Assembly (NCBI GenBank): GCA_018268955.1
Contig: JAFDVO010000038.1
Span: 1 to 64,000, forward strand
Length of the DNA: 64,000 nucleotides
Origin: Acidobacteriota bacterium
Lineage (GTDB): Bacteria; Acidobacteriota; Vicinamibacteria; Vicinamibacterales; CAVVIG01
Reading direction: 5' to 3'
The notes beneath the pieces were generated by a model. The model ran no database searches. It saw nothing but the letters and a program-made list of their open reading frames with translations, and was not told where the DNA came from. Numbering within the stretch: position 1 is the stretch's first letter; each line of letters opens with the position of its first letter. Of the stretch, positions 1-64,000 are shown one piece after another. A program made the translations under genes and the position numbers.

Positions 1-1
1 C

Positions 2-967
2 AACGTGTTTGACAACGACACCTATGCCACGAGCGTGGGCAGGCCTGCGCAGCCACGTCCGCAAGGCGAGACCCCGGCGCAGCGGGTGGCCCGCACCTAT
101 CGTGAGGCTGGCGCCGGCGTGCTCATCAAGCCGACGATCGGCGAGCACGGGACGGTGTTCGTGACCGGGCGTGACGGTGGCCCCGGCGCGGTGCCGTCGC
201 TGTCCATCGCGAGCGAGCACTACAACATGATCCTCCGGTACGCGCAGCGCGGCATTCCGGTGAAGCTGCGGGTCAACGTGCAGACTAAGTTCTACGACAA
301 CGACGGTGGCAACGCGTACAACGTGCTGGCGGAACTCCCCGGCACCGATCCGACGTCGAAGGACGAGGTCGTGATGATCGGCGGCCACCTGGACTCGTGG
401 CACACGGGCGTGGGCGCCACCGACAACGCGGACGGGGCGACCACGATGATGGAGGCGATGCGGATCCTGAAGGCGGCAGGCGTGCAGCCCAAGCGCACGA
501 TCCGGGTCGCACTGTGGGGTGGAGAAGAGCAGGGGCTGCTCGGGTCGGCCGCATGGGTGCAGCAGCACCTCGCGGGAGACGCAAATCGCGCGGCCCGGGA
601 GAAGTTCGACGTCTACTTCAACAGCGACAACGGCTACGGCCCGATCTGGGGCTTCTATCTCGAGAACAACCCGGCGAACGTGCCGGTGTTCGACCGCTGG
701 CTCGCGCCGCTGAAGGCGGTCGGCATCCGCCGCAACACGATGGAAGGGGTCGGGTCAACGGACCACCTGAGCTTCATCGCTGCTGGCGTTCCCGGGTTCA
801 ATCCGATCCAGCGCTACGAGAACTACGACATCCGTACGCACCACTCCAACATGGACACGGTGGAGCGGCTCGACGTGAAGGAGATCCGTCAGGCGGCAAT
901 CGTCATGGCATGGGTCGCCCTGCAGGCGGCCAACGACACGGAGCGAGTACCGCGTCTGTCGAAGTGA
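2..967 (+). CDS. M28 family zinc peptidase, C-terminal part (gene truncated by window start)
   Basis: The reading frame is open to the left edge, so the N-terminus, including any signal peptide, lies outside the window. The visible 320 residues hold the M28 di-zinc aminopeptidase core: GGHLDSW (H near residue 128 of the visible part), a bridging D about 12 residues later in GATDNADG, the general base plus ligand pair E-E in WGGEEQGLLG, and a late D-H in STDHLSF. A PA-like insert precedes the core. Family members are usually secreted or periplasmic exopeptidases that release amino acids from peptide N- or C-termini. The catalytic residues look complete. The exact substrate cannot be read from the sequence. 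A second, complete M28 peptidase lies at 11585-13015. Confidence 0.9.
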   Translation, partial: NVFDNDTYATSVGRPAQPRPQGETPAQRVARTYREAGAGVLIKPTIGEHGTVFVTGRDGGPGAVPSLSIASEHYNMILRYAQRGIPVKLRVNVQTKFYDNDGGNAYNVLAELPGTDPTSKDEVVMIGGHLDSWHTGVGATDNADGATTMMEAMRILKAAGVQPKRTIRVALWGGEEQGLLGSAAWVQQHLAGDANRAAREKFDVYFNSDNGYGPIWGFYLENNPANVPVFDRWLAPLKAVGIRRNTMEGVGSTDHLSFIAAGVPGFNPIQRYENYDIRTHHSNMDTVERLDVKEIRQAAIVMAWVALQAANDTERVPRLSK

Positions 968-973
968 GACGTC

Positions 974-1207
974 CTAATTAAGTGAGCAGCTTCCCGCGCC
1001 CCTTGGGTCTCCGCACATCCCGCAGGGGCTCGGGGCTGAGGCGTCGAACCGCGGAGCAGACGATGGTCCGGCGTTCACCGCAAAGACCGAGAGCTGCTTC
1101 TCCAGCTCCGTGCTCGCGCAGGCAGGGCAGGACGGCGCCTGGCCCTCGCGCGTGAGGTACTCGAAGTGCCGGCCGCACGACCGGCACGCATACTCGTAGA
1201 GAGGCAT
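974..1207 (-). CDS. FmdB-type zinc ribbon protein, 77 aa
   Basis: The protein begins MPLYEYACRSCG, the hallmark start of the FmdB/CxxC zinc-ribbon family, with C-x2-C at residues 8-11 and C-x2-C at 27-30. The tail is Ser/Pro-rich and holds another C-x2-C plus a final Cys, so a second metal site is possible. Members are small putative regulatory or zinc-carrier proteins with no firmly assigned reaction. I chose the ATG at 1207 rather than upstream in-frame codons because it gives the canonical family start and because CACAAT (1219-1214 on the minus strand) lies 6 nt before it, predicting a leaderless mRNA. It is convergent with the preceding peptidase (7-bp gap) and divergent from the TPR lipoprotein. 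Confidence 0.88.
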   Translation of the reverse strand: MPLYEYACRSCGRHFEYLTREGQAPSCPACASTELEKQLSVFAVNAGPSSAPRFDASAPSPCGMCGDPRGAGSCSLN

Positions 1208-1219
1208 ACAATGATTGTG
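1207..1219. promoter_or_regulatory. Bidirectional palindromic -10 region between fmdB-like gene and TPR gene
   Basis: The sequence reads ACAAT-G-ATTGT (1209-1219), a perfect palindrome. Read leftwards it gives CACAAT exactly 6 nt before the ATG at 1207. Read rightwards it gives TACAAT at 1207-1212, predicting a start of transcription near 1219 for the TPR lipoprotein gene. I see no good -35 box in either direction. The palindrome could equally be an operator. Confidence 0.45.
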
Positions 1220-1283
1220 CATCAGGACCGTCCGGCCTGGTGAGATGCCCGTGCCCCCGCGCATGTCCGCCCTGCGGCCTTCC

Positions 1284-2873
1284 ATGAACCCTGTCGTGCG
1301 GGTCGTCGTGTGCGCGATGCTCCTGCTCGCGGCCGCCTGCACGCATGTCCCGCCGGCCGTACAGTCCGCCTCTGCCCCTCCCGTCGCGCAGCATCCCGAC
1401 CATCGTGAGCAGCTGTTCGTGGCGGATGAGCTCGTGCGCCGTGGCTGCTACGACTGCATGAAGGACGCGCTCGCCGGCTATGAGGCGCTGTTGGCCGACC
1501 CTGAGGTCGGCAGCCGGGCGCGCGAGTCCGCGGTGCGAGTGTCCCTGCTGCTTGCGCTGCGTGAGACGGAACTCGGGCTTGCACGCGGCAAGTACGTCCA
1601 GCACGCGCGCCAGTTGATGGGGCCCGTCGAATCTGCATCACCCGAGCTGCCAGGGCTCGTCGAAATCGCGGAGGTGATCGCGAGCGGGCCGGTGGGGTTC
1701 ACGCGCACCGCGAGCACGGACGCGCAGATCGCCGCGATGCTGACCGTGTCGCGCAGCCAGGAACGGTGGGCGACGATCCTGCGGAACCTGATCCCGGGGG
1801 ACCTCACGGCATCGTACCTGTGGGTCAGCCTGGCCTGCGGGGCGTACGGGTCAACGTTTCCGGACACAGACAGCCGGGCCGCCGTGCTGCGGATGGTCGA
1901 GGGGGTGCCGCTCATCGCGTACAAGGTGGCGACCGCCTGCGGACTGACCAGCGCTGAACCGCTGGAGGCCCAACTCGCAACGGAGCCTCGCTTCCACGAG
2001 ATCCACTATCACCTCGGCCTGCTGGCGTTGGGCGGCCAGACCTCCCGCGCCCCGGACCTCGACGCGGCCGATACGCGTTTCCGCGCAGCCTACGCGTGGC
2101 GGCAGGACTGGCCGACGCTCACGCTCGCGATGGCCAACGTCGCCATGTCGGCGGAGGATTTCCCGAGGGCCTTCGACTACTACCAGCGCACGCTGGCCCT
2201 GTCGTCCACCGAAACCGACGCGCTGCTCGGGACCATCCGGGCGCTTACGTACTCGAATCGCCACGAGGAGGCAGTGAGCGCCTGCGACCGCCTGCTCGCA
2301 AGCGGGCGTAATCCGGGCGAGGCGCACTACTGGCGCGCGTTGAACCTGGCGCGCCTGAAGCGCGACGACGAAGCCTGGAGTGACATCGAGCAGGCCGCGT
2401 CCGCCCTGATGAACGCCGAAGTGCCGAAGCTCGCCGGCATCCTGGCCATCAACCGCCGTGACTACGCGACCGCCCGGCAACGACTCGAACTGGCATCGGT
2501 CCGTCGGCGTGCCGACTGCGAAACCTCGTACTACCTGCAAGCCGTCTTGGCCGAGCAGAAGGATTGGGACGCGACAGCGCGCGTCGCTTCTGAGGCGGGC
2601 TCCTGCTTCGACAACGAGGAAGCGTCGATCCAGCAGGAGCTCGCGGTCGTGCGCGCATCGCTGATGGCCGAGGATCGCCGGGCCCGGCTCGTCGCGCGTC
2701 GCGAACAGCAGCTCGCCTCGAACGCGCGCATGCGGGCCACTGTCTGGTACAACGCGGCCGCCGCGAACTTCAACCTGTCGCGTGCCGACGAGGCGCGCCG
2801 CTTCGCCGAGAAGGTCGCCGACGACGTGTTCTACGGCGACCGTGCGCGCTCCCTGTTGGATCGGCTCCGGTGA
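1284..2873 (+). CDS. TPR-repeat lipoprotein, about 529 aa
   Basis: The start at 1284 gives a lipoprotein signal peptide: basic N-region, hydrophobic core, and a LAAAC lipobox with the Cys at about residue 19. The mature protein is thus probably anchored to a membrane. Alternative in-frame starts are ATG 1245 and ATG 1263, which only lengthen the N-region; TTG 1215 lies upstream of the predicted transcription start and is unlikely. The middle of the protein has TPR-like helix pairs with regular A/L/Y spacing, followed by an Arg-rich helical C-terminus. TPR lipoproteins generally scaffold envelope complexes. I cannot assign a partner. It stands alone, with typA following in the same direction after a 107-bp gap. 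Confidence 0.75.
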   Translation: MNPVVRVVVCAMLLLAAACTHVPPAVQSASAPPVAQHPDHREQLFVADELVRRGCYDCMKDALAGYEALLADPEVGSRARESAVRVSLLLALRETELGLARGKYVQHARQLMGPVESASPELPGLVEIAEVIASGPVGFTRTASTDAQIAAMLTVSRSQERWATILRNLIPGDLTASYLWVSLACGAYGSTFPDTDSRAAVLRMVEGVPLIAYKVATACGLTSAEPLEAQLATEPRFHEIHYHLGLLALGGQTSRAPDLDAADTRFRAAYAWRQDWPTLTLAMANVAMSAEDFPRAFDYYQRTLALSSTETDALLGTIRALTYSNRHEEAVSACDRLLASGRNPGEAHYWRALNLARLKRDDEAWSDIEQAASALMNAEVPKLAGILAINRRDYATARQRLELASVRRRADCETSYYLQAVLAEQKDWDATARVASEAGSCFDNEEASIQQELAVVRASLMAEDRRARLVARREQQLASNARMRATVWYNAAAANFNLSRADEARRFAEKVADDVFYGDRARSLLDRLR

Positions 2874-2923
2874 GCCTGGGCATCGGCACGATGTGGACCT
2901 TCGGTCCGCACGGTGGCGCGCGT

Positions 2924-2951
2924 AATCCGAAATCTCCACTCTGAAATCTGC
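2924..2951. repeat. Degenerate heptamer array, AATCTGA-like family (4 units)
   Basis: Four consecutive 7-nt units in perfect register (starting 2924, 2931, 2938, 2945), each A-A/C-T-C followed by a variable triplet. It lies between the TPR gene and the typA promoter. It is short and degenerate, but it matches the period of several clearer arrays elsewhere in the window. Confidence 0.45.
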
Positions 2952-2968
2952 AAGCAGGCGAATTCTGC

Positions 2969-2974
2969 GATACT
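2969..2974 (+). promoter_or_regulatory. Predicted -10 element of typA
   Basis: GATACT (4 of 6 matches to TATAAT) ends exactly 6 nt before the typA ATG, so transcription would begin at or next to the A of the start codon. The intervening GGAGAG could instead be read as a closely spaced ribosome binding site. The same hexamer-N6-start layout recurs at about ten other genes here. Confidence 0.45.
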
Positions 2975-2980
2975 GGAGAG

Positions 2981-4807
2981 ATGTCCGTAGCAAATCCCTT
3001 CAGACGTAATGTCGCCATCATCGCGCACGTCGACCACGGCAAGACGACCCTGGTCGATGCGCTGCTGCACCAGAGCGGGACGTTCCGCGCCAACGAGCGG
3101 GTCGCCGAACGCGCGATGGACAGCAACGAGCTCGAGCGTGAGCGCGGCATCACCATCCTCGCCAAGAACACCGCGGTCCACTACAACGACCTGCTGATCA
3201 ACATCTGCGATACGCCGGGGCACGCGGACTTCGGCGGCGAGGTCGAGCGGACGCTGTCGATGGTGGACGGCGTGATGCTGCTCGTCGACGCGTCGGAAGG
3301 GCCGCTGCCGCAGACCCGGTTCGTGCTCCGCAAGGCGCTCGAGCGCCGGCTGCCACCGATCGTGGTCATCAACAAGATCGACCGCCCGGACGCCCGGCCG
3401 CAGGAAGTGCTGAACGAGGTGTACGACCTCTTCATCGACCTTGACGCGTCTGAAGAGGCGCTCGAGTTCCCGGTGCTCTACACGAACGCGAAGGCGGGGA
3501 CGGCGACCACGGACCAGAAGGGTGGCGGGGAGGACCTCAGGCCGCTGTTCGATGCGATCGTCGCCCACGTGCCGCCGCCGAAGGGCGACCCGGACGGGTC
3601 GCTCCAGCTGCTCGTCGCCAACCTCGACTCCAGCGAGTACGTGGGACGGATCGCGATCGGCCGCATCTTCAACGGTCGCGTGAAGATCAACGATCCGGTG
3701 TCGGTCTGCAAGCTCGATGGCACGATTCAGAGCACGAAGGTGACGAAGCTCTACGCCTTCGACGGGTTGAAGCGCGTCGACATCGAGGAAGCGGCCGCCG
3801 GCGACATCGTGTGCCTCGCCGGCATTGCGGACATCACGATTGGCGAGACGATCGCCAGCGGTGAGAACCCGAAGCCGATCCCCCCGATTGCGATCGACGA
3901 ACCGACGGTCTCGATGATCTTCGGCGTCAACACATCGCCGCTGTCCGGTCGCGACGGGCAGTACGTGACGTCACGGCAGTTGAAGGATCGCCTCGACCGC
4001 GAACTGCTCGGCAATGTGTCCATCCGCATGGAGCCGACCGAGACGCCCGAGCAGATGCGGATCATCGGCCGTGGTGAGCTCCAGCTGGCCATCCTCATCG
4101 AGATGATGCGCCGCGAGGGGTACGAGCTGCAGGTCTCCCGTCCGGACATCGTGACCAAGACGGTCGACGGCGTGCTGATGGAGCCGGTCGAGCTGCTCGT
4201 GATCGACGTCCCCGAGGATCACCAGGGCGTCGTCATTGCGAACGTCGGCGAGCGCCGCGGCGTGATGAGCAAGATGGTGAACAACGGCAGCGGCCGTGTC
4301 CGCCTCGAGTTCCGCATCCCGGCCCGCGGCCTCATCGGGTTCCGCTCGCAGTTCATGACCGACACGAAGGGCACCGGCATCATGAACCACATCTTCGACA
4401 GCTGGGAGCCGTGGCACGGTGCGATCCCGGCCCGCGCCACCGGCGCGCTGGTTGCAGACAGGTCGGGTGTGGCGACGGCCTACGCCTTGTACAACATCCA
4501 GGAGCGCGGGGAAGTGTTCATCGACCCGGGCGTCACGGTGTACGAGGGCATGATCATCGGCGAGAACTCGCGCGCGAGCGACATGGACGTCAACATCACC
4601 AAAGAGAAGAAGCAGACGAACATGCGCGCGTCCACGGCAGACGAGGCGATCCGCCTCATCCCGCCACGGAAGCTGAGCCTCGAGCAGGCCATCGAGTTCA
4701 TCAATGACGATGAGCTGGTCGAGGTGACGCCGAACAACATCCGGCTGCGCAAGCGGGTCCTCGCAGCGAACATGCGGCCCAAGAAGCAGGGCGCCGGGCC
4801 CGAGTAG
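2981..4807 (+). CDS. typA: TypA/BipA ribosome-associated translational GTPase
   Basis: 608 aa, the normal length for TypA. The G1 loop AHVDHGKTT is at residues 15-23, the switch region contains RERGITI near 54-60, G3 DTPGH is at 77-81, and G4 NKID is at 131-134. The EF-G-like domains III and V and the TypA-specific C-terminal domain follow. TypA binds the 70S ribosome and assists ribosome assembly and stress adaptation. All GTPase motifs are intact. Glucoamylase-like and downstream genes follow with very short gaps, so they may be read on the same transcript. Confidence 0.97.
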
Positions 4808-4814
4808 CGCACCA

Positions 4815-6641
4815 GTGGCAGACGGCGGTTACCGGCCCATCCGCGATCACGCGATCATCGGAGACGGCCGGACCGCCGCGCTTGTCACGACCGACGGCAC
4901 GGTCGACTGGCTCTGCCTGCCGGACTTCGACGCGCCGAGCGTCTTCGGCTCCATCCTCGACTCGCAGCATGGCGGCTCGTTCACCCTCGCGCCCGCCGTT
5001 CCCTTCCAGTCCCACCAGCACTACACACCCGACACGAACATCCTCGAGACACGCTTCACGACCAGCACGGGGGCCGTGCGCGTCGTCGACGCGCTGACCT
5101 TGCCGAACGACCGTCTCTGCGGACAGCGCGAGCTCGTCCGCATCGTCGAGTGCCTCGAGGGCGAGGTGCCGCTGGCGTGGGCAATCGAGCCGCGGTTCGG
5201 GTACGGGGCGCGCAGCGGGACACCCGCCGACGCGGGACCGGCGGCCGTGTGGCGAGACGATGTGGATGCGCTCGCGGCGCGCAGTTGGGAACTCGGCGCT
5301 CCCACGTGGCACGGCGGTGCGACGTGGGCTGCGACGTGCCGCATGCACGCAGGTCAGCGCGGTGTGATCGCGATCTCGTGGGCAACCGGCGAGCCGCTGG
5401 TGTTTCCGACGAGAGCCGGAGTCGAGGAGCGCCTGCTGGGGACCGAGCAGTTCTGGAAGCACTGGGCGGGGGAGCGGCCGTATGCCGGGCCGTTCAGGGA
5501 AGCGGTCATTCGAAGCGCACTTGCGCTGAAGCTGATGATCTACGCGCCGAGCGGCGCGTCGGTGGCCGCGCCGACGGCGTCGCTGCCCGAGGAGATCGGC
5601 GGGGTGCGGAACTGGGACTACCGATTCTGCTGGATCAGGGATTCGGCGTTCCTCATCGACGCGCTGCTGCGCCTCGGCTGCCGTGAAGAAGCGCGCGCGC
5701 TGTTCTGGTGGTTCATGCAGGCGACCACCCTCACCGCTCCGAGGCTCCAGGTGCTCTACCGGCTCGACGGAAGCGACGACGCGGCCGAGCGTACGCTGCC
5801 GCTCGACGGCTACTGTGGGTCGCGGCCGGTGCGCATCGGGAACGCGGCTGTGGACCAGCACCAGCTGGATCTCTACGGCGATCTCTTCGAGACCATCTGG
5901 CTCTACGCGAAGGGCGAGCACGAACTGGATCGCGACACAGGCGTGCGCGTCGCGGACATGGCTGACTACATCTGCGAGATCTGGCGACACCCTGATGCGG
6001 GCATCTGGGAAGTGCGCGGCGACGCGAGGCACTTCACGCACTCCAAGGTGATGTGCTGGGTCGCCCTCGATCGGGCCATCCGCCTCGCCGATGAGGGAGA
6101 CGTGCCGTCACGGCGCGTCGACCGGTGGCGTGCCGAAGCGGCGGCCATCGTGTCGTTCGTGGACGAGCAGTGCTGGAGTGACGAGAAGCGCTCCTACGTG
6201 CAGCACGCCGGAGGCGAGTCCGTGGACGCGAGTCTCCTGATGCTGTCGCTGATGGGATTCGGCGGGAATGCGAGCCCTCGCGTGATGGGGACGGTCGACG
6301 CGGTATGCCGCGAACTCCGCCGCGGGCCGTTCGTGTTCCGCTACCTGAACGAGGATGGCCTCCCCGGGTCGGAAGGCTGTTTCCTCAACTGCTCCTTCTG
6401 GCTGGTTGGCGCCCTGGCGCGCGTCGGTCGCCTGGACGAGGCGAACGCCTTGATGACCGACCTGCTCGCACGGGGCAACCACGTTGGACTGTTCGCCGAG
6501 GAGATCGATCCCGCCACCGGTGCGTTCCTCGGCAACTTCCCGCAGGCGCTCGTCCATCTCTCGTTGATCGATGCCGCGCTGGCGATCGGCGAGGCGGAGC
6601 AGACGAGCCAGGGCCCGAAGAAGGGGAAGGCGAGCGCATGA
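4815..6641 (+). CDS. Glycoside hydrolase family 15 protein (glucoamylase/trehalase-like), 608 aa
   Basis: The N-terminal super-sandwich domain contains the family signature DWLCLPDFDAPSVF at about residues 31-44. The (alpha/alpha)6 barrel carries NWDYRFCWIRDS around 263-275 and SEGCFLNCSFWLV around 517-530, where the Glu of SEG is the likely catalytic base. No signal peptide is seen, so it is probably cytosolic, like many bacterial GH15 enzymes that trim storage glucans or hydrolyse trehalose. The GTG start is 7 nt after the typA stop, and the stop overlaps the next gene by 4 nt (ATGA), indicating one transcription unit. Whether it acts on glucan or trehalose cannot be told from the sequence. 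Confidence 0.9.
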   Translation: MADGGYRPIRDHAIIGDGRTAALVTTDGTVDWLCLPDFDAPSVFGSILDSQHGGSFTLAPAVPFQSHQHYTPDTNILETRFTTSTGAVRVVDALTLPNDRLCGQRELVRIVECLEGEVPLAWAIEPRFGYGARSGTPADAGPAAVWRDDVDALAARSWELGAPTWHGGATWAATCRMHAGQRGVIAISWATGEPLVFPTRAGVEERLLGTEQFWKHWAGERPYAGPFREAVIRSALALKLMIYAPSGASVAAPTASLPEEIGGVRNWDYRFCWIRDSAFLIDALLRLGCREEARALFWWFMQATTLTAPRLQVLYRLDGSDDAAERTLPLDGYCGSRPVRIGNAAVDQHQLDLYGDLFETIWLYAKGEHELDRDTGVRVADMADYICEIWRHPDAGIWEVRGDARHFTHSKVMCWVALDRAIRLADEGDVPSRRVDRWRAEAAAIVSFVDEQCWSDEKRSYVQHAGGESVDASLLMLSLMGFGGNASPRVMGTVDAVCRELRRGPFVFRYLNEDGLPGSEGCFLNCSFWLVGALARVGRLDEANALMTDLLARGNHVGLFAEEIDPATGAFLGNFPQALVHLSLIDAALAIGEAEQTSQGPKKGKASA

Positions 6642-7123
6642 CCGCGTGGGACGCGACCCTCGCCGGTGGTCTCCTCGGCACCATCGTCCTGACGACGATG
6701 CTGCGTGCGGCGAGTGAGCTGCGGCTGACCCGCATGGACCTGCCGTTCCTGGTCGGAACCGCGTTCAGCGAACGGCGCGATCGTGCGAAGGCCCTCGGCT
6801 ACATCGTCCACTTCGTCCTCGGGATGGTGTTCGCGTTTCCGTACGCGTGGGTGTTTCGCGCGACGGGGCACGCTGGCGTGCTCACAGGCGCCGCGCTCGG
6901 GCTGCTGCACGCCGCCTTCGTGTCGACGACGCTCGTGAACGTCATCCTGCCGCTCGTGCATCCACGAATTGGCACGCCTGACACGGCGGCAGACGGCATC
7001 CCGCTGCTCGAACCACCCGGATTCCTGATGCTGAACTACGGCCATCGCACGTTTATCGTGACGCTCGCGGCGCACGCCGGCTACGGCGCCATCGTGGGGT
7101 GGGCGTGCGCTAACATGATCTGA
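6638..7123 (+). CDS. Small integral membrane protein, 161 aa, unknown function
   Basis: The ATG overlaps the stop of the GH15 gene by 4 nt, and the stop shares 1 nt with the rhomboid start, so the three genes are translationally coupled. The protein has about four hydrophobic segments separated by short basic loops (for example around the Arg/Lys-rich SERRDRAKA). An L-P-L-V-H-P stretch after the third segment leads into a conserved-looking GHRTF. I do not recognise a named family. The position suggests a role in the same membrane or envelope context as the rhomboid protease. Confidence 0.75.
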   Translation: MTAWDATLAGGLLGTIVLTTMLRAASELRLTRMDLPFLVGTAFSERRDRAKALGYIVHFVLGMVFAFPYAWVFRATGHAGVLTGAALGLLHAAFVSTTLVNVILPLVHPRIGTPDTAADGIPLLEPPGFLMLNYGHRTFIVTLAAHAGYGAIVGWACANMI

Positions 7124-7974
7124 TGCTCAGGCGCACGTCCGGGTCGGTGGTCTGTCCGTCATGTGGGTCGCTCGTCGGCGTGAACGACGAGCGCTGTTAC
7201 ACGTGCGGTCGCGCGAACCCGGGGATGTGGGGCTTCGCGCCGCTGCTGCGGCAGTTCGGGAACGACCTTGGGTTCGTCCCGCTCGTGACCGGCGCGTGCG
7301 GCGTGATGTTCGTGCTGTCGCTCCTGGTCTCCATGCGACTCGGCGGCTCGCCCCTGAACGCGATCATGTCGATGAATGGCTACACGCTCGAGGCCCTTGG
7401 CGCGAGCGGCGCGCTGCCGGTGTTCGGTTACGGACGGTGGTGGACGGTGCTGAGCGCGACGTGGCTGCACGCCGGGTTCCTGCACATCCTGTTCAACATG
7501 ATGGCCCTGCGGAACATCGGATACGGCACGGTCTCGATTGTCGGCCCTGGTCGCACGATCATCATCTATGTGATTTCAGGGGCGTGCGGGTTCCTGCTCA
7601 GTTCAGCGGCTTACGTGTACCTCCCTGCGCTGCCGCTGCTGCACGGGGCGCGGCTGACCGTTGGTGCGTCTGCGTCCATCTTCGGGCTGGTCGGCGCCCT
7701 CGTTCACTACGGTCGCCGGAGCGGGAGCCGCATGCTCTACACGCAGATGATGCAGTGGGCGCTCATCATGTTCCTCTACAGCCTCTTCATGCCGGGGATC
7801 GACAACTGGGCGCACGCCGGCGGATTTGCCGGTGGCTATCTCACGTCCTCGTTCCTCAATCCGCTCACGCGCGAGAAGGGCGATCATCTGCTCATCGCGG
7901 CTGTGCTGCTCCTGCTCTCCGCCCTGTCGATTGTCGTGTCCATCTACCAGAGCTGGGGGCGGATCGTCGGATAG
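7123..7974 (+). CDS. Rhomboid family intramembrane serine protease with N-terminal zinc ribbon, 283 aa
   Basis: Cys pairs at residues 11/14 and 25/28 (CPSC and CYTCG) form a zinc ribbon in the cytosolic N-terminus. The rhomboid core follows, with about six membrane helices. It contains WLHAGFLHILFN, then GASASIFG around residue 181 with the catalytic Ser, and NWAHAGGFAGG around residue 230 with the catalytic His. Rhomboids cut transmembrane segments of client proteins. The usual GxSG is GASA here, a tolerated variant. Its substrate is unknown. The start overlaps the preceding membrane-protein stop by one base. Confidence 0.92.
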   Translation: MLRRTSGSVVCPSCGSLVGVNDERCYTCGRANPGMWGFAPLLRQFGNDLGFVPLVTGACGVMFVLSLLVSMRLGGSPLNAIMSMNGYTLEALGASGALPVFGYGRWWTVLSATWLHAGFLHILFNMMALRNIGYGTVSIVGPGRTIIIYVISGACGFLLSSAAYVYLPALPLLHGARLTVGASASIFGLVGALVHYGRRSGSRMLYTQMMQWALIMFLYSLFMPGIDNWAHAGGFAGGYLTSSFLNPLTREKGDHLLIAAVLLLLSALSIVVSIYQSWGRIVG

Positions 7975-8081
7975 CCCGCGCCGCAACATCGCTCGACCGT
8001 CCGCAACGTCACCGCGCCTGCGCTCGCCTCAGCCCGACTGACCCGAGGGCCGGACGGTATTCCGTGGCACTTCGATTGCGA

Positions 8082-8110
8082 CGTCCTCCCCTCCATGGAG
8101 GAGAAGGACG
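8082..8110 (+). promoter_or_regulatory. 5' leader hairpin that includes the ribosome binding site of the DUF4142 gene
   Basis: CGTCCT (8082-8087) pairs with AGGACG (8105-8110), and between them lies the perfect 12-bp palindrome CCTCCATGGAGG (8090-8101). The Shine-Dalgarno GGAGG (8097-8101) is inside the stem, 11 nt before the ATG at 8113. In RNA this would partly hide the ribosome binding site, suggesting translational control. That is inference from complementarity alone. Confidence 0.4.
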
Positions 8111-8112
8111 GC

Positions 8113-9075
8113 ATGAAGAAGGTATTTGCGTACGGAACGATGATGATCGCGCTCGCGGCCGCGCCGGCCATGGCGCAGCAGACGAGCGGCGCCGGCTCGA
8201 GCAGCCGGCAGGGGTCGACCTCCTCGCAGGGGGCGGCGGCGCAGGGCGGAACCGCGTCTCAGGGGGGCAGCAGCGCCTCTGGATCGCAGGCGGGCACCAC
8301 GAACCGCGCCGGCGCATCGAGCCAGAGCGGCCGCAGCGCTCAGGCAACCGGCACGTCCGGCTCCAAGCAGGCAAACGCCGACCACGCGTTCGTCATGGAA
8401 GCCGCGATGGGCGGGATGGCGGAAGTCGAGCTGGGCCAGCTCGCGAGTGAGAAGGCGCAGAGCGACCAGGTGAAGCAGTTTGCCCAGCGGATGGTCACCG
8501 ACCACGGCAAGGCGAACGACGAGCTGAAGAGCCTGGCGCAGAGCAAGAACATCGCGCTCCCGACCGATCCGGGCGCGAAGCACAAGGCCACCAAGGACCG
8601 CCTGTCGAAGCTGTCGGGCGCGCAGTTCGATCGTGCCTACATGCAGGAGATGGTGAACGACCATCGCAAGGACGTGAGCGACTTCGAGAAGGAGTCGAAG
8701 AGCGGCAAGGACCCGGAGGTCAAGGCGTGGGCGGCGAAGACGCTGCCGACCCTCCAGGAGCACTACCAGATGGCGCAGGCGGCGAGCCGCGGCGCGGTCG
8801 GCACCTCCGGCACGAAGTCGTCGTCGGCCTCGGACAGCGATCGCACGCTGGGCGGATCGCGCGGCACGACCGGCAACTCGAACCGGTCGGGCAGCAGCAC
8901 TGACGCGTCCGGCGGGTCCAACACGTCGACGTCAGGCTCCGGTTCCTCGCACTCCGGCTCGTCCTCGGGCTCCGGCAACTCGGGCTCGTCGACCAGCGGC
9001 GGCTCATCGACCGGCGCAGGCTCCACGGGCGCAGGGTCGACTGGCAGCTCCACGGGCAGCGGGAACCCGCGTTAA
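8113..9075 (+). CDS. Secreted DUF4142 (ferritin-like) protein with Ser/Gly-rich tail, 320 aa
   Basis: The start at 8113 follows a strong GGAGG site and gives a clean signal peptide ending in AMAQQ; the ATG at 8095 lies inside that ribosome site and was rejected. After a low-complexity Ser/Gln/Gly linker, residues of roughly 95-230 match the DUF4142 four-helix domain (FVMEAAMGGMAEVELGQLA, then DHGKAND, then a second helix pair). The last 100 residues are almost wholly Ser, Gly and Thr. Members are periplasmic or outer-surface proteins induced by stress in many soil bacteria, without a defined reaction. The low-complexity tail suggests a flexible, possibly cell-wall-spanning segment. Confidence 0.88.
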   Translation: MKKVFAYGTMMIALAAAPAMAQQTSGAGSSSRQGSTSSQGAAAQGGTASQGGSSASGSQAGTTNRAGASSQSGRSAQATGTSGSKQANADHAFVMEAAMGGMAEVELGQLASEKAQSDQVKQFAQRMVTDHGKANDELKSLAQSKNIALPTDPGAKHKATKDRLSKLSGAQFDRAYMQEMVNDHRKDVSDFEKESKSGKDPEVKAWAAKTLPTLQEHYQMAQAASRGAVGTSGTKSSSASDSDRTLGGSRGTTGNSNRSGSSTDASGGSNTSTSGSGSSHSGSSSGSGNSGSSTSGGSSTGAGSTGAGSTGSSTGSGNPR

Positions 9076-9101
9076 CGACACGCACATCGCACGAACGACA
9101 C

Positions 9102-9136
9102 AGAGGCCGGGGAGCATGGCTCGCCCGGCCTCTTTC
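9102..9136 (+). terminator. Rho-independent terminator after the DUF4142 gene
   Basis: AGAGGCCGGG (9102-9111) and CCCGGCCTCT (9124-9133) are perfectly complementary over 10 bp with a 12-nt loop, followed by a short T run (TTT at 9133-9135). It lies 27 nt after the stop codon. It is the only textbook terminator I found in the window. Confidence 0.8.
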
Positions 9137-9144
9137 ATGTGCTA

Positions 9145-9179
9145 TTCAGCATTTGGCATTTAGCCTTCAGCATTCGTCA
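9145..9179. repeat. Degenerate heptamer array, TTCAGCA family (5 units)
   Basis: Five 7-nt units in exact register start at 9145, 9152, 9159, 9166 and 9173. Two are identical TTCAGCA and the rest differ by 1-3 bases. The last unit contains the stop codon of the minus-strand 58-residue gene (TGA read from 9179-9177). It therefore sits exactly between a terminator and a gene 3' end. Confidence 0.65.
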
Positions 9180-9353
9180 CTTCCCGCCCTTGTTCTTCTT
9201 CCGCTTCGTGTCCCGCCCAGGGACGTGCCCCTCCTCGCGATTCATGGCCTGCGGCTGCCGTGCGTTCTTCGCGGCCACGTTGTTGGTGTCGCTGGTGTAG
9301 TCGCGGCCCGCGACCTTGTAGTGATCGGGGTTCACGTTGTTCTGTTTGCTCAT
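9177..9353 (-). CDS. Small basic hydrophilic protein, 58 aa
   Basis: An intact frame of 58 codons starts at ATG 9353 and begins MSKQNNVNPDHYK. It ends in a strongly basic tail (RDTKRKKNKGGK). It has no hydrophobic segment and no Cys. A GGAG site lies 8 nt upstream. It starts 14 nt after the stop of the release-factor-like gene on the same strand, so the two are probably cotranscribed. The composition (Asn/Lys/Arg/Gly-rich) suggests a nucleic-acid- or ribosome-associated microprotein, but this is inference. Not assigned to a family. Confidence 0.65.
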   Translation of the reverse strand: MSKQNNVNPDHYKVAGRDYTSDTNNVAAKNARQPQAMNREEGHVPGRDTKRKKNKGGK

Positions 9354-9367
9354 GTGCGGTTCTCCGC

Positions 9368-10474
9368 TCAGAGCTTGAAGCGGAGCAGCGCACCTACGCC
9401 GCCGACCGCCTCGAGCAGTGAGCCGTCCTGGACAATGGTGATGCGTGCAGCCGTCTGTCGCGCCTTGGCGATGAGTTCGTCGGCGACCTGTTCCTCAGGT
9501 GTGCGTTCGGCAGGAGCTGTCTCGCTCGTCCCGGAACTGCCCTGAGCGTCGAGGGAGGCAGGCACGCCCGTGATGAGCAGCTCCTCGACCTGGCCCATCT
9601 CGAGCGCGGTCCGCACCGCCTCCGGGCCGACGACGCCCAGGCCATTCCCGCGATAGGCGTCGAACAGCGCCTCGACCCGTTCGCGATCGTTCTCCGTATC
9701 TTTCTGCTGGACGAGGTTCTGGGCAGCCTGCAGGATCTCGTGCTCGGGCGCGCGGATGTCGAGCGCGACGGTGTCGAGGATGCGCGCGCTCAGTTCCTTC
9801 GGGAACTCGTCCCGCAGCAGCGGCACAACGACGTCGTCGCCCGCGATGATGACCGAGGCGATGCCCTCGTCGCGGACGAGGCGCGTCAGGACGTCGGCAA
9901 CTTCACGGGCGTGTTGCGCGCGGTCGTTCTGCACGCGGCGTTGATAGCGCGCCTGCGACCAGCCGCCCATCTTTTGACCGCGCGTCTTCGTGTTCTCGAC
10001 CGTCTCGCGCGCCTGCACGGCGTTGGCGGCCACGACGAAGATGCGGGCGCGGTTGGTGTCGGCGACGAGGACGGCGTACCGCGGGTATTCGTCGGCCAGC
10101 CGCGCGAGCGGGTACAGGTGCGGTTCGCTCGAGACGTAGAGCCGGTGCTCCGGGATGGGCGCCGCGAGCTGGACCGCTTCGAACAGGTCAGCGGCGGCGC
10201 AACTGAAGATCGCTACGCCGTTCGCGGCGGGGTCGAGACCGGCCACGTACGCGCGGACCTTCTCGGCATCCTGCTCCAGGCTCTGGCGCTCTGGGCTGTC
10301 CGCCGGGTACGTGCGGACGCGCGCCGCGAGTTCCTTGCGCAGGAACGCGTCGAAGTTGTCGCGGCCGTGCTGGTCCGGTTGCGCGTTCAGGTAGAGGCTG
10401 AGGACGGGGAAGGGCCCGCTGTCGAACGAGGCGAGCCGGTCGAGCTGTGCCGTGATCTGATCGGTGCTGGGCAT
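9368..10474 (-). CDS. Vms1/baeRF family release-factor-like protein, 368 aa
   Basis: The fold signature is that of bacterial/archaeal eRF1-like proteins: an N-terminal domain with the VLSLYLNAQPDQ start, a central VLRF1-type domain around GGWSQARYQRR (about residues 175-185), and a C-terminal L7Ae-like region ending in GQVEELLITG. In Vms1/ANKZF1 relatives the central loop with its conserved Gln cleaves peptidyl-tRNA on stalled ribosomes. Bacterial members are much less studied. The start was placed at MPSTDQIT (10474); an upstream ATG (10498) would add eight Arg-rich residues. It lies downstream of the SurA/DsbA-like lipoprotein gene and upstream of the 58-residue gene. Confidence 0.78.
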   Translation of the reverse strand: MPSTDQITAQLDRLASFDSGPFPVLSLYLNAQPDQHGRDNFDAFLRKELAARVRTYPADSPERQSLEQDAEKVRAYVAGLDPAANGVAIFSCAAADLFEAVQLAAPIPEHRLYVSSEPHLYPLARLADEYPRYAVLVADTNRARIFVVAANAVQARETVENTKTRGQKMGGWSQARYQRRVQNDRAQHAREVADVLTRLVRDEGIASVIIAGDDVVVPLLRDEFPKELSARILDTVALDIRAPEHEILQAAQNLVQQKDTENDRERVEALFDAYRGNGLGVVGPEAVRTALEMGQVEELLITGVPASLDAQGSSGTSETAPAERTPEEQVADELIAKARQTAARITIVQDGSLLEAVGGVGALLRFKL

Positions 10475-10516
10475 GCGACGCGAGTTCGCAACTCGCATGC
10501 CCGGCCGGACGCAGGG

Positions 10517-11578
10517 CTACTTCTTGCGCGCGAGCTCTTCGTCGATGACGCGCTTGAACGCATCGAAGGGCTGTGCGCCCTCGAGGGCGCGGCCGTTGAT
10601 GAAGAAGGCAGGAGTCCCGGTCACCCCGACCGCCTCGCCGTCAGCGAGGTCCTTGTCGATGCCCGGCTTCTGCTGACGGTTGTCGAAGCACGTGTTGAAC
10701 TTCTGCGCGTCGAGCCCGAGCGCCGCCGCATGCGCCTTCAGGTCCGCGTCCGCCAGCTTCGTCGGATTCGCGAACAGGCGGTCGTGGTACTCCCAGAACT
10801 TCCCCTGGGCTTCAGCACAGGCGGCCGCTTCAGCTGCGGGCCTGGCGTTCGGGTGGTTCGGCAGGGGGTAGTGGCGGTACACGAACCTGACCTTGTCGCC
10901 GTAGGTCTTCATCACCTGCTCGACCGTCGGGTTCGCACGCTGGCAGAAGGGGCACTGGAAGTCGGAGAACTCGATGATCTCGATGGGGGCCGACGCATTC
11001 CCGCGGGCTGGTCGTCCGCCGGTGGAGACCTCGACGCGGGGCGGATCCAGGCTGATCGTGATCGCGCTCTTCGCCTTCAAAGCGTCCACGAAGGCCGAAC
11101 GCGCGGCGTCCATCCGCTGCTCGATGAGGAGGCTCCGGATGGGGGCGCGCACCTGGTCGAGTGTGGCGCCGTTGACCCGCTGTGGGTTGGCCTGGTACCA
11201 CGCCGCCACCTCGGCTTCGCTCGGGGCCGGCGCCTTTGACGCGATCTCACGCTCGACGAGCGTCGGCCGATCGATGCCCCGTGCCTTCGCTTCCCGGTCG
11301 AGCAGGCGGTTGGCGATGATCTCCTCGATGGTGGCCCGCCGCGCCATGTAGATGGCCTGCACCAGCTTGGCATTCCCGAAGGACGAGACCGGTTCCTGCA
11401 GGGCGCGCGCGTCGACCTCGGCGAGCGTGATCGAATCGGCGTCGAGGGTCGCCACCACGTCGGACTGGCTTGCCTGCTTCGTCGCCTTGCTCGACTGCGC
11501 GTTCGTCGGCGAGCATGCCGCGACCATCAGCAGACCGAGCGCCAGCACGGCCTTCACGGGAGAATGCGGGACGTTCAT
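10517..11578 (-). CDS. Lipoprotein with SurA-like N-domain and DsbA-like thioredoxin domain, 353 aa
   Basis: A lipobox (LMVAAC, Cys22) predicts membrane anchoring on the periplasmic side. Residues of about 40-170 are helical and resemble the SurA/PpiC N-terminal chaperone region (IIANRLLDREAKARGI). Residues of about 195-350 form a DsbA/DsbG-type thioredoxin fold with CPFC at 209-212 and the cis-Pro motif GTPAFFING. The combined protein should bind unfolded envelope proteins and oxidise or isomerise their disulfides. It starts 7 nt after the M28 peptidase stop, on the same strand, so both are likely one operon supplying secreted-protein processing. Confidence 0.85.
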   Translation of the reverse strand: MNVPHSPVKAVLALGLLMVAACSPTNAQSSKATKQASQSDVVATLDADSITLAEVDARALQEPVSSFGNAKLVQAIYMARRATIEEIIANRLLDREAKARGIDRPTLVEREIASKAPAPSEAEVAAWYQANPQRVNGATLDQVRAPIRSLLIEQRMDAARSAFVDALKAKSAITISLDPPRVEVSTGGRPARGNASAPIEIIEFSDFQCPFCQRANPTVEQVMKTYGDKVRFVYRHYPLPNHPNARPAAEAAACAEAQGKFWEYHDRLFANPTKLADADLKAHAAALGLDAQKFNTCFDNRQQKPGIDKDLADGEAVGVTGTPAFFINGRALEGAQPFDAFKRVIDEELARKK

Positions 11579-11584
11579 GTGCCC

Positions 11585-13015
11585 CTATTGTGCACCGGTT
11601 CCCAGACGCTGCGGCAAATCCGCGATGACGTAGCTCATCACCGCAATGGCGGCCGCGGCACGCGACACGTCGACCGGCGGAATCTTGTCGACCGTGTCGG
11701 CGGGCGTGTGGTGCAGCAGGAAGTAGTCGCCTGTGCCTTCGTAGGAGATGGCGGGAATCCCTGCGGAGGCGACGCTCGGACCGATGTCCGACCCACCACC
11801 GCCACCGGTCACCGTCGATGCGTCGATGCTGGTCAGGAGCGATGCGATCTGCCGCACGGTTTCGCGGGCGGCCGCGTTCGCGGTGACGGCGAAGGACACC
11901 GGCGTGAAGAGGCCGCTGTCGGCCTCCAGCATCATCACGGTGTTCCGCAGTTCGGCGGAGTGGTCGTCGCGATACGCCCGTCCGCCGCGGCCGCCGTTCT
12001 CTTCGTTGGTCCACAGCACCACGCGCAGCGTGCGGCGCGGGCGGAGGCCCAGCGCCTTGATCAGGCGCACGGCTTCCCACGTGGCCACAATGCCGCCACC
12101 GTCGTCGCTCGCTCCTGCGCCGACGTCCCAGCTGTCGATGTGGCCACCGATGACGACGAACTCATCGGGCTTTTCGCGCCCGCGGATTTCACCGACGACG
12201 TTGGCCGACGGCGCGTCGGGCTCGACGTGCGCCTCCATCTCGAGCTTGATGACGATGCGCTGGCCGCGCTCGGCCATGCGCTGGAGGCGATCGGCGTCCT
12301 CGCTTGCGACGGCTGCCGCAGGGATCCTGGGCGCGTCAGACGCGTAGCTGAGCCCGCCGGTATGCGGCAGCCGAAGGCCCGCGGGACCGACGGAGCGCAC
12401 GAGTGCGGCGACCGCACCCAGCTTCGCCGCACGCGACGGTCCATCGCTGCGGTAGGGCCGCGTCTGTTCGTAGTCGGTGAACGGGACGTTGAACACGACG
12501 ATCCGTCCCTTCACGCGCGGCCCGGCGCTCTCGAGTTCCTGGAAGTTGTGGACCACGAGCGCCTCGGCCTGAATGCCTCCGGTCGGCGTGCCGATGCTGT
12601 CTCCGAGGCCAAGCATCACGATCGAGTGGGGCGACGGCTCAACGATGGAGGCGCTCTCGCGGCCTCGCACCCAGTGCGGCACCATGACCCGTTCGGCGTG
12701 GACGTTCTCCAGTCCGTCCTTCTTCATCTCCTCGAGCGCCCAGTCGATCGCGCGCGTGAGCTCAGGCGTGCCGCTCAGGCGGGCGCCAATGGAGTCGGTA
12801 AGGGTGGCGAGCCTGCGCCACGCGGAGGTGTCGACCATCGCGGCCCCGACCAGGCGCGAGGCGGGCTCGCGATAGGGCTCGAGCCACCCGGGCACGACGG
12901 GTGGCGCGGCAGTGGGCTGCGGCTGCTTCTGGGCTGCCGTCTGGGCCGACAGGGGCAGCGGCATGGCCGCCGCCGCAGCGAGGATCAGGAGAGCGGAACA
13001 CCAACGAATGGACAC
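11585..13015 (-). CDS. Secreted M28 peptidase with PA domain (carboxypeptidase Q-like), 476 aa
   Basis: GTG start with GAGGTG upstream, then a signal peptide ending near PLSAQ. A PA-type insert occupies roughly residues 130-250. The catalytic core carries GGHIDSW near residue 290, the bridging Asp in GASDDGGG about 12 residues later, the E-E pair in WTNEENGG, a later D in EADSG, and the final His in LLHHTPADT. All di-zinc ligands look present. It probably trims peptides outside the cytoplasm. It heads a minus-strand operon with the SurA/DsbA-like and release-factor-like genes and is divergent from the small secreted protein at 13077. Confidence 0.92.
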   Translation of the reverse strand: MSIRWCSALLILAAAAAMPLPLSAQTAAQKQPQPTAAPPVVPGWLEPYREPASRLVGAAMVDTSAWRRLATLTDSIGARLSGTPELTRAIDWALEEMKKDGLENVHAERVMVPHWVRGRESASIVEPSPHSIVMLGLGDSIGTPTGGIQAEALVVHNFQELESAGPRVKGRIVVFNVPFTDYEQTRPYRSDGPSRAAKLGAVAALVRSVGPAGLRLPHTGGLSYASDAPRIPAAAVASEDADRLQRMAERGQRIVIKLEMEAHVEPDAPSANVVGEIRGREKPDEFVVIGGHIDSWDVGAGASDDGGGIVATWEAVRLIKALGLRPRRTLRVVLWTNEENGGRGGRAYRDDHSAELRNTVMMLEADSGLFTPVSFAVTANAAARETVRQIASLLTSIDASTVTGGGGGSDIGPSVASAGIPAISYEGTGDYFLLHHTPADTVDKIPPVDVSRAAAAIAVMSYVIADLPQRLGTGAQ

Positions 13016-13076
13016 GGCACCTCACCAGGACGAACGCGCGTGACGTTCGGGATTGAGACTTGCAGCCCGCCGCTGC

Positions 13077-13439
13077 ATGAACGGGAAGATCCTGCTACCG
13101 ATCGTGCTCGTGGGGCTCGTGGCCCCGGCTCACACCGCCGAACGCGTGAGCCTGAAGGTATCGCCGGCAGTGGCCTTCGCTCCTGCCAACATCTTCGTGC
13201 GTGCCACGGTGGATCGCAACGCCGACAACCGCATGCTGGAGATCATCGCCGAATCCCCGGAGTTCTACCGCAGCAGCGAGGTGAGCCTCGACGGCGATCG
13301 CGCGCCACGAGTCATCATGCTGCAGTTCAAGAGCGTTCCGGGAGGCGCCTACGACGTGCGGGCTGTGCTGCACGCGCAGGACGGGCACGAACTCGCGGCG
13401 ACCGAGACCCACCTCAACGTGGTGGACGGCAGCGAGTAA
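13077..13439 (+). CDS. Small secreted protein, 120 aa, beta-rich, unknown function
   Basis: The start at 13077 (MNGKILLPIVLVGLV) gives a short signal peptide with cleavage near AHTAE. The mature part alternates hydrophobic and polar residues as in an Ig-like or fibronectin-type sandwich (VSLKVSPAVAFAPANIFVRATV). It ends close to the ABC transporter gene, which is convergent with a 5-bp gap. I do not recognise a family. It is divergent from the M28 peptidase operon (61 bp between starts). Confidence 0.7.
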   Translation: MNGKILLPIVLVGLVAPAHTAERVSLKVSPAVAFAPANIFVRATVDRNADNRMLEIIAESPEFYRSSEVSLDGDRAPRVIMLQFKSVPGGAYDVRAVLHAQDGHELAATETHLNVVDGSE

Positions 13440-13444
13440 CCGTG

Positions 13445-15358
13445 TCAGAGCGCGCCCGAGCCGCGCCCTGACGGCCGCGTGACCACCGGCTCCGGCTCTG
13501 GCGTGAAGTCCTCGCCCGGATTGATGAACCGGTCCCGCTCGAAGCGGTACTGCTTGTCGTACAGCTGACGGTAGCGCCCGTTCATGGCGAGGAGTTCCTC
13601 GTGCGTGCCCCGCTCGACGATCTCGCCGTGTTCGAGGACGAGGATCTGGTCGGCGCTCCGGATCGTCGAGAGACGATGCGCGATCACGAAGGTGGTCCTG
13701 CCGTGCCGCAGCGACCGCAGCCCATCCTGGATCAGCGCTTCGCTCTCGCTATCGAGGCTCGACGTCGCCTCGTCCAGAATCAGGACCTTCGGGTCCGCGA
13801 GGATGGCCCTGGCGATGGCGACCCGCTGGCGCTGGCCGCCTGACAGCCTGACGCCACGCTCGCCGACGACGGTGTCGTACCCCTGCTCGAATTCCTGGAT
13901 GAACTCGTCGCAATGCGCGATGCGGCTGACGGCGATGATCTCGTCGCGCGTCGCGTGCGGCCGTGCGAACGCGATGTTCTCCGCAATCGACCCATCGAAC
14001 AGGAAGTTGTCCTGCAGCACCACGCCCAGGTGCTCACGGAAGTCCCGGAGCTTGATGGACGCGAGGTCGTGCCCGTCGACCAGCACGCGCCCCTTCAGCG
14101 GCCGGTTGAATGCCATCGCCAGGCTGATGAGGGTGCTCTTGCCGGAGCCGCTCGAGCCGACAAGGGCCGTGGTCGACCCGGCGGGTGCACGGAAGGAGAC
14201 GTCCTTGAGCACCGGCACGCCCACGTTGTACTCGAACCACACCTGCTCGAACTCGACGTCGCCGCGCAGCGCCGGCAGCGAAGCCTTGGTCGCGTCTTCC
14301 TGGTCCTCCGTCGCCATCTGCCGGATTTCGCGGATCCGATCCAGCCCGGCGAACGCCTCGGTGAGCTGCGTACCGATGTTGGCCAGCTGGACCACGGGGA
14401 CGGTGATCAGCGCGGTGAACGTGAGGTACATGACGAAGTCGCCGATGGTCATCTGCCCGGCGCGGATCGAATGCCCGCCGACGAGCATCATGGAAATGCC
14501 GATTGCGCCGAGCACCACGGTCGAGAAGGCCGACACGGCGGAGACCCCGGTCAGCGATTGCGCCACGTTGCGGAAGAGGCGGTGCGCCCCCTTCGCGAAC
14601 ACCAGCTCCTCGCGCTTCTCGGCCGTGTAGGCCTTCACGATGCGGACGCCGCCCAGCGTTTCGGCGAGGCGGCCGGTGACCTCGGCGTTGATCTGGCCAC
14701 GCTCGCGGAAGAGCGGCCGCAGTCGCTTGAAGGCCATCGCCATCCCGCCGCCGAAGCTGCCAAGCACCAGGATGGTGACGGCGGTCAGCTTCCAGTTCAG
14801 GTAGAGCAGGACGACGAGCGCGAGGATGGCCGTCAGGATGGAGCCGGTGAGCTGCACGAGCCCTGTGCCCACCAGGTTCCGGATCCCTTCCGCATCGGTC
14901 ATGATGCGCGAGATCAGGACGCCCGTCTTGGTGGAATCGAAGTAGCGGATCGGCAGGCGCATCACGTGCGCCTCGACCTCCTTGCGCATCTCCGTGATGG
15001 CGCGCTGCGCAGCGACCCCGAGGACCTGCGAGAGCGAGAAGGACGTGAGCGACTCGACGGCGGTCGCCGCACCGGCGGCCAGCGCGAGGCGGGGCAGCAG
15101 ATCCCACTGGTTCTGCAGCACGACGTTGTCCATGAGGTACTTGGACGTGGTCGGCAGCACGAGGCCCGCGAGCCGGTTGATCACCATCAGCCCAAGGCCG
15201 AGCGAGAGGCGCTTCCGGTGTTTCCAGACGAGTGACTTGGCTTCGTCGATGGCGCCCTGGCTGATCTTCTTGCGCTCGCCCTTCTCGCCGGGAGTCGATC
15301 CCGGCGCAGGCCGTGCGCCCCGGGTGCGCTCCGCACTGCCCAGTCCCTTGATCTTCAC
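13445..15358 (-). CDS. ABC exporter, fused permease and ATPase (MsbA/LmrA type), 637 aa
   Basis: A GTG start preceded by CAGGAG. The first ~330 residues form a six-helix type I exporter permease domain. The nucleotide-binding domain has Walker A GSSGSGKST near residue 400, signature LSGGQRQRVAIARAIL near 510, Walker B KVLILDEATSSLD and the H-loop VIAHRLSTI. It works as a homodimer or heterodimer to export lipids, peptides or drugs. With no partner half-transporter nearby, a homodimer is likely. The N-terminal 30 residues are basic and unstructured. The C-terminal tail is Pro/Glu-rich. Confidence 0.93.
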   Translation of the reverse strand: MKIKGLGSAERTRGARPAPGSTPGEKGERKKISQGAIDEAKSLVWKHRKRLSLGLGLMVINRLAGLVLPTTSKYLMDNVVLQNQWDLLPRLALAAGAATAVESLTSFSLSQVLGVAAQRAITEMRKEVEAHVMRLPIRYFDSTKTGVLISRIMTDAEGIRNLVGTGLVQLTGSILTAILALVVLLYLNWKLTAVTILVLGSFGGGMAMAFKRLRPLFRERGQINAEVTGRLAETLGGVRIVKAYTAEKREELVFAKGAHRLFRNVAQSLTGVSAVSAFSTVVLGAIGISMMLVGGHSIRAGQMTIGDFVMYLTFTALITVPVVQLANIGTQLTEAFAGLDRIREIRQMATEDQEDATKASLPALRGDVEFEQVWFEYNVGVPVLKDVSFRAPAGSTTALVGSSGSGKSTLISLAMAFNRPLKGRVLVDGHDLASIKLRDFREHLGVVLQDNFLFDGSIAENIAFARPHATRDEIIAVSRIAHCDEFIQEFEQGYDTVVGERGVRLSGGQRQRVAIARAILADPKVLILDEATSSLDSESEALIQDGLRSLRHGRTTFVIAHRLSTIRSADQILVLEHGEIVERGTHEELLAMNGRYRQLYDKQYRFERDRFINPGEDFTPEPEPVVTRPSGRGSGAL

Positions 15359-15469
15359 GCGTGCTCCTGAAAGTCCTTACGACGCGAGCCGGACGCGGCC
15401 CGTCCCAGCGATTATGGCCGATCGGCCGGATGCGGCCGGCGCTCCAGCCTGTGCATGGCAGAATGCGCC

Positions 15470-15961
15470 ATGCGTACACATCGTGTGCTGGCGCCGTTGC
15501 TGCTCGCGGCAGGCGTGACGCTGGCGAGCGGCGCCTCCGCGCAACCGGTCGCAGGTGCGGGAGCGCGCTATCCCGCCGAGACCGCGCAGATCGTCCAGGC
15601 GGACAGGGACTTCGCTGCCTCCGTGGCACAAAGAAACCGTGAGCGCTTCCTGTCGTTCATCGCGGATGCGACGACCTTCAACGGAGGAACGGCCGGCGAA
15701 GTGCACGGTCGCGACGCCGTGCTGAAGGACTGGGCCGACTTCTTCAACCCGGACGGACCGACGCTGTCGTGGTCTCCCACGCATGGGGACGTGGTCGGCG
15801 CCGGCGACGTTGGCTACACGACCGGCACCGCGGTGCTTCGGGGCAAGGGGCCGAACGGCGCGCCCATCGAACGGCACAGCGAGTACGTCACCGTCTGGCG
15901 CAGGCAGAAGGATGGGAGCTGGAAGGTCGTGTTCGACACCGGCTCGGCGCTCGCGCGGTAG
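15470..15961 (+). CDS. Secreted SnoaL/DUF4440-like NTF2-fold protein, 163 aa
   Basis: The start at 15470 (MRTHRVLAPLLLAAGV) gives a signal peptide ending near GASAQP. The mature domain shows the NTF2-like pattern: helix with DRDFAASVAQRNRERFLSFI, then a conserved-type DATTF segment, GRDAVLKDWADFF, and a terminal strand pair with VWRRQKDGSWKVVFDTGS. These small cone-shaped domains act as enzymes or binding modules; the specific ligand is unknown. CAGAAT lies 5 nt before the ATG, close to the leaderless layout seen elsewhere. It is divergent from the ABC exporter. Confidence 0.85.
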   Translation: MRTHRVLAPLLLAAGVTLASGASAQPVAGAGARYPAETAQIVQADRDFAASVAQRNRERFLSFIADATTFNGGTAGEVHGRDAVLKDWADFFNPDGPTLSWSPTHGDVVGAGDVGYTTGTAVLRGKGPNGAPIERHSEYVTVWRRQKDGSWKVVFDTGSALAR

Positions 15962-16020
15962 TCGCTTGCCAGCGCATCTCCGTGTCCTGCGCTGGCGTGG
16001 TCCGAGGCGCGCCTCTCGGG

Positions 16021-17040
16021 TCAGCTGTCGGACGAGGTGGCGAGGTCCTCGTAGCGGGCGCGTGCCTGTTCGATCTGGGCTGCGATCTCGCGCGCCAGCG
16101 ACGCGGGAGCGACGACGCGCGCGAAGGGGCCGAAGCTGAGGATCCAGCTGCGCAGCGCCTGGTCGACGCAGACGTTGAGCTGGAGACGCAGCGTGCCGTC
16201 CTGCTCTTCGGTCCACTGCTGCGACTGGTGCCACTCACGAGCGCGGACGTAGTCGGACACCGCCGGCGCGAAGTCGATGGTGACGTGCTCCGGCGGGCCC
16301 GAGTGGACGCCGAGCGAGTGCGGGAACGCCTCGTCGGTCATCTCCTCGACCGGCGTGAAACGCTCCTCGAGCAGCGACACCTCGTCGATGCGCTCGACCG
16401 CAAAGGTCCGCACCTCCGAGTACTCCGGGACGTAGGCGAGCAGGTACAAGCCGCCCTGCGCATAGGCGAGGCGGTATGGATGGAGGAGGTACGCCTTCGT
16501 TCGGCCGCTCGAACGCGAGTGATACGTCAGGTGCGCCTGTCGCTGGAAGAGCGTGGCCTCGAGCAGCTTCGCGATGATCGGCTGCTGCCGCGACTCGTCG
16601 TCCGACCGACGCCGCAGCGGATCGGGCTTCGATGCAATCACGCGCGGCAGCTGATCGAGGAAGCGGCGCATGTGCGGCGTCAGCGATGAGCCGAGCTTGT
16701 CGAACGCACTCTCCAGCTCGTCGCGAAACGGCGTGCCGGCGAGTGACTCGAGCAGGGTGCGACTGAAGTACAGCGCGCACAGCTCCGAGAGCGTCAGGCC
16801 GGTCGACAGCCCACGGAACGCCTGGCCGTTCATCATCCACCGTGTCCGCCCATCGTCGGCCGATCGATCGTCGTAGACCGGAAAGCCGGCCTCCTCGAGC
16901 GCCTGCAGGTCGCGTCGGATCGTCCGGGTGGTGACGTCGCACATGGAGGCGAGCGTGTCGATGGTGACACCGGCACCACGCGCGCGCTCGATTTCGCGCA
17001 GGATGGTCCACTGCCTGATCACTTCGGCGTTGCGAGGCAC
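16021..17040 (-). CDS. HTH-WYL domain transcriptional regulator, 339 aa
   Basis: The N-terminal DeoR-type winged helix (TLASMCDVTTRTIRRDLQAL) is followed by a WYL domain with the ligand-binding strand region LHPYRLAYAQGGLYLLAYV and the WCX-like C-terminus. WYL proteins often sense nucleic-acid or nucleotide ligands and control DNA-damage or defence genes; the target here is unknown. I place the start at GTG 17040: the sequence TACAAT-N6-GTG matches the leaderless promoter layout. A more upstream TTG (17064) would put the -10 box inside the coding region. TauE/SafE is divergent. Confidence 0.86.
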   Translation of the reverse strand: MPRNAEVIRQWTILREIERARGAGVTIDTLASMCDVTTRTIRRDLQALEEAGFPVYDDRSADDGRTRWMMNGQAFRGLSTGLTLSELCALYFSRTLLESLAGTPFRDELESAFDKLGSSLTPHMRRFLDQLPRVIASKPDPLRRRSDDESRQQPIIAKLLEATLFQRQAHLTYHSRSSGRTKAYLLHPYRLAYAQGGLYLLAYVPEYSEVRTFAVERIDEVSLLEERFTPVEEMTDEAFPHSLGVHSGPPEHVTIDFAPAVSDYVRAREWHQSQQWTEEQDGTLRLQLNVCVDQALRSWILSFGPFARVVAPASLAREIAAQIEQARARYEDLATSSDS

Positions 17041-17046
17041 CAGGAG

Positions 17047-17052
17047 ATTGTA
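17047..17052 (-). promoter_or_regulatory. Predicted -10 element of the WYL regulator gene
   Basis: On the minus strand, TACAAT (5 of 6 matches to TATAAT) is followed by exactly 6 nt and then GTG at 17040. This spacing places the transcription start at the start codon and decides the gene start. Confidence 0.5.
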
Positions 17053-17146
17053 CTGATTCAGCAATCAGTGAATGGGCGAATTGGTGCCCGCTTTCGCACG
17101 GCATGCCAGACGCGCGTCGGCGAGGCCGCCTTGGCCCCACACCCCC

Positions 17147-17174
17147 AACCTCCAACCTCCAACCTCCAACCTCC
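17147..17174. repeat. Heptamer array, AACCTCC family (4 perfect units)
   Basis: Four identical AACCTCC units start at 17147, 17154, 17161 and 17168, followed by a degenerate fifth (GACCTG). It lies in the divergent gap between the WYL regulator and the TauE/SafE gene. The same unit recurs at 18104-18189, 20459-20493 and, in both orientations, 43341-43431. Confidence 0.85.
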
Positions 17175-17200
17175 GACCTGTGTCCCCGTCCCTGCTGCGT

Positions 17201-17206
17201 CACAAT
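17201..17206 (+). promoter_or_regulatory. Predicted -10 element of the TauE/SafE gene
   Basis: CACAAT is followed by exactly 6 nt and GTG at 17213, where the family-typical hydrophobic N-terminus (TIGLLFVVAFLGG) begins. A leaderless mRNA is predicted. Match to TATAAT is 4 of 6. Confidence 0.45.
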
Positions 17207-17212
17207 AGCTGC

Positions 17213-17995
17213 GTGACCATCGGGCTGTTGTTCGTCGTGGCCTTCCTTGGCGGGGCGCTGAATGCGGTGGCGGGTGGTGGGTCGTTCCTGACGCTCCCCA
17301 CGCTGCTGTATGCGGGTGTGCTGCCCGTGTCGGCCAATGCCACGTCGACCTTCGCGATGTGGCCGGCCTCGGTGGCGAGTGCGTTTGCCTATCGGAAGGA
17401 GATCGGCCGCGCGCGCACGTGGATGGTGCGGCTCGGCGCGATCAGCCTGGTGGGCGGGCTGCTCGGCGGGCTGCTGCTCGTCCGCACGTCGGACGAGAGC
17501 TTCGTGCGCCTCCTGCCCTGGCTGATGCTCGTTGCGGCCGCAACCTTCTCGTTCGGTGGTCGGCTGACGGCCTGGGCTCGTGCGCGTCGCGGCGAGCAGG
17601 GAAGCGGGACACCCGCCTACGCCGCGCCAGACCACGTCCGCATACCGGCCTGGACCCTGCCGCTGCAACTGGTGATTGCGACCTACGGCGGCTACTTCGG
17701 CGGGGGCATGGGCATCATGATGCTGGCGGCGATGGCGGTCGCCGGGATGACCGACATGCACGAGATGAACGCGCTCAAGACGGTGCTCGCCATCAGCATC
17801 AACGGGGTGGCGCTGGCGGCGTTCATCGTGAGCGGGTCCATCTCGTGGGCGCCAGGCATCGTCATGGTGCTCGGCGGCATCTGCGGCGGCTATGCGGGCG
17901 CCTCCCTCGCCAGGCGCGTGGCCGGCCCCGCCGTCCGCCGCATCGTCATCATCGTTGCCTGGACGATGACGGGGTACTTCTTCTGGAGACGTTAG
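17213..17995 (+). CDS. TauE/SafE family membrane permease, 260 aa
   Basis: Eight or so hydrophobic segments arranged in two halves. The first half has FLGGALNAVAGGGSFLTLPTLL, the typical N-terminal TauE/SafE signature. The second half repeats a related pattern (GGYFGGGMGIMMLAAM). Members move sulfite, sulfoacetate, taurine-related or other organic anions across the inner membrane. Nothing nearby fixes the substrate. I start at GTG 17213; an upstream extension would translate the heptamer array. The stop codon TAG is itself part of an AGACGTT heptamer array. Confidence 0.87.
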   Translation: MTIGLLFVVAFLGGALNAVAGGGSFLTLPTLLYAGVLPVSANATSTFAMWPASVASAFAYRKEIGRARTWMVRLGAISLVGGLLGGLLLVRTSDESFVRLLPWLMLVAAATFSFGGRLTAWARARRGEQGSGTPAYAAPDHVRIPAWTLPLQLVIATYGGYFGGGMGIMMLAAMAVAGMTDMHEMNALKTVLAISINGVALAAFIVSGSISWAPGIVMVLGGICGGYAGASLARRVAGPAVRRIVIIVAWTMTGYFFWRR

Positions 17996-18042
17996 ACGTT
18001 AGAGGTCAGAACCTGGAACTCAGAAGTCAGAAGTCAGAACTG
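17987..18042. repeat. Heptamer array, AGAAGTC family (8 units), overlapping the TauE/SafE stop codon
   Basis: Eight contiguous 7-nt units in exact register start at 17987 and every 7 nt to 18036. Two are AGACGTT, two are AGAAGTC, and the others are intermediates such as AGAGGTC and GGAACTC. The first two units overlap the last codons and stop of the TauE/SafE gene. The same family appears at 50484-50525 and, inverted, at 50600-50641. Confidence 0.8.
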
Positions 18043-18103
18043 CGACACGCGCGAGTACTTCGAGATCTCGCAGATCGGAACAGCCTCCTCAGTCCTCCGT
18101 CCC

Positions 18104-18209
18104 AACCTTCAACCTCCGTCGTCTGATCTCGAAACCCCTAACCTCCAACCTCCGACCTCCAACCTCCAAACCCCTAACCTCCAACCTCCAGCCTCGAACT
18201 CCAGCCTCG
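18104..18209. repeat. Heptamer array, AACCTCC family (about 11 units, interrupted)
   Basis: Units AACCTTC and AACCTCC at 18104-18117, then after a short break AACCTCC or GACCTCC at 18140-18167, AACCTCC twice at 18176-18189, and AGCCTCG-like units to 18209. Most units hold the 7-nt register; two spacers are 6 and 8 nt. It fills the convergent gap between TauE/SafE and the BON gene and ends 5 nt from the BON stop codon. Confidence 0.82.
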
Positions 18210-18214
18210 AGCCC

Positions 18215-19297
18215 TCACTTCGTCTTGATCCGCGTGACGTCGTCGCGTTGCTGCGGATCCCCGCTGTGTCCGATCGCGCCGTCCTCGCGCGCCCGTGACT
18301 CTTCGCCGACGCGCCGGTGCGTGCCGGTGTCCGAGTGCGGTCGGTCCTCACCACCGGACCAGGCGCTTCGGGTGACGCGGAGGTCATTCCGGACGTCGCG
18401 CACGCCGGGGATGTTCTCGATGATCTCTTCCGCGAGACGACGGGTCCTGCGCTCGTCGACGGTACCGCTCAGCGTGACCTCACCGTTGCGGACCTGCACG
18501 TCGATGTCCGAGGCGTCGATCCGCGCGTCGTCTGTCAGGCGCTCGTTGACGTCCTCGCGGATGCGATCGTCGGACCGCTGGTAGTTTCGCGGGCCGCGGC
18601 CGGCAAAGCCGCTCTCTGATGACGTGCCCAACGCGTCCGACCCATAGCGGCTGGTTCCGCTCGACCCGACGTTGTCCCAGCCGGAGGTCCGGGGACCGAA
18701 CGACGGCTGCGAGCCGAACCCACGGTACGCGCCGTACGGGCCGGCACTGCCGGTGTGGAGGTTGCCCGAGTCGTAGTTGCCGGCGCCATAGCCCCCGGAC
18801 ATCGAGGGATTCGTCTGGCGTGCGGTGTAGTTGCCGCCGTACCGTGGGGAGTCCTCGTCGCCGTAGTCCCGTGGTCCGCCCTGCCACTGGGCGTTGCGCT
18901 CGCGGCCAGGGTCGTCCCACTCGCGTCCGCGCGGGCTGTCGTTGCGGCTGCCGTTCCAGTCGGCGCCGCGGCTCACGAAGTCGCGCTGATCGCCGTACGC
19001 TGCGGAGCGGCCGGATTGCCACGCGGGATCCCTCGGCTCGGCCTCCCGCTGCCACCCGTGCTCCCGTCGCGAACGCTCACTGTTCGGCCCATAGTCCCGT
19101 TCACGCTGCTCGTATCGGCGGTCCCTCTGGTCGTCGCGGTGGCGTCTCCGTCGCGCCTCGTCGTCGCCGAACCAGGAGCGCACCTCATCCGCCCCCCGCG
19201 AGACCAATCCCCGGTCGTCGTCACGCCGGTACTCACGGTCGCGGTCGCCGTAGTAGTCGCGGTCGCGATCCCAGCCGTCACGATCCCGATCAGCCAT
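18215..19297 (-). CDS. BON-domain protein with Arg/Asp-rich N-terminus, 360 aa
   Basis: A strong AGGAGG site precedes the ATG. The first ~60 residues are dominated by Asp, Arg and Tyr (WDRDRDYYGDRDREYRRDD) and include a VRSWFGDDEARRRR motif that recurs in BON-type stress proteins. A Gly/Ser/Tyr-rich linker follows. One BON domain is present near residues 250-315 (RIREDVNERLTDDARIDASD, then VTLSGTV and IPGVRDVRNDLRV). BON domains bind phospholipid surfaces and appear in envelope-stress proteins such as OsmY. No signal peptide is visible, so cytosolic or membrane-surface location is likely. The highly charged repeats suggest disorder and possible phase separation or nucleic-acid binding (inference). 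Confidence 0.83.
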   Translation of the reverse strand: MADRDRDGWDRDRDYYGDRDREYRRDDDRGLVSRGADEVRSWFGDDEARRRRHRDDQRDRRYEQRERDYGPNSERSRREHGWQREAEPRDPAWQSGRSAAYGDQRDFVSRGADWNGSRNDSPRGREWDDPGRERNAQWQGGPRDYGDEDSPRYGGNYTARQTNPSMSGGYGAGNYDSGNLHTGSAGPYGAYRGFGSQPSFGPRTSGWDNVGSSGTSRYGSDALGTSSESGFAGRGPRNYQRSDDRIREDVNERLTDDARIDASDIDVQVRNGEVTLSGTVDERRTRRLAEEIIENIPGVRDVRNDLRVTRSAWSGGEDRPHSDTGTHRRVGEESRAREDGAIGHSGDPQQRDDVTRIKTK

Positions 19298-19446
19298 GCC
19301 AGTCCTCCTCCTGTGCCGCGTGTTCCGACGAGAAGGAGCAAGCCGACTGCCACCGAGGCCTCAGGCGGAGATTGGAGAGTGGGTGAATTGGTGAGTTGGT
19401 GACCACCGACGAATCTCTCCGTGGGGGCGCTTCGAAAACAGGCTCT

Positions 19447-19452
19447 TAGAAT
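19447..19452 (+). promoter_or_regulatory. Predicted -10 element of the zinc alcohol dehydrogenase gene
   Basis: TAGAAT (5 of 6 matches) is followed by exactly 6 nt and ATG at 19459. This favours ATG 19459 over the in-frame GTG 19456 and predicts a leaderless mRNA. Confidence 0.5.
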
Positions 19453-19458
19453 GGAGTG

Positions 19459-20460
19459 ATGCGGGCGATGGTGTTGAGGGCGCGAGGCGCCGGGCGGGTC
19501 GAGGCCGAGAACCTGCCGGTGCCGACGCCGAGCCCAGGCGAGGTGCTCGTGCGCGTCGGCGCCTGTGCCGTCTGCCGGACCGATCTGCACCTCGTGGACG
19601 ACGAGCTCCCTGGCGTTCAGGTGCCGCGTGTGCCCGGCCATGAGGTGATTGGGGACGTGGTGGCGGTGGGCGCTCAGGCCTCATCGTTCCGCGTCGGGCA
19701 ACGCGTAGGCATCCCGTGGCTGGCCTCCGCGTGCGGGGACTGCGAGTACTGCCGAGCGGGAGAGGAGAACCTCTGCGAAGGCGCCGCATTCACCGGCTAC
19801 CAGCGCGACGGTGGGTACGCGGAATTCATCTGTGCCGACGAGCGGTTCGTCTTCCCGGTGCCGGACAGCTACAGCGACGTGGAGGCCGCGCCGCTGATGT
19901 GCGCCGGGCTGATCGGCTATCGCGCGTACCGCATGGCGGGCCGTGGCACGACGCTCGGCCTGTACGGCTTCGGCGCGGCTGCCCACATCCTCGCGCAGGT
20001 CGCGGTGGCGGAAGGGCGACGGGTGTTTGCGTTCACGTCGGCGGGCGACACGCGGGCGCAGGAGCTTGCTCGCGGGCTGGGCGTCGAATGGGCCGGTGCC
20101 TCGGATGCCGCGCCACCGACGTCGCTGGATGCCGCGATCATCTTTGCGCCCGTGGGCGGGCTCGTACCGGAAGCACTGTCTCGCGTGCGGCGTGGAGGCA
20201 TCGTGGTCTGCGCCGGCATCCACATGAGCGACATCCCTTCATTTCCGTACCGGTTGCTCTGGGGCGAAAGGGTGGTGCGCTCGGTCGCGAACCTGACGCG
20301 CGCCGATGCGATCGGATTCCTGGAGGTCGCCGCACGGATACGTATTCGCACCCACGTGCATCGCTATCCACTGGAGCGAGCGAACGATGCGCTCGCCGAC
20401 CTCCGAGGCGGCCGCGTGCACGGTGCAGCTGTCCTGGTTCCCCACGTAGAATCTCTCTAA
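19459..20460 (+). CDS. Zinc-dependent alcohol dehydrogenase family protein, 333 aa
   Basis: Medium-chain dehydrogenase with the catalytic zinc ligands near C39 (CRTDLH) and H61-E62 (VPGHEVIGDVVAVG). The structural zinc site is C92/C95/C98/C106 (CGDCEYCRAGEENLC). The nucleotide-binding turn is LYGFGAAAHILAQVA. This subgroup oxidises or reduces alcohols and aldehydes with NAD(P). All metal ligands are intact. The TAA stop is shared with an AACCTCC heptamer array. The gene is monocistronic, with a tRNA deacylase 42 bp downstream. Confidence 0.93.
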   Translation: MRAMVLRARGAGRVEAENLPVPTPSPGEVLVRVGACAVCRTDLHLVDDELPGVQVPRVPGHEVIGDVVAVGAQASSFRVGQRVGIPWLASACGDCEYCRAGEENLCEGAAFTGYQRDGGYAEFICADERFVFPVPDSYSDVEAAPLMCAGLIGYRAYRMAGRGTTLGLYGFGAAAHILAQVAVAEGRRVFAFTSAGDTRAQELARGLGVEWAGASDAAPPTSLDAAIIFAPVGGLVPEALSRVRRGGIVVCAGIHMSDIPSFPYRLLWGERVVRSVANLTRADAIGFLEVAARIRIRTHVHRYPLERANDALADLRGGRVHGAAVLVPHVESL

Positions 20461-20493
20461 CCTCCAACCTCCAACCTCCAACGTCTAACCTCT
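20459..20493. repeat. Heptamer array, AACCTCC family (5 units), beginning in the ADH stop codon
   Basis: Units start at 20459, 20466, 20473 (three identical AACCTCC), then AACGTCT and AACCTCT, ending at 20493. The first two A bases are the last two bases of the TAA stop of the alcohol dehydrogenase. It fills almost the whole 42-bp gap before the next start codon. Confidence 0.85.
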
Positions 20494-20502
20494 CCCGATC
20501 CG

Positions 20503-21003
20503 ATGTTTCTTCCCGAAGAGCAGCCCGTCCTCACGCGATTGACGCAACTCGGCATCCCGTTCGATCGTTACGAGCATCCGCCGATCGCCACCGGCGACGA
20601 GGGGCTCGAGCACTGGGCGGGCATCGAGGCCGTGCACTGCAAGAACCTGTTCCTGCGCAACCAGAAGGGGACGCGGCACTACCTCGTCATCCTGCCCGTC
20701 ACCAAGCGCGCGGAGCTTCGCCTTGTCGCCGAGCAGATCGGCGACGGCAAGCTGAGCTTCGCATCGGCCGAGCGCCTCAAGACCTACCTCGGCGTCACGC
20801 CAGGCTCTGTGTCGCCGTTCGGGTTGATTCACGACACCGAGCATCACGTGCGGGTGTTCCTGGACCGCGATCTCAGACAGGCCGACCGCATTTCGTTCCA
20901 CCCGAACATCAACACGCGCACCGTGGTGCTGAGCTTCGCGGACTTCGAGAAGTACCTCGCGACAACGTGGAACGTTGTCCGCTTCATCGACGTCACCCGC
21001 TGA
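20503..21003 (+). CDS. YbaK/ProX-type aminoacyl-tRNA deacylase, 166 aa
   Basis: The single YbaK/ProRS-INS fold is complete: VHCKNLFLRNQKG with the active-site-region Lys, RHYLVILPVTKRAELRLVA, then LGVTPGSVSPFGL and a final TVVLSFADFEKYL. Free-standing members hydrolyse mischarged tRNA, mostly Ala-tRNA(Pro) (the prolyl-tRNA editing PrdX/ProXp-ala group, which this resembles most). It acts in the cytosol as a quality-control enzyme in trans to prolyl-tRNA synthetase. The exact amino-acid specificity is inferred. There is no obvious ribosome site: the leader is the heptamer array. Confidence 0.87.
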   Translation: MFLPEEQPVLTRLTQLGIPFDRYEHPPIATGDEGLEHWAGIEAVHCKNLFLRNQKGTRHYLVILPVTKRAELRLVAEQIGDGKLSFASAERLKTYLGVTPGSVSPFGLIHDTEHHVRVFLDRDLRQADRISFHPNINTRTVVLSFADFEKYLATTWNVVRFIDVTR

Positions 21004-21055
21004 CCCGACGCGAGCGCAGCAGGCGTCCCGTGTGCCCACCGGCAGGCTGAAGCCG

Positions 21056-21099
21056 CCCGCCCAACCCGCCCAACCAGCCCTGCCAGCCAACCCGCCCTG
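21056..21099. repeat. Nonamer array, CCCGCCCAA family (5 units)
   Basis: Two identical CCCGCCCAA units (21056, 21065), then CCAGCCCTG (21074), an 8-nt variant (21083) and CCCGCCCTG (21091). The same GC-rich family occurs at 54543-54614, 61216-61310 and 62174-62230. It separates the tRNA deacylase gene from the AT-richer promoter region of the next operon. Confidence 0.65.
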
Positions 21100-21114
21100 T
21101 CCCTTATTAGGTAG

Positions 21115-21142
21115 TTACATCCCTGTAAGAACTGTGTAATAT
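21115..21142 (+). promoter_or_regulatory. AT-rich promoter/operator region before the cytochrome c fusion gene
   Basis: TTACA-TCCC-TGTAA (21115-21128) is a perfect inverted repeat with 5-bp arms. A good -10 candidate TAATAT lies at 21137-21142. The gene start is 49 nt downstream with its own AAGGAG site. In this GC-rich surrounding the AT-rich block stands out. The repeat could bind a dimeric regulator. Confidence 0.45.
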
Positions 21143-21190
21143 CTGCGGGCCTGAGTGCGCCTCACGGCGAAGAGGCAGAAGGAGTCCGAG

Positions 21191-22549
21191 ATGAGCAGAC
21201 GCAGGAACCTCGGGATTCTGGGCGCCGCGTTCGCGACGGCCGCCCTGATCACGCCGCGCGCGGCGACCGCCGCCGACACCCCGCCGACCTTCACGAAAGA
21301 CATCGCGCCGATCTTCCAGGAGAAATGCGAGGCGTGCCATCGGCCCAACTCGATTGCGCCGATGTCCCTTGTCACCTACGAGGATGCGCGACCATGGGCA
21401 CGCTCGATCCGCACGCGCGTCGAGGCGCGCCAGATGCCGCCGTGGGATATCGACCGCACGGTCGGCATCCAGAAGTTCAAGAACGATCGATCGCTCAGCG
21501 ATGACCAGGTGCAGACGATCGTGCGCTGGATCGACGCGGGCGCACCGAAGGGCGACGCGAAGGACATGCCGGCGCCGAAGCACTGGCCCGAGGAGCAGGG
21601 CTGGTACTACGCGTCCATGTTCGGGCAGGCGGGACCGGACCTCGTCATCAAGTCGACCCCGTGGACGCAGAAGTCCGGTGCGAACGACACCTGGTGGCGT
21701 CCCGTCGTCATGACCGGCATCACCGAACCGCGCTGGGTGCGCGCCATCGAAATCCGTCCGGGCTCCGTCAAGGGCCGGAAGATCACGCATCACGCGATTG
21801 CCAGGCTCGAGCAGCAGGAAGACAACCCGCTGTTCGCCGTGAGCGACGACCCGACCCTCGCGGCGCAGGGCGGCACGTTCATGGAGTGGGCGGTCGGCAA
21901 GCAGGGTGAGTTGATGCGCCCCAATTCCGGCAAGCTCATGCTGCCTGGCTCGAAGATCCACTGGGACATCCATTACTCCAACGGCGGCGAGGACGTCACC
22001 GATATCGTCGAACTCGGCGTGTACTTCTACCCCAAAGGGCAGGAGCCGAAGTATCGCCAGGTCCTGCACCTGATGGGCGGCACGAACGCCGCTGGTGTGG
22101 ACATCCCGCCAAACGCCGTGAAGCAGACGGAAGGCTTCTTCGTGATGCGCGAGAACGGGCGCGTGGAGAGCTTCCAGCCCCACATGCACCTGCGCGGCAA
22201 GGCGATGGAGATGACCGCCATCCTGCCGACCGGACAGGTGCAGGTGCTCAGCAAGGTGAGCAACTTCAACTTCAACTGGATGACCAGCTACTTCTACGCG
22301 GACGACGTGGCGCCGCTGCTGCCGAAGGGCACCATCCTGAAGATCACCGCGTGGCACGACAACACGAGCAGCAACAAGAACAACCCGGATCCGAACGTCT
22401 GGGTTGGCTACGGCGATCGCACGGTCGATGAGATGGCGCACGCCTGGGTGAACGTCACCTACATGGGCGATGCCGACTTCAAGACGGAGCTCGACGCGCG
22501 TCGCGCGCTGAAGGGCAAGTCGACCCAGCAGCAGCAACAGCAGCAGTAG
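21191..22549 (+). CDS. Cytochrome c fused to a PHM-like copper monooxygenase domain, exported, 452 aa
   Basis: The start at 21191 follows AAGGAG and gives a twin-Arg-containing signal peptide (MSRRRNLGILG). The mature N-terminus has one heme-c site CEACH (46-50). The C-terminal two thirds follow the copper type II ascorbate-dependent monooxygenase pattern. There is an H-H pair (200-201 in KITHHAIAR), His257/His261 in HWDIHY, the H-x-H pair 331/333 in QPHMHLRGK, and a Met ligand candidate at 415 (DEMAHAW). The protein probably receives electrons through the heme to a copper site in the periplasm. The substrate is unknown. The C-terminus is a run of seven Gln. It heads a three-gene plus-strand group. 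Confidence 0.8.
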   Translation: MSRRRNLGILGAAFATAALITPRAATAADTPPTFTKDIAPIFQEKCEACHRPNSIAPMSLVTYEDARPWARSIRTRVEARQMPPWDIDRTVGIQKFKNDRSLSDDQVQTIVRWIDAGAPKGDAKDMPAPKHWPEEQGWYYASMFGQAGPDLVIKSTPWTQKSGANDTWWRPVVMTGITEPRWVRAIEIRPGSVKGRKITHHAIARLEQQEDNPLFAVSDDPTLAAQGGTFMEWAVGKQGELMRPNSGKLMLPGSKIHWDIHYSNGGEDVTDIVELGVYFYPKGQEPKYRQVLHLMGGTNAAGVDIPPNAVKQTEGFFVMRENGRVESFQPHMHLRGKAMEMTAILPTGQVQVLSKVSNFNFNWMTSYFYADDVAPLLPKGTILKITAWHDNTSSNKNNPDPNVWVGYGDRTVDEMAHAWVNVTYMGDADFKTELDARRALKGKSTQQQQQQQ

Positions 22550-22579
22550 CCGCTGCCGCAGCCCACGGTTTTGGGTGTC

Positions 22580-22610
22580 GGGTGCCGGCCTCCGGGTGAG
22601 GTCGGCGCCC
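22580..22610 (+). other. Strong intergenic RNA hairpin
   Basis: The arms 22580-22592 and 22598-22610 pair over 13 bp (two G-U wobbles) around a 5-nt loop, between the cytochrome fusion gene and the Ig-like gene. There is no T run after it, so it is not a classical terminator. It may attenuate transcription or stabilise the upstream mRNA. Confidence 0.55.
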
Positions 22611-22657
22611 GTCCTTCGACCGCAGACCATTCCTGACAATCAGCAGAGGGGCAGTCC

Positions 22658-23668
22658 ATGACAGCGTTCCGTACGCCGGCCATCGTGCTGGCGACGATGA
22701 TGGCGGTGGGGAGCTGGGTGAGCGTCGGCCGCGGGCAGCAGGTCACGCAGCCCGCCATGTCCTACGGTGTCCGCGGGGAGGCCATCTTCCCGGCCGTCGA
22801 GGGCTGGGGCCCCGACAAGGACGGCAAGAACAACATCATCTGGGTCGGCTACTACAACCGCAATGCCGAGCAGACGATCGACGTGCCGATCGGGCCCAAC
22901 AACCGGATAGAGCCTGGCGGCCCCGACATGGGACAGCCGACGCACTTCGAGCCCGGCCGACACTACGGCGTCTTCGGCATCGTCGTCCCAAAAGATTTCG
23001 GTACCAAGAAGCTGACGTGGACGCTCACGGCAAACGGCCAGACCTCCGCGGTGCAGCTCTGGCTGAACCCGCCCTACTGGGTGAACTTCTTCCTCAACCC
23101 CTCGACCGGCAACACGCCGCCGGTGATCCGGTTCGCGCAGAACGGGCCCGGGTTGACCGGCCCACCGCTCGGGATCGTCGAGACGCGGACCGCGACCGTG
23201 AACCAGCCGCTGGCGCTGACGACGTGGGTATCGGACCGTCCGCACACCTACGACCCGGAGTCGGAACTGCCGCCCGAGGCTCGGGCGGCGGGACGTGGGC
23301 GCGGGGATGCGGCCGCGGGTGGTGCCAGAGGTAGAGGCGCACGACCGGACGCCAACTTCGACTTCGGCAACGCCATCGGCGGCGCACAGCCACGCAGTGA
23401 CTTCCCGCGCGGCGGACCGGGGTACGACGTGCTGGTCAACTGGTACATCCACCGGGGCGACGCGTCGAAGATCACGTTCGGACAGCAACCGGTCCGCCTG
23501 AAGCACGGTGACAACGTGGACGCCGTCATGGAGGCCACGACGAGCGCCACCTTCAGCGCGCCCGGGACGTATGTGCTTCGCGTGCAGGCGAACGACGAGA
23601 CCGGCGATGGCGGCGGCGGCGACCTGTGCTGCTGGAGCAATGCGCTGGTCACCGTCAACGTCAAGTAG
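22658..23668 (+). CDS. Secreted beta-sandwich protein of unknown function, 336 aa
   Basis: An AGAGGGG site precedes the ATG. The signal peptide ends near GRGQQ. Two beta-rich, Ig-like halves are joined by a disordered Gly/Arg/Ala segment (about residues 205-240), and a Cys pair in DLCCWSNA lies near the C-terminus. I do not recognise the family by name. It lies between a periplasmic redox fusion protein and an exported DapA-fold protein, with an 10-bp gap to the latter, which suggests one operon. Confidence 0.75.
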   Translation: MTAFRTPAIVLATMMAVGSWVSVGRGQQVTQPAMSYGVRGEAIFPAVEGWGPDKDGKNNIIWVGYYNRNAEQTIDVPIGPNNRIEPGGPDMGQPTHFEPGRHYGVFGIVVPKDFGTKKLTWTLTANGQTSAVQLWLNPPYWVNFFLNPSTGNTPPVIRFAQNGPGLTGPPLGIVETRTATVNQPLALTTWVSDRPHTYDPESELPPEARAAGRGRGDAAAGGARGRGARPDANFDFGNAIGGAQPRSDFPRGGPGYDVLVNWYIHRGDASKITFGQQPVRLKHGDNVDAVMEATTSATFSAPGTYVLRVQANDETGDGGGGDLCCWSNALVTVNVK

Positions 23669-23678
23669 CCAGGGCGCC

Positions 23679-24698
23679 ATGTCTGCTCCTTCGCGTCGCG
23701 AGCTGCTCAAGACGATGATCGCCGCGCCCATCGCGGCGGCGGCCCGGCCGGCGTTAGCCGCCAGCGACGCGCGGAAGCCGATGCGCGGCGTCTTCATCAT
23801 CCTGAACACCCCGTTCACGTCGACCGGCGAGGTGGACTGGGACGACCTTCAGCGTGAGGTGGCGTTCGTCGATCGTGGTGGGTGCGCTGGCGTGGTCTGG
23901 CCGCAGGGCTCGAGCGGCGTGACGACCCTGACGAAGGAGGAGCGCCTCCATGGGATGGAGGTGCTGGCGAACGCGACGAAGGCGGCGCGCGTGACGCTCG
24001 TGCTCGGGGTGCAGGGCAGGGACACGGCCGAGATGCTGGAGTACACCCGTCGTGCGGCTGCGTTGAGCAGTGATGCGGTGATCGCGATGCCGCCGACGAC
24101 CGGTACGTCCATGGAGGACTACCGTGCGTACTTCCGGGCGCTGGCGCAGGCGTTCCGTGGCCCAATCTTCGTGCAGACAAGTGGCGGCGCGAAGAACCTG
24201 TTCCCGAGTCCTGAGCTCATTGTGGAACTCGCGCGCGAGTTCCCGCACATGGCGTACGTGAAGGAAGAGAGCGACCCGCTCATCGCGCGGATGCGTGCCG
24301 AACTGGCCGCACGGCCCGTGCTCAAGGGGATTTTCGGCGCGAGCCTGGGGACCGGGTTCCTCTACGAGATGCGGCTCGGGCTCGACGGCGTGGTCACCGG
24401 GATGGGCATGTACGCCGATCTGTTTGGCCGCATGTGGCAGATGCACGAGGCTGGACGGCACGACGATGTGCGCGATGCCTATGCACGCTTCCTGCTGATG
24501 CGGAACCTGAACGAGTCGATCCCGGGCACCGACCTTTACGTGATGAAGATGCGTGGCGTCTTCAAGACCACCGTCCGGCGGACCGCGGCTCCCGCACCGG
24601 GCCGGGCCCCGGCGTTGACAGAGTTCATCCCGCGCCCTGACGAGCGTGAAGAGATCGAGTTCCGGTTTGCCGCGCTGAAGCCCTATCTGACGCTCTGA
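23679..24698 (+). CDS. Exported dihydrodipicolinate synthase (DapA/NanA) superfamily protein, 339 aa
   Basis: The N-terminus MSAPSRRELLKTMIAAPIAAAARPALA has a twin-Arg motif and an A-x-A-like site, so Tat export is predicted. The TIM barrel shows the family hallmarks: GVFIILNTPFTSTGEVD, GSSGVTTLTKEERL and the Schiff-base Lys at about 195 (MAYVKEESD). The position of the catalytic Tyr in classical members (YNxP) reads QTSGGA, so that residue is missing. A C-terminal extension of about 40 residues follows. An aldolase-type reaction on a periplasmic 2-oxo acid is possible but not certain. The exported location is unusual for this fold. Confidence 0.82.
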   Translation: MSAPSRRELLKTMIAAPIAAAARPALAASDARKPMRGVFIILNTPFTSTGEVDWDDLQREVAFVDRGGCAGVVWPQGSSGVTTLTKEERLHGMEVLANATKAARVTLVLGVQGRDTAEMLEYTRRAAALSSDAVIAMPPTTGTSMEDYRAYFRALAQAFRGPIFVQTSGGAKNLFPSPELIVELAREFPHMAYVKEESDPLIARMRAELAARPVLKGIFGASLGTGFLYEMRLGLDGVVTGMGMYADLFGRMWQMHEAGRHDDVRDAYARFLLMRNLNESIPGTDLYVMKMRGVFKTTVRRTAAPAPGRAPALTEFIPRPDEREEIEFRFAALKPYLTL

Positions 24699-24774
24699 GA
24701 TCGCTAATCGCTAATTGCTGATCGCTAATTGCTGTCGGCAATTGGCAATCAGCAATCGGCAATCAGCAATCTGC
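24699..24774. repeat. Heptamer array, AATCGCT/AATCAGC family, two inverted halves (about 10 units)
   Basis: The array begins right after the TGA stop of the DapA-fold gene. Units GATCGCT, AATCGCT and AATTGCT run in register from 24699 to 24733. After a 6-nt spacer, units AATTGGC, AATCAGC, AATCGGC and AATCTGC run from 24740 to 24774. The second half is largely the reverse complement of the first: GCTAATTGC (24725-24733) pairs with GCAATTGGC (24738-24746), so the RNA can fold into a long imperfect hairpin. Confidence 0.85.
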
Positions 24775-24817
24775 ATTTCCTGTCCTCCCCGTGACCTGTC
24801 CTGTCACACCCCCCTCC

Positions 24818-24823
24818 TAGAGT
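24818..24823 (+). promoter_or_regulatory. Predicted -10 element of the zinc-ribbon protein gene
   Basis: TAGAGT is followed by exactly 6 nt and ATG at 24830. Match to TATAAT is 4 of 6. The layout predicts a leaderless mRNA. Confidence 0.4.
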
Positions 24824-24829
24824 GGGGGT

Positions 24830-25372
24830 ATGGACACGCTGCACATCGACAACGCCCCCACCTACGCCGACATCGATTGGGCCCCCTTCTCGGGCGGTGA
24901 ACTCGAAGCGCCGCGGCCGCGGGTGCTGTGCACGGCCTGCCGGGAGAAGCGGGCTGCCAGCACGCCTGCGGCGGGGAAGCCGACGCTCTGTTTCCAGTGC
25001 TACCGTGCAGAACTGGAGAAGAACCGGCGGATTGCGGCGGCAGCCGAGCTGAACACCGCGTCCGAGGAACGGTTCCAGACGTCGCTGCCGTTCGAGCCGG
25101 TCAACGCGGCGCGTCTGGTGCAGTTGAAGGCGGAGCGGGAGGCGGCGCGGGTCAAGGCTCGGGCTGGGGCCGGCGCGTATATCGAGCGGCGCCACCGTGC
25201 ACAGATCGAAGCGCGGCATGCGCTGACGCGCATCTTCCAGGGGCTGAAGGCCCGCCGGCTGGTCGGGCAGACGGCGGGGGGCGGCATCGCCGCGGCTGCG
25301 GCCCTGGCGCCAGCGGCGCGCGCGGACGTCCAGTTCCCCGAGGCGTGGCTGCCCTTCGTGGTGGCGCGCTGA
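24830..25372 (+). CDS. Zinc-ribbon protein with basic helical region, 180 aa, unknown function
   Basis: Cys pairs CTAC (about residues 34-37) and CFQC (53-56) form a treble-clef or ribbon zinc site. Residues of about 60-130 are a helical, Arg/Lys/Glu-rich coiled-coil-like region (ARLVQLKAEREAARVKAR). The C-terminus is Ala-rich. It has no membrane segment. No family recognised. It may bind nucleic acid or act as a scaffold, and it precedes rmuC by 25 bp on the same strand. Confidence 0.7.
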   Translation: MDTLHIDNAPTYADIDWAPFSGGELEAPRPRVLCTACREKRAASTPAAGKPTLCFQCYRAELEKNRRIAAAAELNTASEERFQTSLPFEPVNAARLVQLKAEREAARVKARAGAGAYIERRHRAQIEARHALTRIFQGLKARRLVGQTAGGGIAAAAALAPAARADVQFPEAWLPFVVAR

Positions 25373-25397
25373 GGCGCGTGCGATACTGGCCACTCAC

Positions 25398-26681
25398 GTG
25401 GACGGAACCCTCCTTGCGGCGGTCGGCGGCGCGCTTGGGGTCGGCGGGCTGATCGGCTGGCTGGCCGCCCGGCCGGCCGCGGCCAGGCTTCAGGCGCAGC
25501 TCGAGCAGGAGCGTGCCTCTCGCGCGGCACAACTCGCCACGTGGGAGCAGGCGGAAGCTTCATTCCGAGATGCCTTTGCGTCGCTTGGCGCGCAGGCGCT
25601 CAGCCGGAACAGCGAGGACTTCCTGCGACTGGCCGAGACCCGCCTGCGCGAGGCGCGTGCCGAAACGACGGCCGAGGTCGACGCGCGGAAGCGGGCGATT
25701 GAGGACCTGCTCGCGCCGATGGCACGAACGCTGGACCGTGTCGATGCCGAGGTGCGCGAGGCGGAGCGACGCCGGCACCAGGAAAGCGCGGCGCTCCTGC
25801 AGCGGATCGCCACGCTGGACGGGCAAGGGCGCGAACTGCAGGCGGAAACGCGCCGGCTGGTCGATGCGTTGAAGCGGCCAGGCGTGCGCGGTCGCTGGGG
25901 TGAGCTGCAGTTGAAGCGGGTCGTCGAACTCGCCGGGATGATGGAGCACTGCGACTTCACGGAGCAGCAGACGCTCGCATCGGCCGATCGGCGCATTCGG
26001 CCCGACCTGATGGTCCGCTTGCCCGGTGGCAAGACCGTCGTGGTCGACGCCAAGGTGCCGCTCGACGCGTACCTGCGTGCCCTCGAGGCGCCGGACGAGG
26101 CGAGCCGCCGGGCCCAGCTCGCGGATCACGCCAGGCAGGTCCGATCGCACCTGACGCAACTCGGGGGCAAGAGCTACTTCGCCGACGTGCCGGGCAGTCC
26201 AGAATTCGTGGTGATGTTCCTGCCAGGGGAAATGTTCTTCAGTGCTGCGCTCGAGCAGGACCCGTCATTGATTGAGTTCGGCGTCGAGCGGAAGGTGATT
26301 CCGGCGAGCCCGACGACGCTCATTGCGCTCCTGCGCGCGGTGGCGTACGGCTGGCAGCAGGAGGCGATCGAGGAGAACGCACGGCAGATCAGCGAGCTGG
26401 GGCGCAACCTGTACGAATCGGTCCGCTCGCTCGCCAGGCACTTCTCGGATCTCGGGGCCAAGCTCACGTCCAGCCTTGATGCGTACAACCGCGCGGTCGG
26501 ATCGCTCGAAGGCAACGTGCTGATCAAGGCCCGCCGCTTCAAGGATCTCCAGGCGGCCGCCAACACCGACGCGATCGAGCGCATCGAGCCGATCGACCGG
26601 GTGCCCCGAGCGCTCCAGGCGCCGGAACTGAGCGACGGGTTGCCGTTCGACGCAACCGACACCGTGGAGCAGGTCAGATGA
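25398..26681 (+). CDS. rmuC: DNA recombination protein RmuC, 427 aa
   Basis: The N-terminal membrane-anchor-like segment (GGALGVGGLIGWLAARP) is followed by a coiled coil (about residues 30-145). The RmuC nuclease-like core then has RGRWGELQLKRVVELAGM, RPDLMVRLPGGKTVVVDAKVPLDAYL and FVVMFLPGEMFFSAAL. RmuC limits recombination at inverted repeats and is thought to be a PD-(D/E)xK-type nuclease; the D and VDAK residues are visible. The stop overlaps the SDR start by 4 nt. It is notable that a gene linked to inverted-repeat stability sits in a region rich in inverted short arrays. Confidence 0.93.
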   Translation: MDGTLLAAVGGALGVGGLIGWLAARPAAARLQAQLEQERASRAAQLATWEQAEASFRDAFASLGAQALSRNSEDFLRLAETRLREARAETTAEVDARKRAIEDLLAPMARTLDRVDAEVREAERRRHQESAALLQRIATLDGQGRELQAETRRLVDALKRPGVRGRWGELQLKRVVELAGMMEHCDFTEQQTLASADRRIRPDLMVRLPGGKTVVVDAKVPLDAYLRALEAPDEASRRAQLADHARQVRSHLTQLGGKSYFADVPGSPEFVVMFLPGEMFFSAALEQDPSLIEFGVERKVIPASPTTLIALLRAVAYGWQQEAIEENARQISELGRNLYESVRSLARHFSDLGAKLTSSLDAYNRAVGSLEGNVLIKARRFKDLQAAANTDAIERIEPIDRVPRALQAPELSDGLPFDATDTVEQVR

Positions 26682-27469
26682 CGACCGTCTTTGCGACTGG
26701 CGTGCTGGCGGGTCGGCGTGCGCTGATCACCGGAGGCGGCACCGGCATCTGCCGTGGCATTGCCCTCGCCTTTGCTGCCGCCGGCTGCGACGTGGCGATC
26801 AGCAGCAGGCGAGCAGAGCATCTCGATCCCACGGTGGCCGAACTGGCCGCGCTGGGTGTGCGGGCCTGCGCCGTCGTCGGTGATGTCCGGAAGCCAGACG
26901 ATGTGGACGCTGTCATAGCCACGACCGTGTCCACGCTTGGCGGGCTGGACATCCTGGTCAACGGGGCGGCCGGCAACTTCGTCGCACGCGCCGAGGACCT
27001 CTCGCCGAACGGCTTCGGGACGGTGGTGGACATCGACCTGAAAGGAACGTTCAACGTATCCAGGGCGGCGCTGCCGCATCTCCGCGCGAGCGGGCGTGGT
27101 GTCGTGCTGAACATCAGCGCCACGCTGCAGTTGCTCGGCACGATCGGTCAGTCGCACGCCGCAGCAGCGAAGGCGGGCATCGACTCCCTCACGCGGACCC
27201 TTGCCGTCGAGTGGGGCGGATACGGCATTCGCGTCAACGGCGTCGCGCCAGGGCCGGTGGACGGGACCGAAGGGGTTCGGCGTCTGGTGTCGGCCGAGGC
27301 GCGTCAGGTGATTGCGGCGCAGTGCCCGCTCGGGCGCATGGCGACGATCGAGGAGATCGCCGATGCGTCGATGTTCCTGTGCTCGGACGCGGCGCGATTC
27401 GTGACCGGCGTCACACTCGTGGTCGACGGGGGGCTGTGGCTGCGCTCGTCAAGCACCCTGGGTATCTAG
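26678..27469 (+). CDS. SDR family oxidoreductase, 2,4-dienoyl-CoA reductase-like, 263 aa
   Basis: Rossmann fold with ALITGGGTGICRGIA, NGAAGNF and the C-terminal VTGVTLVVDGGLW. The usual Y-x3-K active site reads SHAAAAK, so the catalytic Tyr is absent. Peroxisomal-type 2,4-dienoyl-CoA reductases show the same replacement (a V/S-H-A-x-x-A-K pattern), which supports assignment to this group. It would reduce polyunsaturated enoyl-CoA with NADPH during fatty-acid oxidation. The start overlaps rmuC (ATGA). It is cytosolic. Confidence 0.85.
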   Translation: MTTVFATGVLAGRRALITGGGTGICRGIALAFAAAGCDVAISSRRAEHLDPTVAELAALGVRACAVVGDVRKPDDVDAVIATTVSTLGGLDILVNGAAGNFVARAEDLSPNGFGTVVDIDLKGTFNVSRAALPHLRASGRGVVLNISATLQLLGTIGQSHAAAAKAGIDSLTRTLAVEWGGYGIRVNGVAPGPVDGTEGVRRLVSAEARQVIAAQCPLGRMATIEEIADASMFLCSDAARFVTGVTLVVDGGLWLRSSSTLGI

Positions 27470-27547
27470 GGTGCCTCACCACACCCCGGTGCGTCACGGC
27501 GGAGCGAGCGCAGGTGAGCGCGGTTTCATCGGGACCCGCGTAGCGCT

Positions 27548-28309
27548 GTGTCCTTCGTGCTCGCCCTCTCCGTGTTGGCATTCTTGAAAGAGGCGCTCAG
27601 GGTGCGGCAGGTCGGGCTGTTCGATGCAGAGGGACCGCTGGATAGGGAAGCGGCACCCACCACGGCCGAGCCCTCGTCGGCGGCTGCCGCGGCGGGAGCG
27701 CAACGGCCGCTCGAGCCGCAGGTGGCGCCAAGGCCGACCGAGCCGCCTGTGGTGTTCGTCCGTCACCCGCGTGCGCGCCGATACCTGATCCGCGTGAAGA
27801 CCGACGGCACCGTGCGCGTCACGATCCCGAGCCGCGGGTCGAAGCGTGAAGCGATGCTCTTCTACCAGCAGCAGCGCGCCTGGGTCGCGCGTCAGCAGCA
27901 ACGGGTCGCTGCGCTTCGCCGCGAGCTGCCGGCCGATCTGCCGCCAGCCGAGCAGCGGCGCCTTCGCGCCGAAGCGGCACGGGTGCTTCCACCACGCCTG
28001 CTGGAACTGGCCGCCTCATTGGGCCTCGCCGTCAGGAAGGTCAGCATCCGGAACCAGAAGCACCGGTGGGGCTCGTGCTCGACGTCAGGCACGATCTCCC
28101 TGAACTGGCGGCTTGTCACAATGCCCGACTGGGTTCGCGACTACGTGCTGTATCACGAGCTGATGCACATGAAGCGCATGGACCACTCGCCTGCGTTCTG
28201 GAAGCTGGTGGCCAGCGTCTGTCCCAATTACCAGGAGGCCAGGCGCTGGCTGCGGCGCCATGCGCACGCCCCGCACGCCGGCGCCGACCGTGCTCCGGAC
28301 GCGGACTAA
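27548..28309 (+). CDS. YgjP-type (DUF45) metallopeptidase-like protein, 253 aa
   Basis: The conserved C-terminal half contains NQKHRWGSCSTSGTISLNWRL and the HExxH-type zinc motif HELMH (His203 and His207), then DHSPAFWKLV with a third ligand candidate. YgjP/SprT-like M48-related proteins are putative zinc peptidases of unknown substrate. The first 90 residues are Ala/Pro-rich and poorly conserved, and the GTG start at 27548 is uncertain because no ribosome site or -10 box fits it. It is convergent with the CarH-type regulator. Confidence 0.82.
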   Translation: MSFVLALSVLAFLKEALRVRQVGLFDAEGPLDREAAPTTAEPSSAAAAAGAQRPLEPQVAPRPTEPPVVFVRHPRARRYLIRVKTDGTVRVTIPSRGSKREAMLFYQQQRAWVARQQQRVAALRRELPADLPPAEQRRLRAEAARVLPPRLLELAASLGLAVRKVSIRNQKHRWGSCSTSGTISLNWRLVTMPDWVRDYVLYHELMHMKRMDHSPAFWKLVASVCPNYQEARRWLRRHAHAPHAGADRAPDAD

Positions 28310-28321
28310 CGGCGCCGCGTT

Positions 28322-29239
28322 CTAGAAACGGGCGCCGAGCCGCACGAGCTGCTGCTCGAGCGCCTCGAACGTCGGCAGTGCCACGGCACGTCCCTTCAGG
28401 CGCCGCGCCATCCGCTCTGCGCCGCGGCCCCCGAGCCACAGCTCCACGCGGGCATCGAGCCGCCTGGCCACCGCCTCGATATCCTTGTCGATCCGCGCGC
28501 TCTCGACCGCGTCGGTCACGCCGAGCACCACGACGTCCAGGTCGACGACCTTCGTGACGGCGACGATGTCGTCGGCCGGCATGTCGGGGCCGAGGTAAAT
28601 GGTGCCGAGACCGCCGCTCGCCGCGAGCAGGGCCGAGCCCAGCGTGCCGAACTCGTGGCGTTCGCCTGACGGTGTCGCGAAGAGGATCCGTTCCGGCACC
28701 CCGGCCTTCTGATGGACGCGTAGCAACGATCCGAGCACATTGCGGACGCTGGCCGAGAGCATGTGCTCGTGCGCCACGCGCCCCCGACCACTGTGCCACC
28801 GCTCGCCCACCTCGACGAGCACCGGGGTGAGGACCTCGCGCAGCAGATCAGGCGCACGCAGCAGGGCCGCGGCCCGCGCAAGTTCCGTCTCGACCGTCGT
28901 CGCGTCGAACCGTTCGAGCGCCGCGATGATCGTGTCGATGATGGTGCTGCCGGCCGGCGCTCGCTCGGGCCCGTCGGTCGTCATCTGGACGGCTGCCGTG
29001 GCGAGCTGGGCGAGCTGCTCGTCCGTCATGTTGGCGACGCGGCCGATCGCGTGCCCCTTCTCGACTGCCTCGCGGAGCAGCCGCACCCGCCGGACATCCG
29101 CGTCGGTGTACACCCGACCGCGTTCGTCCCGGACCGGTGTGACGGCTCCGTAGCGCCGTTCCCAGGCGCGCAGCGTGTCGATGCTCACGCCTGTCATCAG
29201 CGAGACGGCGCGAATGGGGTAGGTGACCGTCGATTTCAT
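28322..29239 (-). CDS. CarH/LitR-type B12-binding MerR photoreceptor regulator, 305 aa
   Basis: MerR-type DNA-binding domain (residues 8-75, ending in EKGHAIGRVAN) with the signature TGVSIDTLRAWERRYGAV. A four-helix cobalamin-cap domain follows, with W148-H149 (GERWHSG) and E158-H159 (AHEHML). The Rossmann B12 domain has GERHEFG with H195. These match Trp131, His132, His142 and His177 of Thermus CarH, the residues that sense light through adenosylcobalamin. In CarH, the dark tetramer represses and light breaks it. The start at 29239 fits the family; 29275 would add 12 residues. It is the last gene of the minus-strand half of the locus and probably represses its own operon. Confidence 0.88.
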   Translation of the reverse strand: MKSTVTYPIRAVSLMTGVSIDTLRAWERRYGAVTPVRDERGRVYTDADVRRVRLLREAVEKGHAIGRVANMTDEQLAQLATAAVQMTTDGPERAPAGSTIIDTIIAALERFDATTVETELARAAALLRAPDLLREVLTPVLVEVGERWHSGRGRVAHEHMLSASVRNVLGSLLRVHQKAGVPERILFATPSGERHEFGTLGSALLAASGGLGTIYLGPDMPADDIVAVTKVVDLDVVVLGVTDAVESARIDKDIEAVARRLDARVELWLGGRGAERMARRLKGRAVALPTFEALEQQLVRLGARF

Positions 29240-29276
29240 CAACCTCAACTGGGCAGCGGACTTGGGGGCGGACATG

Positions 29277-29675
29277 TCAGCGGGCGCTCACGTAGAACGT
29301 TGCCATGGCAACAAGCGCGCAGGCGATGGTACCCCACGCGATGTCCGCAATGGTGACGATGACCGGCCACTGGGCGAGCGTGGCGTAGTTGGTAAGGTCG
29401 TAGACGCCGTACACGACCAGGCCGAGCAAGGCGCCCCACGCTGCGGCGCCCGCGAGCGATTCGGCTCGCGGCACGGCGAGCGCGGCAACACCCAGGCCCA
29501 GCAGCACGTAGACGAGTGCCGCCGCCGGCCAGATCGGTGCGAGGCTGCCATCGACGATCCGGCCGATCGAGGCGAACTGCCTGACGTAGAAGTCCTTCAT
29601 GACCACGCCGAGCCACAGTCCATCGAGCACAAGGAAGCCGAGAATCGAGACGCCTATCGAGAGAAGTGAGGGCAC
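29277..29675 (-). CDS. DUF2177 family membrane protein, 132 aa
   Basis: Four hydrophobic helices and the family patterns FLVLDGLWLGVVMKDFY near the N-terminus and VYGVYDLTNYATL in the third segment. DUF2177 proteins are found beside cyclopropane-fatty-acid-synthase-like and DUF1295 genes in light- or singlet-oxygen-induced clusters of many bacteria; their reaction is unknown. It starts at GTG 29675, 3 nt past the preceding stop, and ends 1 nt before an alternative CarH start, so coupling is tight. Confidence 0.87.
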   Translation of the reverse strand: MPSLLSIGVSILGFLVLDGLWLGVVMKDFYVRQFASIGRIVDGSLAPIWPAAALVYVLLGLGVAALAVPRAESLAGAAAWGALLGLVVYGVYDLTNYATLAQWPVIVTIADIAWGTIACALVAMATFYVSAR

Positions 29676-29678
29676 AGG

Positions 29679-30728
29679 TCAGCCTTTCCGCACGAAGCGG
29701 TAGTGCGAGACGAACCATTCGCGGCCGTCCTGATAGCGGAACAGTTCAGCACACGCCATGAAGAAGATGCGCCAGCGTGCCCGCCACCGCCGCACGTCCC
29801 GGGCGGTGGTCTGAGGAGACGTCGCGTAGGTGGAGGCGAGGATGCGGTCGATTGGCGCGCGGGCCGCGTCCATGTTGGCCAGCCAGGCATCGCACGTTTT
29901 CGCGTAGTGCTCGCCGTTCACCTGCCAGTGCGCCTCCAGCGCCATGTGCTCCTGGAAATGCAGCAGCAGGTCGTCGCTCGGCATCGTGCCGCCGGTGAAG
30001 AAATGCTCCGCCATCCAGTCGGAGGCGTCGCGGGCCTCGAAGGGATAGGCGTATTCGCGATGCGCGAAGATGTGGACGAACAGCCGTCCCCGCGGCGCCA
30101 GCCACGAGTGGATGCGTTCGAGCAGACGTCCGTAGTTGCGCATGTGCTCGAACATCTCGACGGACACCACGCGATCGAACGGCCCGCCGTCCGCCGGCTC
30201 GAAGGCATTCATGTCGGCCGTGACGACCCTGACGTTGCGCAGCCCCCGATCGGCCGCGCACTGCTCGATGAACGTTCGCTGCGAATGTGAATTCGACACC
30301 GCCACGATCTCGCTGGTGGGGAAGCGCTGCGCCATGTAGAGCGTCAGCGATCCCCAGCCGCACCCGAGCTCGAGGATGCGGTGGCCGTTCTCGATTGCGG
30401 CGCGCTCCACCGTGAGCCGCAGCATCGCCTCCTCGGCCGCGTCGAGCGTCGTCGTGCCGGGCTCCCACAGGCCGCTGCTGTATTTCAGGTGTGGGCCGAG
30501 GACGTGATGGAAGAAGGCGGCGGGCACCTCGTAGTGCTGGACGTTGGCGGCCTCCGTATGAATGGCGATCGGGCTGCGCTTCAGCTCGTCGATGAAGGCG
30601 GCCTTCCGATTGAGGCGCGACTCCTCGCGCAGGCGCACCCGGAGCAGGGAGCGGATGCCCGCCCGGACGATGGGGTCGGGCACGAGGTTCTGCTCGAGCA
30701 GCGGTTCGTACCAGGCTGTGGTTTTCAT
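29679..30728 (-). CDS. Cyclopropane-fatty-acid-synthase family SAM methyltransferase (paralogue 1), 349 aa
   Basis: The ATG at 30728 overlaps the DUF1295 stop by 4 nt. The N-terminal MKTTAWYEPLLEQNLVPDP is followed by VQHYEVPAAFFHHVLGPHL, the Mycolic_cyclopropane_synthase start motif. The SAM motif ILELGCGWGSLTLYMAQ comes next, then VVSVEMFEHMRNY. The protein ends RFVRKG. Members transfer a methyl group from SAM to double bonds of membrane fatty acyl chains, making cyclopropane or related branched or furan precursors. This one is shorter at the N-terminus than the paralogue at 33668 and may use a different lipid substrate (inference). Confidence 0.88.
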   Translation of the reverse strand: MKTTAWYEPLLEQNLVPDPIVRAGIRSLLRVRLREESRLNRKAAFIDELKRSPIAIHTEAANVQHYEVPAAFFHHVLGPHLKYSSGLWEPGTTTLDAAEEAMLRLTVERAAIENGHRILELGCGWGSLTLYMAQRFPTSEIVAVSNSHSQRTFIEQCAADRGLRNVRVVTADMNAFEPADGGPFDRVVSVEMFEHMRNYGRLLERIHSWLAPRGRLFVHIFAHREYAYPFEARDASDWMAEHFFTGGTMPSDDLLLHFQEHMALEAHWQVNGEHYAKTCDAWLANMDAARAPIDRILASTYATSPQTTARDVRRWRARWRIFFMACAELFRYQDGREWFVSHYRFVRKG

Positions 30729-31510
30729 CCTCTCGGCACCCATGGAAAGAAGACACTCGTGGTCTGTTGATAGCGGCGGTAATCGTCGCCGCGGCTGCGG
30801 AGCGCCTGCGCTTCGGTGGCGGGAATGCCCGTGACACGGAAGAGCAGGTAGAGCATGGCGAGCGGGCAGGCGAGCGCGAGCACACCCCACGGCGACGCCG
30901 CGGCAAACGCCGCGTAGGCGACCCACATCAGCCACTCGAAGAAGTAGTTGGGATGGCGGGAGTAGCGCCAGAGACCGACGCGGCACGTGCGCCCCCGGTT
31001 TGCCGCATCCGCCTTGAAGGCTTCCAGCTGGCGGTCGGCGATCAGTTCACCCGCGAACGCCACGAACCACAGCAGCAGGGCGGACTGTTCCAGCGTCGTG
31101 AGGCCCACGTGCGGATTCGACGCCGCGAGCCACGCCGGGAGCGCGAAGAAGACCGCCGCGATCGCCTGCGCCTGGAAGAACCAGAAGAAACGCGCATCCG
31201 CTGCGGCGCCCCACGCCTGCCGGAGTTGCGCGTAGCGTCCGTCCTCTGGGCGACCAACGATGCGGTCGCGGAGCAGGTAGGTCCCCAGCCGAAGACTCCA
31301 CACGCCGACCACGACCGCAATCGCGACGCGGCGGCCAACCCACCCTGAGGACAGCACGCCCGCCACCGCCGCCAGGGCGCCGACCGCAAACACCCATCCC
31401 GCATCCACGATGCCCGCGTTGCGTGTCCGCACCTGCACCGCCCAGAGGGCCGTCATGCCCACGCTCACCGCGAGCAGCCCGCCCAGCGCGAGCTGTACCG
31501 TCGTCCACAT
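30725..31510 (-). CDS. DUF1295 family membrane protein (steroid 5-alpha-reductase-like), 261 aa
   Basis: Hydrophobic throughout with six to seven helices. The C-terminal signature LWRYSRHPNYFFEWLMWVAY is typical of DUF1295 and resembles the isoprenylcysteine methyltransferase/steroid reductase fold that binds a lipid tail. The reaction is unproven; reduction of an unsaturated lipid is plausible. I prefer ATG 31510 because the TATCAT box at 31523-31518 ends 7 nt upstream, making the message leaderless; ATG 31519 overlaps the box itself. It leads the minus-strand operon of the light locus. Confidence 0.84.
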   Translation of the reverse strand: MWTTVQLALGGLLAVSVGMTALWAVQVRTRNAGIVDAGWVFAVGALAAVAGVLSSGWVGRRVAIAVVVGVWSLRLGTYLLRDRIVGRPEDGRYAQLRQAWGAAADARFFWFFQAQAIAAVFFALPAWLAASNPHVGLTTLEQSALLLWFVAFAGELIADRQLEAFKADAANRGRTCRVGLWRYSRHPNYFFEWLMWVAYAAFAAASPWGVLALACPLAMLYLLFRVTGIPATEAQALRSRGDDYRRYQQTTSVFFPWVPRG

Positions 31511-31517
31511 GTCGTCC

Positions 31518-31546
31518 ATGATATGTCATGGACAAACACTTGACAA
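31518..31546 (-). promoter_or_regulatory. Sigma70-type promoter of the minus-strand half of the light locus
   Basis: On the minus strand, TTGTCA (31546-31541) and TATCAT (31523-31518) each match the sigma70 consensus at 5 of 6 positions, and the spacer is exactly 17 nt. Transcription would begin near 31511, at the DUF1295 start codon. The -35 box lies inside the three-box operator described separately. The palindrome CCATGA-TATG-TCATGG (31516-31531) overlaps the -10 region. Confidence 0.7.
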
Positions 31547-31556
31547 GTCTTGAACA
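31529..31556. promoter_or_regulatory. Putative CarH operator: three T-N-N-A-C-A boxes at 11-bp spacing
   Basis: On the plus strand, TGGACA (31529-31534), TTGACA (31540-31545) and TGAACA (31551-31556) start exactly 11 nt apart in the same orientation. The middle box can be a plus-strand -35 element and overlaps the minus-strand -35 element. As I recall, structural work on CarH found head-to-tail 11-bp repeats with an nTnnACn core bound by three of the four DNA-binding domains of the tetramer. The fit to that layout, next to a CarH-type gene cluster, is strong but binding is inferred. Confidence 0.68.
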
Positions 31557-31579
31557 GTCTGGCAGTCTCTCAACCACAG

Positions 31580-32830
31580 ATGAAGCGCATTGCTGTCGTC
31601 GGAAGCGGGATCGCAGGTCTCTCCGCGGCGTGGCTCCTGAGCCGCCGCCACGAAGTGCACCTGTTCGAGCGGGACACCCGACTCGGTGGGCACACCCACA
31701 CGGTGCTCGCGGAGAGTTCGAGCGGTCCCGTGGCGCTCGACACCGGGTTCCTCGTGCACAACGACCGCACCTACCCGCGTCTGGTGCGGCTGTTCCGTGA
31801 AATCGGGATCGACACCATCGATTCGGACATGTGCTTTGCGGTCGCGTGCGCGGGCACCGGCCTCGAGTACAGCAGCCGCGGCGCGCGCGGCTTCTTCGCG
31901 CAGCCGCGGAACCTCCTGAATCCCGCACACTTCGGCCTGCTCTCGGAGATCGTCCGGTTCAACCGCGAGGCCCCGCGGCTCCTGAACCGTCCGGACGCTG
32001 ACAGCCTCACGCTTGGTGAGTTCCTCGACGCCCGTCGCTTCAGTGAGGTGTTCACGCACCGGTACCTGCTGCCGATGGCCTCGGCGATCTGGTCGGCCTC
32101 GCTCGCGTCGATCAGGGCCTTCCCGGCGCTCACGATGATCCGGTTTCTCGACAATCACGGTCTGCTCGCCATCACGGGGCAACCGGTGTGGAAGGTGGTC
32201 AAGGGGGGAAGCCACACCTACATCCCGAAGCTGACGGCGCCACTGGGGCAGCGGATCACGACCGGCGTCACGATTGCGGGCATTGCGCGGGACGAGCAGG
32301 GGGTCACGTTGCGCTTTACCGACCGGCCCACGCTGCGTGTCGACGACGTGGTGCTCGCGTGCCACGGCGATCAGGTGCTGCCGTTGCTCGACGACGCGAC
32401 CGACACCGAGCGCGACGTGTTCGGCAGCTTCCGCACGACGACGAACCACGCGTGGCTGCACACCGACGCGTCCGTGCTGCCGACCAGGGAAGCGGCGCGT
32501 GCGTCGTGGAACTACAGGCTCAACGGCGAGACCGATACGGCGCCGATGGTGACCTACGACCTCAATCGCCTGCAGGGGCTCGACACGCGGGAGCAGTTCT
32601 GCGTGACGCTGAACCCGAGCGGCGCGATAGACGACCGGAAGGTGATTCGCAAGATCGTCTACCAGCATCCGCTCTACGACCGTGCGGCGATTCAGGCGCA
32701 GGCACGATGGGATGCCGTGAGCGGCGTGCGGCGCACGCACTTCTGCGGCGCCTACTGGTTCTATGGATTCCACGAGGACGGCCTGCGGTCGGCCGTGCGG
32801 GTCGCCAATGCACTGGGGGTCGAGTGGTGA
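31580..32830 (+). CDS. FAD-dependent amine-oxidase-type oxidoreductase of the light locus, 416 aa
   Basis: The start ATG 31580 gives the dinucleotide-binding motif at once: KRIAVVGSGIAGLSAAWLL, followed by the ERDTRLGGHTHT segment. The C-terminal HFCGAYWFYGFHEDGLRSA supplies FAD contacts. This flavoprotein is typically encoded with DUF1365 and a cyclopropane-fatty-acid-synthase homologue. In some alphaproteobacteria related genes take part in singlet-oxygen-induced furan fatty-acid formation (family knowledge, applied here by inference). It leads the plus-strand half and its stop overlaps the DUF1365 start. Confidence 0.88.
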   Translation: MKRIAVVGSGIAGLSAAWLLSRRHEVHLFERDTRLGGHTHTVLAESSSGPVALDTGFLVHNDRTYPRLVRLFREIGIDTIDSDMCFAVACAGTGLEYSSRGARGFFAQPRNLLNPAHFGLLSEIVRFNREAPRLLNRPDADSLTLGEFLDARRFSEVFTHRYLLPMASAIWSASLASIRAFPALTMIRFLDNHGLLAITGQPVWKVVKGGSHTYIPKLTAPLGQRITTGVTIAGIARDEQGVTLRFTDRPTLRVDDVVLACHGDQVLPLLDDATDTERDVFGSFRTTTNHAWLHTDASVLPTREAARASWNYRLNGETDTAPMVTYDLNRLQGLDTREQFCVTLNPSGAIDDRKVIRKIVYQHPLYDRAAIQAQARWDAVSGVRRTHFCGAYWFYGFHEDGLRSAVRVANALGVEW

Positions 32831-33660
32831 GCCTGCCGAAACCGGGTGTCTACGTCGGGACCGTGCGTCATCGACGGACCAGTCCCGTCTCCCACGCCTT
32901 CACGTACCCACTGTTCATGGTGCTGCTCGACGTCGACCGCATCCCCGCGCTGATGCGCGCGTCGCGCCTGACCGGCTACAACCGCTGGAACTGGGCCTCG
33001 TTCCATGAGGCCGATCATCTTGGCGATCCGTCGCGTCCTTTGCGGCAGCGTCTGGCGATGGATGCGGCCGCACACGGCCACACCCTGCCGGACGGTCCGA
33101 TCTTCCTGCTCACCCACCTGCGCTATCTCGGGTACTGCTTCAACCCGGTGTCGTTCTATTACTGCTACGACAGGTCGGAGCAGTTGCGATTGGTGCTGGC
33201 CGAGGTGAACAACACGTTCGGGGGTCACCATCACTACTGGCTGGAACCGTCGCAGGCGCCACCACGCGCCGCCTCGCCGCGATGGCAGCACGCCGAGCCG
33301 CGGACGTACCGGGCGGCGAGCCAGAAGGCGTTCTACGTGTCCCCCTTCATGGCCGCCGACATGACGTATGCGTTCGCGTTCACGGATCCCGGCGAGCGCC
33401 TGTTGATGCACATGTCGCTCGAACGCCTGAGTGCCGCCGAAACGCCGCACGCGTTCGACGCGTCTCTAGTGCTGAACCACCGCCCATGGACCGCGCGCAC
33501 GATCGCCGGAGCGCTCATGCGCTTTCCGATGATGACGGCCTCCGTCATCGCCGCCATTCACTGGGAAGCGGTGAAGCTCTGGTGGAAGGGGTTGCCGATT
33601 GTGCCGCGACCGACTCCTAGCGGAGAGTACTCGGCCACCCCCGGCCCCGTCTGGCAGTGA
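32827..33660 (+). CDS. DUF1365 family protein, 277 aa
   Basis: GTG start overlapping the FAD oxidoreductase stop (GTGA). Family hallmarks: VGTVRHRRTSPVSHAFTYP at the N-terminus, LRYLGYCFNPVSFYYCYD in the middle, and KAFYVSPFMAADMTY. No signal peptide is evident. The biochemical role of DUF1365 is not established, though it is nearly always encoded next to this type of flavoprotein and CFA-synthase-like methyltransferase. A lipid-modification role is inferred from that linkage. Confidence 0.88.
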   Translation: MSLPKPGVYVGTVRHRRTSPVSHAFTYPLFMVLLDVDRIPALMRASRLTGYNRWNWASFHEADHLGDPSRPLRQRLAMDAAAHGHTLPDGPIFLLTHLRYLGYCFNPVSFYYCYDRSEQLRLVLAEVNNTFGGHHHYWLEPSQAPPRAASPRWQHAEPRTYRAASQKAFYVSPFMAADMTYAFAFTDPGERLLMHMSLERLSAAETPHAFDASLVLNHRPWTARTIAGALMRFPMMTASVIAAIHWEAVKLWWKGLPIVPRPTPSGEYSATPGPVWQ

Positions 33661-33667
33661 GCACACC

Positions 33668-34951
33668 ATGACCCTCATCGACACGCTCGCGAAGAAGATG
33701 CTGCTCTCCCGTCTTCCCGATGTGCAGGGAGGCACGTTGAACCTGTGCTCGTCCGCTGGCCTTGCGCGTTTCGGGGATCCCACGTCGCGCCGGTGGACCC
33801 ATGGTGAGCCGCTCGACAGTACAATCGAAGTGCACGACGACCGGTTTTATCGTCGCGCCCTGCTGGCCTCGGACGTCGGCATCGGCGAGTCGTTCATGGA
33901 CGGCGAGTGGACATCGCCAGACGTCGTCGCGCTCACGCGACTGATGATCCGCAACGCCGCGCTCGTGGAGCAGCGTGGTGGCCCCGGTCGCTGGGCGGTA
34001 CGCCTGATGGGAGGCATGGCCAGGCGGCTGCGCGACAACAGCCTCACGGGCAGCCGACGGCACATCCGCGAACACTACGATCTTGGCAACGACTTCTTCC
34101 GCCTCTTCCTCGACGAGCAGCACCTGATGTACTCGTCGGCGTACTTCGAGACCGGGCGCGAAACGCTGGAGCAGGCCCAGCAGAAGAAGCTCGATCTGAT
34201 TTGCCGGAAGCTGGGGCTGGGGCCCGGCGACCACGTGCTCGAGATCGGCACCGGATGGGGTGGGTTCGCCGTCTGGGCCGCGACCAAATACGGCTGCCGC
34301 GTGACCACGACCACGATCAGCGACGAGCAGTACCGGCACGCCTGTGACTGGGTTGCGCGGCTGGGGGACGCGGGATCGCGGATTACCGTGCTGCTGCAGG
34401 ACTACCGTCATCTCGAGGGGCAGTTCGACAAGATCGTCAGCATCGAGATGTTCGAGGCGGTGGGCCTCAATCACTATGACGACTACTTCTCAGCCGTGAA
34501 TCGCCTCCTGGCGCCGAACGGGTCGATGCTGCTCCAGACGATCACGGTCGACGACCAGCACTTCCCGCACTACCACGGCCAGCCGGACTGGATCGAGAAG
34601 TACATCTTCCCCGGGGGCGAACTCGCCTCGGTCGGCCAGATCCTCGGGTCGCTGTCCCGCGTCACCTCGATGTCGGTCTACCACGCCGAGAACTTCGGCA
34701 CCCACTACGCCAGGACGCTTCACGAATGGCGGGCGCGCTTCCACCGGCAGCTCGATCGCGTGCGGGCCATGGGCTTCGGCGAACGCTTCATCCGGATGTG
34801 GGACCTGTATTTCGCGTTCTGCGAGGCGGCGTTCCTCGAGCGGCACGCGGGCGTGTTCCAGCTCGTGTTGAACCGCAACTACAGCAGCGCGCGGCATTTC
34901 AACGAGCCGTGGTCGACGGAGCCGCAGGTCGTGCGTGCGGCGGTGGCCTAG
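33668..34951 (+). CDS. Cyclopropane-fatty-acid-synthase family SAM methyltransferase (paralogue 2), 427 aa
   Basis: A full-length family member. It has a lipid-binding N-terminal domain (about 1-125), then HIREHYDLGNDFFRLF (132-147) and LMYSSAYF, the SAM-binding VLEIGTGWGG (190-199), and a C-terminal region with QLVLNRNYSSARHF. It should methylate or cyclopropanate unsaturated acyl chains of membrane lipids. It ends the plus-strand half of the light locus, 7 nt after DUF1365. Its stop codon directly abuts the stop of the AsmA-like gene on the other strand with no base between. Confidence 0.92.
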   Translation: MTLIDTLAKKMLLSRLPDVQGGTLNLCSSAGLARFGDPTSRRWTHGEPLDSTIEVHDDRFYRRALLASDVGIGESFMDGEWTSPDVVALTRLMIRNAALVEQRGGPGRWAVRLMGGMARRLRDNSLTGSRRHIREHYDLGNDFFRLFLDEQHLMYSSAYFETGRETLEQAQQKKLDLICRKLGLGPGDHVLEIGTGWGGFAVWAATKYGCRVTTTTISDEQYRHACDWVARLGDAGSRITVLLQDYRHLEGQFDKIVSIEMFEAVGLNHYDDYFSAVNRLLAPNGSMLLQTITVDDQHFPHYHGQPDWIEKYIFPGGELASVGQILGSLSRVTSMSVYHAENFGTHYARTLHEWRARFHRQLDRVRAMGFGERFIRMWDLYFAFCEAAFLERHAGVFQLVLNRNYSSARHFNEPWSTEPQVVRAAVA

Positions 34952-36568
34952 CTAGCGCCGGAACACGCGCTTCACGTCGAGCCCGAACTTCGGGTCGTTC
35001 CGGCTGCCGGAAATCTTCAGCGGGACAACGGTCTTGCCGTCGTGGCGGAAGATCGGATCGGCCATCTTCAGCAGCCACGACTTCCAGCCCTTCACCGTCT
35101 GGGAAATGCGCGCGTCCATGTACAGGTCGCCGGTGAAGGCGAGCGTCCCGCGCTCGAGGTGATACGCGCCGTCGAGGGAGACGACCGCGCCGGGCACGTC
35201 GAAGGTCAACGTGCGCAGCGCCAGCCGCCCCTTCTGCAGCCGGAACTGGCCGGCGAAGTCCGACTCCACCCGACCCGCCTGCGCCACATTCTCGGACGAC
35301 CGGCCGCGGGCTCGCTGGCTCAGCTCGTTGATCTTCTGCTGGACGCCCGGATCGGTGAAGCGGCCTCGTTCGATCGCAAAGCGTCCATCCAGCTGCAGCT
35401 TGTCGACGACGTCCTGTGGGCCGGGGGGGATCGTCATGGACGTGTGCAACTGCAGCCCGCCGAGCATTGTCGGCTTGTCGGTCGGGACCGCCATGCGGAG
35501 CACGTCCTCGAGCCGGCCATCCTCGATGCCGACGTCGAGCCTCACGACGCGGCCCTTCACCCCTTCCACTTCGTAGACGCCCCCGGCGGCCGTGATGGTC
35601 GTGTTGAGCACGCGAGCCTCCACGGGCTCCAGCGTCGTGTTGCCGTTCGTGCCGTCGACGATCGCGTGGTACGTGGTCGTCAGCGGGACAGGGTGGTGGC
35701 TCAGGTTCACCATGAAATCGGGCGTCTCGGTCTGGCCATCGACAGAGATGCGATCGAGCCTGCCTCCGAACGTGCCCTTCGCGTGGAGGACGCCCGAAAT
35801 CCCCTTGAACACCGACAGGTCGGCGTTCTCGAACGTGAACGCGCCCTCCAGCGGTGTCGCGCCCGGCGCTCGGCGACGCCATGGGCCGAAGCGACCGGTG
35901 GCGGCGATCTGGCCTGGCGGCACGGCGTTGGTCAGGAAGGTGTCGAAGGGCATGGCGCCGGAGAGACCGACGTCCCGCAGTTTCAGTCGGTGCAGGTACC
36001 AGACGCGCGGCTCCTTGTCGGGGTCACTCCGCAGGATGGTGAGCTGGGCTTCCGGCGCGTCGACCTCTTCGATGATGAAACCCGACGCATACGACTGCGC
36101 CTCATCGTCCGCCTGCGCATCTCCGCCGTCGGGCTGGGTTCGCGGATCACCGGCAGTGCCGACCGCCGGGGGCGCGTCAGGGTCCGCATCGCGTTCGTCG
36201 CCAGGGGGGATGTTGATCTCGAGACCATCCAGTCCGACGCGTGCGACGCGGTGGCGCCAGAGGCCGACCAGGTCCGCATCGATCGACAGCCGCGCGATCT
36301 TCACCAGCGGCGGCAGGTCCTGTCGATGGTGGAAGCGGATGATGAGCCCTTCACCGGTGGCGTGCAGGCGGGGGTAGATCCGTAGTCGAAGGTCAGCGAG
36401 TTCGACGTCGGCGTCGAGCCGGTCCTCGAGCGCCGCAACCACACGGGTGCGCATGGCATTCGAGGTGATGGGGATGCGGGTGGCGATGCTGACCGCCGCG
36501 GCGACGGTGAGTACCGCGATGGTGAGCGCAACGATGAGCCAGCGGCGACGCCTGATCCGCACGTGCAC
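34952..36568 (-). CDS. AsmA/DUF748-like envelope protein, 538 aa
   Basis: A single N-terminal membrane anchor (RRRWLIVALTIAVLTVAAAVSIA) is followed by long beta-rich repeats typical of the AsmA/TamB/YhdP group, including a C-terminal segment DGKTVVPLKISGSRNDPKFGLD that is characteristic of AsmA C-domains. A disordered Asp/Pro-rich insert lies near residues 130-160. Such proteins bridge the inner and outer membranes and move phospholipids. GTG start; no clear promoter found. It is convergent with the CFA-synthase-like gene, with zero-bp spacing between stops. Confidence 0.83.
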   Translation of the reverse strand: MHVRIRRRRWLIVALTIAVLTVAAAVSIATRIPITSNAMRTRVVAALEDRLDADVELADLRLRIYPRLHATGEGLIIRFHHRQDLPPLVKIARLSIDADLVGLWRHRVARVGLDGLEINIPPGDERDADPDAPPAVGTAGDPRTQPDGGDAQADDEAQSYASGFIIEEVDAPEAQLTILRSDPDKEPRVWYLHRLKLRDVGLSGAMPFDTFLTNAVPPGQIAATGRFGPWRRRAPGATPLEGAFTFENADLSVFKGISGVLHAKGTFGGRLDRISVDGQTETPDFMVNLSHHPVPLTTTYHAIVDGTNGNTTLEPVEARVLNTTITAAGGVYEVEGVKGRVVRLDVGIEDGRLEDVLRMAVPTDKPTMLGGLQLHTSMTIPPGPQDVVDKLQLDGRFAIERGRFTDPGVQQKINELSQRARGRSSENVAQAGRVESDFAGQFRLQKGRLALRTLTFDVPGAVVSLDGAYHLERGTLAFTGDLYMDARISQTVKGWKSWLLKMADPIFRHDGKTVVPLKISGSRNDPKFGLDVKRVFRR

Positions 36569-36602
36569 GGATCAGCATGTCGCGTGCCGCTCGGCTAGCG
36601 GT

Positions 36603-37016
36603 TCAGTGGACGACTCCGGCTTCGCGCTCCACGCACTGACGGCAGGTCACGTCATCCGACATCCACTCAGGCGCGAACGTGTTGTGGCAGAAGTGGCAGA
36701 TGCGATACCGCGAGCGGCGCATCTCGCGCGCGCCCTTGATGAGCTCGCCGACGACCGTCATGAGCTCCGACTCGGGGAGACGACGCCACTTGACGAGGCC
36801 GACTCGACGGGGCCGGACCACCGGTGTGAAGGGGGACTCCCAGCGGACGGCATACTCTTCCACAATCACGGACGTATCCGTGAGGCGCACGATCACCTCG
36901 CCGGGCGAACCGCCCGTGAAGATGATCACCCCATCCACCTCTTCCTGCGCGAACGGGGTCGGCATGTGGGTGCCGATGTAGGCCAGCAGCTGTTCGTAGT
37001 GCTCGTCGATGCTCAC
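36603..37016 (-). CDS. Small protein with C-terminal zinc ribbon, 137 aa
   Basis: I place the start at GTG 37016, 5 nt after an AGGGA site. The N-terminal 90 residues are a mixed alpha/beta domain (EEVDGVIIFTGGSPGEVIVRLTD). The C-terminus has CHFCHNTF and CRQC pairs, which make one zinc ribbon. No family recognised. It may bind nucleic acid. It is downstream of the quinoprotein gene on the same strand, separated by a 140-bp gap that contains a hairpin. Confidence 0.72.
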   Translation of the reverse strand: MSIDEHYEQLLAYIGTHMPTPFAQEEVDGVIIFTGGSPGEVIVRLTDTSVIVEEYAVRWESPFTPVVRPRRVGLVKWRRLPESELMTVVGELIKGAREMRRSRYRICHFCHNTFAPEWMSDDVTCRQCVEREAGVVH

Positions 37017-37028
37017 GCGATTCCCTGC

Positions 37029-37051
37029 AGTCGTCTCGTCAACAGACGACT
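37029..37051 (-). other. Intergenic hairpin between the quinoprotein and zinc-ribbon genes
   Basis: AGTCGTCT (37029-37036) and AGACGACT (37044-37051) are perfectly complementary over 8 bp around a 7-nt loop, 13 nt upstream of the GTG at 37016. Without a T run it could be a 5' leader element or a weak processed 3' end for the quinoprotein mRNA. Confidence 0.45.
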
Positions 37052-37156
37052 CTACTTCATCCCGGGCCGGCGCGTGACGTGTGCGCGGTCGAATCGGTGC
37101 AGTCGCGCGAGGGCGCGCGTATAGCTGCACCAACTCACCAGTGTTGTGGAGTGTCC

Positions 37157-38902
37157 CTACCTCACGGCAAACACCCAGATGGTGCCGCCTTCCGGGACCT
37201 CGGGGAACTCGCCGGGCCGCAGGTTGTTGAGGCGCCCCTGCATCGAGCGAGAGTCGACGCCCCAGCCGGACTGCACCGCCACGTACTGCACGCCGTCGAC
37301 CATGAAGGTGGAGGGCTGCCCGATGACACCGGAACTGGTGGGGAACTCCCAAAGGACCTTGCCGGTCTTCGCGTCGAACGCGCGGAACCTGCGGTCGTTG
37401 GTGCCGCCCGTGAACACGAGGCCGCCGGCGGTGGTCAGCATCGGTCCCCACGTCGGCGAGTTCGCGAACGTGTGCGTCCAGACCTTCTGCTTCGTATCGA
37501 CGTTCCAGGCCTGGACCTCGCCGATGTGATCGGCGCCTGGGGCGATCATCAGTTCGGTCGTCGCGCCAACGAAGCCGCTGCCCGCCTGATAGGCCACCTC
37601 GCGACCGGTGATGGCGCTGCAGAGGTTCTCGTTCGCCGGGATGTAGATCAGGCGCGTGTCGGGGTTGTAGGCGATGGGCGGCCAGTTCTTGCCGCCCCAG
37701 AAGGACGGGCAGAACTCGGCGCGTTTCCCGGTGCCCGGCTTGCGCGCCGGATTCACGTCAGGACGTCCGGTCTTCGGGTCGACGCTGCGGAAGACGTTCT
37801 GCTTGACGAACGGCTGCGCATCGACGAACCGGATCGGCCCGTCAGGCGTGCGCTCCAGGAACCACATGTAGCCGTCACGCGCGATGTTGATCAGCCCTTT
37901 CACGGTACGGCCGTCGCGCTTGTAGTCGATCAGGAGCGGCGGCGAGACCTCGTCCCAGTCCCACGACTCGTTCGGGTCATACTGGTGGTGGCCCTTGATG
38001 GTGCCTGTCGTCACATCGACAGCGATCGTGGACGATGTATAGAGGTTGTCGCCGGGACGCTGGTCGCCCATCCACGGCCCGCCGTTGCCGGTGCCGAAGT
38101 ACGCGATTTTGGTGGCCGGGTCGTAGTTTGCGGTGACCCAGATCGAGCCGCCGCCCGTCTTCCACTGGTCGCCGGTCGGCCAGGTCTCGCTGCCAGGCTG
38201 GCCCGGCTCGGGAATCGTGAACACCTTCCACAACTGCTTGCCAGTGTCAGGGTCGAAGGCGGCGATGAACCCACGCACGCCAAGCTCGCCCCCGGAGGTG
38301 CCGACGATCACCTTGCCATCGGCGACGAGCGGCGCCATGGAGATGTAGTAGCCGCGCCGGTTCTCCTCGACGTTGGCCGACCACACCTCCTTGCCGGTCT
38401 TCGCATCGAGCGCGACGAGCACCGCTTCGGCCCTCGCGAAGAACACCTTGTCACCGAACAGCGCGACGCCGCGGCTTGTACGATGGAGCGTGATGACGTC
38501 AGGTGGGGCGGGGTTGACGTAGCGCCAGAGCAGGACGCCGGTCTTCGCGTCGAGTGCCAGCACCTGGTTGCCTGGTGTCGACACGAACATCACGCCGTTG
38601 TTCACGAGCGGCGTCGCTTCGTGGCCGCTCGTGTTGCCGGTGGCAAACGACCAGACCGGCTGCAGCCGCCCGACGTTGCGCGGGTCGATCTGCTTGAGCG
38701 GGCTGTAGCCCCAGCCGTCGTAGGTGCGACGGACCATGAGGACGTCGGCGTCCTCGGGTTTCAGCAGCCGTTCGGCCGTCACCGGCTTGTAGTGCTGGAG
38801 GACCGGGGGCACCGGCATCACCGCCGGCGGTTGCTGGGCGAGGAGGGTCGCTCCCGAGAGCGCGAGTGCAGCCACCGCGGCTCCTGCTCTGAACGTGGTC
38901 AT
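37157..38902 (-). CDS. Secreted PQQ-dependent quinoprotein dehydrogenase, 581 aa
   Basis: Signal peptide ending near LLAQQ, then an eight-bladed beta-propeller with repeated tryptophan-docking A-x-D-x-x-T-G-K/E-x-x-W motifs (ALDAKTGVLLWRY, ALDAKTGKEVWSA, AFDAKTGKVLWEF). The calcium/PQQ region includes GTGNGGPWMGDQRPGDN and WDWDEVSPPLL. The adjacent Cys-Cys pair of methanol dehydrogenases is absent, as in the group of membrane- or cytochrome-coupled glucose/alcohol types. It oxidises an alcohol or sugar in the periplasm and passes electrons to a quinone or cytochrome. No PQQ biosynthesis genes are in the window. Confidence 0.93.
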   Translation of the reverse strand: MTTFRAGAAVAALALSGATLLAQQPPAVMPVPPVLQHYKPVTAERLLKPEDADVLMVRRTYDGWGYSPLKQIDPRNVGRLQPVWSFATGNTSGHEATPLVNNGVMFVSTPGNQVLALDAKTGVLLWRYVNPAPPDVITLHRTSRGVALFGDKVFFARAEAVLVALDAKTGKEVWSANVEENRRGYYISMAPLVADGKVIVGTSGGELGVRGFIAAFDPDTGKQLWKVFTIPEPGQPGSETWPTGDQWKTGGGSIWVTANYDPATKIAYFGTGNGGPWMGDQRPGDNLYTSSTIAVDVTTGTIKGHHQYDPNESWDWDEVSPPLLIDYKRDGRTVKGLINIARDGYMWFLERTPDGPIRFVDAQPFVKQNVFRSVDPKTGRPDVNPARKPGTGKRAEFCPSFWGGKNWPPIAYNPDTRLIYIPANENLCSAITGREVAYQAGSGFVGATTELMIAPGADHIGEVQAWNVDTKQKVWTHTFANSPTWGPMLTTAGGLVFTGGTNDRRFRAFDAKTGKVLWEFPTSSGVIGQPSTFMVDGVQYVAVQSGWGVDSRSMQGRLNNLRPGEFPEVPEGGTIWVFAVR

Positions 38903-38950
38903 AGTCTCTTCTCACTGTCGTGCCGCAGCCAGCGTCGGCACCCCGCGCCG

Positions 38951-39256
38951 CTACGACTGGCCGCTGCGGATCTTTTCGACCTTGTGGTCGCGCTCGCTGG
39001 AGAGCCGTTCCTTCTCGACGCGGAACTCCGCTTCGAGCGCCTCACGGGCTGCCGGATCGAAGATGTGGGTGAGCTTCGACTGCAGCATGACCTGCTGTTC
39101 GGCGATCTTTGCCTCGTAGATGCTGCGGATTTCGGCGATCTGCGCCTTTTCCCCGTCGGTGAGCGTGCGGTGGGTGACGCCGGCGTCGGCGTCCTTCTGG
39201 CGCAGGCGCTCCATTGCCAGTTCGTATGCGGACTTGAGTCGGGTATCGTCGGCCAT
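38951..39256 (-). CDS. Coiled-coil protein, 101 aa, unknown function
   Basis: Almost entirely helical and charged, with heptad-like spacing of Leu, Ile and Ala (AELRSIYEAKIAEQQ-type pattern) and many Glu/Lys pairs. No Cys, no signal peptide. The C-terminal SSERDHKVEKIRS is also helical. Not recognised. It lies downstream of the divergent GIY-YIG gene start (19 bp apart) and upstream of the quinoprotein promoter on the same strand. Confidence 0.7.
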   Translation of the reverse strand: MADDTRLKSAYELAMERLRQKDADAGVTHRTLTDGEKAQIAEIRSIYEAKIAEQQVMLQSKLTHIFDPAAREALEAEFRVEKERLSSERDHKVEKIRSGQS

Positions 39257-39275
39257 GGTAAGAGTGTGACGGATT

Positions 39276-39581
39276 ATGGCCCGAAAGCGTCCGGCCGCAA
39301 GCGGTCACCACAGCGTGTACGTGGTGTACCTGCGCAACCCGAACGGAGACGGGAAGGCCGGCTACTACGTGGGCATGACCGGCCTGACACCGGAAGCGCG
39401 CTTCGAGAATCACAAGCGCGGCATCAAGGCCGCGCGTGTCGTCCGCCGGTACGGCGAGCGCCTCGTGCCGCGGCTCTATGCGCACCTCAATCCCATGCCG
39501 TACCGGAAGGCGGTCGAGATGGAGCAGTGGCTCGCCGAGAGCCTCCGCAGGCGCGGATACGTGGTCTTCGGCGGGCACTGA
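39276..39581 (+). CDS. GIY-YIG superfamily protein, 101 aa
   Basis: A single small domain. SVYVVYLRN and GYYVGMTGLTPEARFENHKRG match the GIY-YIG core, where the second Y and the R in EARF are the catalytic-region residues. YRKAVEMEQWLAESLRRRG holds the conserved Glu that binds the metal. Stand-alone members of this type are nucleases or DNA-repair-like proteins of unknown target. It has a basic tail at the N-terminus. It is divergent from the coiled-coil gene. Confidence 0.82.
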   Translation: MARKRPAASGHHSVYVVYLRNPNGDGKAGYYVGMTGLTPEARFENHKRGIKAARVVRRYGERLVPRLYAHLNPMPYRKAVEMEQWLAESLRRRGYVVFGGH

Positions 39582-39628
39582 CAGGACCTCCTTGCTCTTC
39601 GCGGGGGTCACTTCCGGAGGACCGCTCT

Positions 39629-39634
39629 TACAAT
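39629..39634 (+). promoter_or_regulatory. Predicted -10 element of the small acidic protein gene
   Basis: TACAAT is followed by exactly 6 nt and ATG at 39641. It matches TATAAT at 5 of 6 positions and predicts a leaderless mRNA. Confidence 0.5.
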
Positions 39635-39640
39635 TGGCGG

Positions 39641-39991
39641 ATGCGAATCGTGAACCGCACCGCCGTGACGATCGTGGGCGCCGAGCCGTACGTCGAGTGG
39701 ACGCGCAGCCGCGACGCGGACTTCAACAGCGGGCAGCTGACCGTTGCGCGCGCGAAGGCGTTCGGCACGGCGTTCCTCCTCCCTGAGGTCGACTACGAAG
39801 AGGACCTGCAGGAATGGGTGGAGGAGAACTTCGAGTGGCTCTTCGAGTTCCAGCTCTCACAGTGGACCGGCGACGAGTCGGCCTGGCCACAGGACCGCAC
39901 GCTGCAGATGTTCAAGGCGTGGTTCCGGCTCGATCTCCACAACGTCGTTGTCGATGTCGGCGATGATGACATCGAGGGAGAGGAACTCTGA
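39641..39991 (+). CDS. Small acidic protein, 116 aa, unknown function
   Basis: Mixed alpha/beta composition with a very acidic, Trp-rich middle (EEDLQEWVEENFEWLFEFQL) and an acidic C-terminus (VGDDDIEGEEL). No signal peptide or membrane segment. Not assigned to a family. The stop overlaps the start of the Dabb gene by one base, so they are cotranslated and may share a role. Confidence 0.75.
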   Translation: MRIVNRTAVTIVGAEPYVEWTRSRDADFNSGQLTVARAKAFGTAFLLPEVDYEEDLQEWVEENFEWLFEFQLSQWTGDESAWPQDRTLQMFKAWFRLDLHNVVVDVGDDDIEGEEL

Positions 39992-40275
39992 TGCTGACCC
40001 ACATCGTGTGCTTCAAGTACAAGGCGGACATCACCGAGGAGACGAAGGCGGATCACCGCGCCAGGCTGGCCGGCCTGCGTTCGCTCACTGGCGTAATCGA
40101 TCTGAAGGTCGGCGCCGACGTCGTCCGTTCTGCGCGGTCGTTCGACACCGGCCTCATCGTGGTCTTCCCGGATCGCGCCGCGCTCGACGCCTACGCCGTC
40201 GATCCGCAGCACGTGCCGGTCGCGCAGTTCGGTGCCGGACTGTGCCAGCAGATTGTCGCGGTCGACTTCGAATGA
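39991..40275 (+). CDS. Dabb family stress-responsive alpha/beta-barrel protein, 94 aa
   Basis: Typical dimeric Dabb domain: LTHIVCFKYKADITEETKA at the start, then LRSLTGVIDLKVGADVVRS, and DTGLIVVFPDRAALDAYAVDPQHV. These proteins form small heat- or stress-induced barrels; some are cyclases or decarboxylases in other genomes. It follows the acidic-protein gene with a 1-nt overlap. The stop overlaps an alternative upstream start of the next gene. Confidence 0.88.
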   Translation: MLTHIVCFKYKADITEETKADHRARLAGLRSLTGVIDLKVGADVVRSARSFDTGLIVVFPDRAALDAYAVDPQHVPVAQFGAGLCQQIVAVDFE

Positions 40276-40469
40276 GCGGTCGCCTGGCGGCGCCCCTCAC
40301 AATTTCTGGCAGCGGGGCGTCGAATAATTGTCAGGCGGAGCGCGATGCGCGCGTGGACACCGCGGCACTGGCGTCGCCGATGTGCGAGCCCTCGTGCACT
40401 TCCGACGCAGAGCCACTCCGGCGATCGCCGACGCCGCCGAGCGGCAACAGCTTTGCTGATGTGCCGGAC

Positions 40470-40694
40470 ATGCCTACCCAACCGATGCAGCGAGCAGCCG
40501 AGCGCCTGTGGACCGCGCCAGACGGGACCACATGCATCCTCGCCACGTGTGATACGCCGCCCGTCTACCTCGTCTCGTTGATTCGCGACTCGCAGGTGCT
40601 TCGCGAGCGACGGCTCTACGGGCTGGCGAGCGCGCAGATGCTCGCGCAGGGTTGGAAGGAAGCGGTGCCGCTTCCGCCCGCCAGGGTCGCCTGA
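40470..40694 (+). CDS. Small protein, 74 aa, uncertain start
   Basis: The conserved-looking part is MQRAAERLWTAPDGTTCILATCD, then VYLVSLIRDSQVLRERRLYGLASAQMLAQGW. It may be a short beta-hairpin plus helix domain. An in-frame ATG at 40272 would overlap the Dabb stop and give 140 aa, but the extra 66 residues are Ser/Pro-rich low-complexity and the region 40299-40331 is unusually AT-rich, with inverted ACAATT/AATTGT arms, more like a promoter. I therefore place the start at 40470, with low certainty. No family assigned. Confidence 0.5.
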   Translation: MPTQPMQRAAERLWTAPDGTTCILATCDTPPVYLVSLIRDSQVLRERRLYGLASAQMLAQGWKEAVPLPPARVA

Positions 40695-40705
40695 CCCAGG
40701 GAACC

Positions 40706-40747
40706 GGGACTGGGGACTCGGGGCTCCGGACCGGGTGTTCGGGACTC
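40706..40747. repeat. Mixed 6-8-nt array, GGGACTC family
   Basis: Units GGGACT, GGGGACTC, GGGGCTCC and, after a short break, GGGTGTTC and GGGACTC. The gap holds the convergent ends of the small protein gene and the AlgJ-like gene. The same family occurs at 48825-48900. The register is loose (6-8 nt). Confidence 0.5.
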
Positions 40748-40752
40748 GAGGC

Positions 40753-41877
40753 CTACGGGTCGGGGATCAGTTCAGGTGATGGGATGAACCACTGCACGTG
40801 ACGCGCGACGATCTCCTGCAGCACGACATCCGGATGTTCCCGCTCGACTTCCTGCCAGGCGAAGTCGTTCCGCCAGATGTAGACCACACGGCTGAAGTGC
40901 TCTGAGAAATACGGCGCCATCGCCGACGTGAACGAGTCGCGGAACACCACCGCGCGCGGCAGCGTCGACCCCGGAATCTCGGTTACGATGCGCGCCTCTC
41001 CCGCCTCGACGATATTGCCCTTCGGCTCCACCACAACGTACTGCCGCTTCTGGTTCTCCTCGAACCGGAGGTCCTCTTCGCCAAGCACTCGGGTCAGACC
41101 CATCATGCCCGCGAGGTCCATGCCCCGGATGTGCCGCGTCCGGGCGGTGAACTCCGACTCCGGCTTGGCCGGTGGGATCGCCGGGACCTGCAGCCGCAGC
41201 GCCTCGATGATTGTCTTGTAGCCGATGTAGGCGCCTCTCGAGTTCCAGTGTGTGTCGGTCTTCTGGAACACCCGCACCTTCCGCTTCTCGTCCATCAACG
41301 CCTGTCGCACGTCGATGGCGGCGCCGGTGTCGCTGACGGCCGTGAAGATCTGGTCGGCCCGCGACAGGCGCGTCACGCGGCGCGCGGTGCGCGGAAAGAA
41401 CTCCGGATAGATGCTCCCCTTGTCGGGCAGGATCGTGAAGGCGTACGCGATGCCCCTGGCGCGGCACCAGCGCTGCGCACGCACGATGGTCGTCCGCCAG
41501 TTCTGGAGCGCGTCCTCGGTCAGCAGGCTCGCGTTCGTGAAGTCCTCGATCCCGCCATCGTCCACGAAGAAGAGCCACCCGCGCGAGCCGACACCAACCG
41601 ACGGCGACGAGGACACCCCCATCCAGAGATAGCGGGTGATGCCGTACCACTTCACCAGCGTCGAGCGGAAGGCGAAGTGGTCGGCGAACCAGGCATCGAG
41701 TCCAGGCAGGAACGCCCGGACGTCGCCCCAGTGCAGCGACAACGCGGGAAACGTCGCGAGTGCCCGGTTCTCGGCTTCCTGATCGGCGCCGTCGTGGCCG
41801 AGGGCGTTCGCCAGCGGCGGGGCCGCGATGATGGCGATGAAGGCGGCGACGATGAACTGGTTGAGCAGGCGCCGCAT
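40753..41877 (-). CDS. AlgX/AlgJ-like SGNH-fold O-acetylation protein, 374 aa
   Basis: One N-terminal hydrophobic segment (LLNQFIVAAFIAIIAAPP) anchors a periplasmic domain. SGNH-type signatures are present: KTDTHWNSRGAYIGYK with the DxH-like catalytic pair (D-T-H) and RDSFTSAMAPYFSEHF with the nucleophile Ser. With the adjacent MBOAT gene it forms a pair like AlgJ or PatB with AlgI, which transfers acetyl groups to an exported polysaccharide or glycan. The start overlaps the MBOAT stop by 3 nt. The target polymer is not encoded nearby. Confidence 0.85.
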   Translation of the reverse strand: MRRLLNQFIVAAFIAIIAAPPLANALGHDGADQEAENRALATFPALSLHWGDVRAFLPGLDAWFADHFAFRSTLVKWYGITRYLWMGVSSSPSVGVGSRGWLFFVDDGGIEDFTNASLLTEDALQNWRTTIVRAQRWCRARGIAYAFTILPDKGSIYPEFFPRTARRVTRLSRADQIFTAVSDTGAAIDVRQALMDEKRKVRVFQKTDTHWNSRGAYIGYKTIIEALRLQVPAIPPAKPESEFTARTRHIRGMDLAGMMGLTRVLGEEDLRFEENQKRQYVVVEPKGNIVEAGEARIVTEIPGSTLPRAVVFRDSFTSAMAPYFSEHFSRVVYIWRNDFAWQEVEREHPDVVLQEIVARHVQWFIPSPELIPDP

Positions 41878-43319
41878 CAGAACCGGAAGTAGATGAAGGG
41901 GTTGTAGGTCCGCGCCGCCACCTGCAGCAGCGCGGCGACGAACACGCCAAGGAGCGCTACGGCGCCGGCGGCTTCGACAACCGGCACGCGCCAGCCGGTC
42001 CAGCGCTGCTGCACGTACTCGCGTGCCCACGGCACGATCGGCATCGAGCCGATGATCCCCGCAAGCAGCGCCAGCCGGACCTCAGGTGTGAGGTACCACG
42101 TCAGGCGCAGCGGCGGCATCTCCCCGATGCCGAAGCCGAACATCGCGCGGAGGAACGCGAGGGCCGCCGGCAGGTCCTCCGCCCTGAAGAAGACCCACCC
42201 GACCATCACGACCAGCAGCAGGTACGCATGCCGCGCGACCGGCGACACGCGCTTCAGCGCGCCCGCAACACCGAGCCGCTCGATGACGAGGAAGGCGCCG
42301 TGGAAGAGCCCCCAGATGACGAAGTTCCAGCTCGCGCCGTGCCACAGTCCGCACAGGAAGAACACCGTGACAAGGTTGCGGTAGGTCTTCCAGGGCGCGA
42401 CACGGTTGCCCCCGAGCGGCACGTAGAGGTAGTCACGGAACCAGGAGGAGAGCGAGATGTGCCAGCGGCGCCAGAACTCCTGCACCGAATCGGCGATGTA
42501 GGGCCACCTGAAGTTCTCCGGGAAGCGGAAGCCGAACATGCGTCCGAGGCCGATCGCCATGTCGGAGTAGCCGGAGAAGTCGAAGTAGATCTGCAGCGTG
42601 TAGCAGACGATGCCCGCCCACGCGTACGGGCCGATCAGCTGCGAAGGCGGAAGCGCGAAGATGCCGTCTGCAGGCACCGCGACGATGTTCGCGATGAGGA
42701 CCTTCTTGCCGAGTCCGATGATGAAGCGGCGCACGCCGTAGGCGAAGTCCTCGAGCGACACCACGCGGCGGGCGAGCTGGTCGGCGATCTCCTTGTAGCG
42801 GATGATGGGGCCGGCGATCAGCTGCGGGAACAGGAGCAGGTACAGCGCCGCATGGACCGGGCTCTTCTGCGCCGTGGCCTGGCGGCGGTACACGTCCACC
42901 ACATAGGAGATGGCGTGGAACGTGTAGAACGAGATGCCGATCGGCAGCAGGACCTTCGGGACAGCGAAGCCGGTACCCCCGAACGTCTTCAGCACGGCGT
43001 CGACGTTCTGCGCGAAGAAGGTCGCGTACTTGAACCACCCGAGCACGACCAGGTTCGCAGCGATGGCGGCGGCGAGTACCATCCGCGCGCGGGCCTCCGA
43101 GGTCGCACGCGCCCTGTCGACGGCAATCGCCATCCAGTAGTTGAACGCGATCGACCCGAGCATCAACCACGTGAACCCGCCGCCGCCCTTCGCGTAGAAC
43201 AGCACCGATGCGACGAGCAGCAGCACGTTGCCGTACCCCGCATGCACCCGCGTCAGGAAATAGAGCCCGAGCAGGATCGGCAGGAAGAGGAAGAGGAATG
43301 TGGGTTCGGTGAAGAGCAC
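41877..43319 (-). CDS. MBOAT family O-acyltransferase (AlgI-like), 480 aa
   Basis: About twelve membrane helices. Family signatures: LIAGPIIRYKEIADQL, FDFSGYSDMAIGLGRMFGF, RWHISLSSWFRDYLYVPLGG and LCGLWHGASWNFVIWG with the catalytic His. AlgI-type proteins carry acetyl groups across the inner membrane and hand them to periplasmic AlgJ/AlgX-like proteins. It is directly upstream of the AlgJ-like gene and shares a stop/start overlap with it. The GTG start has no clear ribosome site. Its upstream region contains an inverted AACCTCC array. Confidence 0.92.
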   Translation of the reverse strand: MLFTEPTFLFLFLPILLGLYFLTRVHAGYGNVLLLVASVLFYAKGGGGFTWLMLGSIAFNYWMAIAVDRARATSEARARMVLAAAIAANLVVLGWFKYATFFAQNVDAVLKTFGGTGFAVPKVLLPIGISFYTFHAISYVVDVYRRQATAQKSPVHAALYLLLFPQLIAGPIIRYKEIADQLARRVVSLEDFAYGVRRFIIGLGKKVLIANIVAVPADGIFALPPSQLIGPYAWAGIVCYTLQIYFDFSGYSDMAIGLGRMFGFRFPENFRWPYIADSVQEFWRRWHISLSSWFRDYLYVPLGGNRVAPWKTYRNLVTVFFLCGLWHGASWNFVIWGLFHGAFLVIERLGVAGALKRVSPVARHAYLLLVVMVGWVFFRAEDLPAALAFLRAMFGFGIGEMPPLRLTWYLTPEVRLALLAGIIGSMPIVPWAREYVQQRWTGWRVPVVEAAGAVALLGVFVAALLQVAARTYNPFIYFRF

Positions 43320-43340
43320 TCAGCGTGGAGGGCAGGGCTT

Positions 43341-43431
43341 GGAGGTTGGAGGTTCGAGGTTGGAGGTTAGCGATGCGAGATTGCGCCGCTCCTGATCACT
43401 GTCCAACCCCAACCTCTAACCTCCAGCCTCT
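43341..43431. repeat. Inverted heptamer pair, GGAGGTT ... AACCTCC family
   Basis: Units GGAGGTT, GGAGGTT, CGAGGTT and GGAGGTT run at 43341-43368 (one mismatch). After a 42-nt spacer, AACCTCT, AACCTCC and AGCCTCT occupy 43411-43431. The two arms are reverse complements, so the transcript of either strand can form a long stem. It lies between the MBOAT start and the methyltransferase stop on the minus strand. Confidence 0.82.
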
Positions 43432-43438
43432 GTTCTGT

Positions 43439-44134
43439 TCAGTTCTTCGTAAACACCAGAATGTGCTGCCGCGGGAGGCGTTCGTCTACCGTGGCGAGCG
43501 TATAGCCCTCGGCCTCCACTTCCATCTTGGCTTCCGCCACGCTCATCTTGTGGTCCGGGCGGATCGGGATGGACGGGTCTTCCTTGCGGTATTCGAGCAG
43601 CACGAGGCGACCGTCGGGCTTGAGTGATTCGCGCATCCGCCGGAGCATCGCCTGTGGCTGCGAGAACTCGTGGTAAACGTCCACCATCAGGATCAGGTCC
43701 AGCGTGCTGGCGGGAAGCCTCGGGTCGTCGAAGGTGCCGAGCACCAGTTCGACGTTGGTCAGCTTCTCGCGGTCGAGCCGCTGCTTGAGCAGCGTGAGCA
43801 TCTGCGGCTGGATGTCGTTGGCGTAGACCTTTCCGTTCGGGCCGACGCGGCGCGCCATCTTCACGGTCATGTAGCCGGAGCCTGCACCGACGTCCGCGAC
43901 CGACGCGCCCGTCGCGAGCTTGAGCGCATCGAGCGCCACGTCCGGTTCTTCCTCCTGCACACGCTCGGACCGATCGAGCCAGTCCGCTCCCAGATAGCTC
44001 ATCGTCTGGGCGTAGCGGCGGCCGCTGATGGGGTGCACGCCGGGCGAGACGATCGTCTGCTGGGCGGCGACCAGCGTCGCGGCGGCGAGGACCAGCGCCA
44101 GGCAGAGAGCGGCGAAGCGGGTCTGTTTGTGCAT
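43439..44134 (-). CDS. Class I SAM methyltransferase with signal peptide, 231 aa
   Basis: The first 25 residues are a textbook signal peptide (CLALVLAAATLVAAQQ). The rest is a complete class I methyltransferase: ASVADVGAGSGYMTVKMA (SAM-binding loop), VYANDIQPQML, DLILMVDVYHEFSQP and LLEYRKEDPSIP. A SAM-dependent enzyme outside the cytoplasm would lack its cofactor, so either the segment is an uncleaved anchor that keeps the domain cytosolic, or the protein has lost or changed activity. The stop lies 7 nt from the inverted heptamer array. It is divergent from the gene at 44152. Confidence 0.83.
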   Translation of the reverse strand: MHKQTRFAALCLALVLAAATLVAAQQTIVSPGVHPISGRRYAQTMSYLGADWLDRSERVQEEEPDVALDALKLATGASVADVGAGSGYMTVKMARRVGPNGKVYANDIQPQMLTLLKQRLDREKLTNVELVLGTFDDPRLPASTLDLILMVDVYHEFSQPQAMLRRMRESLKPDGRLVLLEYRKEDPSIPIRPDHKMSVAEAKMEVEAEGYTLATVDERLPRQHILVFTKN

Positions 44135-44151
44135 AGAATTGGAGTTCCATT

Positions 44152-44646
44152 ATGACCGAACCGACGCTGACCCCCTCCAGACTCTGGCGCCGCATGACCG
44201 CCGACCAGCGCCTCCGGGCCGCCCGCGCCTTCTGGGCCGACGAGCAGGCCGGGGACGACCAGGTCCAGGCCGCGCTGCTCATTGCCCAGCACAAGAAGTT
44301 CAGGCCCAAGTTCATCATGTCGATGGACGACGACCGCCGTTCGAAGCACCTGGCGAGCCTCCTGACGCTCCCCGAGGCGCTCGCGGCCCGTTGCCTCGTG
44401 GTCTATCACCTCACCGAGCAGCGGGAGATGATGGGCACGTTCCTCGATGAGCTTGGCCTCAAGCACGAAGCCGGCCTCATCGAAGACGACGACGCGAAGC
44501 CCGATCCGGAGAAGATCGGACCCGCGGTGGCGGCCATCGAAGGGAAGTACCCCGCCGAGGATGTGTCGCTCTACCTGACGACGCTCCTGTGCCAGGACCC
44601 GGACACCTGGGGTGGCCTCGCGGGACTGCCGCAGATCATGAAGTGA
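44152..44646 (+). CDS. Helical protein, 164 aa, unknown function
   Basis: GGAG lies 9 nt before the ATG. The protein is helical, with basic N-terminal patches (LTPSRLWRRMTADQRLRAARAFW) and AAEALAARCLVVYHLTEQREMM-type helices. No signal peptide, no Cys pair. Family not recognised. It is followed, after a 19-bp gap, by the SDR gene of the threonine operon, so it may be the first gene of that operon. Confidence 0.7.
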   Translation: MTEPTLTPSRLWRRMTADQRLRAARAFWADEQAGDDQVQAALLIAQHKKFRPKFIMSMDDDRRSKHLASLLTLPEALAARCLVVYHLTEQREMMGTFLDELGLKHEAGLIEDDDAKPDPEKIGPAVAAIEGKYPAEDVSLYLTTLLCQDPDTWGGLAGLPQIMK

Positions 44647-44665
44647 GGCGCATCGCGCCGTTCCC

Positions 44666-45676
44666 ATGCGCAAGTCAGTTGTCCTCATCACCGGCGCCGG
44701 CGGCGAGATCGGGCACGCGCTCGTTCGGGGGCTCGCGGAAGGGTCGAACGTCATCACCCTCGACGTGAACCCGCTCGATCCCCAGGTCGCGCCGTTCGTC
44801 CGTCGCGAGTTCACCGGGTCCATCACCGACACGAACCTGCTGGATCGCATCCTCGCGGAGTTCGAGGTGGACTGCGTGTTCCACCTGGCCGCGCTCCTCT
44901 CGACGCGGGCGGAGTTCACACCGGTGACCGCCCATCACGTGAACGTCGAGGGGACGCTGAACCTGCTCGAGTTCGCGCAGCGCGAAGGGGAGTCGCACGG
45001 CCGCAACGTCGTCTTCATCTACCCGTCGTCGATCGCCGCCTACGGCCTGCCGGACCTCGAGACAAAGGGGCGTGCTGGTCGGGTGAACGAGGATCAGTTC
45101 GCGCATCCGACGACGATGTACGGGTGCAACAAGCTGTACTGCGAGGAACTGGGGCGGTACTACGCGCGCCATTACAAGCAGCTCTCGGTGGACGTGGCTC
45201 CGCGCGTGGACTTCCGCGCAATCCGGTTCCCGGGCCTGATCTCGGCGACGACGGTGCCGTCCGGCGGCACCTCCGATTACGCACCCGAGATGATTCACGC
45301 CGCTGCCAAGGGCGAGCCGTACGCCTGCTTCGTGCGACCGGACACCACCATCCCGTTCATGGCGATGCCCGACGCGGCGCTGGCGATCCGGAAGCTGGCG
45401 ACGGCGCCTCGTGAGCGACTGACACGCACCGCCTACAACATCCGCGGCTTCAGTCGATCGGCGGCGGAGATTCGCGAGACGGTGCTGGCGGCGTTCCCTG
45501 CTGCCGAGATCACGTATAAAATCGACGGGAAACGTCAGGGGATCGTCGATTCGTGGCCGGCCGACGTCGACGACACGGCTGCCCGGGCCGACTGGGGCTT
45601 CTCTCCCGAGTACGACTTCGAACGCGCATTCCGCGAGTACCTCATCCCGACCATCGGCAATTACTACCGCTCATGA
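44666..45676 (+). CDS. NAD-dependent epimerase/dehydratase family protein, L-threonine 3-dehydrogenase-like, 336 aa
   Basis: Rossmann SDR with VLITGAGGEIGHALV, DCVFHLAALLSTRAEF, the Y-x3-K site in YGCNKLYCEEL, and the region FPGLISATTVPSGGTSDYAPEM, which closely resembles SDR-type L-threonine 3-dehydrogenases. Threonine dehydrogenase makes 2-amino-3-oxobutanoate. The odd point is that it precedes thrB and thrC, the two last genes of threonine synthesis, with a 4-nt overlap, so it may instead act on a related 2-amino-3-hydroxy acid or serve to balance threonine flux. Confidence 0.85.
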   Translation: MRKSVVLITGAGGEIGHALVRGLAEGSNVITLDVNPLDPQVAPFVRREFTGSITDTNLLDRILAEFEVDCVFHLAALLSTRAEFTPVTAHHVNVEGTLNLLEFAQREGESHGRNVVFIYPSSIAAYGLPDLETKGRAGRVNEDQFAHPTTMYGCNKLYCEELGRYYARHYKQLSVDVAPRVDFRAIRFPGLISATTVPSGGTSDYAPEMIHAAAKGEPYACFVRPDTTIPFMAMPDAALAIRKLATAPRERLTRTAYNIRGFSRSAAEIRETVLAAFPAAEITYKIDGKRQGIVDSWPADVDDTAARADWGFSPEYDFERAFREYLIPTIGNYYRS

Positions 45677-46605
45677 CCTCAGTGACCGCGTTTGCCCCGG
45701 CAACCGTCTCCAATGTTGCCTGCGGGTTCGATGTACTCGGCTTTGCCCTCGACGAGCCAGGCGATCAGGTAACGGCCACCTTCGCCGAGGCAGGCGGGGT
45801 CACGATCACGGCCATCGAAGGCGATGGGGGCCGGCTGCCGCGTGAGGCGGCTAGGAACACCGCGAGCGTCGCGGCGCTCGCGCTCCTGACGAAAGTCGGC
45901 GACCCACGGAGCGTGGCGCTCACCATCCGCAAGGGCCTGCCGCTCTCGAGCGGCCTCGGGGGAAGTGCGGCCAGTGCCGCAGCCGCGGTCGTCGCGGTCA
46001 ACGCGCTGATTGGCGCGAACCTGTCGCCGGAGACGCTCGTGCAGTGCGCGCTCGAAGGCGAGAGGCTCGGCGCCGGTTCGTCGCACGCCGACAACATCGC
46101 CCCGTGCATCTGCGGCGGCTTCGTCCTTGTGCGCAGCGTCAACCCGGTCGACATCGTGACCCTCCCGGTGCCACCGGGGCTGACGGCCGTCGTCATCCAT
46201 CCCGACCTCGAAATCGAAACGGCGAAGGCGCGTGCGCTCCTTGGGACGACCGTGCCGCTGCACGATGCGGTGAAGCAGTGGGCGAACCTCGGGGCCTTCG
46301 TGCACGCGGTGCACACGGGCGACTTCGACCTGCTGTCCCGCTCGCTCGAGGATGCGATCGCGGAGCCGCGCCGGGCGCCGCTCGTCCCGGGGCTGGCGCT
46401 GATCAAGCGCGCGGCCGCCGATGCAGGCGCCCTCGGCAGCAGCCTGTCCGGCTCTGGGCCTTCCATCTTCGCGCTGTGTCGCGGCGATGAGACGGCGTCG
46501 CGCGTGGCGGAGGCGATGACGGCGGCGGTGAAGACGCACATCGGAGGCGAGCCGCAGGTCTACATCTCGCGCATCACCGGGAAAGGCGCACGGGTCATCG
46601 GGTAA
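45673..46605 (+). CDS. thrB: Homoserine kinase
   Basis: A 310-aa GHMP kinase. The ATP-binding loop is GLPLSSGLGGSAAS near residues 90-103, and the N-terminal motif is FAPATVSNVACGFDVLG. The C-terminal SSLSGSGPSIFALC completes the GHMP fold. It phosphorylates L-homoserine to O-phosphohomoserine, the substrate of threonine synthase, whose gene follows with a 1-nt overlap. The start overlaps the SDR stop by 4 nt (ATGA). The active-site residues are intact. Confidence 0.95.
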   Translation: MTSVTAFAPATVSNVACGFDVLGFALDEPGDQVTATFAEAGGVTITAIEGDGGRLPREAARNTASVAALALLTKVGDPRSVALTIRKGLPLSSGLGGSAASAAAAVVAVNALIGANLSPETLVQCALEGERLGAGSSHADNIAPCICGGFVLVRSVNPVDIVTLPVPPGLTAVVIHPDLEIETAKARALLGTTVPLHDAVKQWANLGAFVHAVHTGDFDLLSRSLEDAIAEPRRAPLVPGLALIKRAAADAGALGSSLSGSGPSIFALCRGDETASRVAEAMTAAVKTHIGGEPQVYISRITGKGARVIG

Positions 46606-47966
46606 TGCGCTACGTCACGACACGGAGCCTGCTCTCGCCCGAACGGGGCGGGACACCGCCTGCCAGCGTGTCCCTGAAGACGGCGATGCTCGAGGGGCTT
46701 GCGCCCGACGGCGGCCTCTACGTGCCGGAGTCGATCGAGCTCTGGCGCGAGGCCGAGATCGCACGGCTGCCGGAACGCACGCTGACCGAGATCGCGTACC
46801 GCGCCCTGCGGCCTTACACCAGGCCGGAACTGGACGCGACAATCTTCGAGGCGGTCGTCGCCGAGGCGCTGAACTTCCCGATTCCGCTCGTCGAAGTGGA
46901 ACCGGGCATCTACGCGCTCGAGCTGTTCCACGGACCCACGCTGGCGTTCAAGGACGTTGGCGCGCGCACGATGGCGCGGCTGATGGCGTCGCTCGATAGC
47001 GGTGATCAGCCGCTCACCGTGCTTGCCGCCACCTCCGGTGACACGGGCAGTGCCGTCGCCCACGCGTTCCACGGCGTTCCGCACACGCGCGTCGTCGTCC
47101 TCTATCCCGACGGACGCGTGAGCCCGAGCCAGGAAGCGCAGCTCACGATGTTCAACTCGGAGGACGGCAACGTCCGCGCGTACGCGGTCGACGGCAGCTT
47201 CGACGATTGCCATCGACTCACCAAGGAGGCGTTCGCGAACGGCGACGTGCGACGTGAGGTGCGCCTGACGTCGGCGAACTCGGTCAACATCGGCCGCCTG
47301 CTGCCGCAGATGGTCTACTACTTCCACGCGGTTGCGCAGGCAGCGAAGCTGCGGCCGGGTGCCGAGATCCACGTCTGCACGCCCAGCGGCAACTTCGGCA
47401 ACCTCACGGCCGGGCTGATCGCCAAGCGTGCCGGACTGCCGATTGCGCACTTCGTCGCGGCGACCAACGTCAACGACGTGGTCCCCGCCTACCTCGAGAG
47501 CGGGCTGTTCGAGCCGCGGGCCTCGGTGCAGACAATCGCCAACGCGATGGACGTTGGGCACCCGAGCAACTTCGAGCGCATGCGCTGGCTGTATCACGAC
47601 GACCTGCAGGCCATGCGCGCCGACATCGACGGGTGCCGCCGGACGGACGACGAGGTGCGGACCACCATTCGGCGGGTCTACGAGGAGCGCGGTTACCTGC
47701 TCGATCCGCACAGTGCGATCGGCTACATGGGGATCAAGGCGCACCTGAACGGATGGCAGGCAGGCCAGGCTGGGCTGCGCGGGAAGGACCGGATTGGGAT
47801 CTTCCTGGCGACGGCGCATCCGGCGAAGTTCAGCGAGGTAGTCGAGCCGGTGCTCGGACGGCCAATCGAAATCCCTGCGGCGCTGGCAGAGGCCGTGGCG
47901 CGTCCGCGGCACGTGCTGAAGATCAATGCGAGCTTCGAAGCGGTTCGACGTACGCTGACCACGTAG
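46605..47966 (+). CDS. thrC: Threonine synthase
   Basis: A 453-aa PLP enzyme of the threonine synthase family. The PLP-binding Lys is at residue 116 in LAFKDVGART; the SGDTGSAVAHAF, SANSVNIGRLLPQ and GNFGNLTAG motifs hold the phosphate and substrate. It converts O-phosphohomoserine to L-threonine. The ATG overlaps the thrB stop by one base. With thrB and the preceding SDR it forms an operon. No leader peptide or threonine attenuator is visible upstream. Confidence 0.95.
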   Translation: MRYVTTRSLLSPERGGTPPASVSLKTAMLEGLAPDGGLYVPESIELWREAEIARLPERTLTEIAYRALRPYTRPELDATIFEAVVAEALNFPIPLVEVEPGIYALELFHGPTLAFKDVGARTMARLMASLDSGDQPLTVLAATSGDTGSAVAHAFHGVPHTRVVVLYPDGRVSPSQEAQLTMFNSEDGNVRAYAVDGSFDDCHRLTKEAFANGDVRREVRLTSANSVNIGRLLPQMVYYFHAVAQAAKLRPGAEIHVCTPSGNFGNLTAGLIAKRAGLPIAHFVAATNVNDVVPAYLESGLFEPRASVQTIANAMDVGHPSNFERMRWLYHDDLQAMRADIDGCRRTDDEVRTTIRRVYEERGYLLDPHSAIGYMGIKAHLNGWQAGQAGLRGKDRIGIFLATAHPAKFSEVVEPVLGRPIEIPAALAEAVARPRHVLKINASFEAVRRTLTT

Positions 47967-48048
47967 GGCAGGCTCCGAACTTCGGGCGCCGGGCTTCCGG
48001 CCGCAGTCCTGCCAGCCCCGCTTGCCCCTCGCGTGAGGCCTGGGACCC

Positions 48049-48315
48049 ATGTCGTACATCTACCGCCCCGACGTGCTGCGCGACCTCGAGAAGCACGGGG
48101 TGAAGCCGCTGCCGCACACGCCCCCGGAGCTCGTGCGTGAGTACGTGCGGGAACTCTACAAGTACGAGATCAGGCGGCTGCGCGAGCGGTTGCTCGCGGG
48201 CGAATTCCCCAAGGCCGAGTACGCGGGACGCGTCGATGCGCTGCGACGCGAGTACCCGGAGCTGGCGCTGCACGCGTCGCAGTACGTGCTCGGCGGATCG
48301 CCGACGGCGCCGTGA
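48049..48315 (+). CDS. Small protein, 88 aa, unknown function
   Basis: Short mixed alpha protein (YRPDVLRDLEKHGVKPLPHT, then ELYKYEIRRLRERLLAGEFP and DALRREYPELALHASQ). No signal peptide or Cys. Not recognised. It ends 3 nt before the gluconokinase stop on the other strand (convergent). The upstream 47967-48048 holds a GC-rich segment similar to the nonamer array family but too degenerate to call. Confidence 0.68.
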   Translation: MSYIYRPDVLRDLEKHGVKPLPHTPPELVREYVRELYKYEIRRLRERLLAGEFPKAEYAGRVDALRREYPELALHASQYVLGGSPTAP

Positions 48316-48318
48316 CCA

Positions 48319-48807
48319 TCACACCCCGAACTCCAGGCGGATGTGGCCGATGTTCGTCGTGACATCCGCCGTGCCGTCCAGCGTCAGGGCTTCGTCGGTC
48401 GGTTCCTGCAGTGTCGCCAGCTGGCTCTCGAGGATTGCCGGGCCGGCGACGTGCCCACGGCGACAGGCGAGCCGTGCGGCGAGCACGTCGCTCGGCGTCT
48501 TCAGGTAGACGAACCGAACTGGGTGGAGCCGGTCCGTGAGACGCACGCGATACGCCGCTGTCAGGGCTGAGCAGGCGAGCACCATCGGCTCACGCCGATC
48601 GAGCGCCCGGGCGATGAGCGATCGCAACTGCTCCAGCCATGGACCGCGATCGCTGTCGGTCAACGCCACGCCAGCCTTCAGCTTCGCCAGGTTCTCCGGC
48701 GGGTGGTAGTCGTCCGCGTCGACGAAGGTCCAGCCAAGCTGCCCGGCGAGGGCCGTGCCCACTGTCGTCTTGCCCGCCCCGGCCGGTCCCATCAGCACGA
48801 TCACCAT
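48319..48807 (-). CDS. gntK: Gluconokinase, 162 aa
   Basis: P-loop kinase of the GntK/shikimate-kinase type: GPAGAGKTTVG (Walker A, residues 7-17), DADDYHPPENLAKL with substrate-binding residues, and LACSALTAAYRVRL with VYLKTP. It makes 6-phosphogluconate from gluconate for the pentose-phosphate or Entner-Doudoroff route. The start at 48807 is preceded by GAGAAT-N6 (48819-48808 on the minus strand) with no ribosome site, predicting a leaderless mRNA. Convergent with the small protein at 48049. Confidence 0.92.
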   Translation of the reverse strand: MVIVLMGPAGAGKTTVGTALAGQLGWTFVDADDYHPPENLAKLKAGVALTDSDRGPWLEQLRSLIARALDRREPMVLACSALTAAYRVRLTDRLHPVRFVYLKTPSDVLAARLACRRGHVAGPAILESQLATLQEPTDEALTLDGTADVTTNIGHIRLEFGV

Positions 48808-48813
48808 GGGGAC

Positions 48814-48819
48814 ATTCTC
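48814..48819 (-). promoter_or_regulatory. Predicted -10 element of gntK
   Basis: On the minus strand GAGAAT (4 of 6 matches) is followed by exactly 6 nt and the ATG at 48807. The octamer/GGGACTC array lies immediately upstream. Confidence 0.42.
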
Positions 48820-48824
48820 TTACA

Positions 48825-49005
48825 GGGACTGGGAGCTGGGGACTCGGGACTCGGCTGGGGACTCGGAGGCTGGGGACTCGGGACTCGGGACTGGGGATTC
48901 GTGCGTTCCTGCGTTCCCGCGTTCCTGCGTTCCCGCGTTCTTGCATTCTTGCGTTATTGCATCCCTGCATTCCTGCATTCCTGCATTCCTGCATTTCTGT
49001 ATTCA
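48825..49005. repeat. Compound array: GGGACTC family (48825-48900) and TGCGTTCC/TGCATTCC octamers (48902-49005)
   Basis: The first part has GGGACT, GGGGACTC, GGGACTC and GGGGATTC units, 6-8 nt. The second part is 13 octamers in perfect register from 48902 to 49005, changing gradually from TGCGTTCC through CGCGTTCC and TGCATTCT to TGCATTCC. It fills most of the 220-bp divergent gap between gntK and the quinone oxidoreductase gene. The gradual drift of unit sequence points to unit-by-unit duplication. Confidence 0.88.
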
Positions 49006-49027
49006 TCCCTCGTGTACGCTACCCGCG

Positions 49028-50020
49028 ATGATGGCGATAGCGATTCGTGAACCGGGCGGACCCGACGTGCTGGTGCCCGTGGAGCGGCCACGTCCGGAGC
49101 CGGGCAGGGGAGAGCTGCTCATCAAGGTCGCGGCGGCCGGCGTCAATCGACCAGACGTGATGCAGCGGCAGGGCCGCTACGCGCCGCCGCCTGGCGTGTC
49201 GGACATCCCTGGCCTGGAAGTCGCCGGGACCGTGGAGGCGGTCGGCCCCGAGGTGTCCGGGTGGTCGGTCGGGGACCGCGTGTGTGCGCTGCTTGCGGGT
49301 GGCGGCTATGCGGAATACTGCGTCGCGCCGGTACCGCAGTGCCTGCCGATCCCGCAGGGGCTGGACTTCACGCACGCAGCCGGCCTGCCCGAGGTGATGT
49401 TGACCGTCTGGACGAACGTCTTCGAGCGTGGACGCCTCGTGGCAGGCGAGTCGATCCTGATCCATGGGGGTTCGAGCGGGATCGGCACCGCGGCAGTGCA
49501 GATCGCCCATGCCCGAGGGGCGCGCGTCTTCGCGACAGCTGGCACCGATGAGAAGTGCCGCGCGTGCGAGGCGCTCGGGGCGGAGCACGCGATCAACTAC
49601 AGGACCTCCGACTTCGTCGCGGAGGTGAAGGCGCTCACGCAGGACCGTGGCGTGGACGTCGTCCTCGACATGGTCGGCGGCGAGTACCTGCAGCGGAACA
49701 TCGACGTGCTGGCCGTCGACGGGCGTCTCGTGCAGATCGCGCAGCTCGGCGGCTATCGGTCCACGATCAACACCATACCGATTCTGCAGAAGCGCCTCAC
49801 GATCACCGGGTCGGTCCTCCGTTCACGGAGCGTCGAGGAGAAAGGGCGCATCGCGGCAGCCGTGCGCGAGCAGGTGTGGCCTCTCATCGAATCAGGCGCC
49901 GTGCGTGTGCCCGTGCACCAGACCTTCCCCCTCACGAATGCGGCCGAGGCGCATCGGGTGCTCGAGTCGAGCACCCACATTGGCAAGCTAATCCTTCAAG
50001 TACAATCCGAAGGAACATGA
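49028..50020 (+). CDS. NAD(P)H-quinone oxidoreductase (zinc-free MDR family), 330 aa
   Basis: Quinone-reductase-type MDR with [21 protein letters not shown], the nucleotide-binding [17 protein letters not shown], and [14 protein letters not shown]. No structural or catalytic zinc Cys. Members reduce quinones or alpha,beta-unsaturated ketones with NADPH. The start is ATG 49028 or 49031 (MM); TACGCT lies 7 nt before 49028. The stop overlaps the FKBP start by 4 nt, indicating an operon. Confidence 0.9.
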
Positions 50021-50478
50021 AGAATGCGATCATCCTCGCAACCGTATTCACCGTCCTGCTCTCGTTCGCAGCCTGTGGCGGGAACGACAGCTCGCCTTCT
50101 ACCGCAACAGGAGAAACCGGCGTGAGCAACATCACCACCCTTCAGATCAACGACACCCAGGTCGGTTCCGGCACCGAGGCGACCAACGGCAAGACGGTCA
50201 CGGTGCACTACACCGGCTGGCTCTACAACGCCACGACTGCCGGGAACAAGGGCACGAAGTTCGACAGCTCCGTCGATCGCAACCAGCCGTTCCAGTTCAC
50301 GCTGGGCGTCGGCCAGGTCATCAAGGGCTGGGATCAGGGCGTGCTGGGGATGAAGGTCGGCGGCAAGCGCACCCTCATCATTCCGCCGAGCCTCGGGTAC
50401 GGCAGCCAGGGCGCCGGCGGCGTCATCCCGCCGAACGCGACGCTCGTGTTCGACGTCGAGCTGCTGAACGTCCAGTAG
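50017..50478 (+). CDS. FKBP-type peptidyl-prolyl isomerase lipoprotein, 153 aa
   Basis: A lipobox (SFAAC, Cys about residue 18) gives a membrane-anchored protein. The FKBP domain covers residues of about 45-153, with [44 protein letters not shown], and [13 protein letters not shown]. The active-site Tyr, Asp, Phe and Trp are present. It speeds prolyl isomerisation of secreted proteins. It is coupled to the quinone-oxidoreductase gene by a 4-nt overlap, although a functional link is not evident. Confidence 0.93.
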
Positions 50479-50483
50479 CAGGC

Positions 50484-50641
50484 GTTCCGAACTCAGAAGT
50501 TGGAAGTCAGAAGTCGGAACTCGGAATCGTCGCTTCCACCTCCGCGCCGCTGGCGCTATTCGACCAATGCCGCTGGCGGGATGGCTCCTGAGAACCGGAA
50601 GTCCGAGCTTCTGAATTCTGAATTCTGAGTTCCCACTTCGG
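50484..50641. repeat. Inverted heptamer pair, AGTCAGA/TTCTGAA family
   Basis: Six units in register from 50484 to 50525 (GTTCCGA, ACTCAGA, AGTTGGA, AGTCAGA and so on). After about 75 nt, six units on the opposite orientation run from 50600 to 50641 (GCTTCTG, AATTCTG twice, AGTTCCC, ACTTCGG). The arms are reverse complements, e.g. AACTCAGAA and TTCTGAGTT. The unit family is the same as at 17987-18042. Located between the FKBP stop and the MFS start. Confidence 0.85.
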
Positions 50642-50648
50642 AACGACT

Positions 50649-51911
50649 GTGCCTTGGCCCCGATCCCTCGTCGCACTCCAGCACCGCAACTTCCGCCTGC
50701 TCTGGATCGGGCTGCTGCTGTCGTTCTCCGGCTCGATGATGCAGAACGCGGCGCTGCTGTGGCACGTCTCGTTGCTCGTCCCCCCGGAACGTAAAGCCAT
50801 CGCGCTCGGGTTCGTCGGCCTCGTACGCGTCGCCCCGGTCGTCGTCTTCTCGATGGTGAGCGGGGTTGTCGCCGACGCGATGGACCGGCGGCGCGTGCTG
50901 TTGATCACGCAGACCGCCGCGGGAGCCGTGGCCCTCGCCCTCGCGGTGCTCGCCTACCGCGGCCTGGCCGCTGTCTGGCCAATCTACGCGCTGTCCGCCG
51001 TCGGTGCGGCCGTGAGCGCCTTCGACCTGCCCGCGCGTCAGGCGCTGGTGCCGACGCTTGTCCCGCGCGAGCACCTGCCGAACGCGATCAACCTGAACTC
51101 GATCCTGTTCCAGACCGCGTCCGTCCTCGGGCCCGCGCTCGCCGGCCTCGTCATCGCCTGGAGCGGTGTGTCAGCGGCGTACTTCTTCAACGCGCTGTCG
51201 TTCGGGTTCGTCATCCTCGCGCTGGTGCTGATGCGCGACGTCCCGAGCCTGCCTCCCTCGGAGAGCGGCCGGAAGGACGACCTCTCCTGGGCTGCCGCCA
51301 TGGAGGGGGTCAGATTCGTCTTCCGCTCCCCGCTCATCCGCTCGACGATGCTGCTGGACTTCTTCGCGACGTTCTTCGCGTCGGCGACGGCGCTCCTGCC
51401 GATCTTCGCGCAAGACATCCTGCATGTCGGCGCGACAGGCTACGGCTGGCTGTTCGCGGCCCCTGCGGTCGGCTCCTTCGTCACAGGCGTGGCCATGGTC
51501 CCGCTCACCGAGCGGATCCGCCGGCGAGGTGCCGCCATCGTCTGGGCGGTCGTGGGGCACGGCGTTGCCACGGTCGTGTTCGGCTTCTCCCGCCACTTCT
51601 GGCTGACGTTCGCCTGTCTCGCCATGGTGGGCGCCACGGACACGGTCAGCACGGTGCTGCGTAACGTCATCCGGCAGCTCGAAACCCCCGATCGCCTGCG
51701 CGGCCGCATGACCGGCATCAACATGGTGTTCTTCATGGGCGGACCGCAGCTCGGTGAGCTCGAGGCGGGTGCGGTGGCCAACTCGTTCGGCGCGCCGTTC
51801 TCGGTGATTTCGGGTGGCATCGGCTGCCTCATCGTCACCGCGTGGATTGCGTGGAAGACGCCACGCCTGCGCGCCTACTCGACCGACGATGTGAGGCCAG
51901 TGGCGGGGTGA
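50649..51911 (+). CDS. MFS transporter (EntS-like), 420 aa
   Basis: Twelve hydrophobic segments. The first loop carries SSMMQNAALLWHVS-like and DAMDRRRVLLITQ MFS signatures, with a second copy in the C-half (RRRGAAIVWAVVG). The ALNFGFV-type segments and the C-terminal tail match the EntS/DUF-type drug or siderophore exporters. Substrate unknown. GTG start, with the heptamer inverted pair directly upstream and no ribosome site. The stop overlaps the phosphoesterase by 4 nt if GTG 51908 is used. Confidence 0.88.
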   Translation: MPWPRSLVALQHRNFRLLWIGLLLSFSGSMMQNAALLWHVSLLVPPERKAIALGFVGLVRVAPVVVFSMVSGVVADAMDRRRVLLITQTAAGAVALALAVLAYRGLAAVWPIYALSAVGAAVSAFDLPARQALVPTLVPREHLPNAINLNSILFQTASVLGPALAGLVIAWSGVSAAYFFNALSFGFVILALVLMRDVPSLPPSESGRKDDLSWAAAMEGVRFVFRSPLIRSTMLLDFFATFFASATALLPIFAQDILHVGATGYGWLFAAPAVGSFVTGVAMVPLTERIRRRGAAIVWAVVGHGVATVVFGFSRHFWLTFACLAMVGATDTVSTVLRNVIRQLETPDRLRGRMTGINMVFFMGGPQLGELEAGAVANSFGAPFSVISGGIGCLIVTAWIAWKTPRLRAYSTDDVRPVAG

Positions 51912-51916
51912 CGAGG

Positions 51917-52393
51917 ATGGCAGCAGTGATCGGGTTGATCGCAGACACACATGGGCAACTGCGGCCGGAGGTGATACAGGCGCTCGCCGGTGTCCACCTG
52001 ATTGTGCACGCCGGCGATGTCGGCCCCGCCGCCGTGCTGGCGGGGCTGTCTGCGATCGCGCCGTGCTTCGCGGTGTCGGGCAACGTCGATGACCGGGATG
52101 ATCCGATGCTCCCCCGGGAGCGGTCGCTCCCTGTGGGAGGTCTCACCCTGCATGTGAGCCACGGTGACGAGCTCGGGAGCCCAAAGCCCGATGCGCTCCT
52201 GGCCCGCTACGACGCCGACATCATCGTCTACGGTCACACGCACCGGGCCCTGGTCCACCGCGGACCCGACGGGCGGCTCGTGGTGAACCCGGGTGCCGCG
52301 GGGCCGCGACGATTCAATCTCGAGCCGAGTGTCGCCATTCTCACCGTGGATGGTCGGCATGCGGACGTGCGCATCGTCCCGTTGCGACCGTAG
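51917..52393 (+). CDS. YfcE/MJ0936-type metallophosphoesterase, 158 aa
   Basis: Complete calcineurin-like core: GLIADTHGQ, VHAGDVGP, SGNVDDRD, VSHGDELG, and VYGHTHRALV with the final His pair. Di-metal binding is expected. Members hydrolyse phosphodiesters of unknown type. An alternative GTG 51908 overlaps the MFS stop; ATG 51917 fits the family start better (MAAVIGLIADTHG). The gene is cytosolic and cotranscribed with the MFS gene. Confidence 0.9.
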   Translation: MAAVIGLIADTHGQLRPEVIQALAGVHLIVHAGDVGPAAVLAGLSAIAPCFAVSGNVDDRDDPMLPRERSLPVGGLTLHVSHGDELGSPKPDALLARYDADIIVYGHTHRALVHRGPDGRLVVNPGAAGPRRFNLEPSVAILTVDGRHADVRIVPLRP

Positions 52394-52426
52394 CGGTCAC
52401 GCTTCAGCGTGACCGACGAAAGCCAC

Positions 52427-52834
52427 TCAGTACCCGATGACCCTCAGGCCGGGAATCCGCGAGAAGTCCTTCACGTTGCGGGTGACGAGCGGGGCATTGT
52501 CGCGCACGGCAGCCGTGGCAATCAGGAGGTCCATCGCCGCCACCGTCCGCTGGCCCGAGGTCGAGGCGGCCAGCAGACGGGCGTAGGTCGTCGCGAATTC
52601 CTGGTCCGGGTACGTGACGAGCAGGCCGGACAGAAGTTCATCCAGCCGCTCGTGCTCCTGCATGGGCTTTCGGTACAGCTCGGCTCCGGCCCGCAGCTCA
52701 CAGACGACATGCACGGACACCGCGAGGATCTCCTCCTCATCGAATGTCTCGATCAGATCGAGCGCTTGTCCTGGCCGCTCATTCGTCAACTCGCGCAGCA
52801 GATCGATCAGAAACGAGCTGTCCAGATGAATCAT
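52427..52834 (-). CDS. vapC: VapC-type PIN domain toxin, 135 aa
   Basis: PIN domain ribonuclease. The first acidic residue is D5 in MIHLDSSFLIDLL, then the ELRAGAELY glutamate, and a third acidic site in VAAMDLLIATAAV plus a fourth D in VTRNVKDFSRI. Such toxins cut tRNA or rRNA. Its ATG overlaps the antitoxin stop by 4 nt, the classic VapBC layout. The acidic residues are complete, so the toxin should be active. Confidence 0.9.
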   Translation of the reverse strand: MIHLDSSFLIDLLRELTNERPGQALDLIETFDEEEILAVSVHVVCELRAGAELYRKPMQEHERLDELLSGLLVTYPDQEFATTYARLLAASTSGQRTVAAMDLLIATAAVRDNAPLVTRNVKDFSRIPGLRVIGY

Positions 52835-53064
52835 CGGGTTGCAGCCCGCGCGGGTTCGCGGCGCCGCGCCTGGACCATCCGGTCCATCTGTTCGAGCGCC
52901 TCGGGCGCCACCCGGATGCGGCGGGCGCGCTCGAGGAACCGTCCGACAGTGGGCTGCGGTCCGAAGTGCTCCTTGATCACGTCCGAGAAGGACTGCCCTT
53001 CGCGTTTGCGACCAGCCAGCAGTGTGTATGCAGCCATATCGATGGTGATCGTTTTGACAGCCAT
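52831..53064 (-). CDS. vapB: VapB-type antitoxin (DUF217-like), 77 aa
   Basis: The N-terminal MAVKTITIDMAAYTLLAGRK resembles RHH or DUF217 antitoxin starts, with a DNA-binding strand. The basic C-terminal part (RARRIRVAPEALEQMDRMV) is expected to clamp the VapC active site. The stop overlaps the VapC start. Immediately upstream, TGCAC-N5-GTGCA (53064-53078) is a palindrome that overlaps the start codon and fits autorepression. Confidence 0.85.
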   Translation of the reverse strand: MAVKTITIDMAAYTLLAGRKREGQSFSDVIKEHFGPQPTVGRFLERARRIRVAPEALEQMDRMVQARRREPARAATR

Positions 53065-53078
53065 GCACTGATCGTGCA
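53064..53078. promoter_or_regulatory. Palindromic operator candidate of vapBC
   Basis: TGCAC-TGATC-GTGCA has perfect 5-bp arms with a 5-nt centre and overlaps the vapB start codon. On the minus strand it also gives CACGAT 6 nt before the ATG, a weak -10 match. Such palindromes are the usual binding site of VapBC complexes. Confidence 0.5.
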
Positions 53079-53141
53079 CTTAGCCTGTACGCGGAGTCAA
53101 GAGCGGGATGACCAGTGGGCGACTGTGCGAGGATTGGCGCC

Positions 53142-54542
53142 ATGCGCCAAGCACTCATCGCTGTCATCTCCGCTCTTGTCCTGCGAGCCGTTCCTGCCGT
53201 CGCGCAGGGCGCCGTCGACCCGACCGCGGCGCTACTGCAGGAGATCATCCGTCTCGACACCAGCAACCCGCCCGGCCATGAAGGGCTGATCGACGAGCTG
53301 CTGGCGAGCAAGCTGAAGCCCCTTGGGTTCGAGGTGACGATCGTTCCCACACCCGAAGCGGGAAAGTCGCACCTGATCGCGAGGCTCAAGGGTGATGGCA
53401 GCAAGCGACCGGTGCTCCTGGCTGCGCACGCGGACGTTGTCGGCGTGGAGCGCGACAAGTGGACCGTCGATCCGTTTGGCGGCGTCATCAAGGACGGCCA
53501 TGTCTACGGGCGCGGGGCCATCGACTTCAAGGGCGGCATGGCCGTGTTCGCACGCGCCGTCATGCAACTCGCCGAGCGGAAGGTTCCGCTCTCGCGGGAC
53601 GTCATCTTCGTCGTCGAAGCCGATGAGGAGGCCGCGCAGTACAACACGTCATGGCTTGCGCAGAGCCACTGGGCCGAGATGGACGCCGAGTTCGCGCTCA
53701 ACGAGGGCGGCTGGATCATCGCGGACGATGCGGGGAAGGTGAGGTACGTGAGCGTGTCCACCGCCGACAAGTCGTCCGTGGGCATCATCGTGAGCGCCAC
53801 CGGCACGTCCACGCATTCATCGATGCCGCGGCCGGACAACGCCATCTTCGCGCTCTCGAAAGCGCTGGCGAAGATTGCCGGCTACGAGTTCCCGGTGCAG
53901 CTCACCGACGCGAACCGGAAGTTCATCGCAGTGCTGGCGCGAACCTCGCCGCAGCCGCTCGCCGGCTATTACCAGGCGCTGCTGGGCGGGGCGGATGCGG
54001 CTGCCCGCGCCGCGGCCGACCGCGAGATCAGCAAGGACCCGCTGATGCACGCGATCATCCGCAACACCATCGCGCCGGTCATCATCAACGGCGGGTTCCG
54101 CAGCAACGTCATCCCGGGATCAGCGGAGGCGACGTTGAACGCGCGCCTGCTCCCGGCGGTCGATCCGAAGGCGGTCGTGGCCGCGCTCCAGAAGCTGGTC
54201 GACGATCCGGCGGTGACCGTGCGGTTGTCGAACCCGAACGCAGGCCCCTCGCGCACGCCGGTCTCGCCAGAAGACAACGAGCTCTATCGCGCGCTCGAGA
54301 AGCACGCGAAGGCGACCTTCGCCGGTGCCGAGGTCACGCCGTACACGTTCCAGGCGGGCACCGACGCTGGCGCGTGGCGCAGCCGGGGCGTGCCGGTCTA
54401 CGGCATCTATCCGTACCCCATTACCGCGGACGAACTCACGCGCATGCACGGCAACGACGAGAAGGTGAGCATCGATTCCCTGCGCAAGGGCACCGAGATG
54501 ATCTTCAACACGCTCGTCGAGGTGGCGGGGAAGGGCAGGTAG
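53142..54542 (+). CDS. Secreted M20/M25/M40 family peptidase, 466 aa
   Basis: Start ATG 53142 (MRQALIAVISALVLRAVPAVAQ) gives a signal peptide. The M20 core has VLLAAHADVV with the first ligand His, YGRGAIDFKGG with the bridging Asp, VVEADEEAAQ with the Glu pair (base and ligand), and a lid domain with THSSMPRPDNAI. A long insertion relative to the shortest members is present in the lid. It hydrolyses peptides or acyl-amino acids outside the cytoplasm. Divergent from vapBC. The stop is directly followed by a nonamer array. Confidence 0.9.
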   Translation: MRQALIAVISALVLRAVPAVAQGAVDPTAALLQEIIRLDTSNPPGHEGLIDELLASKLKPLGFEVTIVPTPEAGKSHLIARLKGDGSKRPVLLAAHADVVGVERDKWTVDPFGGVIKDGHVYGRGAIDFKGGMAVFARAVMQLAERKVPLSRDVIFVVEADEEAAQYNTSWLAQSHWAEMDAEFALNEGGWIIADDAGKVRYVSVSTADKSSVGIIVSATGTSTHSSMPRPDNAIFALSKALAKIAGYEFPVQLTDANRKFIAVLARTSPQPLAGYYQALLGGADAAARAAADREISKDPLMHAIIRNTIAPVIINGGFRSNVIPGSAEATLNARLLPAVDPKAVVAALQKLVDDPAVTVRLSNPNAGPSRTPVSPEDNELYRALEKHAKATFAGAEVTPYTFQAGTDAGAWRSRGVPVYGIYPYPITADELTRMHGNDEKVSIDSLRKGTEMIFNTLVEVAGKGR

Positions 54543-54614
54543 GGCTGGCTGGGCAGGGACGGCAGGTAGGGCAGGTAGGGCAGACATCCAGCCCGCCTTG
54601 CCAGCCCCGCCTGC
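54543..54614. repeat. Inverted nonamer pair, GGCAGGTAG family
   Basis: GGCAGGTAG-type purine-rich units run from 54543 to about 54583, starting directly after the TAG stop of the M20 gene. A pyrimidine-rich reverse-complement arm (GCCCGCCTTGCC, CCCCGCCTGC) runs from about 54588 to 54614. The two arms can form a long imperfect stem. Related arrays: 21056, 61216 and 62174. Confidence 0.62.
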
Positions 54615-54632
54615 TCTCTGTTCGTGCCCCTG

Positions 54633-55469
54633 TCAGTCCCGCCGCTTGTCGTAGTCCCGCTCGGCGTCGACGCGGCGCTTGTTCTCGTCCTCGCTCGTCT
54701 CGCCGATGTGCGTGCTCTCACCGCCTGTTTCGAGACCGATCACGTCCCCGGGCTGCGCGCGTCCGTCGAGGTACGGGCTGTCCTCGGCCTGGCGCACCGT
54801 GGTGCGGTCCGCGTCGGCGACGACACGATCCTGGCGATCGCGGTTGTCGCCACGCACGTCAGCCCGATCCGGGGACGACTCGCGGGCGATCATCTGTTCC
54901 GCCTGCAACTCGCCAAGCGCGCGCCCGACCTTGCCGGACGGATAGTCCTCGGTCGGCACATAGGCGTCGGTTGCAGCCGTTGGTTCCGCGCTGCCCTCGA
55001 AGCCGGTCACGCTGCGGGCCCACCACTCGGGCTGCGTGAACTCGGGCAGTGTCCAGGCGGGCGCGAGTGGGTCGGGACTCATCATGACCGTCGACGCATC
55101 TCTGCACGCGGTGCAGATGCTGTCGTTCATCTGGCGGATCCCGTTTTCGTCGAGGCGCTGGAACTCGTCACGGTCGAAGCCGGGGAACCGGCTGATGCGG
55201 TCCTTGGAGAGGTTGACCACGATCGCATCGCGGTCGTCGTCGATGCGCGCGTGGCCGATCGGGACGAGGAAGTTCTTCGACGTGAACCACCCGCCGGAGT
55301 CGACCACGACGTAGTAGGGGCGCATGGACGTGTTGTCCACGATGAACCCCTCGACGGTTCCGAGCGTTTCCATCTCGTCGTTGCGTACCTTCATCCCGTC
55401 GAAGAACAGCTCGGGCGCCTGCACCCGGTCAGCGTCCACGTACCTCAGCCACGGCAGCGGATGATCCAC
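54633..55469 (-). CDS. PRC-barrel domain protein, 278 aa
   Basis: I place the start at GTG 55469 because a perfect AGGAGGT sits 5 nt upstream; a longer in-frame ATG at 55484 would place that site inside the coding sequence. The first 110 residues form a PRC-barrel (LGTVEGFIVDNTSMRPYYVVVD and IDDDRDAIVVNLS), followed by a Cys pair (ICTAC), a linker, and a long charged, Asp/Arg/Glu-rich tail (DRADVRGDNRDRQD). PRC-barrel proteins are stress- or photosynthesis-related scaffolds or RNA-processing factors. Function unknown here. Convergent with the M20 peptidase. Confidence 0.82.
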   Translation of the reverse strand: MDHPLPWLRYVDADRVQAPELFFDGMKVRNDEMETLGTVEGFIVDNTSMRPYYVVVDSGGWFTSKNFLVPIGHARIDDDRDAIVVNLSKDRISRFPGFDRDEFQRLDENGIRQMNDSICTACRDASTVMMSPDPLAPAWTLPEFTQPEWWARSVTGFEGSAEPTAATDAYVPTEDYPSGKVGRALGELQAEQMIARESSPDRADVRGDNRDRQDRVVADADRTTVRQAEDSPYLDGRAQPGDVIGLETGGESTHIGETSEDENKRRVDAERDYDKRRD

Positions 55470-55539
55470 GTTTACCTCCTGCATTCGAGCGCCCACATGC
55501 GCCCGTCCTCCAGCAGAGCAAGAACGCAGCCGGGTCGCG

Positions 55540-55545
55540 TATCAT
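55540..55545 (+). promoter_or_regulatory. Predicted -10 element of pepF
   Basis: TATCAT (5 of 6 matches) is followed by exactly 6 nt and the ATG at 55552. The same box sequence serves the DUF1295 gene in the light locus. Predicts a leaderless mRNA. Confidence 0.5.
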
Positions 55546-55551
55546 GCCGGG

Positions 55552-57411
55552 ATGGACCTGCTCGCCACGGCCGACACATCGGCTGCCGCCACCCTCCGGG
55601 AACGCAGCGAGATCGACGATCGCTACAAGTGGAACCTGACCAGCATCTTCGCGGACTGGGACGCGTGGAGCGCTGCCTACCAGACGCTCGATGAGCGCAT
55701 CAGCGGTTTCGCGCGGTTGCAGGGGACGCTCGCGCACGGGGGCGACCGGCTGCTGGCGGCACTCCGTCTGCGGGATGAGATTGGGCAACTGTCGTACAAG
55801 GTCTGGTATTTCACCTCCCTGCAGTACGACCAGGACCAGCGCGACAACGGGGTCGACGGCAAACGTCAGCAGGTCCAGATCCTCTTCGCCAAGGCTGCGC
55901 AGGCATCGGCATGGTTCGACCCGGAGTTGCTGGCCATCCCCCTGGCGACCGTTCAGCAGTGGATGGCGTCGGATCCGGACCTCGCCCTGTACCGCTTCGC
56001 CATCGAGGACCTCTACCGTCAGCAGGAGCACGTGCTCGACGAAAAGGGAGAGCACCTGCTCTCGCTCTCGAGCCGGTTCTCGTCGGCGCCGAGGGACGCG
56101 TACTCCGCGCTGTCGACAGCGGACCTGAAGCCGCCGACGATCACCCTGCCGAGCGGGGCGAGTGCGACCCTGACCTACGGCCAGTACCGGGCACTGCTGA
56201 CCTCAAATCGCCACCAGCCGGACCGCGCGGCGGCGTTCCGCGCCTTCCACGAGATCTTCAACGTCAACGCGAACACGTACGCGGCGCTCTACAACGGCGT
56301 CCTGCAGCGCGACTGGTTCTACGCGCAGGCGCGTGGCTACAGGACGATGCTGGAGGCCGCGCTCCATGGCAACAACATCCCGGTGGCCGTCGTCGAGAAC
56401 CTCGTCGAGCAGACGAAGGCGGGCGCCGCACCGGTGCAGCGCTATCACGCGCTGCGGCGCCGCGTACTCGGACTCGAGACGTACCACACGTACGATTCGT
56501 CCATTCCGCTGGTCGATATCGACGAGAACTATCCGTACGACGAGGTGGTCGGGTGGTTGCCAGCGTCGGTGGCACCGCTGGGTGGCGAGTACCAGCGGAT
56601 GCTGCAGGAGATCCTCGACGCCCGGTGCATAGACGTCTACGAGAACCAGGGGAAGCGCAGCGGCGCCTATTCCGCACCGGTGTACGGCTGCCACCCATTC
56701 ATGCTGTTGAACTACAACGACACGCTCGACGCAGCGTTCACGCTCGCGCATGAGATGGGCCACTCGATGCACACGCGCCTGGCGCACGCGCACCAGCCCT
56801 TCGTGTACGCCGGCTACACGATCTTCGTCGCGGAAGTGCCCTCGACGCTGAGCGAGGCGCTGTTCCTGCGGTTCATGCTGGAGCGCACGTCCGACCCGAA
56901 GCAGCGTGTCGTGCTGCTGCAGCACGCCATCGACGGCATCATCGGCACGTTCTACACGCAGGTGATGTTCGCCGACTTCGAGCTGCAGGCGCACCGCCTC
57001 GTCGAGGAGGGGAAGCCGATCACCGCCGAGGTACTCGGGGAGATCTACTTCGGCCTCCTGAAGGCGTACAACGGACGTGCGTTCGACTACGACGAGGAGT
57101 CACGCCTGACGTGGGCGCGGATTCCGCACTTCTTCGGCACGCCGTACTACGTCTACCAGTACGCGACGTGCTACGCCTCGAGCGCGCTGATCCTGCAGGA
57201 CATCCTCAATGCGCCGGAGGCCGAACGGCCCGCCGCCGTCGACCGCTACCTGACGCTCCTGAAGGCAGGCGGCAGCGACCATCCGATGGCGCTGCTGCAG
57301 CGGGCGGGCGTGGACCTGAGCCGCCCCGAAACCGTCGGTGCCGTGGTGCGCCAGCTCGATGCGCTCGTCACGCAGATGGAAGGGGCGATCGAGGAACTGA
57401 ATCTTATGTAG
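55552..57411 (+). CDS. pepF: Oligoendopeptidase F family protein (M3B), 619 aa
   Basis: Full-length M3 metallopeptidase with the zinc site HEMGHSMHTRL at about residues 400-410 and the upstream family region KRSGAYSAPVYG and HPFMLLNYNDTLDAAFTLA. The Glu ligand downstream is in STLSEALFLRF. It cleaves short peptides in the cytosol, probably in peptide recycling. No signal peptide. The stop overlaps the amine oxidase stop by 8 nt in a convergent arrangement. Predicted leaderless. Confidence 0.93.
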   Translation: MDLLATADTSAAATLRERSEIDDRYKWNLTSIFADWDAWSAAYQTLDERISGFARLQGTLAHGGDRLLAALRLRDEIGQLSYKVWYFTSLQYDQDQRDNGVDGKRQQVQILFAKAAQASAWFDPELLAIPLATVQQWMASDPDLALYRFAIEDLYRQQEHVLDEKGEHLLSLSSRFSSAPRDAYSALSTADLKPPTITLPSGASATLTYGQYRALLTSNRHQPDRAAAFRAFHEIFNVNANTYAALYNGVLQRDWFYAQARGYRTMLEAALHGNNIPVAVVENLVEQTKAGAAPVQRYHALRRRVLGLETYHTYDSSIPLVDIDENYPYDEVVGWLPASVAPLGGEYQRMLQEILDARCIDVYENQGKRSGAYSAPVYGCHPFMLLNYNDTLDAAFTLAHEMGHSMHTRLAHAHQPFVYAGYTIFVAEVPSTLSEALFLRFMLERTSDPKQRVVLLQHAIDGIIGTFYTQVMFADFELQAHRLVEEGKPITAEVLGEIYFGLLKAYNGRAFDYDEESRLTWARIPHFFGTPYYVYQYATCYASSALILQDILNAPEAERPAAVDRYLTLLKAGGSDHPMALLQRAGVDLSRPETVGAVVRQLDALVTQMEGAIEELNLM

Positions 57412-58765
57412 TCGTCGCGCCGAGCAGATGGGTGGCTCGGACCTCGGCGGCTGCGCGGTGGCCACTCTCGACGGCGCCGTTCATGTAACCCTGCCAGCGC
57501 AGGCTCGTGTGCTCGCCTGCGAAGACGATCTTGCCGCAGGGTTGCGCGAGCCACCCGCGCAGTGCGGGACTGAAGGACGGGTCGAAGAACGCGTATCCGC
57601 CCCGTGACCACGAGTCCGTCTCCCATCGCGCCTGTTTCCAGCCGACGAGGTGGGCCTGCTTCGACCCGAGCCACTCGAGCGACCGGACCAGCCCCTCGAT
57701 GCCTTCCCGTTCGACGAGGTCGTGCGTGGCATCGCTGGCCGAACCACCCGCGAGCAGCGTGAGGATGCCGGCCTTGCCGCGCTGCTCCTCATTCGCTTCC
57801 CACCCGGCACCGAACGGCAGCGCTGACCCGAATGCCCGTGGACGCGTCGCGGCGCGCCAGAACCGCTGGTCGAACTGCAGCAGGGTTTTCGTGGCCCGGC
57901 CGTAGGCGAGCGTGGCGAGGGCATCGTGCTGCTGGACCGGAAGCGCGGGGGTGATCGGGATGCGGCGGAGCAGCGGGGCAGGGATCGCGAGCACCAGGTA
58001 GTCCGCCTGCATCTGTGCCCGGGCGCGTCCGTTGCGGACCGACGCCCGGATGGTGCCGCCTCGCTGCGAGACGCCGAGCAGCTCGGTGTTCAGGTGCAAG
58101 CGATCCCCGAGCACCGCCGCGAGCACGGCGGTCAGCCGATCGTTCCCGCCGCTGATCCGGTACATGCGCCCCGCTGCGGCGTCATCCTCCGACGAGAACT
58201 CGTGGACCAGCTGGAGCAGCGAGAGCTCAGCGGGGTCGGCGAGGAAGAAGCCGCGAAGGCCCTGCACGGTCGCGCGCAGTTCCTCATCCGCGTGGACGTC
58301 GTCCAGCCACTGCGCGACGGATCGGCGGCCGAGCTCCGCGGCGACCGGGGAGTTCCATCTCGATTCGATCGTCCGGTACCGCCGGGCGTCGGGAGCGAGC
58401 GCCTGTGCGAGCCGCTCCCACCCACGTCCTGCCGTGCGGGTGACGATGCGGATCGTGCCGGTCCGGGTCTGGCGCGCGTAGCCGAATCCACTGCTCAGGA
58501 TCCGGACCTGTTCGAGCCCGAACTCGTCCGCGAGGGCACGAATGGCGGCGTGTTCCTCGTCGATCAGGTCGCCGCCGGCTTCGGCATGCTGGCCGTCGAT
58601 GAAGCCGTCACGGAGCGTCCAGACCCGTCCTCCCACGCGATCGCGTGCATCGATGAGCGATACCGTGGCGCCCATGCCGGCGAGGTCGCGCGCGGCCACG
58701 AGCCCAGCCAGGCCCGCGCCCGCCACCAACACCGACACTCCAGCCAGACTCGCGTCGTTCGCCAC
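57404..58765 (-). CDS. Flavin monoamine-oxidase family protein, 453 aa
   Basis: FAD-binding start VSVLVAGAGLAGLVAARDLAG followed by DARDRVGGRVWTL, a typical amine-oxidase DG-fold. The C-terminal FAGEHTSLRWQGYMNGAVESG completes the FAD site. A short basic and aromatic substrate region is present. Substrate (amine, polyamine or other) unknown. GTG start with TAGAGT-N6 upstream, predicting a leaderless mRNA. Convergent and overlapping 8 nt with pepF. Confidence 0.9.
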   Translation of the reverse strand: MANDASLAGVSVLVAGAGLAGLVAARDLAGMGATVSLIDARDRVGGRVWTLRDGFIDGQHAEAGGDLIDEEHAAIRALADEFGLEQVRILSSGFGYARQTRTGTIRIVTRTAGRGWERLAQALAPDARRYRTIESRWNSPVAAELGRRSVAQWLDDVHADEELRATVQGLRGFFLADPAELSLLQLVHEFSSEDDAAAGRMYRISGGNDRLTAVLAAVLGDRLHLNTELLGVSQRGGTIRASVRNGRARAQMQADYLVLAIPAPLLRRIPITPALPVQQHDALATLAYGRATKTLLQFDQRFWRAATRPRAFGSALPFGAGWEANEEQRGKAGILTLLAGGSASDATHDLVEREGIEGLVRSLEWLGSKQAHLVGWKQARWETDSWSRGGYAFFDPSFSPALRGWLAQPCGKIVFAGEHTSLRWQGYMNGAVESGHRAAAEVRATHLLGATTT

Positions 58766-58771
58766 ACCCCA

Positions 58772-58777
58772 ACTCTA
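58772..58777 (-). promoter_or_regulatory. Predicted -10 element of the amine oxidase gene
   Basis: TAGAGT on the minus strand is followed by exactly 6 nt and GTG at 58765. This box sequence is the same as that of the zinc-ribbon protein at 24830. Confidence 0.45.
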
Positions 58778-58952
58778 TTGGAAACCGGGGGGCAGGTGGG
58801 TAGACTTTCAGGCGGTCCATCGACAACCGAAGTGCGTCCCGCCCTGGCCTCGGTCGGCCGAGGGCGGGGGCCGTACCCTCGCGTGATCCGGATGAGCCTG
58901 CCCGCCGGGCAGATGTCGGGAACTCGTTGTGTTCGTGTCGGTTCAGGGAATC

Positions 58953-61211
58953 ATGGTGCAGCAACTCAGTCGCCGGGCATGTGTCGCCGGTCTCGTCGGT
59001 TTGGCTCTCTTTGGCGGGCAGTCCGTGTCCGCACAGCCTCAGCAACACGATCACGGGCAGCCGCCCGCGCAGGTGACCGCCCCGGAACGGCCGGCCGCCG
59101 GGAATCGGGGCGAGCAGTACCGAATTCAACCCCTGCGTGCGGCTCGCGCTCCCGAGATCGATGGCGTGCTCGCCGACGAAGCGTGGCGCACCGCGCCGAT
59201 GATCGACACGTTCACCCAGCAGGAGCCTGTGAATGGGCAGCCAGCCACCGAGCGGACCGAGGTGCGGGTGCTCTACGACTCGGGGAACCTCTACATCGCG
59301 GTGCATGCGTTCGACTCCGACCCTGAACACCTGACCGCCACGGAGATGCGGCGCGATTCGGACCGCATCAACGACGAGGACTACTTCCAGGTCATTCTCG
59401 ATACATTCCGGGACTCGCGCTCCGGCTACATGTTTGTGACGAACCCGCTTGGGGCGAAGCTCGAGCAGCAGATCTTCGAGGAGGGCGGCGGCAATGTGCG
59501 CGGCTCCGCCTCGAACATCAACAAGGACTGGAACGGCGTGTGGGATGCCGCGGCACGGCGGACCAGCGACGGGTGGGTGGCCGAGATCGCGATCCCCATG
59601 GTGACGCTGCGGTCGCCCGACGTGCCGGTGCAGACCTGGGGGATCAACTTCGCGCGGCAGATCCGGCGCAAGAACGAGATCGTCTACTGGTCGCCCATCC
59701 CCAAGCCCTACAACATCATGCAGGTCAGCCTCGCGGGCACGATCACCGGCATGACCGACCTGAACCGCGGGCTCGACCTGCGTATCAAGCCGTACGTCAC
59801 CGCGGGCACCAAGTACGACCGGGTGGGCGAGGCCTCCACCACGGACGGCCTCAAGGATGTCGGCTTCGACGTGAAGTACGGCGTGGGCCACGGTCTGGCC
59901 CTCGACGTCACGGTGAACACCGACTTCGCGCAGGCGGAGGTCGACGAGCAGCAGGTGAACCTCACGCGGTTCCAGCTGTTCTTCCCGGAGAAGCGCGACT
60001 TCTTCCTCGAGAACTCCGGCCAGTTCAACGTCGGCACGCAGGGGCTCGAGCGGCTGATGGACCTGTTCTTCAGCCGCCGGATCGGCCTTTCGGACGCGGG
60101 GCAGCCGATCGGCATTCGCGGCGGCGCACGGCTCACCGGCAAGGTGAGCGGCAACAACGTGGCGTTGATGGACCTGCAGACGGAGGAGTTCAACGGCCGG
60201 CCCGCGGACAACTTCCTCGTGGCGCGGTACAGCAAGGACATCAGGCGGCGTTCGAAGCTCGGTGGCCTGTTCATCAACAAGGAGTCGATGAACTCGCCTC
60301 GCTTCAACCGCGTCGCCGCGGCAGACGCCCTCTTTGCGCCGAACCGGGCGTTCTCGATCCACACGATCGCCGCGAAGTCGATGTCACCGAACGTGACGAC
60401 CGAGAACAACGCGTATCACGCGCGAGCGCTGTACCTCGACACCAAGTGGCAGACCTACGCGGAGTTCTCGCAGATCGACAGGAACTTCAACGACGAGGTC
60501 GGCTTCATTCCGCGGACCGGCATCCGGCAGTCCAAGGTCCACATCGAGCGCAACCCGCGCCCGGGCGGGCTCATTCGCGTGATGGAGCCGATGATGAACA
60601 TCATCTACATCACGGACACGAACAACCGGCTGCTCACGCGCCGCATCCACCACATGGTGGGGACCCGCTTCCAGAACGGCGCCTACCTGAACGTGTGGTG
60701 GAACCGCTGGTTCGACCAGATCGACGAACCGTTCAAGGTGCAGACGGTCACCATTCCGCGGGGCACCTACCGGTACAACGAATTGATGTTCATGTTCAAC
60801 TCGAACCCGGCGCGGAAGATCTACGAGCAGTTCTCCTACTCGCCGCAGACCTACTACGGCGGGAACCGCACCGACATCTCCGGTACGCTCGGCGTGCGCC
60901 TCAGCAGCCGCGCCTCGGGCCAGTACTCGCTGCAGCGCAACGACGTGAGCGGCCCCTGGGGCAACTTCGTCGTCAACCTCAGCATCGTGCGTCTGGACTT
61001 CGCGATCTCGCCGCGCCAGACGGTCCGCTCGCTGTCGCAGTACAACTCGCTCACGCGCCAGCTGTCGCTCAGCTTCCGGTACAACTTCATCTACAAGCCT
61101 GGCAGCGACATCTACGTCACGTACGACGAACTGCAGACCGACACGCTCGGACGTCCGATCGGCCGCAATCGCCAGTTCGTGGTGAAGACGACGTACCTGC
61201 TGTCGCGCTGA
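58953..61211 (+). CDS. Secreted DUF5916 protein with N-terminal CBM9-like domain, 752 aa
   Basis: An AGGGA site precedes ATG 58953. The signal peptide ends near SVSAQP, followed by a His/Pro/Gln-rich linker. Residues of about 55-240 fit the carbohydrate-binding family 9-like domain (PEIDGVLADEAWRTAP, VLYDSGNLYIAVHAFD). The rest is DUF5916, an outer-membrane beta-barrel-like region (FFPEKRDFFLENSGQF, GARLTGKVSGNNVALM). These proteins are common in Acidobacteriota and Bacteroidota and are probably outer-membrane polymer-binding proteins. No porter partner is present nearby. Confidence 0.88.
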   Translation: MVQQLSRRACVAGLVGLALFGGQSVSAQPQQHDHGQPPAQVTAPERPAAGNRGEQYRIQPLRAARAPEIDGVLADEAWRTAPMIDTFTQQEPVNGQPATERTEVRVLYDSGNLYIAVHAFDSDPEHLTATEMRRDSDRINDEDYFQVILDTFRDSRSGYMFVTNPLGAKLEQQIFEEGGGNVRGSASNINKDWNGVWDAAARRTSDGWVAEIAIPMVTLRSPDVPVQTWGINFARQIRRKNEIVYWSPIPKPYNIMQVSLAGTITGMTDLNRGLDLRIKPYVTAGTKYDRVGEASTTDGLKDVGFDVKYGVGHGLALDVTVNTDFAQAEVDEQQVNLTRFQLFFPEKRDFFLENSGQFNVGTQGLERLMDLFFSRRIGLSDAGQPIGIRGGARLTGKVSGNNVALMDLQTEEFNGRPADNFLVARYSKDIRRRSKLGGLFINKESMNSPRFNRVAAADALFAPNRAFSIHTIAAKSMSPNVTTENNAYHARALYLDTKWQTYAEFSQIDRNFNDEVGFIPRTGIRQSKVHIERNPRPGGLIRVMEPMMNIIYITDTNNRLLTRRIHHMVGTRFQNGAYLNVWWNRWFDQIDEPFKVQTVTIPRGTYRYNELMFMFNSNPARKIYEQFSYSPQTYYGGNRTDISGTLGVRLSSRASGQYSLQRNDVSGPWGNFVVNLSIVRLDFAISPRQTVRSLSQYNSLTRQLSLSFRYNFIYKPGSDIYVTYDELQTDTLGRPIGRNRQFVVKTTYLLSR

Positions 61212-61215
61212 CGAA

Positions 61216-61310
61216 GAGGGCGGGCAGGGCAGGTAGGGCGGGTGGGGCCTGGCCAGCCTGCCCGTGGTTCTGGCCGCAGTCCAACCTGCCCGACCCGCCC
61301 GACCTGCCTC
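61216..61310. repeat. Inverted nonamer pair, CCTGCCCGA family
   Basis: A G-rich half (GGGCGGGCAGGGCAGG-like) spans about 61217-61249 and a C-rich half (CCTGCCCGA, CCCGCCCGA, CCTGCCTCT) spans 61284-61310. The halves are reverse complements. It sits in the convergent gap, 5 nt after the DUF5916 stop, and its last base is the first base of the stop codon of the TraB/GumN gene on the minus strand. Confidence 0.62.
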
Positions 61311-62167
61311 TACTGCTGCACCACCGTGTAGCCCTTCGCGCGCAGCTGGGCGACGAGGCCGTCCTTCCCCACGAGGTGTGCGGCGCCGACGACGACGAGG
61401 GCCGGCTTCGGGCGGGCGAAGAGCGCCTCGATCTTCGGCAGCCACGCGTTGTTGCGGGCGACAAGCAGGCGCTGATACATCTGGGGTTCGGTCTGGAGAT
61501 CGCCGAGGACGACTTTTTCGATGGCGGCGGCGTCACCCGCCTTCCACGCACGCGCCAGCTCCGCGACGCTGTCCTTTTCCGTGTCGAGCTCCTTCAGCGT
61601 CTGCGCAAGCATCCGGTCCTGCAGCGGCATCGGCAGCGAGTCGAACTGCGCGATCTGGAACTCCAGCGTCTCGAGCCCCTGCACGCCGATCCCCCGGGCC
61701 CTGGCCAGGTCGTAGAAGTGCCGGTCGAGCCCGAGCTCCGCGTTGAACCCGGCCTTCTGCCACTCGAGCCCCTGCAAGGTGAGCGCAAGCGACCAGGGCT
61801 TGAACTGCTGCAGCGGCTGCAGGGGGAGACCGAGGTCCGTCACCTTCGCGCGCACCGCCGTCATCGTATCGGGTGAGAGAGTGCGCTCGAGCGTCTGGCC
61901 GGCGGGCAGCATGCCGCGCTGGAGCAGGACCATCTGCGCGTCGCGCGACAGCATCTCGGCGAGGTCCACCTCTTCGACCAGCAGATCCGATTGCGCGAAC
62001 GCCTCGTCGAACGCGCGCGCGAGCGGGTAATACTCATCGGAGAGCAGGTGCACGGACCCGGCGAGGAACACCGTGCCGCCCTTCGCGCCCGTCGCCTTCC
62101 AGAGGAACGCCGTCGGCGCCGCCGCCTGCAGTGCGATGGTCGCCGCCGAAAGGAGCGCGACGAGCAT
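61310..62167 (-). CDS. TraB/GumN family protein, 285 aa
   Basis: Signal peptide or anchor ALLSAATIALQAAAP, then the family-specific FLWKATGAKGGTVFLAGSVHLLSDEYYPL at the start and VVVGAAHLVGKDGLVAQLRAKGYTV at the end. The GxxH (SVH) and GAAH motifs are the likely metal- or active-site residues; TraB/Tiki proteins are proteases in animals. In bacteria the role is unclear. A GTG at 62236 overlapping the M24 stop would add about 23 Gly/Ala/Arg residues that translate the nonamer array; I prefer ATG 62167. Convergent with the DUF5916 gene. Confidence 0.83.
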   Translation of the reverse strand: MLVALLSAATIALQAAAPTAFLWKATGAKGGTVFLAGSVHLLSDEYYPLARAFDEAFAQSDLLVEEVDLAEMLSRDAQMVLLQRGMLPAGQTLERTLSPDTMTAVRAKVTDLGLPLQPLQQFKPWSLALTLQGLEWQKAGFNAELGLDRHFYDLARARGIGVQGLETLEFQIAQFDSLPMPLQDRMLAQTLKELDTEKDSVAELARAWKAGDAAAIEKVVLGDLQTEPQMYQRLLVARNNAWLPKIEALFARPKPALVVVGAAHLVGKDGLVAQLRAKGYTVVQQ

Positions 62168-62173
62168 CCCAGC

Positions 62174-62230
62174 GACAGACCTGCCCGCCCAGCCCGCCCG
62201 ACCTGCCCCTCCAGCCCTTCCTGCCCTCTG
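62174..62230. repeat. Nonamer array, CCTGCCCG family
   Basis: Degenerate CCTGCCCGCC, AGCCCGCC, CGACCTGCC and AGCCCTTCCTGCC units between the M24 peptidase stop and the TraB/GumN start. Read on the minus strand it could be translated as a Gly/Ala/Arg-rich extension of the TraB protein, which makes that gene start uncertain. Confidence 0.55.
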
Positions 62231-62232
62231 AC

Positions 62233-63714
62233 TCACCGCGCCCCTCCCGACGTTCGCCCTGTTCGCATGAACGCCTCGATGTCCTTTATCGACTTGGGCA
62301 CGGCCACCGACAGGTTCCTCACGCCGTCGGCTTCCATGACGAACGAATCCTCGATGCGGACGCCGACATCGGCGTACTTCGTCACTGCCGCCTGGATCTT
62401 CCCAATCAGGTCCAGGTTGGCCGGTGTCTTCGGGAGGTTGTCGATGACGCTTTGCCGGATGTAGACACCAGGTTCGATGGTGAAGGTCATGCCGGGAACG
62501 AGCACGTCGTTGCGGCCGCCGACGTCGTGCACGTCGATGCCGATGAAGTGCGACGTGCCGTGCGTGAACCACATCGCATACTGCTGGCCGGATGTGTCCG
62601 TGATCAGCCCGAGCTTCAGCAGGCCTTCTTTCAGGACGTCGACGGTGCGGTTGTGGATGGCCGCGAGGGTGGCTCCGGGCGTGGCGATCTTGATCGCTTC
62701 CTCCTGCGCGTGCAGGACCAGATCGTAGATGTCGCGCTGCACGTCCGAGAACCGGCCGCTCACCGGATACGTGCGCGTGATGTCCGAGGCCTGATAGCCG
62801 TAGTTCGCTGCGGCGTCCACCAGGAGCAGTTCGCCGGCCTGCATCTGCCGATCGGCTTCGGGGTAGTGGAGGATGGTGGCATTCGGGCCGCTGCCGACGA
62901 TCGACGGGTAGGCCCACGACACAGCGCCGCGCGCGCGGTGCACCGCCTCGATCGCCGCCTTCACCTGGTACTCGAACGCGCCGGGCGCGGCGGCTCGCAT
63001 GCCCGCCATCTGCGCCTCTGCCGAGATGTCGGTCGCCCTGGTGAGCATCTCGAGCTCGTACGGCGTCTTCACCATCCGGAAGGTCTTCAGCGTCGGCGCG
63101 ATGTCCACCGGCACATACCCGACGTAGCGGTCCCGCAGCCGCTGCAGGAGCTGCTGCGTACGTGTCGGCGGGTCGCCGGCATCCGCAGCATCCATCACCA
63201 GCGCGAGCTTCGCACGTCCGCCTTCGAGCGCGGACGCGAACGCCGCGATCTCCTTCCCGTCGAACTGGCTGCCGTAGCCCTCGCGGCTGAGGACCGCGCC
63301 GAGGAATGCATCGAATGCCGAGGTCGGGAGGACGGTGGTGATCCCTGTGCGCTCCCTCGCTTCATCCCGCGAGAGCAGGTGGCCGGTCCAATGCTCGCGT
63401 TCGGGATTGCGATCCTTGATGAAGAGGACCTCCCTGCGCGACACATTGCCGGGCATCAGGACCAGGATGGTGTCCTCCTGCGTGACGCCTGTCAGGTAAT
63501 AGAGATTGCTGTCCTGCCGGTACTCGTAGTCGACGTCGCCCGAGTACACGCGTGCCGGCGCACTCAGGAGAATCGCCATCGTCTCGGGACCGAGCCGATC
63601 CAGCAGCTTCGCCCGACGGCTCGTCAGATCCTCGGAGAGGGGCGACGCCGCCAGCGAACGAGCGATCAGCAAGGCACAGACGACGAGGATCGCGGGACGG
63701 CAGGTGCGGGGCAT
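62233..63714 (-). CDS. Secreted aminopeptidase P family (M24) protein, 493 aa
   Basis: The start at 63714 follows GGAG and gives a signal peptide (LVVCALLIARSLAAS). A creatinase-like N-domain (about 35-190) contains ILLSAPARVYSGDVDYEYRQ. The M24 pita-bread domain has LLLVDAAANYGYQASDITRTYPVSG with the two Asp ligands, THGTSHFIGIDVHDVG with the His ligand, and MTFTIEPGVYI plus DVGVRIEDSFVM with the Glu ligands. It removes N-terminal residues next to proline in peptides. Together with the M28 and M20 enzymes it suggests strong extracytoplasmic peptide use. Confidence 0.92.
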   Translation of the reverse strand: MPRTCRPAILVVCALLIARSLAASPLSEDLTSRRAKLLDRLGPETMAILLSAPARVYSGDVDYEYRQDSNLYYLTGVTQEDTILVLMPGNVSRREVLFIKDRNPEREHWTGHLLSRDEARERTGITTVLPTSAFDAFLGAVLSREGYGSQFDGKEIAAFASALEGGRAKLALVMDAADAGDPPTRTQQLLQRLRDRYVGYVPVDIAPTLKTFRMVKTPYELEMLTRATDISAEAQMAGMRAAAPGAFEYQVKAAIEAVHRARGAVSWAYPSIVGSGPNATILHYPEADRQMQAGELLLVDAAANYGYQASDITRTYPVSGRFSDVQRDIYDLVLHAQEEAIKIATPGATLAAIHNRTVDVLKEGLLKLGLITDTSGQQYAMWFTHGTSHFIGIDVHDVGGRNDVLVPGMTFTIEPGVYIRQSVIDNLPKTPANLDLIGKIQAAVTKYADVGVRIEDSFVMEADGVRNLSVAVPKSIKDIEAFMRTGRTSGGAR

Positions 63715-63769
63715 CAACAGCTCCGGGATGAGGAGAGACACGCGAGCCGCAGGGCCGCGGCGCGTTCGA

Positions 63770-63777
63770 ATTATACT
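63770..63777. promoter_or_regulatory. Overlapping divergent -10 boxes between the M24 gene and the partial membrane gene
   Basis: Plus strand: TATACT (63772-63777) is followed by exactly 6 nt and GTG at 63784. Minus strand: TATAAT (63775-63770), a perfect -10 match, serves the M24 gene with a leader of about 50 nt that has its own GGAG site. No convincing -35 boxes. Confidence 0.5.
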
Positions 63778-63783
63778 TTTCGG

Positions 63784-64000
63784 GTGAGCTGGCTCTCGAC
63801 CTTCACGCGTTTCCAGCCCGGACGCACTCCGCTGCTCGGCCGCATTGGCCTGTTTGTCGCCGACTGGTCGCGCCCGGCGCGCGGACAGGAAGCGCCGATG
63901 TTCGATTCGCCGCTGCTCGAACGGCTGAGCGTCGTGCACCCGCTGATGCCGACGGCCGTCTTCCTGCCGGCCGGCCTTTATTGCTTCTGGCTCTCGGCCA
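63784..64000 (+). CDS. N-terminal fragment of a membrane protein, perhaps fatty-acid-hydroxylase-like (truncated by window end)
   Basis: The frame is open from GTG 63784 to the edge (72 codons). It reads WLSTFTRFQPGRTPLLGRIG, then VADWSRPARGQEAPMFD, then SPLLERLSVVHPLMPTAVFL and the start of a hydrophobic segment. The ERLSxVHPxMP pattern before a membrane helix reminds me of fatty-acid hydroxylase/sterol-desaturase proteins, but the diagnostic His clusters would lie beyond the window, so the family is only a guess. TATACT-N6-GTG predicts a leaderless mRNA. Confidence 0.55.
   Translation, partial: MSWLSTFTRFQPGRTPLLGRIGLFVADWSRPARGQEAPMFDSPLLERLSVVHPLMPTAVFLPAGLYCFWLSA

Follow-up and report, generated by a model that had tools for sequence, protein, structure and literature searches.

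A CarH-like regulator linked to predicted furan fatty acid genes in a soil acidobacterium

The locus described here lies at 28322-34951 of a 64,000-nucleotide stretch of DNA (the window) from a soil acidobacterium of the order Vicinamibacterales, whose genome is 4.77 Mb. It comprises seven intact frames arranged as two divergent operons, separated by a gap of about 70 bases, and Pfam assigns their products to the following families: MerR_1 plus B12-binding_2, DUF2177, CMAS, DUF1295, Amino_oxidase, DUF1365, and again CMAS. On the minus strand, the operon runs from a steroid-reductase/ICMT-like DUF1295 membrane protein (30725-31510; PF06966, E 1.3e-65) through a short CMAS-family methylase (29679-30728) and a DUF2177 membrane protein (29277-29675; PF09945, E 7e-30) to its final gene, which encodes a CarH-like MerR-B12 regulator (28322-29275). 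Genes in this operon either overlap or are separated by just 1-3 bases, and the DUF2177 gene adjoins carH in most relatives as well. The DUF1295 frame is open from 31519, and its true start is probably at 31510, since the -10 box of the predicted leftward promoter overlies the upstream ATG. On the plus strand, an FAD oxidoreductase (31580-32830; Pfam Amino_oxidase/NAD_binding_8) is followed, again in tight packing, by a DUF1365 protein (32827-33660; PF07103, E 4e-82) and a full-length CFA-type methylase (33668-34951).

Lipid enzymes and their predicted product

The plus operon has the same domain families, in the same order, as RPA2571-2570-2569 (ufaD-ufaO-ufaM) of Rhodopseudomonas palustris, and it unites in one operon the FAD desaturase-like protein, DUF1365 protein, and CFA-type methylase by which the furan pathway is recognized. 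In the pathway published for R. palustris and Rhodobacter sphaeroides, cis-vaccenoyl chains are methylated by UfaM. UfaD, which is an NAD/FAD protein and resembles phytoene desaturases, gives 11Me-10t,12t-18:2, UfaO (DUF1365) inserts oxygen derived from O2 to yield the furan, and FufM (RPA0924) then yields the dimethyl form (PMC7380195). On the basis of domain family and gene order, we name the three plus-strand products UfaD-type (predicted acyl desaturase), UfaO-type (predicted acyl mono-oxygenase), and UfaM-type (CFA-family acyl methylase). The predicted model of the UfaO-type protein has no significant Foldseek match, and a second comparison returned nitrobindin- and lipid-binding-type barrels with a Z of 7.7 at most, matches too weak to rely on.

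The original prediction counted two CFA-synthase-like enzymes at the locus, a description that fits one of them. The nearest PDB relative of the plus-operon CMAS protein is E. coli CFA synthase (6bqc, E 1e-61), whereas the best PDB relatives of the minus-operon protein are coclaurine and pavine N-methyltransferases (E 1e-63), with E. coli CFA synthase at 3e-25. The two proteins are 26% identical to each other, and the reported identity between FufM and UfaM is likewise 26%. The plant protein AT4G33110 is presumably of the coclaurine type. FufM is 37.9% identical to AT4G33110 (PMC10940516), and it is by this indirect chain through the plant protein that we call the minus-operon methylase FufM-type. 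Thus, it probably belongs to the FufM group, the makers of dimethyl furan fatty acids, and the locus plausibly encodes the whole dimethyl furan pathway.

The earlier description of a membrane-lipid-modifying locus was right but too general, since the genes present, and their order, indicate methylated furan fatty acids as the product. One may argue that the enzymes make another lipid, with cyclopropane, methyl-branched, or mycolate-like acyl chains, given that CMAS-family enzymes carry out several reaction types, that the substrate must have an internal cis double bond, and that the furan pathway as published has no step for DUF1295 or DUF2177. We consider this unlikely, because the published furan set (PMC7380195) consists of DUF1365 beside a desaturase-like FAD protein and a methylase of the CFA type, in D-O-M order, and about 20 genomes of the class keep this set together.

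The linkage to the regulator is also conserved. Across the class, carH accompanies ufaD-ufaO-ufaM at about 20 loci, usually together with DUF2177, and some of these loci carry a FufM-type gene and DUF1295 in addition. Moreover, the linkage recurs in other phyla, at one locus each in Verrucomicrobiota and Gemmatimonadota and at three in Gammaproteobacteria; DUF1295 is present in all of these and the FufM-type gene in most.

The CarH-like regulator

The regulator aligns with TtCarH along its whole chain (282 residues; E 6e-26 with 3whp and 1e-25 with 5c8d). The best PDB matches of its AlphaFold model (pLDDT 88) are all TtCarH, over about 300 columns, and the model and its fold matches contain a complete four-helix bundle and a Rossmann domain. 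The B12 Rossmann domain rules out a class II LitR identity.

CarH proteins are defined by two signature motifs (PMC8156234). The Wx9EH capping motif is present in the regulator as W160...E170-H171, and the lower axial ligand motif ExHx2G as E205-R-H207-E-F-G210 (GERHEFG; GERHEIG in TtCarH). W160-H161 and E170-H171 align with WH...EH of TtCarH, so the light-sensing positions first proposed from the sequence (W160-H161, H171, and H207) are confirmed in this protein. All of 34 relatives share W160, H171, H207, and G210, and 32 of them have E170. H161, the counterpart of the light-state upper cobalt ligand of TtCarH, occurs in 19 and is absent from 15, and it is therefore not a strict marker. The regulator departs from the motif part x41-SxV/T-x22-27-GG in that Gly252 replaces the Ser, as does a Gly in 27 of the 34 alignment rows; the spacing, T254, and G282-G283 fit. 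Because of this substitution we use the name "CarH-like". The regulator also falls below the NCBIfam CarH equivalog cut-off (120.7 bits versus 400). The proposal of a CarH-type photoreceptor therefore agrees with the motifs, the predicted fold, and the 11-bp half-site operator described below, but less well with Gly252 and the NCBIfam score. The regulator is nevertheless expected to work like CarH.

It could instead be that the regulator senses AdoCbl supply or redox rather than light, which would make the locus a B12- or oxidant-responsive lipid operon. The post-photolysis cobalt-ligating His (H161 here) is present in only 19 of 34 relatives, the motif Ser is Gly252, and there is a precedent in CarA of Myxococcus xanthus, which binds B12 yet is active without it (PMC8156234). 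However, the B12 independence of CarA has been ascribed to its missing Wx9EH (PMC8156234), and this motif, tied to light control, is present in our regulator. In addition, the predicted product of the locus is a singlet-oxygen antioxidant, consistent with light sensing. We thus regard a regulator blind to light as unlikely and favor a CarH-like photoreceptor. The host genome encodes a PduO-type cobalamin adenosyltransferase, and therefore adenosylcobalamin can be produced from cobalamin.

The operator and its association with carH

In most close relatives, TTGTCATGGACAANNNNTTGACA or a sequence very similar to it lies in the gap between the divergent operons. The window copy, ATGTCATGGACAAACACTTGACA at 31523-31545, has one mismatch to this pattern, and 0.01 such sites are expected by chance per 64 kb. 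Since the genes co-occur in about 20 other genomes and the operator is expected 0.01 times per window, chance is excluded as an explanation of the arrangement. The consensus of 33 aligned sites is TTGTCAA-N3-TTTGTC-ATG-GACAAA-N3-TTGACA. The search pattern did not include the left outer half, so that finding it conserved in the aligned sites supports the operator independently. In relatives, two half-sites spaced by 11 bp make up each side of the operator, the two pairs face each other, and -10-like signals lie 17 bp outside both outer half-sites in the 33-site alignment.

In the window, the operator occupies 31512-31556. The operator is symmetric in relatives, but its left outer half (31512-31518) is degenerate here, and three TnnACA units with 11-bp spacing read rightward at 31529-31556. 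Both the spacing and the TnnACA units fit the TtCarH repeat nAnnTnnACAn (PMC8156234). A predicted leftward sigma-70 promoter, TTGTCA-17-TATCAT (31518-31546, minus strand; 10/12 matches, 0.0 in shuffles), is embedded within the operator. On the other side, TTGACA at 31540-31545 (plus strand) is at once the right outer half-site and the -35 box of the predicted rightward promoter, whose -10 box is weak in the window and clear in relatives. Positioned in this way between the operons, the operator probably keeps both of them off in the dark and on in the light.

To relate the operator to the regulator across the order, a close carH was defined as one with E below 1e-60, which is found in 26 genomes among 162. 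Sites within two mismatches occur in 23 of the 162 genomes, every one a carH genome. At the carH/ufa locus, the operator is present in 22 of the 26 close-carH genomes versus none of the 136 others, with one stray hit excluded (Fisher p 2e-23, a value that overstates independence since the genomes are related). The stray hit, which has two mismatches and lies within a glycosyltransferase-like frame away from carH, was taken as chance. Palindromes of this sort are typical MerR-class targets, but the view that a different regulator binds the operator and that the CarH-like gene is merely a neighbor is highly improbable, since the operator follows carH and not ufa: it is found in none of the 34 genomes with ufaO but without a close carH, and at the four loci where carH is remote from ufa it lies directly upstream of carH. 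In five relatives with a desaturase-like frame before ufaD, the operator is not immediately before ufaD, and several of these have it beside carH.

A genome-wide scan allowing up to three mismatches found a single operator site in the host genome. Control of carotenoid genes by the CarH-like protein was considered and rejected. The SQS_PSY genes of the host are one tandem pair only, of which one scores above the HpnC cut-off and the other has HpnD as its best match, slightly below the cut-off, and both score far under phytoene synthase models; they are thus an HpnC/HpnD-type pair, and the genome has no second copy of the operator.

Proposed mechanism and relation to known systems

We propose, with a probability of about 0.7, that the locus directs light-gated furan fatty acid synthesis under an AdoCbl-bound CarH-like repressor. 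In the dark, AdoCbl would keep the repressor tetrameric and bound to the operator that separates the operons. Since promoter elements for either direction fall within this operator, both operons, carH included, would be shut. On exposure to light below about 530 nm, the Co-C bond would be cleaved and the tetramer would disassemble, opening both promoters and leading carH to induce itself. UfaM would then methylate unsaturated acyl chains of membrane phospholipids, and UfaD would desaturate the methylated chains. The furan ring would be closed when UfaO inserts oxygen taken from O2, and a second methyl would come from the FufM-type enzyme. The resulting furan lipids may scavenge singlet oxygen made by light. 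The furan fatty acid 9M5-FuFA is known to be destroyed by singlet oxygen, which kills cells unable to make it (PMC7380195).

Every part of the locus has known relatives, and its distinctive feature is the symmetric operator. With CarH/class I LitR of Thermus thermophilus, Bacillus megaterium, and M. xanthus, the regulator has in common the MerR domain, four-helix bundle, and Rossmann cobalamin domain, as well as Wx9EH and the lower-ligand His, and in both cases an operator with 11-bp-spaced TnnACA half-sites lies over a sigma-70 promoter. The known members, however, carry the motif Ser in place of Gly and bind operators of three or four direct repeats, whereas the operator of this clade is symmetric, with two facing pairs. 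They also govern carotenoid genes, whereas the host has just the squalene-type HpnC/HpnD pair. If the symmetric operator is used as proposed, it would demand a CarH-DNA arrangement absent from the Thermus structure.

The lipid genes resemble the ufa genes and fufM of R. palustris and R. sphaeroides in domain families, and those of RPA2571-2570-2569 also in D-O-M order, but differ in their control and linkage. The fufM gene of R. palustris (RPA0924) lies apart from the ufa genes, whereas the FufM-type gene here is in the divergent operon. In R. sphaeroides, RSP1087-1091 are under ChrR control (PMC7380195), in contrast to the proposed B12-type repressor here. Together with Pseudomonas putida ufaM, which is light-induced under a class II LitR (PMC9758184), RSP1087-1091 bear out the parallels in Proteobacteria to which the original prediction pointed.

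CarH is known almost solely as a carotenoid switch, and furan biosynthesis was worked out mainly in phototrophic Alphaproteobacteria. A search of openly accessible papers returned none joining a B12-type (class I) CarH with furan fatty acids, which the locus, if read correctly, would join directly in soil Acidobacteriota. For the many CarH-like proteins that have yet to be studied, it would offer a concrete output to test. With the four predicted enzymes of the dimethyl furan pathway and their switch in a single cluster, it would also be of use in producing such lipids. More tentatively, and at somewhat less than even odds, a B12 photoreceptor may be devoted to antioxidant furan lipids rather than carotenoids in several phyla, in the Vicinamibacterales through a symmetric operator whose outer half-sites are both divergent -35 boxes.

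In Pseudomonas, a LitR-family repressor is already known to place ufaM under light control, and the class II LitR loci of P. putida and P. mendocina (PplR1, PmlR1/2) share with the present one a LitR/CarH-family repressor and a cluster with an FAD oxidoreductase and ufaM, light-inducible in Pseudomonas. In contrast to our regulator, class II LitR is without the B12 Rossmann domain and relies on a short LOV protein to sense light, and its operator, T(G/A)TACA-N12-TGTA(C/T)A, is unlike the one described here.

Genes and products of the ufa operon

Structure prediction of the UfaO-type (DUF1365) protein encoded at window positions 32827-33660 yields a beta-barrel with a C-terminal helix. The weak likeness of this model to nitrobindin and fatty-acid-binding barrels (Z up to 7.7) is not significant, though it hints at a ligand-binding barrel. 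Membrane fatty acid desaturases typically carry a WHNNHH-type stretch, and such a stretch is found at the end of the frame immediately 5' of ufaD in the related loci L060, L061, L064, L065, and L067; the same operon may thus also supply the double bond of the substrate. Adjoining the locus in the window, a short-chain dehydrogenase gene (26678-27469) and a YgjP-like metallopeptidase gene (27548-28309) lie on the strand opposite carH and converge on it; no connection of these two genes (26678-28309) to the cluster was found.

Operator-linked carH genes in other settings

L058 (genome G002, 1678-5209) holds a second carH, and its operator is perfect. This carH diverges from an epimerase gene, after which comes a ferrochelatase gene; if light-induced, this ferrochelatase would lower the level of the photosensitizer protoporphyrin IX. 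In L045 (G116, 2221-4374), a further carH, whose operator has two mismatches, faces an FAD amine-oxidase-like gene outside the ufa cluster. Two further genomes, L118 (labelled Bryobacterales) and L119 (labelled Betaproteobacteria), also have the same operator with a carH, and CMAS and DUF1295 genes close by, which suggests deep conservation or transfer.

Variation in the CarH capping motif

The Glu of Wx9EH, the capping motif tied to light control, is replaced by Gly in the CarH-like proteins of L050 (G134, 3261-4190) and L056 (G083, 8019-8945). Because of this replacement, both proteins may have a changed light or B12 response; the gene neighbourhood is retained around each.

Follow-up and report, generated by a model that had tools for sequence, protein, structure and literature searches.

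A 33-bp dyad was identified in the 70-bp gap between two divergent clusters of lipid genes, and its occurrence in related loci followed that of carH. Very probably, the linked CarH-type regulator uses this dyad as its operator and would repress both lipid operons in the dark and release them in light. Coordinates refer to the window, the whole 64,000-nucleotide stretch of acidobacterial DNA that was analysed (Table 1).

Table 1. Features of the gap and the adjoining genes (c, dyad centre; box 1 to box 3, direct boxes; L049, locus of the same genus)
Feature	Position	Strand	Remarks
Predicted 33-bp dyad operator CGTCCATGATATGTCATGGACAAACACTTGACA	31513..31545	.	centre T31529; 2 mismatches to the consensus of the relatives
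Left outer half-site, TGGACG (minus-strand reading)	31513..31518	-	TnnAC core, degenerate versus TTGACA
Central half-site TGTCATGGACA	31524..31534	.	contains box 1 (TGGACA 31529-31534)
Right outer half-site (box 2), TTGACA	31540..31545	+	also rightward -35; exact in 35/37 relatives
Box 3, TGAACA	31551..31556	+	extra half-site, not conserved
Putative leftward-operon promoter, TTGTCA-N17-TATCAT	31518..31546	-	inside the operator; TTGTCA 31546-31541, TATCAT 31523-31518
Putative rightward-operon promoter, TTGACA-N17-CAGTCT	31540..31568	+	weak -10, preceded by TGG; -10 register matches relatives
DUF1295 steroid-reductase-like membrane enzyme	30725..31510	-	first gene leftward; alternative in-frame start 31519; ATG at c-19 kept in L049
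CFA-synthase-like SAM methyltransferase, first copy	29679..30728	-	
DUF2177 membrane protein	29277..29675	-	
CarH-type regulator, 317 aa	28322..29275	-	MerR DNA-binding and B12-binding domains; WHSGRGRVAHEH, ERHEFG, GERW, GPDMP
FAD amine-oxidoreductase	31580..32830	+	UfaD-like by gene order
DUF1365 protein	32830..33660	+	UfaO-like
CFA synthase/UfaM-like methyltransferase, second copy	33668..34951	+	

Lipid genes and the linked regulator

Leftward from the gap, the gene order was DUF1295, methyltransferase, DUF2177 and MerR/B12 regulator. By domain and gene order, enzymes of the locus resemble UfaD, UfaO and UfaM of furan fatty acid synthesis, for which ufaD, ufaO and ufaM are the genes in Rhodobacter sphaeroides (PMC7380195). 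In the related locus L057, the first gene under the palindrome encoded a fatty acid desaturase (4108-5004), which strengthens the membrane-lipid reading. Other loci had a gap of similar size before the flavoprotein gene. The DUF1295 start lay 10-19 bp from the dyad centre in the window's genus. A start at the ATG at 31510 would give a leaderless DUF1295 message, as judged from the candidate start sites; if translation starts at 31519, the left outer half-site overlaps the first DUF1295 codons.

The regulator was the only homologue found in its genome. Pfam assigned MerR_1 followed by B12-binding_2, the domain composition that defines CarH, and phmmer matched the protein over its full length to the T. 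thermophilus CarH 5c8d (E 1e-25). The published definition of light-responsive CarH proteins comprises Wx9EH, ExHxxG, GxxW, GxxH and GxxxP (PMC8156234, PMC11796333). Wx9EH and E/DxHxxG (PMC8156234) were present as WHSGRGRVAHEH and ERHEFG, and the light signature GxxW, EH, GxxH and GxxxP (PMC11796333) was present as GERW, EH, GERH and GPDMP. More than 90% of the carH-linked proteins kept the CarH light-sensing residues. With 120.7 bits, the regulator scored below the 400-bit cut-off of the NCBIfam CarH equivalog, though this was its best family match; the cut-off is a database naming threshold, not a biological defining feature. The linker between the protein domains was about 16 aa longer in the acidobacterial proteins, with a mean of 121 versus 105 in known CarH. 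Altogether, assignment as a CarH-type regulator with all CarH light-sensing motifs is well supported, and AdoCbl binding and release by light are predicted.

Direct boxes, conserved dyad and promoters

The first-pass annotation had pointed to three boxes in the gap, TGGACA (31529-31534), TTGACA (31540-31545) and TGAACA (31551-31556). They were found exactly there, on one strand and in 11-bp steps. Its estimate that three in-register boxes would rarely arise by chance in a 70-bp gap was confirmed, as only 4 of 20,000 dinucleotide shuffles of the gap yielded three boxes at 11 bp. Two boxes were obtained in 302 of these shuffles and three boxes at any single spacing of 8-24 in 32. The exact pattern matched once in the 64-kb window and never in 100 dinucleotide shuffles; in the 4.77-Mb genome it also matched once, with no match for the reversed-pattern control. 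The three-box observation thus stands. The genome search proposed in the annotation showed that the pattern is not scattered, and the accompanying suggestion that it marks other light genes was not borne out: the site was essentially unique here and stays with carH in relatives.

Taken literally, 31529-31556 has the make-up of a canonical CarH operator, i.e., at least three TnnACA units at 11 bp in one orientation, overlapping -35/-10 elements. In Thermus and Bacillus, CarH operators are tandem arrays of three or four 11-bp repeats (nnnnTnnACAn), and the -35 lies within one of them (PMC9304148). The same scan recovered such repeats at the carH promoters of T. brockianus (TATACA-TTGACA-TAGACA, with the -35 as middle box) and T. 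thermophilus (TGTACA-TTGACA-TATACg). Given the published repeat and its recovery in Thermus, the lead was reasonable.

Homologous loci were gathered via the flavoprotein and their genes were then mapped; many of the compared genomes were fragmented MAGs. L049 (CALQBJ020000072.1), with 80% flavoprotein identity, is labelled Bifidobacterium breve but comes from an acidobacterial MAG in the same genus as the window. The label of L079, Bordetella parapertussis, also looks wrong. When 37 sites were aligned at the box 1 T, the dyad consensus TGTCAA-N5-TGTC-N-T-N-GACA-N5-TTGACA emerged, sharply bounded at c-16 and c+16. Boxes 1 and 2 were the centre and right arm of this dyad, and a mirror-image left half completed the palindrome. 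Columns c-5 to c+5 were near-invariant, c-1 and c+1 excepted. Dyad pairing was found in 68-100% of the 37 sites at offsets 2-7 and 11-16 and was at background elsewhere, except at the -10 positions with 51% at offset 34 and 62% at offset 35. Scored with a matrix trained without the window's genus, the window site reached 44.7 bits and the best unrelated site in the 64 kb reached -18. The left arm was weakened here (CGTCCA, 2 mismatches) and effectively lost in L049 (CGATCA), suggesting that strict symmetry is dispensable in the window's genus. L195 (G108, about 1422-1465) held the same four half-sites with a centre 11 bp longer. Pairs of TnnACA at 11 bp were enriched, with 37 pairs in 33 loci versus 14 in the reversed control. 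Pairs at 18- and 24-bp spacing, also enriched in the loci, were rejected as LitR-type sites; they are conserved coding sequence and belong mainly to the FAD gene.

These data bear on whether the operator consists of the three tandem direct repeats at 31529, 31540 and 31551, to which three domains of a tetramer bind as in T. thermophilus while the left half plays no part. Such an operator would match the published repeat and spacing exactly, would explain an arrangement rare by chance and would have the three-box design of T. brockianus. The degenerate left arm in the window's genus also fits, as does precedent: the CarH operators in the literature consist of direct repeats, and for CarA inverted repeats were once proposed and later dismissed for direct repeats. 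The relatives argue against it. At the register of box 3 (c+22), exact TnnACA was missing in all 37 homologous acidobacterial sites, including L049, and the position carried no information in the alignment. The left half was kept where box 3 was not. No tandem triplet was conserved among orthologous sites, with none in the 56 relatives' loci, and the conserved unit was inverted. Three direct repeats are hence regarded as an unlikely operator. From the CarH-operator fit put forward in the annotation, the 11-bp TnnACA boxes over -35 elements beside a CarH-type regulator were retained, and the three direct boxes as the conserved unit were not.

Box 3 is the least certain part of the three-box observation and at most a helper in the window's genus. 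The sole other site with this extra box was L154 (G091:C17, 4236-4280), where a second carH paralogue was accompanied by the palindrome and a perfect third direct box at c+22. A minus-strand TGGACG at 31502-31507 (c-22) mirrored box 3, and TnnAC cores were present at c-22, c-11, c, c+11 and c+22 of the window site. The c-22 element is coding (ATG-TGG-ACG) and reads TGGACC in L049, and it may thus be a coincidence.

The minus-strand TTGTCA-N17-TATCAT showed 10 of 12 consensus matches and was the only promoter-like match in the region. In the window's genus, this putative leftward promoter has moved into the predicted operator. In relatives, both outer arms were TTGACA -35s of divergent promoters. 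A TAnnnT -10 followed on the carH (minus) side at 17 bp in 27 of the 37 sites and at 18 bp in 7 more; the opposite side showed a weaker TA-rich signal 17 bp out. Because the outer arms are -35s with -10s beyond them, one 33-bp site holds both divergent -35s. Concerning the earlier claim that the middle box is a -35 on both strands, overlap with a -35 was found on each strand, but by consensus the plus-strand promoter is poor, its -10 (CAGTCT) being weak.

Co-occurrence of the dyad with carH

The co-occurrence count covered loci in which 2 kb or more preceded the flavoprotein gene. Of these, 32 of 33 CarH-linked loci had the palindrome (at most 4 mismatches), as against none of 38 loci without carH (Fisher's P 2e-19, kinship ignored). 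On the flavoprotein tree, the joint trait changed 8 times, at least 4 of them forced by supported branches, and palindrome and carH never parted. Since the palindrome adjoins carH, one deletion could remove both, so that sites outside the lipid cluster provide the stronger argument. The order-wide pattern (at most 3 mismatches) was detected in 22 of 162 genomes, with 0 for the reversed-pattern control. The order-wide sites examined adjoined carH or a carH-linked cluster, except for the weak 3-mismatch sites L160 and L161. These two, in G005 and at C40:37394 of the window's own genome, respectively, had no carH-type neighbour in the surrounding sequence retrieved and are probably chance matches.

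Five sites (L152, L153, L154, L157 and L159) were located outside the lipid cluster with carH as the only common neighbour. In L152-L154, the next gene was co-directional with carH, and no divergent promoter is therefore expected; both arms were intact or nearly so. The perfect arm in L152 and L154 was the one not needed as carH -35. Persistence of the dyad beside carH without a divergent gene in these three tandem contexts indicates that the arms are more than promoter parts. It speaks against the symmetry being two back-to-back sigma-70 promoters whose -35s lie 22 bp apart by chance, with CarH reading the centre alone or elsewhere nearby. Such promoters would account for outer arms that equal the -35 consensus and for -10s at 17 bp. 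They would not account for the inner symmetric half (offsets 2-7), which was conserved though it is not promoter sequence, nor for the lack of the palindrome in loci with the same genes but without carH. An origin of the symmetry in promoters is thus considered very unlikely. It is highly improbable that the palindrome serves a different dimeric regulator or a sigma-factor system, unlinked to the cluster but co-evolved with it. Ordinary symmetric dimers usually occupy dyads, and MerR proteins normally bind palindromes (PMC8156234); however, only carH is common to the five sites outside the lipid cluster, and the units and their 11-bp phasing are CarH's.

No palindrome was found near carH in G005, G118 and G121, which are CarH-bearing genomes of the same order; contig ends may account for some of these cases. 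It was also absent from a second, distant CarH-like subfamily with 29-34% identity, of which L201-L204 were examined; in the same order this subfamily was present in G074, G031, G034, G075, G076, G148, G149 and G151. Upstream of the distant CarH-like gene in L204, a TnnACA pair at 11 bp was observed. A Gemmatirosa plasmid (L173, about 3912-3944) carried the palindrome-like TGTCGAGAAATTGTCCAAGACAATATCTTGACA upstream of a CarH-like protein without the W, E and H cobalamin residues; this protein, from a different phylum, may use the same operator independently of B12. A gene for a TonB-dependent receptor was located just downstream of carH in L153 (525-2930, Pfam checked) and also in L156 and L158; the receptor might serve uptake of the chromophore B12 or of a different ligand.

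Proposed mechanism and comparison with known systems

The predicted operator would be built from 11-bp CarH-style units, with a left half-site on the minus strand, a near-symmetric centre and a plus-strand right half-site. AdoCbl-loaded CarH would assemble on the site in the dark and cover both divergent -35s. The carH operon (DUF1295, methyltransferase, DUF2177 and, by autoregulation, carH) and the FAD/DUF1365/CFA operon would then be off. Green, blue or UV light would break the Co-C bond, the oligomer would fall apart and both operons would be made. Their products are predicted to remodel membrane fatty acids by furan-fatty-acid-type enzymes. Dark binding of AdoCbl-CarH and release by light would follow the mechanism known from the family; for this locus, we infer binding, light response, repression and domain geometry.

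One head-to-tail dimer of Thermus CarH bridges repeats 1 and 3, leaving repeat 2 to a single domain of the other dimer (PMC9304148). At the acidobacterial site, the outer half-sites, inverted and 22 bp or two turns apart, would be occupied by both DNA-binding domains of a single head-to-tail dimer; a second dimer would place one domain on the central unit. The site would thus have three 11-bp units in 33 bp as in Thermus, with the first one flipped. The flip would restore two-fold symmetry to the contacts of the first dimer, and the longer linker may permit the dyad geometry. On balance, we lean towards an Acidobacteriota branch of B12 photoreceptors, possibly including Gemmatimonadota, that reads a dyad operator with its outer domains on the inverted half-sites, a third domain at the centre and the longer linker as enabling feature, in place of the symmetry-breaking direct-repeat mode of Thermus. 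One site would then shut two promoters whose -35s are its arms, placing furan-type lipids under B12 light control. A palindromic operator would be new for the CarH family as judged from openly licensed papers, which the literature check covered; a palindromic CarH site may have been reported elsewhere before.

The textbook example of a symmetric repressor reading direct repeats by breaking its own symmetry is CarH, which also serves as an optogenetic part. A conserved mirror-image operator, if true, would mean that both reading modes exist in the CarH family. The way in which linker and assembly determine operator geometry could readily be tested with it, and one compact light-gated switch could control two promoters together. 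The locus further suggests that B12 light sensing governs membrane lipid chemistry, not carotenoids alone, in a large and little-studied soil phylum.

The site has the repeat unit, the 11-bp phasing and the -35 overlap known from CarH, whereas the arrangement differs. Shared with CarH of Thermus thermophilus and Bacillus megaterium are the MerR and B12 domains, Wx9EH, ExHxxG and 11-bp TnnACA units (PMC9304148, PMC8156234), together with the -35 overlap and the divergent gene arrangement. The operators of these two species have 3-4 repeats in one orientation, whereas here a near-symmetric centre is flanked by two inverted outer half-sites; the acidobacterial-type palindrome was absent at the Thermus carH promoters. 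Their CarH targets carotenoid genes, whereas the predicted targets in the window are lipid genes. CarA/CarH of Myxococcus and Sorangium are similar in that a single site over two divergent promoters was proposed for Sorangium and that repeats may be degenerate; unlike the acidobacterial site, a conserved 33-bp dyad is not described for them. Class II LitR (PplR/PmlR) of Pseudomonas also has sites that overlap the -35, and it light-induces ufaM and FAD-oxidoreductase genes. It differs in its site, TGTACA-N12-TGTACA, and in using a separate LOV photoreceptor and no B12, whereas the window protein has B12 residues. The Class II LitR site T(G/A)TACA-N12-TGTA(C/T)A was absent from the 70-bp gap. 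In R. sphaeroides, ufaD, ufaO and ufaM encode the same kinds of proteins, i.e., a flavoprotein, a DUF1365 protein and a CFA-like methylase (PMC7380195). These genes are induced by singlet oxygen through ChrR, whereas the cluster in the window is apparently under a B12 photoreceptor.
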